Below, piece by piece: positions 1-64,000 of a DNA stretch of 64,000 bases. How positions within the stretch are numbered: the first letter of the stretch is position 1; every line of letters starts with the position of its first letter. The notes beneath the pieces are model-generated. The model ran no database searches. It was not told the origin of the DNA and was given only the letters and a program-made list of their open reading frames with translations. A program made the position numbers and the translations under genes. The stretch is from Ophiura sarsii (taxonomy: Eukaryota; Echinodermata; Ophiuroidea; Amphilepidida; Ophiuridae): NCBI GenBank assembly GCA_035610835.1, contig CM069452.1, positions 6,786,171 through 6,850,170 on the forward strand. Reading direction: 5' to 3'.

Positions 1-193
1 TTATTTCACCGATTTCTTCGTAACCACTTTTCGCGGTAATTCGATGTTATTTCACCGATTTCTTCGTAATTATACTGATTTGGAATTTCAGTATGGTAAT
101 CAGAAAAATATGATCTTTCATATGATATGAAAATCGCCATATGTTTGAGAAAAATCTGTGTTATGAAAATGTGATCGGGTCATCTACCTTTAA
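1..193. mobile_element. TTAA-type MITE, right part only (cut by window edge)
   Basis: The stretch ends in ATGTGATCGGGTCATCTACC followed by TTTAA. It matches, with scattered differences, the right half of a complete element at 29981-30345, including the internal palindromic TTCATATGATATGAAAAT block. The complete copy has perfect inverted ends next to TTAA, which suggests TTAA target duplication (piggyBac- or Kolobok-like). The left end of this copy lies outside the window. No coding capacity is seen. Confidence 0.8.
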
Positions 194-198
194 CATAA

Positions 199-236
199 AC
201 TACCATAATACCGCCATAACTACCATAATACCGCCA
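199..236. repeat. 20-bp tandem duplication
   Basis: Two near-identical copies of AACTACCATAATACCGCCAT lie directly beside the end of the MITE. The rest of 240-531 holds no feature I can support. Confidence 0.7.
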
Positions 237-531
237 ACCCAGAGAAGATATTGAATTTAATTGATTTTGTTTTGTATTTGTTGCATCTTTTAATGACAGC
301 TCAGTAAAGTAAAAATTGTTTATTATGTATGTGTATTTATGATTTTTGTACCATGTAGTATGAAGGGCCAGAGGCCTATAGGCCTATATACAATAAATAA
401 AATGAATGAAAACAAATGAATGTATGAATATCGCCAACCCAAAGACAAGATGGTATTGTATTCGGCCATTGTATTGCGTGATGATGTAAGGCAATAGCCT
501 GAACATTACACCTGTCAGTAACATGACTAAC

Positions 532-708
532 CTGGTAGGAAGCATTCTCCACCGCAATCCTGGTAGCGACTCTCTGTCTCTGGGTCAATGTCGCTGTTAT
601 AGAATGGTTCACAGTAGCCGCATACATCTTCTAACCAGCCACCGTCACACACACCGCGGCAGTCGATACGGTTGTCGTTGAAAGTTGCAGCTTTGCCGGT
701 ATCTCCAC
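532..708 (-). CDS. Giant secreted repeat protein, exon 4 (Cys-rich)
   Basis: Acceptor TTCGGTAG precedes GTGGAGATACC. Its phase matches the single G left by exon 3. The exon encodes about 59 residues with the pattern IDCRGVC...DVCGYC...QDCGGEC, continuing the Cys-rich repeats of exon 3. It ends at CTACCAG followed by GTTAGT, a usable donor that keeps phase 1, so the exon is phase 1-1 like exon 3. Reading on instead meets TAG immediately after (..CFLPG stop), so this could also be the true C terminus. I favour the donor because of the phase symmetry; further exons would lie left of the window. Confidence 0.75.
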
Positions 709-903
709 CTACCGAAGAGAGCAAGTGAAATTATTAAGATATAGCTAAGCTGAAATTGAATATGATTGTCTTGTATATTAAGTAACAAAATAAGGAAGTA
801 CCTCTCTATCCCCTTAAAAGTCTGAGGCTTCTTTCCAACAGCCATCCTTTACCATGGGAATGAAATATCCAAATAAGGTTTTGTTACGTTTCCTAAAACT
901 TAC

Positions 904-1197
904 CGACACATTCCCCGCAATCATCGTAACCGGCCGTACCGTTACAGACACCGTTACAATCCCATGTTACTCTGTAGCCAGCACTAGACCAGCACACACC
1001 GCATCTGTCCTGTCCGAAACTTGCTGATCTTCCCGTAGTTCCCGACACGCAGTAGTTACAGTCGTTGTACACGGCGTCTCCGTTACACATCCCAGCGCAG
1101 TCCCTGGTGGAGCTTCCACCACATGTCCCGTCGCAGGCGTATGTTGTATCGCCATTACAGACTCCTGCACAATCTACTATGCCGAAACAGGTTTCGT
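904..1197 (-). CDS. Giant secreted repeat protein, exon 3 (Cys-rich module)
   Basis: Acceptor TTGACTTTTCAG is followed by ACGAAACC, and the exon ends before GTAAGTTTTAG. It is 294 bp, phase 1-1. The 98 codons carry repeated DCxGxCNG and DDCGEC motifs, for example DCAGVCNGDT, DCNGVCNGTA and YDDCGECVG. Their spacing resembles Cys-rich repeats of many invertebrate extracellular proteins. It is therefore probably a disulphide-rich secreted domain attached to the helical repeat array. Ligand and function are unknown. Two long alternative-frame ORFs over this exon are shadows. Confidence 0.85.
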
Positions 1198-1584
1198 CTG
1201 AAAAGTCAATTAAAAGAATACGCCAGATTGCGATAAAGAAATATCATCAAAAGATTAAGAGACATTACATCTTGGCATTACAAAAGGCTATGAAATAAAC
1301 AATTCGTCGGATTAATACCCTTCTTTTTCACTAGTTGCTTACCAATTCTCAATCACAATTGATCATTCAGTGGAAATGGGAACTTTCCACTCGTGTGCAT
1401 AGCTAAAGACACCAAATTTAGTTAACATCGCCTATGTTTCCTCTGAGTCTGGGCTATGACAATTTGAAATTTTGAAAGGTAATCTCAACCTGAGACAAAT
1501 AATCGCGCATTGTTATGATGGAACAACTACAGAAAACATTCAGTTTTCTTATTTTAATCTACCAAAAGTTAATCGTATTCTTAC

Positions 1585-4500
1585 CGGTGTCGTAAGAATC
1601 CTCCCCGTTGCTGATGTCAATAAATTCAATACAGAATGCCTGCGCAGACCAGTAACCAGTAGCCAAGTAAATGGGACTATTCCCGTTGAAGTCTAACCCT
1701 TGGGCATAAAGTAACTGCACCATGCTTGTGAGTCCTTCGTTACATGCTGTAACATCACTGACCATAGTATAGATTCTTGCAATCAATGCGGCTTTGAGAT
1801 CTTCCATGGCGCCATTGTTGCGGTTCTCCAGTGCGTTCGTCAATGCTGTACACATCGCAGGTGAATCCTCATAACCAAAGAATGATGCTGCCGCCAACCA
1901 CGTGCTGTTCAGTTGCTGGTTATAAGCATATGCTACAACGGGCTCATCATAGTAATTATCAGGCTTATTGTACTCGTAAACCGCGTCCCAATCAGTGCAG
2001 ATTTCAGCGGCTATTTCAATACCTAAGACCATCCAATGTTGGAGCACCTCGTCAACCAGAGTAGATGGGCTAAATTCAGAATTGATTAAGGTCTCGGTTG
2101 CCGGGCAGACAGTGTTGTACTCTTCCCAGACGGGGTAGTGTACGAGAGGTAACAGTACTTTCAGGAACTCACGGCCTACGTCCAGATCTCGTAGAGACAC
2201 TGGGTGAGGATTCTCGTTGTCATCAAAGAGTGGTACTAAGACATGACGGCAAGTAGAAGAAATGTTGTAGAGATCCTCCCCCTTGACAGCTTCACACATA
2301 GCTCCGAGACTCACATTGAAGGTGACGTTAGCAGGAATTGCATAAAGAACGCTGCCAAACTGGTCACATAACACTGTCATTGTATCCATTATGGTATTAT
2401 CTGAGCTGTACATCAAGCCAACAAAGGGAATGGCCATCTCAATGATGAGAGTGGGAAGAATCTCCGCCGGATTTGAAACCGTTGTAAGATTAATTGCCGG
2501 TAATTGAACATCGGAACCACCTGCAAACGAAGTCACAATATGCTCACAAAAGCTTTGATGTGTTTCATAACCAGTGATATTTGTAAAACTTATTTCAGTC
2601 GACAGAAATTGTACTCCGACGTCTAGAAGTTGGGTACATGTGGTGGAATCATGAAGCATCCCAAAAGCTGTTGAAGTGATTGAAGATGAGACGTTACGCA
2701 GGAACTCCTTGTGATCTTCAGTTGACGTGTTGTTTAAGTGTTGACATACTAAATCGTGAGACGTTGGATCTGGAAGATTGGCAAATAAGATTTCAATGAT
2801 TTGTTCTAGTGATGATATGATGTCCGATAGTGCTTCTCGATCCGTCGATGCACAGATATCAGACAAATACTCGCTCATTGCTGTATATATCAAAGACTCT
2901 GAAGCTGTGTAAATGAAATCTACAACCTGGTCATGCTCGGCAGTTATGAACTCAATTGATGCATCACAAACGTCGTATGGATTAGAGATATCGCTTAATC
3001 CGAACCGTACATGCATGAGATGGATAATCTCAGAGAATGTGCTCTCGAAACACGTCACACATGGTTCCCAGCCTGATTCCGGAGTGGCTGGAGAAGTAGA
3101 AGGTTTGGCTGGAGATGTAGAAGGTTTGACAGACGGATGCACATCTGTGCGTGTCGCATTGGCGATAGCCTCTATATGAGGATCTATGATTGACACACAG
3201 GTTGCAAAGAAGATCTTAGGTGGCAGCTCGTGAATGACATCACAGATATGAGTATTAAACATTGCCATAGTCTGATTGGTAGCGGTTCTGTCATTCCGAA
3301 TAGTATCGCAGGTAAATCTGGTAACGTTTTGAAGGTTTGCAGCATGATAAATAATCCCAGCAAATTGAGAAATATGTACCAATGGATTTTTATTAGTGTC
3401 AAAGGCAATGTTGGATATCGAAGAAGTATTGCGATTAAATTCTTCAATGAAAAACTCGCAAATGTGTTGGTTGGATGAAAATTGTAGAAGTTGACGAATA
3501 ATTTCTACATTAAACTCGCTCTCCAATACATCCAGCAATCCTGTGCACATGCGGACATCTTGCGTCATTAGCACCACGTTCTGCGTCATACGGTGAACAG
3601 TTTTATTCAACATGAATTTGTGTTCCGCGCTGCTGTTGCTTACAAGATGAGTAACATTCTCACAGAGTGCATCACTGTTTTCGTATTGCCCTAGATATGC
3701 AAATACAACACCAAGCAGGTGAAAAGGATCTATCGGCTCAAATCCAATATGACTTTCTTCGTCAAACTTTTGTTCAATGTCATCTTTAAGATATCCTTGG
3801 GCCATTCCAGTGACAATAGGACGTGGCGTTGTGAATGAAGCGACTGCTCTCTTCTCCCTCCAGTGATCCGAAATGGTCTCATCATCATCTTCGTCATCAT
3901 CAACACTCCAGGAGGTATGTTCATCTGTTCGGCCGTAGCAAAGCCATGGTGTTATCTCGGCTAGTTCCCAGATTGTCTGATTAAGTACTTCATCTATTAG
4001 ATGTGCCATTGTGACTGTGTTGTTGTAGTATATCGACGTAGTGACGTTACACACACCTTGAGATGTTGATAGGTCCAAGCCAAACACGTCATGCAACATC
4101 AGAAGGACACTCTCTATATCAGGAGTCGTGCCATTGCCTTGACTATTCTTCCTGCTTAAGAGAATTTGGGAAGCAGTGTCATAAAGCCATTTATAAACCG
4201 GCAGCCAATCAGTTTCACCTGAGTCATTCAGATCAAATATTTCATCTAATACAGAGGAGACGGTTTCCACGCATCCTTGCACGAAAAACGTCGGTGGCAG
4301 TTTTGTGATCAATTTACACATAGACACATCCAGTGCGTCCCCAGCGGCGTAGCTTACGGCGTCGCAAGTATTGCCGATAACATCTAATACAGAGTCGGCT
4401 TGGTAAAATCGTTGAATAAGGTCGGCAATTTCTAGCGACATATTAACGGAATCTGTTTCATTAGACCATCGGTCAGTGGTTGTGTTACCAATCATCATAC

Positions 4501-7500
4501 TCATAATGAGCGACATATTCATGAATGAGGTGGGTTGTTGATTAAATCCGTTCAATAAACCTCGGCACATTTCGTCATTGCTAGGTAGTCCTACAAGTCG
4601 ACTGATGGCTTGTATATTCATTGCACTGTCAGCTGCATCTAACATACCACTACATGCGCTAAATGTAGTGTCTGATGCAAAGAGATGCAACTTAGTCTTG
4701 ATCCTTTCAATCCATTCCCCCAATTCTCGCATGTCGCCATTGTTCATCTGAACTGCCGATACGATAGATGTCATATCGTCACACATAGCATCGCTGTTTT
4801 CGTATTCTCCTAAACCGGCAAATAGTGGACCAAGAAGGCTGAGAAGATCAAATCCGCCGTCAATAGATTGTCCGTCTGTAAATGGTTGCGTTGTCGCCTG
4901 CATCAAATCACGTATGTCTATCGTATCATTCCAAAGCGGAACGTCAGATGTTTTCCCGTAGCAAAACCAAGGTGACATATGTATAAGTTCCACAAGAGTT
5001 TCTTCTAGGACTTCATCAACAAGTTGATCTACAGATACTTGGCCACTTTGTAGGAATGACGAAATATATGAAATCTCTCGGAGAGTAGCATTCAGTGTTT
5101 GATCAGCTAGTTCAAAATACGGGACTGGTAGTTTGTTGATAAAACCACATAGAGGAACTTCTATGGTGCCATTGGTCATATGAGTCACGGTGTCGCAGGC
5201 AATACCGAGAACATCTCGAAGATTTTCCGCTCGATAGATTCGTTCAACGAAGGTGATGATTTCGTCCAAAGAATCAATGGAATCCACTTCATGACGCCAT
5301 CCGCTATTTGATGTGTTATGACTCATCCTGAAGAGCGACATTATCCCTTGTAAGATATGCTGTTGACTGATGAGTCCATTGACTAATCCTTGGCATATCT
5401 CGTCATTGCCAGGTATTCCTAACAATCTACGGATGACTCGTAGATCAAAATCACTCTCAACCGCATCCAGTATTCCTGAGCATGTGTCGGGATCTGCTAA
5501 AATGAGAGGCAAATTGTTTCTGATCCTGTATATCCATTCATCTAATGTTTCCTGATCCCCACTTGGCTGAATACCCGATACAATGGATGTTATATCTTCA
5601 CATAAATCATCGATGTTAGCGTATTCTCCTAAACTTGTTGAAATGACGCTTAGAGGTTTTAGAAGATCAAATCCACCCATCCAGTCTGTCATAGGTTGCG
5701 ATGTTGCCCCAATCCAATCACTAGCCTCCATCCTATCACTGCTATAGTCTATGGTTTCATTCCAAACTCCTAACGGAACCCCATAGCAAAGCCATGGTGA
5801 CATGATTGCTAGTTCTCTGAGAGTCTCGTCCAGGACTAGGTCAGCAAGTTGGTTGACGGAGAAGGTATTGCCTATCAATAATGCGCGATGAGTAACCTCT
5901 CTCAAGGTACCGTTTAGGATTTGTTCAATAAGTTGATCCAGAGGAAAGATGTCATCTATGTACTGTAGTGCTGACATATGTGCTAAATCTCTTAGAATCA
6001 TGTTCACCATGTTCAGCATTTGGTTAACAAATTGATCTACAAATTGATGTACAGAGAGTATCACGCCGTCTATGTACTGTAGTGGAGACAATTGTCCTAG
6101 TTCTCTTATAGTCTCGTTGAGCAATTGGTCAACCAATTGTCCTATATCCATCATGTCGCTAAAGTGCTGTAATGGTGACATGTGTGCTAGTTCTTGTAAT
6201 TCCTGGAGAGTCCCATTAATCATTTGTTCAACATGTTCAAAGAGTTGACCTACAACAATTTTGCCATCACCACTATTCAGATCTGGAAACATGTAGGCAA
6301 GTGCTTGTCGAATCTCGTTTAGCATTTGATCAACACGTTGCTCCAAGGAAATAAGGTCGCTGTACAACAACATTGCGGTGGCGTCACAAACTTCCCCTGG
6401 TGCGGTTTCAACGTTAAAACCAAACATATCTTCAAGAAGTCTTAGTATATGTTGCGGAGACAACATATCTTCAACACTATCCATGTCCCACCAGGTGAGA
6501 ATCCAGGTGGATACCTTGTTCAGCAGATCAGACGGACTTGGCAAACTTGGCCATTCCATCGACGTAAGCCAATCAAAACTAATGCCTTCTTGAATTCCAG
6601 ATTTAATGGCTTGCGTACATCCCGCTACAAATAACGGAACAGGAGCGTTAGCAATAAGACTGCACATGGGAATAGCGCCCCCGGTGATTGTGTTGATAGT
6701 GTTGCATCCATTGCTGACAACATCTAGCAAACGGTCGGCTCGGTACGATCGTCCGAGGAATTTAATTATTTCTATGGAATGATTAACATCTTCTGTAGAT
6801 TCTTCTTGGTTCTCTGTACTGCTGCTGCCACTGAAGGCTACCACCACGACTTCACATAGTTGTTCTTTACTAGTCAACCCCATGATTTGATAGATCATCT
6901 GTAGATTAACCTCATGTTCAACGACATTTAAAAATCCAACGCATGCGTTAAAATCATGTGTTGCAAACAGCATGTTGTTCTTTATTCTTTCTACATATTC
7001 ATCCAACTCGTTATCCAACTCGCCATTAACAACAGACGTGATGTCTTCACACAGCGTATCACTATCTTCATATTCGCCTAAGTATGTAAATATAGCCCCT
7101 ATAAGATCAAATGGATCAGAAATACCGTCATCAGAAGGCAGATTATCATTCAACCATGGGTTAACGGTTGTAAAGGGTCGGGCAGTCGCTCGAATCAAGT
7201 TGCCAAACTCCGTCATGTTATTCCATGCGGGATTTCCAGTTGTTCTCCCGTAGCACAACCAAGGTGAAATATATGCCACTTCCAGAAGTACATTACCAAG
7301 TGCTTGATCTACTATCCGCGCCACTGTGACGTCATTCTGGTACAAAACAGATGCTGTTGCGTTACACACACTTGCTGGTGCAGACATAATGTCAATACCG
7401 AATACATCTCTTAATAATGTCAAGATGCCATCCATTGAAAACATACTGTCATTTCTATGATTCTCCCACCAGGATAACATTGATGCATACATGTCAACTA

Positions 7501-10500
7501 GCCATTTAGACGGATTCAACCAAGTTGGCAATTGCAACTCAGGCCACTCTAGCATCGGCCTTTCTAACCATGATAGCCAATCTGTGTTATCTAGAAATAG
7601 AAGTTCCTCAAGAACACTATAAAAGGTTTCCTTACATCCTTCGACGAAATACTGCGGTGGAAGATCGAAAATCGTACCACAAACGGAGACGTTTTCAAAT
7701 TCTAACATGCCGCCGGTAACGTGGTTCATCACATTACACCCAGTGCTCATAGCATTCTGAAGGTTACCAGCATGATAAACATGTCCGATAAATGTCATGA
7801 TATCTCGGAATGAATATTCACTATCTGAGCTGCTTCTGTTTAAATAGAAGGACGTGTTTGACTGTAGTTGATCACTGAATCCTTCCATCAAAGCTCCACA
7901 TATTTCTTCATTACTAGAAAGTCCTGCATACTGGAAGATGGTCTCGTCACGTATCTGTCCCTCAACTGCATTCAACAGACCCACACATGCGTCGAGATCT
8001 TGTGATATAAACTTCATATTGTTCTTTATTCTTCCAACAATTTCATTCAAATCATCACTTGTAGTGTTGTTTTGGGTTACGACAGACGTAATGTCTTCAC
8101 ACAGTGCGTCTATGTCTTCATATTCTCCTAAATAGGTCATTACAACACCTAAGAGGTCAAATAGGTCGAAGCTATCGTCATCCGATGATTCATCATTGAA
8201 CCATGGCAGTGTGGTTGTGAAAGGTTGGGCTGTAGCCTTAAGCCAATCGCCTAATCCAGACGCCTGGTCAGCTCTTCCGTAGCAAAGCCATGGTGATACG
8301 TATGCTAATTCCATAAGAGACTCATCTAGTACCATATCAACGAGCTGCTCCATTGTGATCATAGTAAGGGCTTCGTTGTACACAACTGAGGCGGTGGCGT
8401 TACAAACATCTTCGGCCACGTGGAATCCGAGCATATTATAAAAATATTCAAGGATGTTCATTGTAGAGAATGTGTCTCCCAAATCAAAGTTATTCCACCA
8501 AGAGAGCAACGGTGTTGTTATCATATCTGTAAGGTATTCGACAACACTATCCCAGCTTGGTAGCTGTATCCACGATAGAATATCAACATCTCCGGTGAGT
8601 ATTGAGGTAACGCCTTCCGTGCATCCTGCTACGAAGTACTCAGTTGGCAGATTATACCTGATATCACATGTAGACATATTTCCAGGAAGACCGCCAGATA
8701 TCATGTCCATAGCATTGCACACAGAGATCGTAGAGTGTTTTTTGAATTTGTCAATCAACATCTCACACATAGCGCCACTTCCTTCATATTGATTCATAAA
8801 GCCAAAACTCATTTGACTCACAACTTCATTTAACATCCCAACACATGTGTTGACATCCTGTGTTGCCGCCATCAAATTGTTCTTTACTCTCTCCACAATT
8901 ACATCCAAGTCGTCATTCGTTGCATTGCCTTCGGTCACAACAGATGTGATGTCTTCACACATAGCGTCAATATCCTCATATTCTCCTAGATAGGTAATTA
9001 TGGTACCTAGAAGGTCAATCGGATCGAAACCATCCTCTAATGAAGGAAGGGCGTTTGTAAAAGGTTGCGCTGTTGCCTGAATCCAATCGCCAAAATCATT
9101 CGTCTCTTCTGATCTTCCGTAGCAAAGCGAAGGTGATATGTATGCTAATTCCCTAAGGGACTCATCTAGCGCTATATCAACGAGTTGCTCAACAGTGATC
9201 ATCATGAGACCTTCATTGTACACAATTGAAGCAGTGGCATTGCAAACATCTTGGACCACGTTGAATCCAATCATATTCTGAAGAAGATCCAAGATGGACC
9301 AGAGAGAGAACCTGTCTTCATCATGGTCGGTTAACCAGGACAGAACTGGAGTTACGATATCTTTTATTTGTCTGAAAGTGCTAAACCAGCTTGGCAGTTG
9401 TAACCAAGAAAACATGCTGTCATCTCCGTCAAGCATTGACGAAATGCTTTCCACGCACTCTGCTACGAAGAATTCAGGTGGCAGATTAGATTTGATATCA
9501 CAAATAGACATACTTCCGAAAAATCCACCGATCGTCATATCCACAATCTCGCATGTAGATGGCATAGAGTGGTTTTTGAGCTGTGCAATTAAACTGTGGC
9601 ATATAATTTCACTTCCAGGATATTGGGATATCAAGTCCAAACTTATCTGACTCTCAACGGCATCAAAAATTCCAACGCATGTATCCAAATCATGTGTTGC
9701 ATACATCAAATTACTCTTTATTCTCAGCACAATTTCATCCAACTCGTCATTCGTTGCGTTGCCTTCGGACACAGCAGATGTAATTTTCTCACATAGTGCA
9801 TCACTATCTTCATATTCTCCTAAATATATTAGTACGGCACCTAAGAGGTCAAATGGATCCAAATCATCGTCATGTGACGGTCTGTCGGCAGCCCATGGGT
9901 GAGATGTCGTAAAAGGTGGTACTGTTCTTTCTTGCCAGTCGTCGGTCTCACCCATTCTTCTGTAACAGAGTCCTGGGAATGCATAAGCTAATTCACGGAG
10001 AGTCTCATTCAAGAATACATCCAGTAGTTTGTCCACCATTAAATCATCGCTGTAAATAATCAACGCTGTTGCGTTACAGACGCTTTCAGGTACATTCGCG
10101 ATGTCGAATTCAAATACGTCTAGCAACATCAGGATCTTTTTCAATTGAAGTATCATTCCATTTCCGCCGTGATCCCACAAATCCGTCAGTTGTGTTAGGA
10201 TCTCCGTAACTCGTGCCATTATTCCATCTCCACCACTATTCCGTAAATCTGTTAGCAGCATGACGATTTTCCGGATTCGTACCATCATTCCATCGCCACC
10301 ACTACTCAACAAATGTTTAAGTTGCATGATTATCTCCTTAAATTTCATCATTCCATCTCTCCAAGTATTCAACATATCGTTTACAAACATCATAATGTCT
10401 TTCAATGATAACATATCTACTTGACCAACAATATTCCACCAGGAGAAGATTGGTTCTAAAATATCTGAAAACGGCTTTAACCAGTCTGGTAACCAATGTG

Positions 10501-13500
10501 GCATGGTGGGGCGATCTGGTGGACCCGAGTCCAGTATTCCCTCCAACAAAGTAGTAATAGTCTCCACACAGCCTGCGGCGAAAAACGACGGCGGAAGATG
10601 CGGAATCACGCTACACATACCGATGCTCAATTTGCCACCGCTTACATGGTACATGTTTCGACACACAGTCGTCATTACGTTTGTATCGATACCGTCTGAG
10701 TGGTACAGACGTCCAAAAAGTTGAGCCATTTCTCTCAGTGGATTTACACCATCCTTATCGTCCATTTCCTCATCGGAAGTGTCGTTATTGAAGAAGAAGA
10801 ACTTTTCATTATCTGCTTTATCGTGTCCAGTGAATCCTTCAACTACGATGTCACACATTTGTTCTCTGCTATGGACCCCGACAGATTGATAGAGTAATTC
10901 TAAATTCATCTTCCTCTCAACCGCTTCTAGAACTCCAATACAGGTCACATTATCTTCTAACGCGAACAGCAGGTTATATTTCAGCATGTCAACAACTTGA
11001 TCCAAATTATGCGCCATGCCATTGGCAACGATGTCTGTAATATCTACGCAGAGTGAATCACTGTCGTGATAGTCGCCTAAGTAGGCGAACACAACACCAA
11101 GGATATCGAACGGATCCATGACACGATCTGTATGAGATGATCGATCGGTGACCCATTGGTGGGATTTTGACGGCAAAGGCGATTCTGTGCCACTTTCCCA
11201 TTCTGAATCATAATCTGACATATAATCATAGTTAGACATAGCTTGTTGTCCATAGCAAAGCCAGGGAGACATAGAGGCCATGTCTCTTAAAAACTTGTCA
11301 AGGACTTCATCTACCAGATGCTCAAATGTAACGTGGTCGTTGTACAAAACTGAGGTAGCTGCGTTGCACAGATTTTGTACTGGTCTCGTCGGAAATCCAG
11401 GTCCAAATATCTTCTCTAATATCTCGAAGAAACCTTCCATTGGAAAACGTTCTTCTTTGAGAAAATCATACCACCAATTAAGCACAGAGAAATCTATATC
11501 GTTCAGCCAATCTAGATTGTTGAACCAATGTGGACCCTTAAACACATCATCATCATCATATAGTGCCTTGCATAATTTGCCGAGATTTTTGTGTCTATGC
11601 ATATGATCTTGATCATCAGCATCATCAAACCAGGAATCCATATCCCATACAGTTTCACACATTTCTTCTGATCGAGGTCCAAGGAATGATTCTATATCTC
11701 CGTCTTGGCCAAATATATCACAAGTTGTGTTTAATAGCTCGTGCATGTTCTTTGTGTTGTTTAAATGTCCCAGTACTTTGAGAAGTTCTTCAATAAACGA
11801 AGACACCAGCTCCTGTTCTTCATCTTGACCGTCTTCTACAGGTGGTAAGGCAGTTGTGAAAAACCAAGATTTCTCATCATCGTAGTCATCTGATCTGTTA
11901 TAGAAGTTATCTCGGAAAACACTGAGATAAATGATTTCATTAAAGTGTACAGCGTTAAAGATATCGGTAACCCGTTGACATAACATTTTATTTCCTGAGA
12001 AGCCAAACAAGTTGGCGAAATCTTCATCTCCTTCGTCTTGATCTTTGAGAATGTGCGTAAGAAGTCCAGTGCAAAACGAGGCATCGTGTAATGCATGGAA
12101 GGTTTGTTTAGTTGCATTGCCAATATATTTTCCCATATCGTTGTGGTTCCTGGAGGCATTCAAAATGACGTCATGACAAATATGATACCCGCTTAGATAC
12201 TCAAACATATCTCCAAAAACGTGGAATGTATCTTTATCCATCATACTAGGGATATCAGGATGATCGCTGGACATCATACACATTGTCGGGGCTCCGTGTG
12301 CAAGATACCGGAAGGAGTCATTCAGAGCTCGAACAATCATAGAATCAAAATTGTAACTCTCGTCATAAACACCTTTCTCAAATTTCTCACACCATCCACG
12401 TGGTCCGTCTCCGCGTGCAAATCCCCATGAGAAAAGGTCGTTCAAAAGTTCAGGTAAATGTAGAATAGAGAAATCGTCACTGAGCAGAAGTTCAATCCAT
12501 CTCGGAACATTGAAAAATGCAAAGTTGTCTAACAAATCTAGTAAAAGATGCTCCCATTGCCAGAAACTGCCTCTGGAGCCATCCAATACAGAGGATACTA
12601 CTTCCACACAACCTGCGACGAAGTACTGAGGAGGTAAATGAGATAGGATACTACAGATGCCATCATCTGTCCCGTTCTTTATCGTGTAGCATGTCGTGCT
12701 GATAGCATCTGGTAGACTACCGGCATTATAAATAAGTCCAGCCAATTTGAAGATTTCCTCTAATTTACCAGCATTCATACCGTCGCCAATATGGGATGAC
12801 ATAATGAATGACATATCGATGTCTGGAGTGGACTCTGGTTCAAATTCTTCCACCAAAGCTTGGCAGATTTCACCATTGCTTGTGACTCCTGCGAATTGGT
12901 GTAGAATCGCTAGGTCAAATTCAGTCTCAACCGCGTCCAAAATCCCAATGCATGTGTCGGTATCCTCTAGAGCAATAAGAAGATTGTATTTAAATATATC
13001 GATTATTTCCTCCAAATCATCTGAATTGTCGTCCTCTGCGCCTACAATGTGTGTAATATTTCCACACATCGCGTCCACGTTGTCATACCCTCCAAGATAT
13101 GTCATCACTGCACCTAGTACATCTACAGGACTGAAGGTATCGTAAGGTGTAGTTGGTGCCTCAGTTCCCTCCTGCCATTCTTCGTCTTCGCGGTCTTGAT
13201 TCATCCTTTTGATGGAAGGTTGGTCATAGCAGAGCATTGGGGACATACGAGCCAGTCCTCGCAGCGTCTTGTCAAGCATGCTGTCTACCAATATCGGAAT
13301 GGTGATATTATCGTCGTACACGACAGAAGCAGCAACGTGACACAGTCCCTCGACTGGTTTTGAAACGTCTAATTTCCACAAACGTATCAAGGACTTCGGA
13401 ATTCGATCAATGAAATGTTCCAGAAACGATGTGTCGAAGATATGAGAATACCAGTCTGACAGAGGAATCGATGGCCACAGATCCCAGACACTGGGTTCAA

Positions 13501-14912
13501 AGAGTTCTCGGCAACTCTCCGTGAAGATGTCCGACCATGGTTCGGTAGAGGAGTTACATAACTTACGTTCCTCTTCACTCAGTTGTCCGTTGTGGTCCAA
13601 TACTTCGCATGCGCCCCCGATGGCTTCATGGACAGACTTGTCAAAAACATAACCCGTGATGCTAAGGGCTTCGCGGAAGTGCATTCCAGCAACATCATCT
13701 GTGTTCTCCATTGAATTGTCACGCGACAATGACGGTGAATCCCGGTCTACAGGTGAATTGAAGGCGGTCACAATATCTTGGCAAAGTTGATGCTTGTCGT
13801 CGTATCCGAGTGGTTCTTGTAAATCTAATTCGTTTCTTGTATTTTGAACAGCCTCCAGGACACCTAAACACTCCTCTTCCTCTATGGTAACTGCTAATAA
13901 TATGTCGATCATCTCTTGAACGGTTTCATTTATTGAAATTTGATACATGAATTGCTCGTTTAATTCCATATTGTTGAAATCTTGGCACATGGCATCAGGA
14001 CTATCGGCTCCACCTAAATATGCAAATATGCTAGCAACTTGGTAGCCAGATAAGGGACCAAACTGCCCGTGTGCCCAAAATGTATCCTCAATCGATGTGT
14101 AGTTTCCGTTTTCATCTGATGCTGTGCGTCTAATGTCTTTTTCAGCTTCAACTTCATCTTCGCTTTCGCCACTATCTTTGTTCCACGGCAGTATGGCCCT
14201 TTTACCTCGACGACCTGGACGCCATCGTGAAGGTGCTTCTGTGACCATTGCTTCTGTTCCGAGTTCTTCAGTTGTGTCGACTTCGTCATTGTCGTCTCGA
14301 TTCCATGGAAATCTGATATTCCCCGTGTCAATGTTGTCTATAACGTTGTCTACAGTATCTTCAAAGGCATCTCTGATCCCGTCGATATCAATTGGAAGGC
14401 CTGTGGCGTTTTCAATATCCCATGGGATATCAATGATGTCGATTAGATCAGATAAGTCATCGAAAGGAACCGTATCCTCTTTGGCTTGGCAGAGATAGGG
14501 TGCCATTACTGCTATTTGAGTCAATATTTCATCTAATCTTTCTATCACAAGTTGTTCCACAGACTGATCACCGTGTTTGTCGATGAAACCCTGTAAGTCT
14601 TCACACTCATCTTGGTGGTTCTCAATTCCGAACAGACCCAGCATGAACCCCAATTGAGGGTCGTCATCCTCATTTTCCATCCAAGGAAATCTGGAACCAG
14701 ACCCCATATCTGCCTCCCATGACCACTGTAAATATTGGCTATCGCTCTTCAGCCACCAGTTGATAACCTTCCACAACAGCTGATGAAGGGATACCTGTGG
14801 CACTGGAATTTCAGGTGATGTCTTTTCTGTTACCAGCCATTCATCATCCCACCACTCTTCAGTAGCGGACAGTTGAGGAGGTGTCGTAGAACCAGACACT
14901 GCTCTTCGCTTC
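1585..14912 (-). CDS. Giant secreted repeat protein, 13.3-kb exon 2
   Basis: A single open frame of about 4,442 codons, bounded by an acceptor (CATCTTCAG before GAAGCGAAGAGC) and a donor (GACACCG before GTAAGAATACG). Both phases match the neighbouring exons exactly. The protein is acidic, rich in Trp and Asn-X-Ser/Thr sequons, and built from about 12 diverged repeats. A typical repeat has three parts: an LLGxxxTYLGEYEDSDALC segment with a later DxxTCVGxLxAVE; a TTCNTI..LPPxYFVAGC segment; and a VCNATAxxxYN...LxELAYxSPWLCYG segment. Cysteines recur at matching places, so each repeat is probably a disulphide-bonded helical domain. No EGF, VWF, FN3 or transmembrane domain is visible. Two furin-type KR-A sites lie inside. 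I do not recognise the family. A secreted structural, adhesive or coelomic glycoprotein is possible, but function is unknown. Confidence 0.9.
3848..3859 (-). other. Predicted furin-type cleavage site REKR-A
   Basis: The encoded HWREKRAVASFTT fits R-X-K/R-R and sits in the acidic linker after a TPWLCYGR repeat end. All three basic sites in this protein are followed by Ala and a hydrophobic residue (AV, AI, AV), which supports shared processing. Cleavage here would release the C-terminal part with the Cys-rich tail. Confidence 0.6.
5800..6360 (-). repeat. Local array of helical mini-repeats in the giant protein
   Basis: The segment that normally occurs once per repeat (QLVDxxLNETxRELxxxSPWLC) is here repeated about five times in a row, mostly without the cysteine: QELAHMSPLQ, RELGQLSPLQ, RDLAHMSALQ and so on, ending in RELAIMSPWLCYG. 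It looks like a small tandem amplification of an amphipathic helix pair of about 35 residues. Confidence 0.75.
10100..10365 (-). repeat. Four tandem 21-residue helical repeats
   Basis: The encoded sequence repeats the pattern GGDGMMxRxxxIxxLLTDLxx about four times at 63-bp spacing. On the plus strand CATTCCAT(C/T) recurs near 10154, 10219, 10281 and 10345. It is inserted between two ordinary modules of the giant protein and gives a Met/Leu-rich amphipathic stretch. Confidence 0.75.
14198..14212 (-). other. Predicted furin-type cleavage site RRGKR-A
   Basis: The encoded PGRRGKRAILPW contains the R-X-K/R-R consensus in a linker with no cysteines, about 235 residues after the exon 1/2 junction. 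Cleavage would separate a first module from the central array. This is predicted from the motif only. Confidence 0.6.
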
Positions 14913-17570
14913 CTGAAGATGACAAACAATAGTTACATTGACAAAATGGTTAACTCTCCCTCAGTATTGTTCATTTACCATCGTTAAAAACAACTTTGTT
15001 GTTCTGTAAATAGCATGCAGTGATAACATATACATGATAAACAGAAATCTATACTAACATTATGTAATTTTGCGTTCAAACAAGCATATTGTCCATGGAT
15101 TGCCTTGGGTTTTTTCTCAGGAAAACAAAAAAGTAAAGGCTTTGATGAAAATGATGCAAGTATTGACGCAACTATAATTTTCGATCGCAATTGTTACTAT
15201 TAACTCACTCCAGTCAATCAAACAAGCAAGGTCATTCATGTATGGAGAGATTCTAAGATGACACCATTCGACATCTCAATTAACAAATATATTTAATGAG
15301 TCATTGTTTTCTCCATGCAGAACATTAGCCGTGTCACTGTTAGCAGACATAATTACGAGTGAATCAATTACATTTTAATCCAAACAAGCGTCCTCGAATA
15401 TTTTAAGACCAGAACCCGGGGAAGAGGGGGGGGGGGTTACACTGATGTTAAAACAGGTGATATATGTTTGTGATGCCCTTCTGGTTGTATTGGTTTTAAC
15501 TGTCACTGGTTATATTGTACTTACATTAACTTATACAGCGGAAATCGCAACGACAAAAATCCAAAAAACAATAATTAAACCGAAGTATTTGGGTTCTTTG
15601 TCACATAACTTTTTTCAATCTCTTCTAGGATGACGATATTTAAAAAAACCGTTCAGACTTAAGAATGTTCCGCTTTGTTTGGTGAATACAGTTATATCAC
15701 TAATTTAACAATACAGCGTGTCACAGAATACCTCTTTACTTATTTTATGTAAAGAGAGAGATGGGTCGAAAAACAAGTTCAACCGATTTGAGGGGATATT
15801 TAGGTCCTGTTGGGCGGTTCGGTTCACCACTCCATCCGCAACTATTATTAGGGACTCTTAAGTTTCACTTTTATGCCATTGATTGTAATCATCTGAACAC
15901 ATTCTGGAAATACTATATTCTAGGAGGCCATTAGTCTCGGTTATTCACCATGTCTCTTTTTTGGAGGAAGGGGGGTGGGGTAATTAAGCTTGGTTTTTAG
16001 GTTTTCAAATTACTTAATTACAGATGTCGCAAAGTCGTTCAATCGATTTAATGGGGAAATCGCTGTACTCCTGTGCATCCTAACTAACGGCTCACTATTT
16101 TACACACATGCAGATTTTTATCTTATTCGCTATCAATTAACTTTTGTAACGGTCTTAAAATGGGCAGGCATGTTTTCAAATGTTCATGTTGTGCCGTGAC
16201 CATCACGTTTGCTAATTTGTGAATACCCGTGTAATAATAAAAATGTCACAACCTTTTGTATGAATAAGACAATAGAGAACTTGAACCCTGGTACCATGTG
16301 TATAATACATGTGCTCTGTTATGTTTTTGATCTTTTAGTGTCAATGGTCATGAATAAACCATCACGTTATACAAGCGTCATATATTTATAATTGTACAGT
16401 GTCGTGTTTGGTATCATATCATCGAATTCAAACATAAAGGACTACAACTCAATTCACAGGGAGAAATGCCGAACATTGTCTAAAAATGACAACATTTCCA
16501 CAAGAAACGCAGATGTTGCTCATTGTCATGATTGTTGGCAACCTGACAGCTTTATAAAAAGTTGCACGCATTATTCGAGAACTTCAGACAATTGTGCGCC
16601 CTTTTCGGCAATTAAAAAGTATAAAGGGTTTTTTCCGGTAGCTTACTCATTTTTAACAATGTTTAAAATGATTGTTTTTCGGTCAATAATTATTTTATTT
16701 CTGTAAAAACGAAATTCCCATGTCATAGGATTTAAAATTATGTTTGTGTGTTTTTATGGGCTTTTTGTGTATTTTAATTAATTATATATTTATTAATCAG
16801 GTGGAGCCAAGAAGGAAGAAGGCAGAGACTGGAGTATGAGTTAGTGACTTTATCTCTGGTAAGCAATGGTAAGGGATGAATCTTTGGAGCGACTGTGTAC
16901 TTTGCCTCACCCACACCCTAGCTGTATTATATTCCTCTGTTTGATAATACAGAATATCAGGGGTTTATCGTTGATTAGAAGGTCCTCAACTACAAATGTA
17001 TAATGACGCAGGTCGCCCGCAAACAAATCTCGATCCATAAGTCTATAGCAGCCATCATTGTGTTAAACTATAATAAATTATTTTTGTTTGTAGAACTCTT
17101 TGTTTGATTTCACCAAAACCTTCGATTCATTCTCATTATTTGGTTTTAACTTAGACATGTAAGGAGCATATGATGGGTGACTCTCGTTTGGGGAGCGAAA
17201 TGTTCATGTGTCACACACATGCACCCTCCGTAACGCCAATATCATGACTAGACAGAAAATATAAATAATCGTTGAGTATCACCTCTCGATTTGGGTAAGA
17301 CGAAAAGATAAAGATAAAGGATGTAAATTTTACAAAGTTCATCTGTGAATGAACATGCTGGCTTCTTTTAAAAAAACGGTAAACTTAAAAAATATGCAAA
17401 TCATACTAAAGTTGCTGGATTTATATCAGGCTTACGCAGTCACAGTCGCGATCTCATATCTTATGAGCCCGGATTATGAACGTTACAATTGAAAAATAAA
17501 AAGAATGACAAGTTTGTTCTCTGTAAGAATTTTCCAATTTCATCCAAGAATTGGAAAATCAAAGAGTTCG

Positions 17571-18366
17571 TATACAGGGTAAGTAAAAAAAGTGTACCCA
17601 AAGTAAAATAACTATTAAAAATATTTATTATCAGAATATGAAGACAACCAATGTATGCGGCAAATGTATTCATTCACTCACTGCAAAAACTCCGGTGTTG
17701 AATTTAACACCATGGGTGTCACTATAGGACCGGTGTAAAGTGGTCCGGTCCTATAGTGACACCCATGGTGTTAAATTAACACCGGAGTTTTTGCAGTGAT
17801 CATCAGCAAAAAGAATCATGCCATTTCATTTTACCGTTTACCAGATATGACTATAAATAAAGTTTAAACCGAACACAATATTGAATAGTTTACTCAATAA
17901 TGTTTGAAATTAATGAAGTGGATTCATATAATATGGTACACAATAGCTAACTATTAATAAAGCCTAATCAAACATTCTCAGTTATTTTTTCAAACATTGG
18001 ATGCGATATCATGACAAAACAATGTCATTTTTACACGAATTTAGCAACAAAAACAACACATTTGGCTTTTGTGGTGATAGTCGGACTCAGCTCGGATTAG
18101 AGTGTGGTCCATTTTCACTATAGTCAAATTCAATAGATCTTATAGAAGAAAATGTTGCAAATTTTGTTCGGTTTATAAAATGTTGACTTTTACGCAAATG
18201 AGCATACAACATGTTTACCACAACCAATTTCAACCAACTAAAATTCTTTAGAAAGCTAATGAGATAACCCGTCGTCAGCTTCAATAAAAAATCTGTGACA
18301 TTTTTGCACAGATTTTAAGATATAAAATCCCAAAGTTGAGTACACTTTTTTGGACTCACCTGTATA
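17571..18366. mobile_element. Non-autonomous mariner-like element
   Basis: The ends are inverted copies: TATACAGGGTAAGTAAAAAA then AGTGTAC on the left, and GTACACTTTTTTGGACTCAC then CTGTATA on the right, inside TA. The termini resemble Tc1/mariner ends of the TACAGGGTG type. There is no transposase frame. A separate 121-bp palindrome sits inside, so it is either a nested insertion or an internal foldback. Confidence 0.65.
17679..17799. mobile_element. Near-perfect 121-bp palindrome (hairpin MITE)
   Basis: Arms of about 55 bases, starting TCACTGCAAAAACTCCGGTG and ending in its complement GCAGTGA, match with only one single-base indel around a loop of about 9 bases (TGTAAAGTG). The arms contain a smaller GGTGTTAAATTTAACACC palindrome. 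The CACTGCAAAAA terminus suggests a MITE. Transcribed RNA would form a very stable hairpin. Confidence 0.85.
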
Positions 18367-20126
18367 TCTTAAAATTGACTGTTTCTAAAATTGACTAATT
18401 AATCATTCCGTTCATTTACAAATGCTTTTTGTAATGACTTATCAGATTGATCAAATTGGTGCGGGGTATCACAATGGGATGTTGATAGCTTATATTTGAA
18501 GAGAGCCCGTGTTTTTCTACGCCTGAGAGACGTGTTCTTGAGATGCTTTGAGCGAAAAGGGAATGAGATACTGATTTATCTCCCAATGTGTATGAGCATG
18601 ATGAGAAACATTTGGATTCTATCATGAGAACCACTGGAGAAAGTGAACTAAAATGATGGAATAATTTATGTTATGATTTCATATATGTGTGCCTTTATGT
18701 AAATGAAGAAAACGCACGAACAAAATCGGGCAATACCGCAATACCGTTAATCTTTAATAGATGAACATTTGACGGTATGTCGTAATGAGTGCACACCACC
18801 AAATAATATTTTGCATTTTGGCCATATACGCCATCATAAGTCTAAATTTAACATCCTAGAAAAAGGTAAATGTACCAAAATGTTTCATAATTTGGCATTT
18901 GTAGGTTATTTCCTCCACATTAGGCCCAACATCTCTAGCTTTTTCTTGAATGGTATTATTTTACACGATTTCACTGTTTCCATCAATTTAGAGCTACAAC
19001 CCCTGATCTAAGAATATAGGCAGCCTGTCGTACCTAAGATAGATATCATTGGCCCGTAGTGGGGAAAATGCTGGTAAACCCCTACAAAGGCGATTGTGTT
19101 TAAGCAGAAGACATCTAGATCTTCAATAAAACAATGATTTGAATGAACCAGTTTGCTCTAAAGGTGAAATAAATTAACACGAACTTTACCTCTTTACCAC
19201 ACAAAGCAATAGGGAACTGATTTGGTGGTGTGGGATCAAATTCAATTTAGAAGTTTTAAACCAGAGATTATTCCAGTAGCGGCTGTACCATACAGGGTGA
19301 ATTAAAAACTAATATTCACGAATTGAAACGGCTCTTTGACCTTGATTTGTGTATTGAACAATTATAAAAATGTTGGTGTCCGATAACAGTTGTGTCCGAT
19401 AAAGCGTATTTAATCTAGTTCATCGTCATAAAAAAATGAAAGTAATCGACTGAAAAATAAGCCAAATGTGACATGTTTTGAAAGCTAACCAGGGTGCCCC
19501 TTATTGCTGGTACAGTTGGAACTGCTTTTTCTGTCTTTTCAGCTATCTTAACATAATTAAATGACCCTCGTATAAAGATTTACCTCTTTACAGGATACGG
19601 ATGCATAAAAAGGGCACGAAAAGTATACCACTTTTTTCTCAGCACTCTCTAGACGAAATGCATGATCTATATATACTCCTAGAAACGTTTTGTGAGAGAG
19701 CCAATGTGACCAGTGCACGTCAAACAGTAAATGTTTTCGGCAAACACAGTTTTGAGATAGAGGCCAATATATTTGGTGAAATATAGAGAAAATAATAGAA
19801 ACAAATATGCTTCTTCAATTCCTATCTTGTGATTACAAAGTCCGATTACCTTCAACATTGTATCATTTCAAAGCTTAAAATTATACTCTTTCAAGTCATC
19901 CAATACTCGGAATTGACTTGGACCTGTCCATTTTGATGTGACGGGTCACATATTATTCATCGGTCTCTTTAAAAGTCAAATTTGAGGAATTTCGGACAAA
20001 CATTTATCAAGAAATAAATGATTTCATAATGCAACTTCAAATTTCATTTCTTTACATCGTTCACACCCAAGACATCGCTATAAACAAATGATAAACAAGA
20101 GTTCTACATTGATAAAACCTGGGGTA

Positions 20127-21207
20127 TACAGGCTGTCCCAAAACGATTAGTACCCATCGATGTCCAAAGTTCAATAATTTTGGTCATCATCGAAATCGAT
20201 GGGATTAGATCCGTTGTTTGTACATCATCTTTGTCATAATGTACTATTTTATTAGAATTTTAGATCATGAATATTGGATTTATCACACTCAAGATACACT
20301 CCATTATCATGATTATGTAAAACGTGGCGATTTCACCTTTTTGACAAAGTACTAAAAATGTGTGTGTTATTATAGCTTGTTTGAAAGAAACTCGTGTATT
20401 CTCATAATCTCTTGTCTACTAAATATAATATTGTGTGTTTTCCTGTTGTAACTGTTATTAGTTATAGGTATTCAAATCATTAATAATTCTTCTCTTTAAT
20501 TCAATTTAAAGGGTAAACAAAGTTTGTCACACTTGAGTGACCCCATGCATTGTTTTATTTGACAAGCATGTTTAGGGACTTCTAAATGAAGTGGTATTTG
20601 GTGAATTACCAGTGGCTTAGATTTCACATTGGAGAATAGATTTCGTGAGGTTAAACACTAAGGGGCTATACCTTTTTTACCAAGTTTGTAGGAAATTGCA
20701 TCCCCTATATGAAAAAGAAGTCTAAGCCACTTCTAATTACCCATGACCACGGCTTTACCTGTTTAAATGTCCCTCAAGTTTTGCCTCAAAACTAGCTCAT
20801 TATAGAAATAAAGCTTGGGGTCTCTCATGCGTGACGATCCATTTTTACTCTTCAAATTGAATCAAAATGAAGAAGTATTAATGGTTTGAACAAAAATATA
20901 ATACAACAGCAGTTTGAAATAGAAAGGAACCAAAGATATTAGCAGACAAGAGAGTAGGAGAATATTAGTTTCTTTCAAACAAGCTGTTTAAAAACACATT
21001 TTTTTGCACTTTGTCAAAAAGGTGAAATCACCATGTTTTACACAATGGAGTGTAACTTCGTTAAAATAAGTCCGATATTCATGATCTAAAATTCTAATGA
21101 ACAGTATAGCAAATATGATAACTAAACAACGGATCTAATCTCATTGATTTTGATGATGAAAACACTTTGGGCATCGATGGGTACTAATCATTTTGGGACA
21201 GCCTGTA
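20127..21207. mobile_element. 1.08-kb foldback element with TA-flanked ends
   Basis: The left end TACAGGCTGTCCCAAAACGA and right end TTTTGGGACAGCCTGTA are inverted. Similarity continues along both arms (GATTAGTACCCATCGATG, AACAACGGATCTAAT, GGTGAAATC, TTTCTTTCAAACAAGC, AGTGGCTTAGA) almost to the centre near 20660. It is one long imperfect inverted repeat with no transposase. The CAGGCTGTCCC end and TA flanks point to a Tc1/mariner-type parent. Confidence 0.8.
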
Positions 21208-21651
21208 ATTCCAAGTTGATGTGGTCCCGTGTTAAGGTTTTCTTATACAACCTGCATTTCATCAATAAAAAAGGGATTTTTAGAATATAAACTAGAAGCT
21301 ATCAGATGTTGTTTATGTGGATGGTGTTTTGATATAAATTGAGGGCATGTTACGCGATCTTCTCATGGGGACGCTCTCTAATCCTTGCAGATTTACATTT
21401 CTGATCATAAATTGTAAATATCTTCTGAGTTACAGAGCGATACGATTCCTACTTCAAAATCATGGTCTTTCCTGACAAGTCAAAACATCATGATATTATA
21501 AGATAAGAGAAAAAAATAAGTGTAAGAAATAGAAAAAGATCACATAATACATGTATGCCTTTAATTGAAATTGTATTTGACATATGAAATAGTTATTGGA
21601 ATTGATAACTAAATAATGCCTGAATCAAGTTGTTCCATACACAATCTTTAC

Positions 21652-22229
21652 CTTCTTCTTGATGTTACAGAATCATCCAAGTCTTCTTCCACTTCATCTC
21701 CAGTACTCTCCACTTCTTCCATCATGTCTTCGTCAATATGCTCCTCTATTGCCTCATCCCAAACAGCAACACATGTCTCAGACACTCCATCTAGATCGGT
21801 ATCTTTATGTACCGCCTTCAAGATCGGTTGACAAATAGATTGAACATCTATGCTATTGCCAATGATGTAATTTAGAAGAGGTCCAAAATTGGTGCAAAGT
21901 TCCCCGAGAGCTTCCTTCGTGGTGTTAGTACTTATCGCATCTCCAATGATACTCAAGGCGGTCATTGTCTGCAATCCAGGGATGATTACTCCGGGCTGAG
22001 AGAATAAGCTTCCTAGCAGGTCACCAGTGGGGGCTGAAGAGGTTTCATAGAAAGAGAACTCTCTCTCCCAACTGATATCCCAGCTACTTGCATCATTATT
22101 ATCAGAAGAAGTCAAAGTAGATTCGACGAAAGATTCGGAGCTTCCCTGATGACTATCTTCGACCTCTTGACTTGAGGCAATGACAATCAAGACACAAAAT
22201 AGTAGTGTGAACGTTATTGGCTTTGTCAT
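21652..22229 (-). CDS. Giant secreted repeat protein, exon 1: signal peptide and acidic propeptide
   Basis: I start at the ATG at 22229 (context CCACGATGA), because the following MTKPITFTLLFCVLIVIASS is a textbook signal peptide. An in-frame ATG at 22265 would add 12 residues. About 193 codons follow. A Cys-containing stretch (ELCTNF..SICQPI..SETCVAVWDE) resembles one part of the exon 2 repeats, and a very acidic tail comes next. The exon ends TCAAGAAGAAG before GTAAAGATT, in phase 2. The acceptor at 14912 supplies the G completing Arg and reads on as RRRKRRAVSG, so the join is in frame and creates a proprotein convertase site. The 6.7-kb intron could hide a small frame-neutral exon, but I see none. 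No clear core promoter was found upstream. Confidence 0.85.
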
Positions 22230-22933
22230 CGTGGATGTTGATGAATCTAGATAGTAAATTAACATCTTATGTTGATAGAAATATAATTTACATCTTACAT
22301 GTAAACATTAAAAAATATTTACGCCATGATGAGTATCATAAATTCTTACGAGAATCGCCTAAGACGTATTCTCGTTGGCACACTATTCAAGCGAAGCGAT
22401 GTTCATTCGCAAATCCCTGGCACTGATTTCAGACTGGATCGATAATTTGCAATAAATGTTCCTTGATTATGCGATGGTAGTTCAAACAAAAGCGATCAAT
22501 ATTTATTAATCACCTGGTACGGGCATCCGCGAAGGATCCTCAACTATTAGTCCATGAATTGAGTGTTGCGTTATGTATCTGAGTCGCTAAGGGAACCCCG
22601 TGTAAATAAGCCGTAAAATAAATATAAATGTCTTGCTGTTGCTCCAAGGATTTTCAATTCAAAGAGTACATTTATAGTGAGTAGTGTTTGTGTGTACTTA
22701 GTCTTTTTATGCAAGGGGACTTAAGGGGTAGACAAATTATTATCAAACAATGCATGCTTCTTATTATATAGTTATATAGAAAAATACATGTTTAATAGCG
22801 ATGCAATACAAGTTAACGTCCAATTTTCTATTCGTAAGATTGAAAATGTAAATAAGTCTATAATTTAATTAATACCGTATAAAAATGTCCAATACGGGTC
22901 TAACCAGGAAGGTGGTCTATAACCAGGGAGGTG

Positions 22934-23403
22934 TAAACTGCTCACAAAAAGTATCGAAACACTTAGAAATGATCCAATACATAACGGCTTGAAAGTGTAT
23001 GCATTAATCGAAGCAAATAACCAATTGTATAATTTTGTTCTGCGTATTTTGATACCTCGATCGTTGAGATACGATGTTGCGGAGCGGAGTTATAGTCATT
23101 TCAATGATCGTGGGTCCGGTTTCAAAAGTGACACTCATCCCTATTGAAAAGCACGAATCTGATCATTCTAAACAGTAATGCAAACCTCTTTCTATAGGAT
23201 GATTGTCACTTTTGAAACTGGACCCACGACCATTGAAATGACAATAACTCTGCTCCGCAACATCGTATCTTATCGATCGAGGTGACAAAATACGCAGAAC
23301 AAAATCATGCACTTGGTTATTTGCTTCGATTAATGCATATCCTTTCGAGCCGTTATATATTGGATCATTTCTAAGTGTTTCGATACTTTTTGTGAGCAGT
23401 TTA
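22934..23403. mobile_element. 470-bp foldback element
   Basis: The arms are inverted copies of about 190 bp, starting TAAACTGCTCACAAAAAGTA and ending TACTTTTTGTGAGCAGTTTA, with further matching blocks (GAAACACTTAGAAATGATCC, AACATCGTATC, GGGTCCGGTTTCAAAAGTGA). The central loop is about 90 bp. TA at both ends suggests a TA target site. No ORF. Confidence 0.85.
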
Positions 23404-24334
23404 TAATACTTGTATTACATTAGTAATCATGGTAATAACATCTCTCTGGTGAAACCATAAACAAACCTGTCCTATGAACATTTTCTTAGACTATGCACAG
23501 AGAATATTAATTCGTCGTCAAAAGTGGTCTTACTTTACGAATTAAACATTTGTCATGGAAGGTTCGATCGTCAGTTAAAAAATATTTTGTAATGCTAAAC
23601 AATTATTTGTTAATGATAAATGACCAATTAGTAGTATTTTTGGTTAATTTTCAACATAGCAAATATTTTCACGAATCTTACATAATTATTTGACTTTCAA
23701 TGACAAATGAATAAATGACAAATTAAATGACGAATTAAAAGAATAATTTTTACTCAATAATTTGTAATTTAATATGAATGACAAATTACCGTGGCAATTT
23801 GTCATTAAACATTAAATATATTTCAGTCAAGGAAATGTTTGTTACGATGAAAATGAACTAGAAACACTCTACATTGTTCTTTTAGCATTTTACAAATAAC
23901 TGTGCACCATTACAGAATATTTCTTGAATCACAAACCTGCCATTTCTTATGACAGGTTTTTAATTTGTCTAAGACCCCTTTTTGACGAATTAATAATTAT
24001 TCTCTCTGTGTGACTATTCTCTGATTTAATTAGGACCCTACGCCTATTATAATATACCTCCCTTCCCCCATCCCCGGCTTTATTATGAAACCATCATGGG
24101 GGTGATTTCAGTTAGTAAAATAATTTAATAAAACAAAAGCTGCGACCTTAAACTGGCTCTGACCATAGTCTCTCGTTTTATTCATTTCATAGTCTTTTGC
24201 AAGCATATTTTGATCAAGTGCGCAAACACTTCGACAGGGTTTGTAATGACGTTACAATTCACAAACTTTATACCATGGTACGAAGGTTGGGGTCAGGTAC
24301 AATTTCTCAAGACGCACATTTGTAGACCCATCTG

Positions 24335-25165
24335 CACTGAAAACCAAACTGGAGTCAGGATTACTCTCTAAGTAAAAGGCATCCAGCCTACATGTGACTC
24401 TATGTCAATATTGACTCTGTTTGGAGAGTCACATGACTCCCTCGGAGAGTCAAAAATTACTGACTCATTTGGAGAGTCATGAAGCGTGACTCTTCAAGGG
24501 AGTCTTGTGACTCTTCAAATAGACTCAATATGGACATAGAGTCACATGTAGGCTGGATTCCCTTTCGAGAGTAACAATGACTCCAACTAGCTAAATACTA
24601 AATAGAGTCATCATGACTCCAAGTAGGAATAAGAAACTGAGAACTGGGTAGGGGTGGGGGAGGGGCTTTAGGACATTGGCTCGTTGATGTTGATGTTCTT
24701 GCTCAATGTATTTGCATTTACTTAGAGAGCAATCACTTCCCTTCCTTAATACCAGTGAGAATATATGCATATGCGTATATCAATACATTCAACGGTGTTA
24801 AATCAATGCATCGACTTAATTCAAATACATTAATAGGTTTAAATGAATAAAAGGTGCGAACTAGCTCATTGGCATAATTGAAATGGTACACGCGGGCGCC
24901 GGTGCTAATTTTTGCACCATTGCAATTATGCTAATGAGCGATTTGCGCATTTTACTCGGCTAAATTAGCTTCAGAGTGTCACTGTCAGGATGACTCCTTT
25001 GGAGAGTCATGGCCGATGACTCTTTCCGAAGGCTAGGATGACTACTCCTTTGGAGAGTCAGGATGACTCCTTAACTCCTTTGGAGAGTCAGGTTGACTCC
25101 TTTGGAGAGTCATGGCCGATTTACTCCATTTCAAGAGTCATTTGACTCTCGTTTGGCTTTCAGTG
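24335..25165. mobile_element. 831-bp foldback built of GAGAGTCA/TGACTC repeats
   Basis: The ends CACTGAAAACCAAACTGGAG and CTCTCGTTTGGCTTTCAGTG are inverted. The interior holds many copies of a short palindromic word, GACTCC-TTTGGAGAGTC, plus an inner inverted pair around ATCCAGCCTACATGTGACTC (about 24393 and 24563) and another hairpin at 24864-24939 (GCTCATT...AATGAGC). No ORF. The TGACTC cores also look like AP-1/GCN4-type half palindromes; that is a resemblance only. Confidence 0.75.
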
Positions 25166-27284
25166 TGGGGTAAAATTGGGATTTTTGGGAACAAGTGTGA
25201 TTTGACATTATTTTATTATCTCTAGAACGTGATAGAACGACTTTAAAAATGTGATAGAAGGTATCCTTAATAAAATAAACACAATTATTAAGTGTCAAAG
25301 GCGATACAAATAACATAGTCTGTGCTGGTTAGAGTTTGATACTTAATGCAGATTGCTCAATGTCATTTTACGATCAAAACAATAAAATGTAAAAAAACAT
25401 TTTGGCTTTGAAAGATTTTTTTTCTCTATCTTTCAAGGTAATATAGTTACAAACATGTATACGTCCGGGAAATGGATATATTATAATATGACCATTTTTT
25501 CGTACACAATATAACACTACTAGTAGGCCTATTACGTGTTTACGAATGTACAAATAGTATATAAATTATAATTATAACTCAGAAATGTTTGCGTTTTGAA
25601 ATGTTAAGCTATTTTATTGCACTGTGACATTGTATTATTATAGTTGTTTTGAGAATAATGGATTTTCTTTAATAGCTATTTATTCAAATAATTTACTATA
25701 TTGTTCCAATGTAGCCAAAAACAAATACGTTGACATTTTTTTAGAAAACTTGGGCGGAAAAATCTTCTTTTTTACCATGAACATTGTAAAAGGAATATTG
25801 AAAAAGTCCAAAATGAAAATAATCCAATATTTACGTTGTTAACTTTTTTAGCTATGACACCAGTTTTTCTAACCACAAATATCTTTGAAGCCTTTTCTTT
25901 AAATTAAAGGCATTTCTGAAGTTAAGGATCTGTGAAACTACCTCAAAACATGAAAATGAGAAAAAAATGTTTACCAAAAAACATATTTTGGCCCAAAACA
26001 ATGTTTGAATATCTATCCATTCCGTATGTTTTGGTTTCTGCTTGATCTATAATATACAATATGTTGCAATATTTTCACCAATTATGAAGCTAGCTGCTCA
26101 TTCACTAATGCATGTTGATAAAATGTGATTTTTGTATTTTTCGACACAAAGAAGCGTTTTGACCAAAACTAAATAAACAGACCAAGATAAATAATCAAAA
26201 ATGTGCGTCTTGAGAAAATCTTATTCCATATCCTTGTTAAGATGTTTGGCGCGCTTTTAAAATATTGGGTACAAGTCGATCGTGATTAGTCTTCCAATAA
26301 CTAGCTGCTAATGAAATAATCAATTTATGGGTATAGGCCAATCTAGTGGTTATTAGTGGTACTTCGATTGCTATCAGAAGGTTATTAGTCTAATATTAAG
26401 AAATTAAAAACACATTGTTTATAATGAAAACGTGACGTCACACACGTACAGTGATATCTACTGAAAATAACATAGCCTGAAAAAAACACCGCCATCTACA
26501 TCAATCATTAAATTGTATTACATAAAACATTCGTAAATATTAACAATTGATGATGGCCTAGCTATATAAGCATGATTCTAGCAGAATCTATGACGAGCGA
26601 AACTCAAATAAATAAACGCGAGGATCAAGCAAATGATTCGCTAAATTTGAATAGAAAGGCCGCACAGACAGGTGATGAGACGCTGAGATGTGTCGCTTTA
26701 TTGTTGCAAAAACTAGTATGAACAATGGGGTATGGCCATGGGGCCGGGATAGTTTGTGCTGGAAAACCTATAAATGGGTCCCAAATGTAAATGACGAAAT
26801 AATAAAATACCCCCCCCCCCCCTGACAAAAATAAATCTTACTCCGCGCGGATTTGGGAATAGTTCATTTTAATCCATTCCCCTATTTCATCTCTTGTCTG
26901 CTGCTGCTGCTGTTTAGCCGGTTGTCCTTCAGAGAACCATCGGCATTCTCTTGCGTGCTTATTTCACTCTTGCTACTACCAGTCCGTATATATGTTGTCT
27001 GTCCAAGCAATATTTCTGCGTCCTGTAGAGCCTTCCCTTCTACCTCTCCTTCAATAGCCTGAGTTATCTAGGGCCCTATGCCATTCGCACGTCGTTTCTT
27101 TGTGCTTGCTTTTCCAGTTCCTGTTTAGAACGTCCTACTTGTCTACTTGTTTATAATACTGTCAAAAGTGTCAACATGATACGTGATAAAGTTAGCCTTC
27201 ATCGTCTGGCGCATACTGATAACTTCTAAACGACTGCAAGTATTAGACTAATTTGGTCGTGATCAATTCTCGCGTTTTCTCGTC

Positions 27285-27303
27285 ATGTGAGGCCTTTTTC
27301 TCG
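27285..27303 (+). promoter_or_regulatory. RPS6: RPS6 TCT initiator / 5' TOP tract
   Basis: GAGGCCTTTTTCTCG lies 40 bases before the start codon. A transcript starting at the C near 27294 would begin with CTTTTTCTC, the polypyrimidine tract expected at ribosomal-protein mRNA 5' ends (TOP translation control, TCT core promoter). The start site is inferred from this motif and from the short 5' UTR typical of RPS6. Confidence 0.6.
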
Positions 27304-27333
27304 TACGTCCGAAATTGGACGAAACTTGTCACC

Positions 27334-27339
27334 ATGAAG
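27334..27339 (+). CDS. RPS6: RPS6 exon 1, first two codons (Met-Lys)
   Basis: ACC ATG AAG is followed directly by GTACAA. In other animals RPS6 exon 1 also ends after Met-Lys, and exon 2 here resumes in frame with [10 protein letters not shown]. The exon with its 5' UTR is about 27294-27339. It is far too short for ORF detection and was found by context: a TOP tract, a good Kozak sequence and a donor right after ATGAAG. Intron 1 (27340-29332) shows no other feature I can support. Confidence 0.75.
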
Positions 27340-29332
27340 GTACAAAAAACGTAGCAAAAAGCACCTTTATAGAAATATACGCCAAGTCAAATATGAATAA
27401 AATATTAGTTTATATTATTGGGAACATCGTCTTAGGTTTTCTTTAGAAGAATGCTTATAAAAATGCGTAGATGAAAAGGATTGTAATACCGATCATGCCT
27501 TTTGCCATGGACTGTCCACGTCTTTTGCAATTGACATGATTGAGAAAGCTTATTCCACTATGTGAGCAGGTGCCGAGTATTGTAACATTGGGCGATCCTG
27601 TATCTAAATTGATTTTGATGGAATATACCTAATGAATTTGACTAAACTGACGAAATGGTCAGTCAATTCATTGAACCGGGCATTGAAAACTTCAGTCTAG
27701 AAATTGAAGTATACGGTTTATTCAGTCAAACTCAAATCAATTTTATTTTATTTTATCCCTTCAAAAATTAAAAAAAATAGTAATAATTACAATACAAATA
27801 CAGCCTAATCTAGGCTTCAGGAATATTGATAATGATTGCCATGATATCATGCATTGACTATATCTTGTCTTATAATCTTGCCAAATGTCCCGTACGGAAT
27901 AAACCGTGGACAATTACTAATTAGGCCCTACGCGACTTTTATGTTTTAATTAAATTGGTTTAAACATGTGCGACGGGACGTATTGTCTAGCATGATTATT
28001 ATTAGTCATGCTAGTATTACTAGCCATATAATTATTAGCGAGACATTGCCCATGTAACATGTTTTTGTTATGCACGCACACATATCACATATGTTCAAAA
28101 ATCACAGGCACATAAATGTCATAATTCAAATCAACAACAATCGCTATCAGTATCAGATGTCCAAACTGTTTTTATTACTCGAATAAATGAGCCAAAAATT
28201 AGTTTTCAATTGCAATACATTTGATGTTTCATCGGATAGGTCATCAATCCTGTATTTTTTTAGCAGTTAGTGGGATAAATTCCTAGCCCCCTAAAAGTCA
28301 ACACAAAATTTAAGTTGTTAACAACGCAATAATGCATACATAGGCCTATCGTGGAAAAGTGGTATACTATTTAAAATTAGACTTCGAGTGTCAGTGCGCG
28401 GATCATGAAAACGGTATTTTTTTGCCAGTAGGCCTATACGGAATAAACCGTGTACTGCAACTACACATTTTAATTGTTCAAAGTTATGAGCGATACTCAC
28501 GTCAGTTGTGGGACGTCTAGCAAGACATTGTTTATTTATAAGTATTTTATGAATCCGTCTCTGCTGCGAAATTCGAAAAGAAGATTAAACTCAATCTTTG
28601 TACAAGTAGGTTTGACTTTGATGGTACGTGATACCACAATAATTCTGAACAGAAATTATGAATGAGTAACTCAAGAAATGTCACTTTTTGAAAGGTAGAT
28701 AATCGGATTGAACAACAAAACAAGTCAATAATGTGTTTGATGAAACCTGTACTGGTCCGCAGGAAAGTTGCGAGTCCTTGCCAACTTTTGCGGGTAATTG
28801 ACCTGAGGACCCGTCTTAATTCGGAAGTCTGCTCAATTTAGTACATACATCCATTTCTCGGCATATTGTTGGATTGACTCATTGCGAGTTGTGCACCACA
28901 ACTGAAATAAGCGAGGGTTTTGTTGACACATCTGACATGTCGCCGAGAAAAAATCGTGCTGACAATGGTACTAGTTACCAATGGAACTAGTTACCGAAAA
29001 TGTATGTTTTGGAATCAAAATCATACTCCTCCTCCCCTCCTGCTGGCAATGTTAACAATCGGTCCGCCATCAATATTGTAACAGATTTCACTGTGGCATC
29101 AGCTCGGATCCTAACCGTGCATAAAATTACCGCAAGAGTCAATGAAAAACAAATTTTGTACTTATTTGGAAATCAGGAACTGACTATCGGTGCCTGTTCA
29201 AGTTGTACCCATTGTAATATCAATGAGACGTTTAACCACGTTTGAACATCGTGTTTATTTAGGTGGAGTGTTATTAAATTTTATTAAATTGTATTCAACA
29301 TTTTTGTGTACATTATTTATCTTATTTCACAG

Positions 29333-29464
29333 CTGAATATCAGCTTTCCAGCCACTGGCTGCCAGAAGCTAATCGAGGTTGATGATGAACAGAAACTGCG
29401 CCCATTCTATGATAAGCGTATGGCTACAGAGATGACAGCTGAAAGTCTTGGTGATGAGTGGAAG
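29333..29464 (+). CDS. RPS6: RPS6 exon 2
   Basis: Small-subunit ribosomal protein eS6, a structural component of the 40S subunit and a target of S6 kinase. This exon encodes 44 codons, [18 protein letters not shown] through GDEWK, between acceptor TTATTTCACAG and donor GTAATT. It closely matches the conserved N-terminal part of animal eS6. Phase 0 at both ends. Confidence 0.95.
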
Positions 29465-29612
29465 GTAATTTTTGTCATTTAATGTACAACTTTTACAAAT
29501 CTAAGGATGTGTTGAGGGCACAATGAAAGCTGATTTTTGACTTCCACAGATAACATTACTCATCAGGATTCCACATTAAGTTTGAACATAACAAGGGATG
29601 TTTATTTCTGTG

Positions 29613-29901
29613 TATTTTACTATGTGACGCGTTTCTTTTCCCCGGTAATGTAACATGTTATGTACATGATTCAAGGCGGGCAATCACAAATTATCACGAT
29701 GCGGCTGAATAGAAAACGGAATAGAAACACCATCGTAATTTTCTGAAAGCAAGACACCGTAATGGCTGCTGGTTTATCCACACAGTGATCCTCTTTGATA
29801 TCAATTTCGCCAATCATTGGAATATTTTCCCAGCATTTCTTTTATTCATCCAATTTCTGTGTACACAGCAAGTTGAAATTCAATACGAGATACGAACCTC
29901 T
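29613..29901. repeat. Intronic repeat, copy A (RPS6 intron 2)
   Basis: It shares a run of diverged blocks with 30852-31161 in the same orientation: ATTTTACTATG(T/C)GAC, CGATTCAAG/GATTCAAGGCGGG, AATTATCA, GAATAGAAACAC, CCGTAATGGC, CAATCATTGGAAT, TTTATTCATCCAA, AAGTTGAAATTCA. I judge roughly three quarters of positions identical by eye. It is either a dispersed repeat inserted twice or a duplication spanning exon 3. Confidence 0.7.
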
Positions 29902-29980
29902 CATGCGTGCAAATTATACTTGATTTCATAAAATAAATATTACAACTAATTGGAGAGTAAGTCTACTTTCTAGTTTGGCC

Positions 29981-30345
29981 TTAAAGGTAGATGACCCGAT
30001 CACATTCCGATTTTCAACTTGAAGTTTTCTATTCTACATGAAAGGTCATCCTTAAAAAAGTCGTGTTCCAAAGTTTGAGTTGCATAGCTCTAATGGTTCA
30101 TATTTTAGACGCACAAGATGCTGTGAACTGTTACCCATTGAGTAGTACACAAACTATATCGGTGGTTACCACCATTCGCGGTAATTCGACGTTATTTCAT
30201 CGATTTCTCCGTAATTATACCGATTTAGGCCGTCAAATTTCAGTATGATGATGAGAAAAATACGAGCTTTCATATGATATGAAAATCTCCGTATGTTTGA
30301 AATAATTCTGTGTTACGAAAATGTGATCGGGTCATCTACCTTTAA
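29981..30345. mobile_element. Complete 365-bp TTAA-type MITE (RPS6 intron 2)
   Basis: Perfect inverted ends TTAAAGGTAGATGACCCGAT(CACATT) and their complement at 30320-30345. TTAA at each end fits TTAA target duplication, as in piggyBac or Kolobok. The interior is shared with the partial copy at 1-193. No coding capacity, so it must have been mobilised in trans. Confidence 0.9.
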
Positions 30346-30559
30346 ATTAGTTTTTTGACCACACCAAATATTTGCATGTGATCGTTTCAAATTGTTTGCA
30401 TCTTATCCAAATCCCTTCACGAGTGTTGAATTAGTGTATATCTTTCAATCCAAAATGGTACTGTGCCTTCATAATCATACGGTACTGTGTTATTGACAAC
30501 CTGATATTATTTTCTTATTAGAAACAACTAGTATTATATATATTTTCATTATTATTCAG

Positions 30560-30770
30560 GGCTACATTGTCAGAATCAGCGGAGGAAACGACAAGCAAGG
30601 TTTCCCAATGAAGCAGGGCGTGTTAACCCACACCCGTGTACGTCTGCTCCTCGCCAAGGGACACTCCTGTTACCGACCACGCCGAAAGGGAGAGCGCAAG
30701 CGAAAATCTGTAAGAGGATGCATTGTTGATGCCAACTTGTCAGTGTTGAACTTGGTCGTCATCAAGAAAG
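30560..30770 (+). CDS. RPS6: RPS6 exon 3
   Basis: It encodes [20 protein letters not shown] through VVIKK, with the strongly conserved [18 protein letters not shown] rRNA-contact segment. Acceptor ATTATTCAG, donor GTAAAT, phase 0 to 1. It sits between two related intronic repeat copies (29613-29901 and 30852-31161). Confidence 0.95.
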
Positions 30771-30851
30771 GTAAATTTCATTTGAAAGTATTCGACTACA
30801 CTACTACAGTTATTTTTCTAGTGAATGGTTTTTAAGTAGTTATGGATGGTT

Positions 30852-31161
30852 AATTTTACTATGCGACACTTTTTTAACCGTTCGTGTCATATCTACACGA
30901 TTCAAGTCGGGAGATCGCAAATTATCATGATTGCCGCTGAAAACAGAATAGAAAACAGAATAGAAACACTGTCATATTTTTTGTTGGCAAGATACCGTAA
31001 TGGCGGCTGGTTCATCCACACACGTACAGCGGTTAGATTGTCATTTGTGAACTTTTTTGATGACAATTATGACAATCATTGGAATGTTTTTCCATCAGTT
31101 TTTTTATTCATCCAACTTTCATGTACAGTGTAAGTTGAAATTCACACGGACACAAACCTCT
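30852..31161. repeat. Intronic repeat, copy B (RPS6 intron 3)
   Basis: Partner of copy A, beginning about 80 bases after exon 3. It contains an extra small tandem (GAAAACAGAATAGAAAACAGAATAG). It overlaps a 95-residue ORF that I consider accidental. Confidence 0.7.
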
Positions 31162-31521
31162 ACATGTAGTGTGTGCCACTTACTTCTGTGTCACAATCAC
31201 ATGTAATGAAATACATCATACATACCTAATCTAGGATTTAAAACCATGATTCAGTTGACAGAATTATAAATCTGATTACAACACTGCTGCAACAAATTTT
31301 ATTTTTGTTTAGGGAGAAAAACAGTTTCTGGTAAAAAATGGGACTCAAAGTCAAAAGTCTTGTGTTCTAACTCTTTATATGTACTAGCGGGACGGGCTCT
31401 CCCGCTAGGGAGTAGGGCCTACCAGATAGAACACCTACAAAATGAAACAACACATAAGTGTTGGACAATTTATAACGAAACACATAGGAATAGAACAATA
31501 TTTAAAACATTTTTGTTTTAA

Positions 31522-32790
31522 ATCAAAAGGTTTTGTTTTAATTCAAAAGTTTTCAAATTTTATTTAAAAAATTAAAAAGACCCCGCCTGCCCACGCCCCG
31601 TGGCATATTTCAACTCCAAGGCCTAAACATTAACCATCTCCCGTACCCCACCCGTCACTCCCCCGCCCAGGCGGGAACGACGCCCCGTGGCATATTTCAA
31701 CTCCAAGTCCTAAATATTAACCATCTCCCGTACCCCACCCGCCCTTCCCCCGCCCTCCCCGCCCCTACCGCCATTCCCGCCCGCCCCGTGCTTGTGACCT
31801 TCAAGGCCTAAATTAATCAACTCCCGTAGCGCAGCGTATTTCTCCAATATTTGCCCGCCGCATGTATAGGGGTGCGTGTGTGTATCAAAAGGTTTTGTTT
31901 TAATTCAAAAGTTTTCAAATTTCATTAAAAAAATTAAAAAGACCCCCGCCTGCCCACGCCCCGTGGCATATTTCAACTCCAAGGCCTAAACATTAACCAT
32001 CTCCCGTACCCCACCCATCACTCCACCGCCCTTCCACCCGTCACTCCACCGCCCTTCCACCCGTCACTCCACCGCCCTTCCACCCGTCACTCCACCGCCC
32101 TTCCACCCGTCACTCCACCGCCCTTCCCCCCGCCCGGGCGGGAACGGCGCCCCGTGGCATATTTCAACTCCAAAGCCTAAATATTAACCATCTCCCGTAC
32201 CCCACCCGTCACTCCCCCGCCTTTCCCCCGCCCGGCCCTCCCCCTGCCGTCCCTCGCCCGCCCCTAAAGGCCTAAATTAATCAACTCCCGTAGCGCAGCG
32301 TATTTCTCCAATATTTGCCCGCCGCGTGTGTGTATCAAAAGGTTTTGTTTTAATTCAAAAGTTTTCAAATTTCATTAAAAAAATTAAAAAGACCCCCGCC
32401 TGCCCACGCCCCGTGGCATATTTCAACTCCAAGGCCTAAACATTAACCATCTCCCGTACCCCACCCATCACTCCACCGCCCTTCCACCCGTCACTCCACC
32501 GCCCTTCCACCCGTCACTCCACCGCCCTTCCCCCCGTCACTCCACCGCCCTTCCCCCCGCCCGGGCGGGAACGGCGCCCCGTGGCATATTTCAACTCAAA
32601 AGCCTAAATATTAACCATATCCCGTACCCCACCCGTCACTCCCCCGCCTTTCCCCCGCCTTTCCCCCGCCCGGCCCTCCCCCTGCCGTCCCTCGCCCGCC
32701 CTCCCCGCCCCTAAAGGCCTAAATTAATCAACTCCCGTAACGCAGCGTATTTCTCCATTTGCCCGCCGCGTGTGTAGGGGTGCGTGTGTG
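31522..32790. repeat. C-rich nested minisatellite in RPS6 intron 3
   Basis: About three copies of a 360-450 bp macro-unit, each starting ATCAAAAGGTTTTGTTTTAA (31522, 31884, 32334), then CCGCCTGCCCACGCCCCGTG, and ending near TTTGCCCGCCGC. Within copies 2 and 3 a 23-bp unit, TCACTCCACCGCCCTTCCAC plus CCG, repeats about five and four times. The plus (mRNA) strand is almost pure C-rich and the template strand is G-rich. Copy number is likely variable. Confidence 0.9.
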
Positions 32791-33071
32791 TAGTGCGTGT
32801 GAGCGTTTATTTTGCATGGCGCACTACGACGCGCTATGTGTTAAGCGCTCGACTGCGTTCGTCTGCATGGTTGCAGTACGCACCGAAAAATAAACAAACA
32901 TGGCTCGTAGAAACAGTCTCAAAAGGCCCTAAATTGTATTCATTTTGCTCATATCTCGGTCAATTCTGTACGGTTTTCAGCCATTTATAGCTTATAACCC
33001 GTCTCAAGACATCATCTATTATCAGTGCAACGTTCGCGGCTTTTAGATGCAAAATGAAAAAGCCTTTTCAG

Positions 33072-33106
33072 GATACATACACACATACATACATACATAC
33101 AACATA
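33072..33106. repeat. (CATA)n microsatellite
   Basis: About six CATA units in RPS6 intron 3. Confidence 0.8.
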
Positions 33107-33437
33107 CTAATGGGTTTGATCAACAACACTCATAATATAGACATTTGTTTGTTATCTTACTTGCCATATAGCTTCACCTCATGAGGAAGTTCCGTGTCTC
33201 TGCCTGTTAACGTAACCTATTTAACAATAGTTCAGATTGAGAGTAGCAACCAACATTTTTAAAATTTGCATTTGTTTCCATATTCTCGATCTCGAGGACA
33301 ATTGAAAGACTTAAGGTTAATGAGAAACGATTAAAGATTGAGTTTTGTTGAGGAGAACCATTGCAGGAATTGATTTTCAGATTATTTCCCATTAACCACA
33401 CTCCCTCATTACATTTCTTCCACTCTTATCTTCCCAG

Positions 33438-33587
33438 GTGAAAATGATATCCCAGGCTTGACCGACAAAACAGTCCCACGCCGTCTTGGTCCCAAGAGAG
33501 CTGGCAAGATCCGAACCCTGTTCAACTTGTCCAAAGAAGATGATGTGCGACAGTATGTAGTCAGACGTCCACTCCCACAGAAAGAAG
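33438..33587 (+). CDS. RPS6: RPS6 exon 4
   Basis: It encodes [20 protein letters not shown] through VRRPLPQKE, including the [16 protein letters not shown] motif. Acceptor CTTCCCAG, donor GTAAGA, phase 1-1. The GEN(D)IPGL residues replace the GEKDIPGL common in vertebrates; otherwise it is conserved. Confidence 0.95.
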
Positions 33588-34628
33588 GTAAGATTGTTAT
33601 CATGAAGCAGGCCAATCAACCAATTTGCTGGTTGTGGGGGTTAAAGGACATTTTTAACAGTGGCAAAAGTGGCTTTTAATTTGTTATTTATATTTTAAAA
33701 AATAAAGAAAACACTGATCAGCTCAACTCATCTACAATTGGTGCTCTGTTATAAGGTCACATTTTTTAAGTTGGGCACCCAAAAAAGGTGGAATATGCAC
33801 ATTTTCGGTAACATTTGTCATTGGTTTTCTAATTAAAGTGCTGTTATAAGCATAGCAGATATGCAAATTTGGGCTTATATGAAAGCCCAATTATCCCTCT
33901 ATCAGTATCAAGAAAAATAATATCAAATATGCATACCAATTAATTACTACAGCTAATTAATCATAATTAGTCAAGGGTGGAAGGGGAGGAGGTTGCGGGG
34001 GAGGAGGTTGCGGTGTGTGTAATTCCAATGGAGATAGCATTTGTAAATGATTCTAAAAGATTAAAATGCTTGTATCTCTGGTTTAGTGCAACATGGAATT
34101 GCAAGTTTGGTCTTATTTTACAGAGAATTTAATGCTCTGATTATACAAATTATGTAAAACATTTAAATGAAGCTTAATCAATTTATGTAACTCGTTAAAC
34201 ATAATTAGTCGGCGTGGTGGAGGTGGGGATGTTGAGGTTGCAAATGATATTAAAATGAGCTTTTAGTAGAAATTGCATAGAGAACCCACATTTTCTGTAA
34301 TAATAGTCATGATGTTGAAGTTTACAGTCACTATCATTTCTGTATTTAGTGTAAAAAGACACTTGTTCATGAAATAAACACTAATTAATTAAAAACTAAT
34401 TAAATTTTATAAACAGATGTGATTAAGTTAATCCTGGATAGGCACGGCACATTGACCTATAGTTTTGCATTTCAAAATGTATGATTTATGAATTTCATAA
34501 AGTTGATATGGGTTGTCATCTTCAACTTTCAGTTAAATGTCCATTACACTGTACAATCAATCAATCTAATATAATTTTACAATGAAATGAATCAATGCAT
34601 TTTAAACCAACGAAGATTACATTTTTTA

Positions 34629-35186
34629 CCACCCTGTATACTAGCCTGCCGTGTAAGTTCAAACTAAATATTATTTAACCTTTTATTCCCTAGAATAAAG
34701 GTCTAACACATGCTCTAAACACAGGCCTACTTCTATAGCATTTTCATTCTGCATACAGTCTAACCAACCAAGTCATAACACATTGACAGTGATTTATTTT
34801 AATTTAAAACACCCTGTATAATCTTTTGATGGGGTACATTATTTTAAGTAGGAAATAACCATCCTTCATCACATTTCAGATTATGATAAGTTATTGATAA
34901 GTTTTGATGTATTTTGAGCTACTTTAAATTATATAGTTAGCTATTTTCTATATCTAATGTGTAATAATTTTTACTTTTGCACACCCTGTATAGTATTAAA
35001 CTGTAATTACGGAAACCCCACAAATTATACATTTTTGGAAAGGGAAAATCTTATGCTTTCTCATCATCAGCTAGATGTTAATTTCGACATACTGGGAAAA
35101 AATGTGATTCATTTTAAAAAGTTAAGTATTTCATGTATATTTCTTTTGTTACACATGATTTTTCGGCCACCCTGTATATTAGGTTA
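34629..35186. repeat. Periodic CACCCTGTATA words in RPS6 intron 4
   Basis: ACCCTGTATA recurs near 34634, 34811, 34983 and 35170, at spacings of about 172-187 bp and always in the same orientation. TACAGGGTG is the terminus of many Tc1/mariner-type elements, so this may be a run of decayed, tandemly arranged element ends or a very old satellite of about 178 bp. The sequence between the words is only weakly alike. The rest of intron 4 shows nothing I can support. Confidence 0.45.
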
Positions 35187-35980
35187 AAATTAGTGCCACT
35201 GAAATCCTTAGTATATCAGCTTTCCAAAAATGTATACATACTTTAGATGAACTATGCTTGTGATACAATTAAAAAGGTGCCAAGAGAGGTGATTTTCACC
35301 AAATTGCTAAATGTGCACCAATTGGGTCCCAACTTAAAAAACCTGACCATAGAGTCGGGATATTCTCCTAATTTGGGACATACGCAGCCAGCTCAGAAAG
35401 GTTTACGGAGCTCCCGAGCTCAGCTCAGCTCAGCTTGCCTAGCTGTTCACACATCATAAATTACGCGATATCACAATCACAAATATATCTCCCAAGTGTA
35501 CTTGCAAAAAAGACCTCTGCTACGTCTGCAAGTGAGCTCATAAATTGCTTCTTAATTCATTTCTCGATTAATAATGAAACGGAAACATCCTGGATAACAT
35601 GTGAATTGATAAACCCCTTTGTATAATTAAAACTCATACCATAGGGAAAAATGTCCTTAAATGCTCATCCATAATTTTAGAGCAAAATCAAATATGAATC
35701 ATAACTTTTCTTTATAGTTCAGTCGGTTCCAAATTCAGAAGACCATGGGCAATTGATTTCACATCTTAATTGTCAGAAAGCATCAACTGTCAAGTTTATT
35801 TAGCATAGAATTCTTTTTAAAGAGTATGGTTATTATGAATTAATAAAAATATCAGATAACATGAAAAGCTTGTAGCCTTCCATTGTAGGCCACAAACTTA
35901 TCAAGCAAATAAGTTGACTACAGTTTAAGCATTTATCTCAGGCAAACTTAATACAAATATTTGAATTTGACCCCCAACAG

Positions 35981-36228
35981 GTAGCAAGAAGCAGAAATTC
36001 AAGGCTCCCAAGATCCAGCGTCTCATCACACCTCAGCGTCTGCAGCGTAAGCGTCACGTTTTGTCCATGAAACGCAGACGTACCTCCAAGAACAAGGAGC
36101 AGGCTGCCGAGTATGCCAAGATCCTAGCCCAAAGACAGAAGGAGAAGCGTGATGCTGCCCTCAAGCGTAAGCGCTCTGCCTCTACCCGGGATTCGCACAG
36201 GGAATCTCACAGAGAATCCGCCAAGTAA
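35981..36228 (+). CDS. RPS6: RPS6 exon 5 and C terminus
   Basis: It encodes [20 protein letters not shown], then the conserved basic helix ([18 protein letters not shown]), and ends [21 protein letters not shown] before TAA. Vertebrate eS6 ends with the RRRLSSLRAS phosphorylation cluster. Here the serines are kept but respaced. RKRSAS still fits the S6K/RSK type consensus R-X-R-X-X-S, and the two HRES repeats may be extra basophilic sites. Acceptor CCCCCAACAG, phase 1. Intron 4 is 33588-35980. Confidence 0.95.
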
Positions 36229-36400
36229 ATCATCAATCACCTCTCAGAACTCTGTTCACAAAATCAACGGATGCTTTAAGTTTGGAGATCTGACAAGCCA
36301 GATATATTGCAAAATGATTGCTTGACAAATCTGAAAACTTTTGAGTCAACATTAACTTTGGTACTGCTACAAGCCAACTCAAAATGTGGTGAATTAAGAT

Positions 36401-36406
36401 AATAAA
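36401..36406 (+). terminator. RPS6: RPS6 polyadenylation signal AATAAA
   Basis: AATAAA lies 173 bases past the stop codon and is followed about 45 bases later by a T/GT-rich tract (CTTTTTTTTGTGTTCTG), as expected of an animal poly(A) site. Cleavage is inferred near 36420-36430. Confidence 0.65.
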
Positions 36407-36794
36407 AGCCCATGATTTGGTGAAGATGTACAATCCATTTTGTTGATATCTTTTTTTTGTGTTCTGAACTTCTGGTGACATGAAAGTATCATTGGTAATG
36501 GTATAATAGAAACAAGTCTGTGATTAAAGAAAGGGTGCAGGATTATCTTTACTTCAGGTTCTTTTCACCAACTCTATCCACCCAATGTCAATAAGAAAAC
36601 AAATAATTGTCTATCAAAGCGTCATGATTTAAGCTCTCACATTCATCCAAAGGTTGAACATGATCTTGCGATATACTGCATTCCAAAACAACAACAACAT
36701 GGGACCCAGGTAGCATTTAACCCCTGATTGTGAGTGAATGACCCCAACTTACGGACATGTAGCCTATGGTTTTACCTGCAACTTTTGGGCCTTT

Positions 36795-37045
36795 AGGGAA
36801 GTATCAACCCTCTAGGAATTTTATCAAACTTATTAATGTACAAAGTATACAATTTTTTTAATGAAATGAGTCGGAGAATACATTTTTGGTATCAAATTTC
36901 ACACAAAAATCACTTTTTTGGCGCCAAATTTGTTCAGACAACCTAACAAAATATTGACTAAAAACAAAATGTTGACACTCTTTGGTCAATAATTTCAAAA
37001 CAAAAAGAAGTTTGAATTTTAATAAACGTTATAACAATACCTTAT
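36795..37045. repeat. Dispersed repeat, copy 1
   Basis: It contains GGGAAGTATCAACCC, GTACAAAGTATACAATTTTT, AATGAGTCGGAGAATA, AAATCACTTTTTTGGCGCCA and ACAACCTAACAAAA. The same words occur in reverse orientation at 43190-43530. Low coding potential; family unknown. Confidence 0.75.
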
Positions 37046-38253
37046 GTGGTACTAAATTTGTGTGAAAAAATGAAGTAAATATCATTTTCCTTTGCCTTTA
37101 AATTGGTGAACCTTTTTACCAGGGCACCCATTTCACGCAAGATCGCAAAATGTGTCTCGTTCAAATTTGAAAACTTATGTAATTGGAATTTAATGCATCA
37201 TTTCTTGTTTACATGCGCGTTATAGCATATCAGTTTACCCTACCCATGCTATGAATCCCTTGTTCTAAAAAAGGGTGCACGTGTTTACCCAACTTGTTGA
37301 CCATGAAGTTCTAACATTTTGTGTAAGATCTTTACACATATTGAACGACTAAACACCCGGCTTTCAGATGCTGCTTATTTCATCTGATTCGGATTTGTCA
37401 ATCCTGAGATATGGACAATTAACTAGAGCTACCCAGAATCGATGTTGTGCCACTTTACAGTTTCAAATGTTTACTCCTAAGATACAACTTCCACTTGTCC
37501 CTTCACCAGTGTTATGCAAAATAACATTTTTGTATTGAGATTGAATAGGTTTAAATAATAGAATGAGTGCCTGTGTATCCAAGCAGAACTGAATATGAAG
37601 ATGTTTGTTACATGATTCGAACCAGTCCTTTTAACGTGGTTTCACAAAATGTTTATTGGGCCTACATTTTAAAAACAAGACAGACGTCCATATGGCTGGG
37701 TGCGGCCTCAATTTTCATTAGAAGAGGGTGTTCATGGTCTTAAAATATCATGAAACGAAACGTCCAGTACTAGATAGAAGTCACCAGAGAGTTTGCTATT
37801 CATTTCCCAAACACTCACGTACCATCTAGGAATACATCTACAAAGGAGTATTGGAAATACTTGGTAGATGGTACCCCGGGGATGGTACATGCACCAATAT
37901 GAATAAAGAACATTCTGGAAGACTATAAGATATGAAAAGTGGCAGGACACAGTAACACATTGATAACGTGCGGCGTGCACTTCAGAGGGATCCCAGAATA
38001 ACTGCTCGTAGAAATCCCTTACCACATATTCCAAGGACATCATTTTTGTTCCTCAGCCTCTTAAAACAGTTCTGGTCAAATGCCCACCCCAATGTTTCAA
38101 GACGATTGATGCCCATGGATAGACCAATGTTAGTATCGTTTTGACGCTCATAATCATTCTTTCTGTAAAAGTGGCACAACGTCGATTTTGGGTAGCTTTG
38201 ATAAACTGGGTATATCTCAGGATTGAAAAATCCAAATAAGATAAAATAAACAG

Positions 38254-38339
38254 CAGGGGTGTACTTTCGGCGCGAATCCGCGAATCGATTCGCGTAAAAT
38301 CACTACCGCGCGAATCCAGGTGGATTCTCGCCAAAAAAA

Positions 38340-38373
<34 letters not shown>

Positions 38374-38729
38374 GATTTTTTTTAAAAAAAATGTATAACT
38401 TTTTTGTCTTCTTTTTAAGTCCAAAACAGGACCTGGGATGATGGACATTTGACCCTTAGTCAACAAACATGCCGAATTTGGAAGTAATGCAAGCTTATAG
38501 CCTTATTCTTGATATTATTTTAATTAATTTTAAGAAGGGTTTGATTCAATTTGTGTACTATTATTTTTTTTAAGTATACAATAGTGCAATAAATGTTTAA
38601 AATGCGGAATTTAAATTCAGTAAAAAGGATTCTCGCAAAAATATTCTGCGAGAATCCATGGATTCTCGCAAAATTCCTCTGCGAGAATCCATTTGGATTC
38701 TCGCAGGATGTCGCGAAAGTACACCCCTG
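38254..38729. mobile_element. hAT-like MITE with CAGGGGTGTACTTTCG ends
   Basis: Inverted ends CAGGGGTGTACTTTCG and CGAAAGTACACCCCTG. The subterminal parts contain several GAATCC / GGATTCTCGC words in both directions. CAGGGGTG is a typical hAT terminus, but I could not see a clean 8-bp target duplication. The centre holds (AT)n, poly-T and other low-complexity sequence. Confidence 0.75.
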
Positions 38730-38880
38730 AACGGCATCTGAAAGCTGAGTGTTTTTCCTTTTAGTGTGTATAAATATATTACACCAAACGTTGTGACACC
38801 CTGTATTGCAGTGTTTTTGACTCCCCCTGTATAACCATGATATGCTGATGTGGTCCTCTTTTCCAACAAAATCACATCCA

Positions 38881-39599
38881 TAGCAATTGTTTTGGTGCAT
38901 AGCCACATGGTTGAGAACATGGGCAGCCGCCAGCCGGAGGTCTCATTCAAAATGTGCCAAATTAGCCATTATTTTGCGCTCGAAAGAGCAACTCTTGTCG
39001 TTTATTCAATCATGGTTCAATGAAGTGTTACATTGACAACTTCAGTGTTGCGTCAAAGAAGATTTCTTGATGCACACCAGGGTGCTTCACTTTCATCACA
39101 TGACCACTGATTTCTGTCACCAGTGTCTACTGGTTCCCATCGACATTACAATGCAAGAAAATGCTTATAAAGTTGTTAAATGAGGGTCTTTAAGAAAATC
39201 CTGTTGCAAGTAATATGATTGATGTGTCTTTAATACAGTCCTCTCTCGATTTTCTTAAAGACCTTATATTTTTATAAATACAAGTTTTAGTTGGGATTCA
39301 ACTTCTTTCATATTTGTGGCCAAGTTTACCCTATCTGCACTGTGTATTACTATGGTAGAGGTCAGACGTCCTCCAGCTGTTAATTACTTTAACACATGTA
39401 TGGCACTATTTGTTTCGGTGATAAGCCCTGCTGGTACTGTAGGGGCGCTAAGCATTATGGGGTACATCAAGAAATCTTCTTTGATGTTGCGTGATGCTCT
39501 ATTGACTTTTGTGCACAAAATTATGCATTTGGCACATTGAAACTGAGACCACCCCATATTATCAAGGAAGTGGCCGAGTATTGAAACGAGTTATTGCTA
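38881..39599. mobile_element. Foldback family member 1
   Basis: The left arm (TAGCAATTGTTTTGGTGCAT AGCCAC... GGTCTCATTCAAAATGTG... CAAAGAAGATTTCTTGATG) is complementary to the right arm (CATCAAGAAATCTTC... GGCACATTGAAACTGAGACC... GTGGCC... ATTGCTA). Related foldbacks lie at 44004-44402 and 44466-44859. Confidence 0.7.
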
Positions 39600-40667
39600 C
39601 AAATGGGTTACTACTATAGTAGATTCATAAACTCTGGCGCATCGGTATCGATTTTGGACCTCGTCCATTGGGCGTTAGAGGAACCCATTTTGACCAATGA
39701 TGAAACAGCGGTACTTTTATAGATGTTATTATTATGATTATTTACGCTCCAATATCAAATGCTATTCATGATAGTGTGGCTTTATGAATAGGGCTGATCA
39801 TAATAGCTTTACAATCACGACAACCAAAAACTTAATCCAGCAGCTTCAAATGTGTTCCCTTTGGAAGCGGTTACCACAATAAAAACAAATCGACCATCAT
39901 CGACCGTATACAGGTTTCGAAAGAAAAATATTATGTATGTCATTTTACCTATTCATAATTTAGTGGATACTTTTTATTATTTTCCGTTTTATTGTGCACT
40001 TGGAATAAAGGAAACATTAAAATGAAAATAACAGTTCTACATATTAATTTGCGAGAAAAAACCGGGAAATATTTCAATAATCATTTTTTTATATACCGTA
40101 CAAAACCATTTGTCCTAATTAAATGGAAAAACAGTTATATCAACCAAGATACGGATTATAAACGTTACTTTATGGCTATGAGACCACCTGAACCTTTATC
40201 AATTTATCTGAATAACAATACATTTCTTTATCGTTAGCCGATAATCCAACCGCAAGTTCCCTGTCACTAGGTATATAGGGCCTACATAGTGGTGACTACA
40301 TCACGCACACGAAGACACGGTATTAACCTTGCATATTACGATTAAATTCGAGTGTCTCTCCCTCTTTTGCTTCTATTACCTCTTTACTGAAATGGCAAAT
40401 CGCTAAAATCGGCCAATGTCTGCGAATCGACTATAGATATCTGCTTTCAATTGATATGTAACACACACTATGAATTATATAAACCAGGCTTTCTCAACTA
40501 GATTTACTGATGCGCCACATTTTAGTAACCAACTTGTTGAAGCTCCACTTGGTCATATTTTTTAGAATTTACAATGGCAAAATTCCCTTCACAAAGTATT
40601 CACATATTATATATGAAGAGGTATTTTGCAAAAGGGCTATGGTGCATTTTTTCAAAAAATGAGTTTG

Positions 40668-40930
40668 ATATAGAAATGTATAGGGAAAAATCATGTTTCA
40701 AGGAAACAAAGTCATTTTTTTCAAAAAGACCTACATCTCATTGTAAACAGCCATTGAAAATTGTTGTTTTGTTGCAAAAGGGTCTGTATCCAGAATTATA
40801 TCGGGATACAGGCCCTTTTGCAACAAAACAACAACTTCAATGGCTGTTTACAATGAAATGTAGGTATTTTTGAAAAAAATGACTTTATTTCCTTGAAACA
40901 TATGATTGTGACCTATACATTTCAATATAA
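40668..40930. repeat. Inverted repeat within the composite element
   Basis: Arms of about 125 bp (AAATGTATAGG, CATGTTTCAAGGAAA, AAAGTCATTTTT, CCATTGAA, TTGTTTTGTTGCAAAAGG) fold about a centre near 40799. It is an imperfect hairpin, not coding; the 99-residue ORF across it is an artefact of the palindrome. Confidence 0.8.
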
Positions 40931-41639
40931 AACTTATTTATTTTCAATGATTAAAATAAATGATTTTTTGTGTGTGGTATTTTTTCTTTATGTACAAACA
41001 GATGGAGTTTTGTTGCAAAAGGGCCTACATCCAAATTTTCAAAAAATGTAAACATGATTTAAAAATAAAAATAAAACTAGCACATTTAAGGGCAGTGTCA
41101 ACCCGGCACTTTTTTCAAAAATTGAATTTCATATTTCTCTATTATTTTATACTTTTATATGTATTCTATCATTACCATCATAAGTTACTAATCGGAAGCG
41201 ATTATTTCCCGTTCTTTTGGGTGATTTAAAATTGTTGTTTTGGTAAGTTTGAGCCAGGAAAAGGCGCATGGTTATTTGGCGGGAATTTAAGCGGAGTTCC
41301 GCGCTTTTCAAATGCTGCGACAGCTGTTCGATCATTGCGTCGCGCGCTGAAACTTCCCGCGCGTAATACTAGACGCGCCGCTTAATATCCGCGACATAGA
41401 CGCGAAAAACAAAAGAGCGCAAAACAATGTCTAAAAATAGGGACAGCGGTCCCAAATAGGTCGTCCGTTTATAGGGTAGATTAAAAACAAGGTGGATCTC
41501 AAACCACAGGCATCTAGAAAGAAAGAGGTTAGACCACTAGCGGATCCAGGATATAAAAAATAAAATAAACATCCTTGAGTTTGGTTGCAATTGTACTTCA
41601 CCTGTTTAAATGTAATTAATTTTACATATGCAGCTAATT

Positions 41640-42605
41640 TTACATCTTGACCTCATATGACCTTTGACCTTGGTATGTGACCTTTGACCTAATTAACATA
41701 TGAATGTTTCCATGTTGCATCCGTGACCCAAGTTTGGTTGCAATTGGTCATTGTATGGAAAAATGAACAAGAGACAAAAAAAAAATGAACAAGAGACAAA
41801 AAAAAAGTGTACTAATTTTTACATCTTGACCTCAGATGACCTTTGACCTTTCTATGCGACCTTTGACCTCATTAACATGCGGGTGTCCATGTTGTATCTA
41901 TGACTGAAGTTTGGTTGCAATTGGTCATTGTATGGAAAAGAAATGGAAAAATGTAATCAATTTTACATATGCAGCCATTTCTACATTTACATCTTGACCT
42001 CAGATGACCTTTGACCTTGGTATGTGACCTTTGACCTCATTAACATATGAAGGTTTCCATGTTGTATCTATGACCAAAGTTAGGTTACAATTGGTCATTG
42101 TATGGAAAAGAAATGGACAAATGTAATCAATTCTACATATGCAGCTTGACCTCGGATGACCTTTGACCTTGGTATGTGACCTTTGACCTCATTAACATAT
42201 GAAGGTTCCCATGTTGCATCTATGACCGAAGTTTGATTGCAATTGGACATTGTATGGAAAAGAAATGGAAAAATGTAATCAATTTTACATATGCAGCCAT
42301 TTCTACATTTACATCTTGACCTCAGATGACCTTTGACCTTGGTATGTGACCTTTGACCTCATTAACATATGAAGGTTTCCATGTTGTATCTATGACCAAA
42401 GTTTGGTTACAATTGGTCATTGTATGGAAAAGAAATGAACAAATGTAATCAATTTTACATATGCAGCCACTTTTACATATACATCTTGACCTTGGATGAC
42501 CTTTGACCTTGGTATGTGACCTTTGACCTCATTAACATATGAAGGTTCCCATGTTGCATCTATGACCGAAGTTTGATTGCAATTGGACATTGTATGGAAA
42601 AGAAA
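41640..42605. repeat. Six-unit satellite with paired DR1 nuclear-receptor motifs
   Basis: Six tandem units of about 152-179 bp. Each carries two copies of TGACCTTTGACCT, the exact complement of AGGTCA-A-AGGTCA (DR1), starting 20 bp apart: 41658/41678, 41837/41857, 42005/42025, 42157/42177, 42327/42347 and 42497/42517. Eleven of twelve are perfect; the copy at 41857 starts CGACCT. DR1 is the known binding site of RXR heterodimers, HNF4 and COUP-TF. Each unit continues with CATTAACATATGAAGGTT and CAATTGGTCATTGTATGG. Whether it binds anything is unknown. Confidence 0.9.
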
Positions 42606-42670
42606 TGGACAAAACAAAAAGTGTATACCAAATTGTAACAAAAAGTGTATACCAAAAAGTGTATACCAAA

Positions 42671-42725
42671 TTGTTGACACACACACACCCCACACACACA
42701 GACTACACACACAGACTACACACGA
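42671..42725. repeat. CA-rich microsatellite
   Basis: Interrupted (CA)n with CAGACTA units, directly after three AAAAGTGTATACCA words that close the satellite. Confidence 0.8.
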
Positions 42726-43189
42726 AGGATGCTGCCATAAGGTCTCTTCCTACGGACGACCTAAAAATGTAAACAAAGGCCAATCTTACGATCATTTAAA
42801 TTTCAGTTTTCTTCCAATTTCTTCACATTGTGACAATATAAATTGAATCTGATAGTTTATTATGATTGTTCATAATAGTATACTCGCTTTTTAGGTCACA
42901 CGCCCCTGTATTCCGTGAACATTTAGCTTTAAATGGTGGAAAATGTCAATATTTTTTACTAAATCGCTGTTTTCTAGAAGTTCAAATTTGAAGGAATTTT
43001 ACGATTTTTCAGACAGCATAACTAAAAAGAGATCAAACTATCAGGTAAGATTTTACTACCATTGTGTAGAGGACTTTCAGCGCTAGGAGGCAATTTTTTA
43101 TTTTTTCGATTATGGATTTTAAACTCGAGATATGCATCCAAAAAGTGCCAAAAATGTGATTTTTGAGATAAAAATCTCATTGTTGGCAC

Positions 43190-43530
43190 TTTTTGGTCAA
43201 TATTTTCAAAACTAAATATTTGTAAGCAAAAAAAAAAAAGGGCTTCCTAGATAATTGACTTTAGATGATTTTGGTGAAATATTGAAATTTTTAATCAAAA
43301 ACTGGTTTTGTTAGGTTGCCTGAAAATTTTTGGCGCCAAAAAAGTGATTTTTGGGCAAAAATGTAGAAATCACTTTTTTGGGGGAAATTTAATACCAAAT
43401 ATAGATTCTCCGACTCATTTCATTTGAAAAATTGTATACTTTTATGTACATTACATTATTAGTTTAAAAGTTACAGTGCTTGATAAATTTCATATATTTA
43501 GGGTTGACACTTCCCTTAAAATTTATATCA
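43190..43530. repeat. Dispersed repeat, copy 2 (inverted relative to 36795-37045)
   Basis: Reverse complement of copy 1: TTTTGTTAGGTTGCCTGAA, TGGCGCCAAAAAAGTGATTT, CTCCGACTCATTTCATT, AATTGTATACTTTTATGTAC and AGGGTTGACACTTCCC. It lies in the right part of the composite element. Confidence 0.75.
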
Positions 43531-44003
43531 ATTTCAATTAGTATGTAGTGTACCTCTTTCATAATCCATTCAGTTTTTCAATTGCTCAACTTGAATATTT
43601 AGAAACAGTTTTTTGACTTTTTCTCAATAAGAGCCAAAGTGGATGTAGGCCCTTTTGCAAAATACCTCTTAATATGTAGGCAACATGATAACTTATATTA
43701 CTCTTTTGAGGGCACATGCGCGCTGTGCGCGCGAAAAATTGCTGTCTTTATACATCTGACCGTCATAGGCCTATGAAATCTGGCTATATCATGATATGAT
43801 TTATTTTTAAAACAAATTTTAACCACTCTCGCGCCACTTAGGATGCCTTGATGCGCCACATGAGAATGCCTGATATAAACTGATCAAAAAAAGATCGGAT
43901 TTTTTTTTTTAAATCAATTTGTCAAATATTTCGTGATTATATTGATATTGTGTTTCATACCAATGAAAAGCTGATGTGTTCTTTTTTCCAACAATACCTT
44001 ATT

Positions 44004-44402
44004 GTAGCAATTCCTTGTGTTGGTGCTTAGCTACCTGCTTGTGAATGTGGGGAGGTCTCATTCAAAATGTGCCAAATTCGCCAACACTTACGTGCTCAAA
44101 AGAACAACTCTTCATTGAACTGTTACATTGACAGCTGCACTGTGAAATGTTGTTTAAAACTTTTAAACAATTGGTGTTGTTCAAGTACCCTGCTAAGACG
44201 AATGTTTAAATAGGCACAACTTGCAGAGTACTTGAAGAACCCCTGTTGTTTAAAACTGTAACCACATTTTTGCTGCTGTAGAGAGATGCTCTATTGACTT
44301 TTGAAGGACACATAAGACTAGTGATGATTTTGGTATTCAGATTGAGACCTCCCCATAATATTCTCAAGGATGTGGCTGAGCTCTGAAACAAGTCATTGCT
44401 AC
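44004..44402. mobile_element. Foldback family member 2
   Basis: Inverted ends GTAGCAATTCCTTG... TTAGCTACC... GGGGAGGTCTCATTCAAAAT and their complement ...GAGACCTCCCCATA... GTGGCTGAGC... CATTGCTAC. Related to 38881-39599. Confidence 0.75.
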
Positions 44403-44465
44403 AAATCTGGAAAGATGAACACATCAGCCTTTAATTGATATGCAAGACACTATGAACATGTCCCG

Positions 44466-44859
44466 GGCTCAGCAACGTGCTTGAGAATATGGGGAGGTTT
44501 TCATTTGAATGTGCGCGGCCAAAATCATCGCTATTTTGTCCGTAAAAGTCAAAAGAGCATCTCTCTACAACACAGCAAAACTTATGTTTAACAGTTTTAA
44601 ACAATGGGGGTTCTTCAAGTATTCTGCTTAAACAAGTTTTGCATATCTAACAATGTTTGAGCATGATACTTGAACAATAGCAGTTGTTAAAATAATTTGA
44701 ACAACGTTTTTACACTGTTAGCTCTCAATGTAACATTTCATTGAACAGATGACAGAGTTGTTCTTTTGAGCACGAAATAGTGGTGAATTTGGCACATTTT
44801 GAATTAGACCTCCACTCATTCACAAGCAGGTGGCTAAGCACTGAAACAAGTGATTGCTA
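44466..44859. mobile_element. Foldback family member 3 (left end truncated)
   Basis: It begins CTCAGCAACGTGCTTGAGAA and ends GTGGCTAAGCACTGAAACAA GTGATTGCTA. The inner blocks (GTTTAAAA, TTCAAGTA, ACACTGTTA) are arranged as in member 2, which lies only about 60 bp away. Confidence 0.65.
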
Positions 44860-45388
44860 TGAATGAGGTATCGTTTAAAAGAGGAACACATAAGCTTTTC
44901 ATTGATATAAAACACAATATGAATATATCACAAAATATTTGAAAAATTGGCGTTTGAAAACAAATTTCTGAACTTTTCTGAGCAGTTTATATGGATCACA
45001 AAACATCCGGACAATAGGTGATTGAAAATATAATCCCAACATTTTTGAGGAGTTTAATTCTCAGAAGCTTACTACTTAAAAACAGACTGAAAATTAATGT
45101 ACCAAATGAATTCACCAAACAAGATACTCAAAGAAATAGACAATTACGAAAATACCCTTTGCAACAGTTTTAATGCGGTAAATAATGTTAGTTAACATGT
45201 TATCAATTTTACGATAGTATTGTCTTAAAATTTTAAATTATTTAATTTAATCAACCCAAACAATATTAGCAAGTATTTCTATCTGTAAAGATGGGAACAA
45301 GAACCACTTTTACACCAGCTTTGGTTGTGCAGCATGCTTGTCAAAATGGCCTGTCATTTACTTGAGCGCTATACGGTATACCATGGTG

Positions 45389-45732
45389 CAGGGATAGCAC
45401 TGGATCTAAAATGTGAGAGGTCCCATGACATTTTTCAGGACCCCGTAGGACTTCAAAAAACAAATTTAAGGGGTCCCCCAAGAAATTGAGGGGTCCTGAA
45501 GTTTGGGTATTTGAAAATTTACTTTTTTACGGACAGTTTTAGTGAATTTATATTGTGAGCAAAGGATGGATATGTAATTTACAGAATTTCTTACGGTTTC
45601 CATTTCCATACATCGTCAAATTTAAGGGGTCCCTTCAATTTTGATCGGGACCTGCAAGTCTTTCCAATTTGAAACCTGACGTGTCACTTCAAGAAAGTGA
45701 GAGGTCTAGGACGCGTCAGAATTCGACCCCTG
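45389..45732. mobile_element. 344-bp hAT-like MITE with 8-bp target duplication
   Basis: It begins CAGGGATAGCACTGGATCT and ends AGAATTCGACCCCTG. The ends are imperfect inverted repeats, and GTGAGAGGTC recurs near both. Directly flanking it is an exact 8-bp direct repeat, CCATGGTG (45381-45388 and 45733-45740), the hallmark of hAT insertion. Confidence 0.85.
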
Positions 45733-46916
45733 CCATGGTGTGTGGATACAATTAAAATGTTTCAACAACTCCAACAGTTCTGCATGATAAAACCTGGATA
45801 ATTCAAATTGGCAGGTATGTAATCAAAAATATCTCAATTCAAGAAATTAAAACAGAAATTGATAATCTTTAATATCCCATCAAGCAAAATGTTGGTATAG
45901 GTATTTTGTTTTTGTTGACATCAGTCATTAAAAGTCATGTTTTGTGGACGAATGCCAGGGAGCTTGTGAAAGGTTATGACAGGTGGGAGGCTGGAGCTTT
46001 GAACCCCCTTGCCTATTTATAAAAATTGGTCTCAATGTTTAAGGTTTCCTTGCAAACAGTGGACCTGTCACATTTACAATGCAAATTGCAAAAATGGTTC
46101 CACAATGGGAAACGGAATCAATGTTTAGGATCACTTGTTGAAAAACTGGTGCAAAAGCTAACTGATTTGGGTGACAAAATTGAAAATTCATATACCTCCC
46201 TCTTGAAGACTATTTCAAGCAATTCCAAAATACTTCAGAAATGACCCATTATAGTCACATTTTGTTGATGTGGGTACAACAAATGTTGAGAAAACAATTC
46301 CGGCAAATTATATACTATCTTCTTACAGATAAACATTTTTTACATGACGACAACAAGTAATTGCTGTCAACTATTCTCAATACAGTGAGATGGCCAGGAT
46401 TTCAAACAGAGAAACATGTACCCCATGTAACAATTTACACCTTTTCCTACTGCAATAATTGCCTTATTCACCGTCAAATCCTTCAAACCCAAGAAACTGT
46501 AACATTTCAGTGTTAATAATACGCAATATAAGTAATAATTATAAATAATAACGGCTAAGGAAAACATATAATTTGTAATAGCAGCATCATCAATACTATT
46601 TTGTCTTACAAATAAACCCCACCTCACATAAACAATCAAAATGAATAGGTTAACAGGTCATGTGACTTATTTTGTACAGAAAATCACATGAAAATTGCAT
46701 CATTAAAATAATACAAAAGATATACAAATATAACACACTATTTTGATTAGACAGTTTGGGTACATTGTTCCTGGCACCGATGGATCAATTAAGTGATTAA
46801 ATAAAAAATGAACAAAAAAATAAAACTAACAAATATTACTCATGTTATTGGTGCAGGATTGTCTAGGTTTAGATTGAAATTTTGGTTTTAGTCTGATTAG
46901 TACCACTTAAAGGGAC

Positions 46917-47313
46917 ACTAAGAGATGTGTTGGAGGCAGCGCCCTCAATTATGATAAAAAGTGAGATTAGTTTATTTTTATAATTGTATTACATGTATGA
47001 ACTTACACCTCTAAGGATTAAGAAAAATCAGCTCTCTTTGTACAAGAAAACGTCGATTCAAAAAATGCTTATCCTGCGGGACCAGCATTTTACGTCCGAC
47101 AGTATCCCCGTGCAGTACGCGTGATACATAACGCGAACCATATATGCATAGAGGGCGTTTTTCAATAAATAGCGATGATATTGTTTTAATCTAGTTTTGC
47201 TGTGTTTTTTGTTAGTAGAAACAACAATAATGGCGATTTTTAATGTTCATCTTGAATTCTGAAGTAAATTTTTAAACATTTAAACTTTTCAACACCACTT
47301 AATGTCCCTTTAA
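46917..47313. mobile_element. 397-bp TTAA-type MITE
   Basis: TTAA then AGGGACACTAAG at the left; CTTAATGTCCCT then TTAA at the right. These are inverted with one mismatch in twelve, and the TTAA flanks fit piggyBac/Kolobok-type insertion. No ORF. Confidence 0.8.
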
Positions 47314-48595
47314 CCAAGCCTTGTGGCAGTGCAACGACTTCAACTCAAATTGACACAATGTGGTAAAGCCAAAGTATGACATTGACACACATTTGTAGCC
47401 GGGTAAGATATCATTTTCATCGTAATTGCTACTTTCTCCCCAATTTTAGTTCATTCATAGTTAAACTCTCCTAGTTATTTCTATTATGGATAAGTAACAT
47501 TTAACAACCCTCATAACAGAACACATTTAATACAATAAATCTGAAGAAAAAGGCAAGGTTTCCCTTCCATTTTATTAATATCCTCATTTTGCTCACGATT
47601 GTTTGTTTACTTTTTGAACTAAATTGATTTCTTCATTAAAACAACTTACTCTGCCCTACGCTCGAAGCAGACTTTAACAGGTAGATTGGGATGAAAGTTT
47701 ATCTGACAAGGGAAATTGCAGCGAAATAAACATGATTATGATCATGGTAGCTACAATTCCAAACATGTGAACATGCAAATTCTCAGTACAGAGATTGATG
47801 TGCAACTCGAACACAAACTTTGTTCATTAACTTAAACTTCCTAACACCACAGTCATGATAAAACAAGTTCCAAGCTTATATTTGAGACTATAACATAACT
47901 TGACAATACAAATTCCTGTTAACACCTAATAAATTGCAAGGTCCATGGAATCTTTGTATTGACAATACTCTGCTGTATTTTAATGTGCCATAAAATATAG
48001 ATATCTTTTTGTGCAATCTCATTATGAGCCCTCGAGTATACAGAACTACCTTACTTGTGTGGAGAAACCCACATCTCTATAACCACTAGGAAAATTAATT
48101 AGCGCACAGATCATTCCGAGTCTAGGTATTGGTTTTTTGCATTGCAATCTTAATATTGCAGTAGAGAGGAAACCCATACAAAGTAGCTGTATACAAGACT
48201 TGAGTATCACAGTTCTACAACAATATGAATGTATGCTAAATATGACGTCTCAATCACATGATAGATACGCGTCATGATATCGTGCTTGCAACTAACTCTA
48301 AAGTAATGGCATTCATATCCGCATGATCAAAGACGACCGACTGCCTTGGCAAAGAAAGTGCTACTCCTCTGTCACTAGATTGCAACACTAGATTGCAACA
48401 GGGAGAGTATATAATGGGAGAGGAAATTTGAATTGCAAAACTGAAGCCTTCTATCTATATATGGGCATGTGGGCGTGAGTACGCTCGATATAACTCTTTA
48501 AAGGAGGGCGCTATCTTGACAACGCTATGATTGACAGCATGGAAGTCCTTATAAGGGACATTGAGATGCACAATGTAACTCTTAGAATAGGGGCG

Positions 48596-48850
48596 CTATA
48601 GTCGTCGTCAGAATACTTCGGCACTTTTTTCTGTGACAACTGCGTACAGTGTAAACACGGAAGTGCGTTGTAGAACAGCGTCACAACAGCGTTATCTTTG
48701 AGCAGATCGACGCGTCGCGGCCCCTGTAATCCGATTGGCCGCGATTGTATCCGTGGGTCATGAATGTCCCCGCCCACACGCTCATTAACTAGACGCGCAC
48801 ATTGGCGGTTTTAAAAAACTTGTGCTGAAGTATTCTGACGACGACTATAG
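48596..48850. mobile_element. TATAG-family MITE, best copy
   Basis: Ends CTATAGTCGTCGTCAGAATA and TATTCTGACGACGACTATAG are perfect inverted repeats, continuing with TTCGGCAC / GTGCTGAA. The interior is GC-richer than its surroundings. Two diverged relatives lie at 54016-54263 and 63175-63400, both in UPF1 introns. Confidence 0.85.
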
Positions 48851-51800
48851 CACACTAGAGGTTTTTAGAGGCTTCAATCTCAGCAATGGGAGTCTGTGTA
48901 CAGTAGTGGCACCGTGCAAGCCGACATCACCTTGAGCTGATACGGTGTACATACTTCATCTCACGAAAGTACAAACATGAAATCAATACCTATCAGTAAC
49001 CGACAAGTAGATCCATGCATCATTTATACGCTTATGCCAAACATTGTCTTTGATGATTTGGCAGTGCATTGCAACCTTCTTCCAGATGATAAGCTATTAT
49101 AGGCCTATGTTTACTAGATTCTGATGCAGCATTTGTATTTCAGGTTGAATGAAATACATATGGCTTTGATTGTTCTACCGTGAGGATTATGCACATATAA
49201 ACTACCATGGGTGTGTACTGTACTGTGTACACATCACAAAACGGAATTCAGTTGACGAGCTTATATGAATACACCACAAAGACTTGCAAGCGCTATAATC
49301 ACTTCAATAATTTTTCATTTCAAGCGTCAAACTCGCATCCATGTGAATGTTGAATTCCATAACATCCAGGGTCAATGCACTACGTGGTTGTTGTGGTTGC
49401 GTACCAATTGCAAAGAGAGTGGGAATTGTTTAAATGATGGCAAAATTATTGAATTGATTATAATAGAACATTTATTAGAAGAATTGATGTTATGCACTCA
49501 TGGTTTAAATTTCACTTACCCACAACTACATGGGTCAAAATATGTTACTACAGGTACAATAATAACCCCAACCCGTAACTATTGATCTAATTTATAAAGT
49601 GTGTAGATTGAAAATGTCTCTTCATCTTAAGTGCTGTAGACATGTGCCCATGAATAAAAGGTATCAATATACCTTATGAATAGTGAACACATGTATCACT
49701 ATTTTAACAGCAGTAAATGACTACAACACTATTTTATGAGCAGCAAGTGAACACATTGTTCCTCTACGACCTTTAAAACTCTACATTAAATGCCTTAACT
49801 AACATCTGTGTTTGGCACAACAGATCAAAAAAGAAGAAAAAACAACAAAATAACAATCAATATAACAATAACAACAACTGAAATTGGTGAAACTCATAAA
49901 TATTATCATCATCAAGCACTCCCTTCCGACCACGTCAAACGGATTCAAAGATGGTGCTGATTTTATCCCGTGCATATCGGAAGGTCAAAGGTCACCATCT
50001 CTCTTTTCTCTCTGTCACCCCCTCTATTGACTGCATCACCATTGCCAGCCTCCATTACCAATCGTTCACTTTTTGGTAATATATTCATCAAGAACTAGAT
50101 AGACCACCATGACACTCCGCAAAAACGTTGCGTCTCAGCTTCGATCAGTCTCCTGACTTTTTTACGTCACTTTACTATGATTTATCAAGGCACTGTGTAT
50201 GTACCCATTCTCATATTGGACATATGTTTTGGGTACTTATATATTGCTGTCAGTTACAAATCACTTTCAACTTGATTTCTACACTTATCAGTACAGTATC
50301 AAACTAATTGTGTGTAATTACTATCAAATGGGCCAATTCAAGTTCCAGAATAAAATTCGGACTGCAATGATTGAATTCCTTAATGTGTGTCATTTTTATG
50401 ACTCATTAGATGGTAACCACATACAAATCAATTGGTACTGTACTGCCTATTCATTGCATAAATTATTGCCTCATAGGCGGGACTTTTGAATGTGCTTTGC
50501 TGTACATGTGTTGTTTTGATGCACTTTGCTCAATCACAGATTGTTCAAATGGTATGCTTTATATACCAGTATGGTTGATAAGCCTTTTAGAGGCATTGCA
50601 GACCCCTCACAACAGACTGCACATTTTGTATCTTATGGGTTTTACCGAGGTCAAAGTACGCCTTCTCCTATGGCATGTACCCATTTCAGATAATGCCCTA
50701 TATTGTGCCTGTCATTCTTCGAAAAAGCTTATTACATTGACAATCTGATGCATTGTATTTCAAATTGGTTCTTTTACATGTTTTCTTGACTTATAAAGTT
50801 TTAGAATCTTACCAATAACATTATGATTTCACTCTTTGCTCCCAACATTATAATTTGTTTGAATACAAATAGGTGAAAGAAAAATAACATCATGGTAAAA
50901 CTTTACACTCATTGAACTTTCTGTTTCAGCTTATGCATTGAAATGCATTTATTCAAATACACTTTGTATTCCCAAATCAATGTGGTTTTCTCGAGTTACA
51001 GATATATATTATCCAGACAACAAATTGGTTGTCATGGAGCAAATGGGTTGCGTGATGGCTTTCCAAAATTACAATTGCACATACTCACAAATTTGATCAC
51101 TGTAAATTGCAACCTCAAATGCACACAACCATGTCTCTCTCAACGATTACTCTGCAATTCTTCTTGATAAAAGCAACCATTTCATATCTGACCAGGTGCA
51201 TTACTTGTAAGTAATGCTCCAAGATGCAATGTCCATGACAGGATTGCAATTAATTGGTATTTCAAACTCAAGAGTACACACATTTAGTTTGTAATAAATG
51301 CAAAGTTCCACAATTTTGATTACTACTGCATCAGCATGTTTATCTTGAATCAAATTCTGACAAACCTATACACATGCAGTTGGAATCACAATAGGGCAGA
51401 CTCGTCAAAAACACCACTAAATACCATGTATGGTGATAGGTAGGTGATTTGTCATCACCATCATAATCCATTTGTAATCATTCAACTTCACGCATACATG
51501 CATCAGCACATGCATTCAGGTTCAGTACATGCATTCAGGTTCAAACAGCATAAACACACATAATTTGAATTATGTCCATGGATGATGACAGCCTGTGTCA
51601 AACCATCAGACGCTTATTAACCCAAATCCTGGAGTGTGCAAGCAGTACAGACAGTGCCTGTAGTGTTTCAGTGGATAATATTCTTCTCTAAACTCCTCAA
51701 TCAAACTCTACCTAATGTTTGTCCCAATTGATTCCTCGGCTAATCATTCATAGAATCTTTTATGAAGGTGCCCCTAAAGTTCTGATTACTATCCCACCAC

Positions 51801-52115
51801 CTATGTGTGACTGCACTCTCTCCACATGTCTACCGTGCCAGTGTTGGTGGTGCCTTGATCATACACTGTATGGTGGCAATGGCTTTATGGTGTCGTCTGC
51901 TACTTTTTGTTGTTGCATTTTCCGTTAGCAGACAATAACACCGCCTCACTATACCTCTCCAACTCCCCCCTCTCCTCCTCCTCTTCCATTTTCTGGTGAC
52001 TCTTCCTTTGTTTTAAGTGCTCAGTTGACTTCCCCTTTCTCTCCGCATCATCACGTTTTCTTTATGACAGGAACGCATTTTCCTCTTCTTCCGCCAGCGT
52101 TCCCTTTCATCGCAA

Positions 52116-52220
52116 CTAGTAGCCAAAGGCATTGGTAAAGTTGCGATCACCCTGGTAGGTGGAATCCTGGGAGAGCGCCGCATCCACTTGGGACTTGAAC
52201 TCCTCTCCTAGGTAGCTGTC
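52116..52220 (-). CDS. UPF1: UPF1 terminal coding exon
   Basis: Acceptor TTCCATTACAG is followed by GAC AGC TAC. It encodes [20 protein letters not shown] and then [18 protein letters not shown], matching the C-terminal tail of animal UPF1 with two more SQ sites. Phase 0, so it joins in frame to any upstream exon ending ..LSQ. A possible poly(A) signal (AATAAA, minus strand) lies at 50948-50953. The 3' UTR end is unproven. Confidence 0.92.
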
Positions 52221-52747
52221 CTGTAATGGAATGATAAAATCAATTTTCAATTTTGAAATTCAAATTTTGGAGACAATGTTATTTACATTTTGGAAATAAT
52301 GTTACTCCCGACTATAGTTTAATTAATAATTGAACGAACAATTGCGGAATGAAGTACTGCGTAAACAAGTCCAAGCAGCGCATGCTGTATGATAATATGT
52401 ATGAGACTTGTGCCATATGCTGCGTAAGCTTGAAAATATGTACAAGTCCTCACGCCAGCGGTAGCACTACATCAATTGTGTATCTTGTAGCTAGCCGCAT
52501 ATACGCTATGTGAACGTGTTCGTTCATAATTAATCAGACTATGTTATGGAGATTGTCCAAACCTGGTTGAGACAAGCCTGGCTGACTCATGGACATGGCC
52601 TGAAAAAATGTTTTTATCCTGGCAAGCGATTCCAAATTTCTCTCCAAAATGGAATGCATTTCTTAATGAATGAGTAACATTTCCCTCCAGATGCCAAAAT
52701 TTCCCTCCAAATGCTCAGATTTCCCTGCAAGGAGCTTTCCGTATTGC

Positions 52748-53842
52748 CTACTTTTTCAGCCTGTGCTCATGGACATATTGCCTTGAGTGAATGATTAACT
52801 TACCTGTGACAGTTCTGGTTGTGACAGTCCAGGCTGAGATAGTCCTGGCTGTGAGAAACCTGGTTGAGACAAGCCTGGCTGACTCATAGGCTGACTCATG
52901 GACATATTGCCTTGAGTGAATGATTGACTTATCTGTGACAGTTCTGGTTGTGACAGTCCAGGCTGAGATAGTCCTGGCTGTGAGAAACCTGGTTGAGACA
53001 AGCCTGGTTGACTCATAGGCTGACTCATGGACATATTGCCTTGAGTGAATGATTGACTTATCTGTGACAGTTCTGGTTGTGACAGTCCAGGCTGAGATAG
53101 TCCTGGCTGTGAGAAACCTGGTTGAGACAAGCCTGGTTGACTCATAGGCTGACTCATGGACATATTGCCTTGAGTGAATGATTGACTTACCTGTGACAGT
53201 TCTGGTTGTGACAGTCCAGGCTGAGATAGTCCTGGCTGTGAGAAACCTGGTTGAGACAAGCCTGGTTGACTCATAGGCTGACTCATGGACATATTGCCTT
53301 GAGTGAATGATTGACTTATCTGTGACAGTTCTGGTTGTGACAGTCCAGGCTGAGATAGTCCTGGCTGTGAGAAACCTGGTTGAGACAAGCCTGGTTGACT
53401 CATAGGCTGACTCATGGACATATTGTCTTGAGTGAATGATTGACTTACCTGTGACAGTTCTGGTTGTGACAGTCCAGGCTGAGAGTCCTGGCTGTGAGAA
53501 ACCTGGTTGAGACAAGCCTGGTTGACTCATTATAGTCATATTGCCTTGAGTGAATGATTAACTTACCTGTGACAGTTCTGGTTGTGACAGTCCAGGCTGA
53601 GATAGTCCTGGCTGTGAGAAACCTGGTTGAGACAAGCCTGGCTGACTCATAGGCGGACTCATGGACATATTGCCTTGAGTGAATGATTGACTTACCTGTG
53701 ACAGTTCTGGTTGTGACAGTCCAGGCTGAGATAGTCCTGGCTGTGAGAAACCTGGTTGAGACAAGCCTGGTTGACTCATAGGCTGACTCATGGACATATT
53801 GCCTTGAGTGAGTGGACCTTGAGAGAACGGCTGGGAACCATC
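52748..53842 (-). repeat. UPF1: 129-bp tandem repeat amplifying the UPF1 SQ exon (8 units)
   Basis: Eight near-identical units in gene order have boundaries at plus positions 53691, 53562, 53444, 53315, 53186, 53057, 52928 and 52799. All spacings are 129 bp except one of 118, caused by a 9-bp and a 2-bp deletion in unit 3. Each full unit codes 43 residues: about six (M)SQP/GLSQP blocks, then ELSQ(V/I)SQSFTQGN, giving eight SQ and one TQ. Unit ends alternate between CAG-GTAAGT, a perfect 5' splice site, and CAG-ATAAGT, where the GT is lost. Units 2 and 8 end GTAAGTTAA, so reading through gives VS-stop. A truncated ninth copy follows to about 52748, and a fragment lies at 52560-52605. Confidence 0.92.
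53696..53842 (-). CDS. UPF1: UPF1 SQ-rich exon (first repeat unit)
   Basis: Acceptor GTGTGTTTACAG is followed by GATGGTTCCCAGCC, encoding DGSQPFSQGPLTQGNMSMSQ and on to PELSQ. It aligns with the SQPFSQGALTQG..SQPGLSQPELSQ tail of vertebrate UPF1, the region phosphorylated by SMG1. It ends CAG before GTAAGT, phase 0, and joins the terminal exon as LSQ-DSYLG. Using the next donor instead (exon end 53567) would add a complete 43-residue unit in frame. Units further downstream cannot be reached without passing the VS-stop or the unit 3 frameshift. Confidence 0.88.
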
Positions 53843-54015
53843 CTGTAAACACACACAAAAAATAGTAAATGGGTAAAATTAACTTTACATTTTATTGACT
53901 GTTGTCTCTGGATATATGCAGTGAGAAATATTATTTGTTCCTGATTTGGGCTAAGAGGATTTGAGACAAATAAACAAAGGAGTATTCCACGAAGGGATTT
54001 TTTGCTATCATGTAT

Positions 54016-54263
54016 TATAGTTCGCGTCAGAGACGTTCAGCAATTTTTTCTGTGACAACTACTCAGTTACAAGCAGTGCGTTGTAGAACAGCATCACACC
54101 AGCGTTATCTTGAGCAGTGGTGGCGATGTGACGCGGTATCTGTTATCAGATTGGCCGATCTTATCTAATGGGTCATGAATGTCCCCGCCCACACACGCTC
54201 ATTAACTAGATCGCGCGTGTTGGCGATTTTAAAAAGTGCGGAAGTTCTCTGCCGACGACTGTA
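54016..54263. mobile_element. TATAG-family MITE in a UPF1 intron
   Basis: Diverged relative of 48596-48850. It shares TTTTTTCTGTGACAACT, GTGCGTTGTAGAACAGC, GCGTTATCTT, GGGTCATGAATGTCCCCGCC, CTCATTAACTAGA and TTGGCG.TTTTAAAAA. The ends TATAGTTCGCGTCAGAGA and TCTCTGCCGACGACT are imperfect inverted repeats. Confidence 0.8.
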
Positions 54264-54763
54264 AGTAATTATATAAGTTGCACATGATCAGTATCAGTCA
54301 CAAGTTAACAATGATTTCAGATGTGAATTCCTTTATGATAGCCACCTGTCATGACTTCTATCTTACCGATCTTTGATGTGCCATCTTTTGTGAAATCCAC
54401 CCTGTTACCTTGAAAAACTTGATATGATTTTCTTTAAATGCCTACAACTTCAACCAATCCAGGGTAGGCAAAAGTACTTTGACCGATTCAACGTTTCCAA
54501 CCATTCATTTTACCTCTTCATTAAATTCTTTCTTTCCGACCAAAGTTAGAGCAGTAACAAATCTCAAAAAATCTACCAACACTCAAGATCATTTGAAATT
54601 TGCTCTTGTCAATGAAATGGCTATAATAGCAGACTAATCAACGCTTCATAAACCTCTAAAATGAACTTCTTCCATGTACTATATGAAAGGAGCGGCACCA
54701 AGATACTAAAGAGAGAGTCAATCTTACTTTAGCGGCATCCCATGTCACCAACATAAGACTTAC

Positions 54764-55101
54764 TTGGCTCTGAAGAGACAGATTGTACTGCGACATATTC
54801 TGACTGTTGTTGTTAGCCATATTCTGGTGAGACGAATGCTGACCTTTACCCCTGCGACGGTCTCGTCCCGGTGGTGGCCCCTTGTTGCCCCGCGGTGGGG
54901 GATGATGATGATGATGATGCCCACTATACGGGGGTGGTCCTTGATGGTTGAAACCAAATGGTGGTCCATGTTGAGGAGGAGGGGGCATGAACATGTTGAC
55001 AGGGACAGGCATGCTGGTGCCGGCCATGTGGGCCTGCTGAGGCTGGATGTAGCCCATCTGGTCATGTACGCGGGCGGGATGGTGGAATCGACTGCTGTTA
55101 C
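54764..55101 (-). CDS. UPF1: UPF1 exon, Pro/His/Asn-rich linker
   Basis: Acceptor TTTACCATTCAG, donor CAA-GTAAGT. It encodes low-complexity sequence after the helicase core: NMFMPPPPQHGPPFGFNHQG, a run of six His (54902-54919, from (CAT)6), then PPPRGN..GRDRRRGKG and NLSLQSQ. It corresponds to the PMPPPGYFGQ..GRGGRQKNRFG region of vertebrate UPF1. Two ORFs in other frames here are shadows. Confidence 0.9.
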
Positions 55102-55475
55102 CTGAATGGTAAAAATGCAAAGTGATTGTAGACTATGTTATCATTTCTATCATGCTATTTGCAAAAAGCCAATTTTCACATTATATCCATTTGAATGTGG
55201 CTTTGGTATCCCTGTCCTATGCTCTCTCCTGGCACTTTGTCAACAGTTTTAGGTGAGCTGTATTAGATAAACAATGAAGACCAAATGTAATGCGAATGAT
55301 TTTATTCATTTGGTTTTACAAAATAGAATTTCCAGGGTAGGCATTGTCTATATATTTTGCTATTTTTGTTAAATTTTTCATAAACGCTTCTTTCTAAAAT
55401 AAAGGGATCAAATCCCAGTACATCTGTCTATTTTGTCCGTTAATCAATTTTAATTACATCCAACCAATTACTTAC

Positions 55476-55569
55476 TTCCTCCATTCATCATCCCAGATCG
55501 GTCATAAATTCCTCCTGGGATCATCGCTTCTCTGGCATCAAACATAGCTGTGGTCATAAAGCGACCACC
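55476..55569 (-). CDS. UPF1: UPF1 exon
   Basis: It encodes [20 protein letters not shown] and then [11 protein letters not shown], matching the conserved ARFMTTAMYDAREA segment. Acceptor TTCTTACAG, donor GTAAGTAATT. Phase 0 to 1. Confidence 0.9.
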
Positions 55570-56318
55570 CTGTAAGAACAAATAATGGATATCAGGCCAG
55601 TGCATTGCACAATTGGCAATAATGGATTCCCAAATTGTCAGACAAAAGTAGAATAGTATTTGATTTTTCTTTCAACTTTATAATGGATAAAGCAACTTTA
55701 AAGCAGTAAAAAAAAAATTAAAAAGGACCTCCTTTATGATATCTGATCCAACATCTGTTTTTTTACATGCAGTTTTCAGATATTGCTAAGAATCTGGAAT
55801 ATATAAAATGTGGACTTCATTTTCGGTTTTCAAACTAAATTGACATCTTTAAAACTATCAGTCTTCATTATCTGATCCAACATATTCAACATCAATATAA
55901 CAATGTCAAATACTATGCATTGTGACACATTATGTTTCAGATGATGATACCAAGGTATTGAAGCATATAATCACATGCATAGTTCTGATAAATTCCATTT
56001 GAAACTGCCAGATGATTAAAAAAAAGAATGAGAAAAAAAACCCCAGCTCTGCTACTGAAATGATGCACTTTATAACTAGATTACACACTGACAACATCTC
56101 CTAGGTGGAACAGTCAGAAATGTAACTGGCCTTGTAATTCATTTCCTGAAAATTCCAAAAAACCTCATGAAAAATATATATTTCCCTATATTTTGAATCA
56201 TTTTCCTAGGATGACCAACAAAAACTGATTTCTTGAAATGCCTTGGAAATCAATCAATTTCCTGATTTCAGGACATTTCCTGAAGAGTTACGTCTCAGAA
56301 GAGTGTATAAATACTCAC

Positions 56319-56493
56319 TGGATTCGAGGGGTTGACTAGCTTGCGAGGCTTGCTGAACTGGATCATGCTCTCCTTGAGATTATTCAGTGGTCCTTCAACC
56401 AGGACTTTCTGCTCCTTGAAGTGAGACAGTAGATGGTTCCATAGAGGATGACGAGACAACACCTTGGGGTTGCCTACGATGATCACTCCATAT
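56319..56493 (-). CDS. UPF1: UPF1 exon, end of helicase core
   Basis: It encodes [20 protein letters not shown] through [11 protein letters not shown], the last part of RecA domain 2. Acceptor CTCACAACAG, donor CCA-GTGAGT. Its first base completes the Arg of motif VI. Confidence 0.93.
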
Positions 56494-56637
56494 CTGTTGT
56501 GAGAAAGAAAGCATCAAGAGATAAATATCAATAAATAGAGTCTACCAACATTGCTTTATACCGCATCTCACCTGAAGTGCAAACGTGTTGTCAGTGTGAA
56601 TTCTAGTAAACGTGGATAACTGAGTGTGTGATTGTAA

Positions 56638-56835
56638 TACAGTATATGTAGTAATTTTTGCGAAGGTTTTATTCTCGCAAATTTCGCGGGTGGAAATAAA
56701 CATGCGAAAATATTCTTTTGTGATAGAGTTACATTATAATTAATGTCTAAACCCTGAAATTAAAGTCTTGCACATTTTCCAAAAACTATAAAATCGTGAA
56801 AATATATGTACGGGAAAATTACCACTTACACAGTA
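56638..56835. mobile_element. Short MITE with TACAGTA/TACTGTG ends
   Basis: Left TACAGTATATGTAGTAATTTTT; right AAAATTACCACTTACACAGTA, inverted with several mismatches. The interior contains TTCGCGGG and TTGCGAA words like those in 58969-59116. Lies in a UPF1 intron. Confidence 0.55.
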
Positions 56836-57305
56836 GCTGCATGTGACCTCGTGTGATTGATGACATATTCTGGCTTGAGCGCTTATAAGATGCGTCTACC
56901 TGCGCAATTGCAGAATACACAGTGATATCAGGTTTGTACTTTACAGTGTATTGCTACAAGAACTCTTTCATAAAGGATAACTCATACCACTCATTTCGAT
57001 TCTAGATTAATTACATTTCAACAACTATTTTGATAGTGCTATGAAGAAAAAAATCTTAAAATTAGTGCTATGAAAACGAATCTTAAAATAAGGCCTTTCA
57101 CACAGGGACTCTGAAGTACAAGTAAAATGTTATGAATTTAACAAATAACTGATAAATCAAGGACTACCCTATTGAGATTCCCGGGATTGTTGATACACTC
57201 TGAAATCCTTGCATAAAGAAGTAGATCAACCTAATACAAGTATGATGTCAATCTGAGCACAATAGAGGATGAGCTTTGTAAACTGCCTAAAATTACAGCA
57301 CTGAC

Positions 57306-57605
57306 CTGCCCCTAGTGAGCGCCACATTGAGACGCCTGGGATCGTTCAGGAATCCAATCCCTTGATGATCGTTAGCTCTCACACATGACAGGATAATGTA
57401 ATCCTTTTCTCGGCCCTGGAAGGCATCCACACTGGCAATCTCTATGTCCTGGTATAGCTTGGTGTTGAGTGGTCCACTGTATTGCATGTACTGCACGATG
57501 AACGCCCTCTGGCCCTCGTAAGGGGTGATGATTCCAATTTGCTCTGGTTTCACACCGGCGCGCAGGAAACGAGTAGTCAGCTTCTCAACATTGGATGCTT
57601 CAGTT
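57306..57605 (-). CDS. UPF1: UPF1 exon, RecA domain 2 with motifs IV-VI
   Basis: It encodes [49 protein letters not shown] (motif V) and [11 protein letters not shown] (motif VI, arginine finger region). Vertebrates have LTRAR at this last point; LTRGR is a conservative change. Acceptor TTACACAAAATAG, donor GGCAG-GTCAGT. Phase 2-2. Confidence 0.95.
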
Positions 57606-58022
57606 CTATTTTGTGTAAAAAAGGTGAATGATATCAAAATTTAGAATGAAAGTTCATCTGTGTTGGTGATAAATAATTTGAAGTTTAACTTTCGATCTCA
57701 ACACAAGAAAAAATGACCTGGAATGTTCAAGTGTTATCATAATTTGTTGGTAAGAAATAGTTGGTGATATATTGTCTATATTACAAACAAAGTCACACAC
57801 AATTTCTATGCATTGTCGTTATAAAACGTTAATTGTCGTCAAAAAAAATCGTCAAAACTATGTGAGAAGGCAGATTGATGGTACTTATTAGCTATAATTC
57901 AAATCTTTTCAGAGAAGTTTTGCCTGTAAAACTTGCTGCTCACTGTTTAGATGATTTCTTATAAATGCTGTGACTCCAATTAATTAACACAAGTTACAAT
58001 CTGCTGCCTCTTCACCCATCAA

Positions 58023-58168
58023 CAGGGGTGTGAGAGGTCACAAATAAACAACATAAGGGTAAATATGCCAAATATGGGCTGAAAAGTAAAGAAAAAACTG
58101 AAATTTTGGCAAAAGAAAAATTTAATAAAAGAGGAAATCAGCTAAAAAGAGGAACTCTCACACCCCTG
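58023..58168. mobile_element. 146-bp hAT-like MITE
   Basis: Inverted ends CAGGGGTGTGAGAG and CTCTCACACCCCTG. AT-rich interior. No convincing target duplication. Located in a UPF1 intron. Confidence 0.75.
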
Positions 58169-58494
58169 CATTGATAGAACCCTGAAGAGTTGGTTACTAC
58201 TTGATCCATAGTGCATCAGTAGAGGAGAGTTAAGTAAGGGAATAAACTCCCCTCTAACTGTATCTCCACACTCAAAACCCAACCCCTCCACCCTCTCTAC
58301 TCAGTGTCAACAACAGAGGATCATAAATTATCCCCTCGGATTACAAGTTCCCCTCAATGCCCACTCATTTGAAAATATTGGGTTAAGCCACTGGTGTGCA
58401 AGATGCACATTCTGCAATTATTTTCAAAGAAGCTATAATACTGTTTGCAAAATGTCATGAAATAAGAATGCATCACTGGGGGAAAATGTTCTAC

Positions 58495-58612
58495 CTGTTG
58501 AGATATGATGTGCCAGAGCTGGCTATCTCCTCTTGACCAGTAGTTGTATAGAAGAACATGGGCTTGTCTGCTTGCGGCCATGGAAAATCTACCGCTCGAT
58601 TGGTGCGCTCAC
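58495..58612 (-). CDS. UPF1: UPF1 exon
   Basis: It encodes [20 protein letters not shown] through [13 protein letters not shown], matching [20 protein letters not shown] of vertebrate UPF1. Acceptor TTATAATTTCAG, donor AACAG-GTAG. Phase 1 to 2. Confidence 0.93.
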
Positions 58613-58968
58613 CTGAAATTATAAGAATAAAAACAGTTATTATGAGGCAAGCAAAATTCCCCCCACATGCGGCATCGACAATCACAATTTAGACATTGGA
58701 CCCACAATAATGATAATGTACCCCACAAACATTTTTAATTTGAGATAGAAATTCAGATCTAGGATGTTGGATGATTAGATCATGTAACCAATCAATATAA
58801 GGATAAACCACCTATCCATCAGGACGGCAAATGTTTAATACAGTCCACATCTTTTCAAGTTCAGCAGCATAATCATAAGCCAAAAAATAAAGCAAACAAG
58901 AGAGAGAATAATCAAAACATTACTCTTTTAGTAAAGTTAGACAACATTTTGTAATCCTAGTAATGAAA

Positions 58969-59116
58969 TACTGTAAAAGCTGAAACTTTCTCGGTGGTTT
59001 TATTTTCACGCAGTGCATCCAGAAAGTCGCCCGTGAAAAAAACAATTCGCGAAATGTCTATGATTTCAAAATGCGCAAAAAAATATCTTTACGCACAAAT
59101 ATTGGCTTTTACAGTA
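58969..59116. mobile_element. 148-bp MITE with TACTGTAAAAGC ends
   Basis: Perfect 12-bp inverted ends TACTGTAAAAGC / GCTTTTACAGTA. The interior has the TTTTATTTTCACGC...GTGAAAAAAACAATTCGCGAA pattern common to a widespread invertebrate MITE type. In a UPF1 intron. Confidence 0.75.
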
Positions 59117-59224
59117 TGTAACAGATAGTACTTAGAAACTGGAGAGTGTGGATCAAATATTTCTGCCGCTGAAGGTAACATAACAATAGTCCCCATTTTA
59201 TTGATGTGAGATAGGCAAACACTA

Positions 59225-59497
<273 letters not shown>

Positions 59498-59956
59498 TTA
59501 GTAAGTGATTTCGGATTACAGTAAGGAATTAATGTTTTGAGGGGGGAAATTAACTGGTTTCCTCAATTTGGGCACTATAGGGACATAAAAGATCATGTAA
59601 CAAACATTAAATACATGAAGTGCTTGGCCTGTAAAGATTAAAGCAGGTTGTTGGCATGGTTCATTATAGTATATTATAGCCATGATGCACACAGTACCCA
59701 TACCCACATGAAGTAAACTAATTCAGTTTTGAGCCACACTAAATTCATATAGATATTAATTCAACGATGACAACATTAAGTCCTGTTTAATTTATAAATA
59801 TCATCTAATCTGAAAAAGACTCATCCATTATTTTATTTAATTGATTTCACTTTTTATCTATAGCAAATAACATACTTGTGCAAATATTCCTGCACTCTAT
59901 CTTTATAAAAAAGATTTACAATCTGGTCAATTCTCTTATAAGGCATTCCAAGTTAC

Positions 59957-60100
59957 CTGTTTGCTTCCAAGCACCACCGGGATGAGACACTCTGCCTCAG
60001 TTGACTGTGTGCTTTCATCAATCAGCACGGCACGGTAGCGGAACTTGCTGATACGTGGATCGCCTGCTCCCACACAGGTGCAACAGATCACATCGGCATT
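59957..60100 (-). CDS. UPF1: UPF1 exon with Walker B (DEST)
   Basis: It encodes [34 protein letters not shown] (motif II, DEST in place of DEAD) and [11 protein letters not shown]. Acceptor CTTATTCCTCAG, donor CAG-GTAACT, phase 0-0. Confidence 0.95.
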
Positions 60101-60242
60101 CTGAGGAATAAGAAGAAACCATTGTAAAGTAATGTATGCATTGGGTTTGCATGATAGAGACGTTTTTGTATACCTCCTTTGTAGGGCTGAATAATAAAAA
60201 AAATTCATACAGATAAGAGTAAACAGCAAGGGTATAATTATA

Positions 60243-60426
60243 CAGGCATGAGAATCTTCAAAAAAAAGCAGGAATTCCTGCTTTTTTGTAGTAAAAATGT
60301 ATGCAGTTTTATTTAATTTCAGCATGTTTTTGGCCTTTTTTGCCCAATTTCACTCGCTCTTTCAGGAATTTTCACCACTTTCCAGCTAATGTCCTGCTAT
60401 TTTCAATAACTCCACTCTCATGCCTG
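60243..60426. mobile_element. 184-bp MITE with ATTATA duplication
   Basis: Inverted ends CAGGCATGAGA and CTCTCATGCCTG, flanked on both sides by ATTATA. It contains a perfect GCAGGAATTCCTGC hairpin with A/T arms near 60265-60290. In a UPF1 intron. Confidence 0.75.
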
Positions 60427-60882
60427 ATTATAGTACAAGCTTTGGCACCCAATGCACTAAATTAGACAATTGCACACTATACTTCAATCGGTTCCGATTA
60501 GCGCAAAATACAAGGTTTTTATCTCTCTGCGCGCAAAAGTAATCCCATAATACACGCTCAATTTTGGCCATACGCACACAATTTATAGACAGAATGCATG
60601 CGTTGTCCTTTTGATGCACAGTGCGCTTGTTGCATTCATATGCGCCCACACCCTTATGTATTCATTTGCTGCTGCAAGGAAGCTCGCCAATTTGGAGCTG
60701 ATCAAACTATAGCAATTTTATGAGGTACTTAATACGATACAGATGATAAATCACGAACCTGAAATTTTACTTTCAGTGTATCAAATACACACCCTATTCA
60801 ATTTTCTCAACCTTTCATTTGGCTTCAAATCATATATCTTGAAAATTTGTGCATGGTTCTCTTTTAAGATGCCTGTCCTTAC

Positions 60883-61014
60883 CTGAAGCAGTTCTCTCTC
60901 ACAGTTACGTTTGAGTGCCCTGAATCTTTTCTCATCTGCACTGGACAGCTCTCCTATCTCCACCTTCAAAGCTTGCAGTTTCTTCATCTCCTCGCTACCC
61001 TCCATGTTACTTAT
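60883..61014 (-). CDS. UPF1: UPF1 exon, domain 1C region
   Basis: It encodes [20 protein letters not shown] and then [22 protein letters not shown], the helical insertion (1C) that contacts RNA. Acceptor TTGTTCGATTCAG, donor CAG-GTAAGG, phase 0-0. Confidence 0.94.
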
Positions 61015-61426
61015 CTGAATCGAACAATATGGTATACATGTACGTAAAACTAAACAAGACACATTTGTCATCAAAATTGTTGCAATATCAGGATTATTCC
61101 TTTAAATTTTTTAAACGGGAACATTTACAATATCAGCATTCCTCGGAGGATTCTACACTTTCAGATATATCATTTGACTATCAAAGGTACACAGAAGTTA
61201 GTGATTTTGAACTATGCCTTAAATGCCTGTTTAAGGTGGATCTAAATGTAAAACAAACCTTACTCCAATGCAGCTGTGGCTTAAAATATGAATCAATTGA
61301 TTTGTTAGCTGTTTCCAGAAACTTGAAAGGGGACCTTGATGGGGAATGTTCATTTTCATTCAAACAACATAATGTAACAGATTTTAGAGACCAAAAATTG
61401 ATTTCACTTAAGTTATGACCACCTAC

Positions 61427-61574
61427 CTGGTTATGTAGAGCCAGGAATGCAACATTTGAGTCAATGGCTTCCCTACTCTTTGCTGACAGACGTACCACCT
61501 TCAAACCAGTCTTGTGTATCTTCTCCGTCAATTGATCCACGGCAATGTTACTGGGGGCACACACCAGGACTTGT
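61427..61574 (-). CDS. UPF1: UPF1 exon with motif Ia
   Basis: It encodes [20 protein letters not shown] (motif Ia), [15 protein letters not shown] and FLALHNQ. Acceptor CCACCTTTCAG, donor CAG-GTAGGT. Its first base completes Gly from the previous exon. Confidence 0.95.
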
Positions 61575-61592
61575 CTGAAAGGTGGAAAACAA

Positions 61593-61617
61593 GAATTTAT
61601 TTATTTATTTATTTGTT
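61593..61617. repeat. (ATTT)n microsatellite
   Basis: About six ATTT units in a UPF1 intron. Confidence 0.85.
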
Positions 61618-61885
61618 ATTCTGCAAAATCGACATCAACAATACAAAAATAATCAAGAAAGAGTAATACTCTAAGCAATAGGAAAAGATAGTTTCCAGAT
61701 TGCCATAACAATTAAGAAACCAACCCTGCCATATATGGTCAATCAAAGTTGATTACAAGTGTCCAATTACATTTGCCCATCCATTTAAATCTACTATCTT
61801 CATAATCTTGTTATCACTTTGTAAGTGATCAGTTTGTATAAAAAACAAAAGCTGCTTCGATTAATGCAAATAAACATGGCCTTAC

Positions 61886-61956
61886 CCCAAGCTCTGCTTT
61901 GCCAGATGGTACACGATGGTGGCAGATGTCACAGTCTTTCCAGTTCCTGGAGGGCC
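61886..61956 (-). CDS. UPF1: UPF1 exon with Walker A
   Basis: A 71-bp exon encoding [20 protein letters not shown] and then [12 protein letters not shown] is the complete ATP-binding P-loop. Acceptor CAATTTACCAG, donor GG-GTAAGG, phase 0 to 2. It was found by reading the frame between the splice sites; the long ORF at this place is in a different frame. Confidence 0.95.
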
Positions 61957-62370
61957 CTGGTAAATTGAAGAAAGAAAACAACAATGGTTTGGTCATTACT
62001 ATAAGGTATCTGATATTCAATGAATGGTACAATACAAGGTCCTTTCTCCTCATGATACTGTTCCGCTGATGGGAGGATATAAGAGCATTCGGTAGACTGC
62101 CTCAGTTGCAGCCAATTTAGAACAGATATGCTGCCTCCAGATAGAATTCTGATATAAAGATCAATGAATTATTTCATATTTGTTGTCACTAGCATTAGCA
62201 GGGGGAAAGGGAGAGGGACAATTGTCCAATGCACCTTCCAATCTTTTCTTTTTCATTTATTGGTTGATTTGAGAGTCATCATCGGTTGAAATTCAAAAAA
62301 CGAAAGCTCTTTCAATTGAAAAGTTAACCAGACCAACACATACACTGGGTCCTACATAGTAGGAAGATAT

Positions 62371-62594
62371 GTAGGAATAATGATATCCTTCTAACAAATT
62401 CATGGTGTAAAGTATAATAAGCTTATAATGCCCTCTACATCCGGTGGTAATCACTATTAAAAAACATTGAGGAGATCAGATGTCAAATAGTCTGATGAAG
62501 TGCTTAGTGAGCATGAAACGTTACACATAAATGTAAGTATAAGCTTATTATACGTTACACCATGGATTTGTCAGAAGAAAATCATCATTCCTAC
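62371..62594. mobile_element. 224-bp foldback MITE
   Basis: Arms of about 55 bp: GTAGGAATAATGATATCCTT... ACAAATTCATGGTGTAA... GTATAATAAGCTTATA, mirrored to the right end ATTCCTAC. In a UPF1 intron. Confidence 0.85.
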
Positions 62595-62648
62595 GATTTC
62601 TATGAACAATCCTGATGAATCTACACCAAGTTTCTTCAGCCTACATAC

Positions 62649-62856
62649 CTGAATGAGACTCAACGGCCGAGTGAGAACTGTGCGCACAGCAGACACTTGC
62701 GAGTGATTGAGCTCTGGGAGATTGGGGGCTGAGAAGCGTTTGGGAAGGTTGCACTTCAATACCATGTTTTCCACCTCATGTCCCAATAGCTTATGGTACA
62801 AATAGCTAGACACGGCGGTCTCATCCACAGCCAGCGTCTTCAGCGAACTCTGCATT
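62649..62856 (-). CDS. UPF1: UPF1 exon, start of helicase core
   Basis: It encodes [56 protein letters not shown] and RPLSLIQ (Q motif region), leading directly into the P-loop exon. Acceptor TCATTTGCAG, donor CAG-GTATGT. Confidence 0.94.
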
Positions 62857-63174
62857 CTGCAAATGATAGAAAAGACAAATGTTTATATTATAAGTTAATA
62901 CACAATGTAAGGCAACAGAAAAAAAATCTATTCTTAGGGCAAACGGACCTCTTAAATTTGGTCGCTCGTTAATTCTGGCTTTTTTTCTTCTTCTTTTTTC
63001 CCTTCAAAATTAAAAATGACCTTTTTTTTCGTCTTTTTTTTAAACATTTTGCTGGTATTCATTTGCACGTGAATATTCTTCACATAAAATGTCTAAAAAG
63101 TGGGTCGGATAGGTCCATAGAACAGGGTGTGTCCAAACGGCATAACAAAGCCTCCGAATAGAAGGGGCGGTTAG

Positions 63175-63400
63175 CTATAGTCGGCCGCAAATAAAAGAAA
63201 TTCAGCCCCTCTTATGTTAACCACGTTCTAGCGTAAACACGGAAGTGTGGTTGCTTTTAGTTGAATAAAATAGCACCACTTTGACCTGCCCAACGCATGC
63301 ATCCAATTGGCCTAATTGTATCTGTGACGTCAAGAATGTTACCACCCATACACATACACAGGGCAAGTGCTGAACTTCTCTGAAGGCAACTTTAACTAAG
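63175..63400. mobile_element. TATAG-family MITE, most diverged copy
   Basis: It begins CTATAGTCGGCCGC and shares GTAAACACGGAAGTG, CCAATTGGCC..ATTGTATCTGTG and GTCAAGAATGTTACCACCC with 48596-48850. The right end GAAGGCAACTTTAACTA has decayed. In a UPF1 intron. Confidence 0.6.
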
Positions 63401-63529
63401 CTCTGAAATATCTTTGGTATATAACATAACAATTCCATTGCTGTTTACCAGTTTTTCTGTTTGCTTGTTTTAATTTTGTTTGTTTCATATACTTGAACAA
63501 TGTAATTACTGTTACATTCACCCTCTTAC

Positions 63530-63653
63530 CTATCGAAGGAAGTAGACTTCCAAACAAAATCCACAACAAAGTTCTGTGTACAGTTGACTGGTACATTAAC
63601 ACCACTTTTCATCTCCATGCAGATCTCATCACCAAAGTCCTTTATTGTTGGTT
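63530..63653 (-). CDS. UPF1: UPF1 exon, domain 1B (most 5' exon in window)
   Basis: It encodes [40 protein letters not shown] and DR, matching the [26 protein letters not shown] segment. The donor AG-GTAAGAGG is clear. The acceptor may be TAAGTTCAG (63654) or ATAAG five bases earlier (exon start 63658); I chose the first because it keeps a good match. The Cys/His-rich UPF2-binding domain and N terminus lie beyond 64000. 63660-64000 shows no exon I can support. Confidence 0.85.
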
Positions 63654-64000
63654 CTGAACTTATGTAGCAAGAAAAACATGTGTTTATAGTACCTGATGAT
63701 GCATTATTATTATCATAACACAAAAGGTTAGAGAATTTGACATAATTGTATTGTATTATATAACATTGGCACCCTGTAGCAAAATTCTAATGTCACATTA
63801 CCAAAAGAATTGAAAGAATGTGAGAATAACTGGATTGTAGGGATGGACTGTTGGATTTGTCAATGTATTTATCAGTTCAATAATGTCCTGATCTGAGCAT
63901 CACGCTCGCACAATGCGCAGTGTAATGACACACTGCATTCTGTAACATTGGGCGCCCTTGCAATATGTGGCTGTTGAGGTTAGGCACCACTTGCACAGAT

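Follow-up and report, generated by a model that had tools for sequence, protein, structure and literature searches.

The question raised by this locus is whether a tandem array in the C-terminal coding region of UPF1 multiplies the phosphorylation sites offered to the kinase SMG1, or whether the repeated units act mainly on splicing. The window, by which we mean the whole 64-kb stretch of DNA that was analysed, lies on a 73.4-Mb contig, and the genome searched, one haploid assembly, comprised 1,573,662,873 bases in 748 contigs. A complete 21-exon model encoding 1149 aa was built on the minus strand with about 30 kb of neighbouring genome, and the introns are GT-AG in 20 of 20 cases. The predicted protein is 69.5% identical to human UPF1 over 1169 alignment columns, it exceeds the cut-offs of PF09416, PF18141, PF13086 and PF13087 (CH/UPF2-binding, 1B, and helicase AAA_11/AAA_12), and its best matches in a PDB sequence search are human UPF1 chains. 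The domain set of UPF1/RENT1 is present together with an S/TQ-rich C-terminal tail, and contig C1 of the same genome carries SMG1, in the form of four pieces that exceed the PF15785 cut-off. The domains, the PDB matches and the gene model agree with the first-pass annotation in naming the gene UPF1. Among the matches listed (120 of 206), the tail is closest to four echinoderms, namely Antedon, Acanthaster, Lytechinus and Apostichopus; three of these four also lead for residues 360-1066 among the matches listed (120 of 2905), where Acanthaster is 80% identical. No brittle-star UPF1 occurs among the protein matches listed. A comparison of the protein tails indicated that the region of the exon 20/exon 21 junction is kept in relatives with small changes. 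Matches to Rfam families at the gathering score and tRNA genes numbered zero in the window.

Tandem Repeats Finder reports the array at 52766-53811 with a period of 129, 8.2 copies, 95% matches and a score of 1945, and the best repeat score was 60 in 200 first-order Markov sequences built from 52700-53900. When the units were cut out and aligned, eight near-identical units were obtained between 53810 and 52790 on the minus strand (Table 1), seven of them 129 bp and one 118 bp long. The earlier description of a 129-bp unit present eight times and almost unchanged is thus right in number and near identity, with the exception of the shortened unit, which carries deletions of 9 nt and 2 nt. The further count of 43 codons and nine S/TQ sites per unit is exact for the standard unit in the UPF1 frame. 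What had been regarded as amplification of the SQ exon needs a different wording: the sequence does encode the C-terminal S/TQ segment of UPF1, but the unit joins the last 115 nt of exon 20 to the first 14 nt of intron 20, and each copy thereby includes the exon-20 splice donor. Similarly, the interval 52748-53842 originally given for the repeat holds the array but also takes in the beginning of the exon, which is not repeated (53842-53811), and 18 bp of a mobile element (52748-52765). Searched against its own genome, the array DNA matched this site only, plus a 32-bp fragment of a ninth unit at 52559-52590.

Table 1 Positions, within the window, of the array units and of the UPF1 exons and putative mobile element next to them
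Feature	Position	Strand	Remarks
UPF1 exon 20	53842-53696	-	147 nt, phase 0 to 0; ends at unit-1 donor; normal SQ tail; from gene model and relatives
Unit 1	53810-53682	-	donor intact after 53696; in frame
Unit 2	53681-53553	-	donor intact after 53567; in frame; read-through TAA at 53560-53558; one SQ changed to SP
Unit 3	53552-53435	-	118 bp; frameshifted by deletions of 9 nt and 2 nt; donor intact after 53449
Unit 4	53434-53306	-	donor lost (CAG|ATAAGT)
Unit 5	53305-53177	-	same sequence as unit 1; donor intact after 53191
Unit 6	53176-53048	-	donor lost (CAG|ATAAGT)
Unit 7	53047-52919	-	donor lost (CAG|ATAAGT); identical to unit 6
Unit 8	52918-52790	-	donor intact after 52804, then TAA; two variants in common with unit 2
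Ninth partial unit, first piece	52789-52766	-	24 nt; ends in target duplication; from unit alignment
hAT-like non-autonomous element (putative)	52594-52765		172 bp; 8-bp target duplications CTCATGGA at 52586-52593 and 52766-52773
Ninth partial unit, second piece	52593-52559	-	begins with target duplication
UPF1 exon 21	52220-52116	-	last exon, contains stop; strong phase-0 acceptor; from gene model

The locus therefore has the build of a donor-bearing VNTR: the tandem repeat sits at an exon-intron boundary, and the donor position is present in every unit. The donor CAG|GTAAGT is intact in five of the eight units (1, 2, 3, 5 and 8), and a G-to-A change has turned it into CAG|ATAAGT in the other three (4, 6 and 7). 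A search of both strands of the 64-kb window gave five exact matches to CAGGTAAGT, all of them within the array. With a leave-one-out score of 13.6, this donor is the best of the gene's 20 donors, the next one scoring 11.9, and the acceptor of exon 21 likewise scores 13.6 on the gene's own acceptor matrix. Acceptors inside the array reach 4.5-4.7, compared with 1.7-13.1 for the gene's 20 real acceptors. Another candidate acceptor, CATTTTTTCAG, which is part of the mobile element next to the ninth unit and looks good by eye, was rejected with a score of less than 4 on the same matrix.

Counted from the exon-20 acceptor, the exon length is divisible by three for donor 1 (147) and donor 2 (276) and for none of donors 3-8, which leaves units 1 and 2 as the phase-0 donors. 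Reading through the unit-2 donor gives GTA AGT TAA (Val-Ser-stop), and a loss of 11 nt shifts the frame of unit 3, so the frame that starts at the exon-20 acceptor is open over units 1 and 2 only. A UPF1 protein with up to eight SQ units and correspondingly multiplied SMG1 sites is extremely improbable for this reason, and coding through all eight units was rejected on frame. In favour of such a protein, the unit length of 129 is a multiple of three, units 4-8 can be read through in the UPF1 frame (a 243-aa open frame), and, in the parts of the reports drawn on here, S/TQ sites are cumulative in human UPF1 (PMC4987530) and LSQ is a site preferred by SMG1 (PMC7334022). However, the array is open in two frames, and an open frame is therefore no evidence of coding; the long open frames (243 and 269 aa) were discarded as a sign of it because frames stay open when the period is a multiple of three. 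The substituted unit columns are synonymous in one of eight cases (column 40), or two of eight if column 19 is counted alone, against 23% for random changes. The repeats show no sign of coding constraint, in numbers too small to exclude it. The suggestion that extra units multiply the phospho-sites thus shrinks to two in-frame units and eight additional S/TQ sites (from 33 to 41), compared with the 63 that seven nine-site units would have brought, and the claim of an eight-fold phospho-tail, judged on this DNA, does not hold for this allele.

Two proteins are possible from the phase-0 donors, a one-unit form of 1149 aa with 33 S/TQ and a two-unit form of 1192 aa with 41. The unit-1 donor leads to the normal UPF1 tail, as in relatives; since seven of the eight units lie beyond this donor, they are intron by homology. 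In the tail, the one-unit form has an ordinary 15 S/TQ and the two-unit form 23, compared with a maximum of 20 among the 92 relatives, out of 179, that passed the tail filter. If the S/TQ sites add up as they do in human UPF1, and considering the LSQ preference and the presence of SMG1, the two-unit UPF1 may act more strongly. A second unit was found in none of 275 fetched proteins, which come from overlapping sets (120 of 206, 120 of 2905 and 96 of 96); annotated proteins would hide an intronic array, so this count speaks to coded units only. Within the last 220 residues of these 275 proteins, the only exact internal repeat of at least 12 aa is in P0068, outside the SQ tail, and P0141 contains the searched motif twice, not as a unit. 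In P0266 and P0267, two ORFs whose tail resembles the human one, the sequence reads PELSQ|VSQ, which suggests that the same donor is read through in mammals. The pentapeptide SQPGL is itself repeated inside the unit, and its number differs among echinoderm, hemichordate, amphioxus and lamprey tails (P0001-P0011); the UPF1 tail thus seems to be prone to repeat growth at two scales.

The remaining intact donors lead to a different outcome. If donor 3, 5 or 8 is used, the predicted protein has 1160 aa and lacks the last exon, and its stop precedes the junction by 109 nt (donor 3), 367 nt (donor 5) or 754 nt (donor 8). A stop more than about 50 nt before an exon junction makes an mRNA a substrate of nonsense-mediated decay (NMD), a rule that we assume to be valid in echinoderms, and the in-frame stop of all three donors lies beyond this distance. 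One reading would be a poison-splice switch, in which the downstream donors are used often and the stop-containing UPF1 mRNA feeds back on the level of UPF1. In human cells, zebrafish and worm, the mRNAs of NMD factors, UPF1 among them, have been found to be under negative feedback (PMC3783168), and the stop distances fit such a switch, but the feedback features known from the part of that report used here are long 3' UTRs and uORFs. Three of the eight donors are dead, and the lack of a second unit in the 275 proteins also speaks against the switch, though proteins would hide an intronic array; we regard it as improbable.

We favour, with a probability of roughly two in three, the explanation that the array is a young splice-donor minisatellite, from which the main mRNA would be the one-unit form, some mRNA the two-unit form, and a rare fraction stop-containing. 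It would have started as a tandem duplication reaching from inside exon 20 to 14 nt into intron 20, which then grew into a minisatellite and copied the exon-20 donor in every unit. Four extra perfect donors would now compete with the native donor for one strong acceptor; choice of this kind can be shifted by SRSF1 and hnRNP A1, as described in the part of PMC5585400 used here. The unit-1 donor would supply most of the mRNA and the ordinary UPF1, and the unit-2 donor may be used in some mRNA, adding 8 S/TQ sites to the protein. Donors 3, 5 or 8 would be used more rarely, and translation would then stop at the Val-Ser after unit 2, in an mRNA that UPF1's own pathway should destroy.

Some observations weigh against this explanation. 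Among competing donors, exon length favours unit 1 and nearness to the acceptor favours unit 8, and this nearness could therefore put the unit-8 donor ahead of the unit-1 donor. Moreover, six of the eight aligned units have CAA behind the donor in place of a TAA that looks ancestral; together with the donor loss in three of eight, these are the changes that exonisation would need, although one event of each kind, spread by copying, is possible. Consensus errors at the stop of unit 2 or at the deletions of unit 3, if there are any, would mean that a longer frame exists.

It may also be that the unit-1 donor is the sole one used and that the other units are inert intron. With 147 nt, the one-unit exon 20 has an ordinary length and its product carries the tail that relatives have, the other units show no sign of constraint, and the array has been struck by a large mobile-element family. 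On the other hand, four further perfect donors stand in the same exonic context, and in the part of the ABCA7 report used here a neighbouring donor of the VNTR is used at a low level (PMC5954066), so that we think complete silence unlikely, if still worth keeping in mind.

The units differ pairwise by a maximum of 5 substitutions, with a mean of 2.6 per unit over 28 pairs, or about 2%. This is below the heterozygosity of 3.22% given for Amphiura filiformis in the part of PMC11310086 used here, which would make the units about as young as alleles of one population. The view that near identity implies recent expansion is therefore sustained in the sense that either expansion or homogenisation was recent. 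The low divergence makes variation in unit number plausible, although gene conversion would look alike. Units 2 and 8 have the variants of columns 40 and 122 in common, and unit 5, with its intact donor, stands between unit 4 and units 6 and 7, which have all lost theirs; both patterns suggest that the array grew in blocks of one or two units, perhaps by unequal exchange or slippage.

An assembly artefact, with a wrong number of units or wrong variants, was also considered. The A. filiformis assembly, which is relevant if it is the same genome, was made from Nanopore R9.4.1 reads and has a QV of 31.6 beside its heterozygosity of 3.22% (PMC11310086, as far as that source was drawn on), and short-read polishing would be weak inside repeats. 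Nevertheless, an array of about 1 kb is spanned by long reads, and the variants are distinct and patterned (unit 2 with unit 8, unit 4 with units 6 and 7, and a complex change in unit 3), which makes such an error quite improbable.

The ninth unit gives a relative date for the array. It is split by the 172-bp element, so the array is older than the insertion. A first look at the genome gave 1481 candidates for this element, of which 40 were scored, and the 39 besides the element itself were 95-98% identical. Exact 8-bp flanking duplications were present in 10 of the 12 other copies that were read at their ends, while L011 matched at 7 of 8 positions and L008 was not clean. Duplications of 8 bases and end sequences of this kind, which we take to be the signature of hAT-type non-autonomous elements, suggest that the element belongs to this type.

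Among the papers listed in the literature search, none was noticed that describes a repeat or donor array in the UPF1 tail, and the parallel that did come up is the VNTR in intron 18 of human ABCA7. For that VNTR, the part of the report used here describes frame-shifting isoforms from a cryptic acceptor and from retention of one unit, at 14 and 2%, respectively (PMC5954066); we take the 2% figure to be the unit retention. As in UPF1, the repeat starts at the exon-intron boundary and its first GT is the donor of the exon; the donor one unit further is used and the protein is changed, and the length differs between people (PMC5954066). However, the ABCA7 unit is 25 bp long and described as intronic, and an extra unit shifts the frame (PMC5954066), whereas the UPF1 unit is 129 bp long with 115 nt exonic, and one extra unit stays in frame. 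The UPF1 array further differs in that an extra unit would add phospho-sites, that some of its donors are mutated, and that the gene encodes the NMD helicase. The find is thus new in gene, unit type and lineage, but its kind has a clear precedent, of which ABCA7 is the closest.

Other known systems resemble the array in part. In intron gain by tandem duplication, AG|GT lies within the duplicated segment and new splice sites can arise through repeats, with fission yeast genes in which a 24-bp AGGT segment is repeated as the cited example; unlike these, the UPF1 array multiplies an existing donor, and its internal acceptors are weak. Tails with repeated phospho-sites, such as the S/TQ tail of UPF1 and the CTD of RNA polymerase II, have many sites of one kinase in a disordered region with a cumulative effect (PMC4987530), whereas this array could code for two units at most. 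The autoregulation of NMD factors is a parallel in that the NMD pathway feeds back on UPF1 mRNA, but the features described for that feedback are long 3' UTRs and uORFs, and here the feature is a donor array (PMC3783168, in the part used here).

A more far-reaching idea is that the alleles of the array form a length-variable dial, in which the number and state of donors would set how often the mRNA acquires an extra SMG1-target unit or a premature stop, the latter to be detected by UPF1 itself. We consider this very doubtful; if true, both the dose and the phospho-site count of the NMD effector would be tuned by the alleles that one species carries. Should alleles vary in length or in the state of their donors, natural variation in UPF1 dose and tail phospho-sites would be measurable. 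The locus is a natural row of identical donors in near-equal exonic context before one strong acceptor, which would offer a test of splice-site choice, and a wrong choice in the gene of the NMD helicase would produce a transcript that this very helicase should destroy.

Other repeats were observed elsewhere in the window. At 1562-14932 on the minus strand there is a single open frame of 4457 codons with internal repeats (LLG..TYLGEYED.DALCEDITSVV and CNATASVVYN); it matched zero Pfam families and zero PDB sequences, and it resembles a secreted or surface protein of very large size that is built of repeats. A tandem array with periods of about 150-170 and 322 bp, rich in TGACCTTTGACCT, occupies 41639-42613, and two arrays at 32011-32132 and 32461-32559, about 330 bp apart, have the 23-bp unit CCACCCGTCACTCCACCGCCCTT in common.
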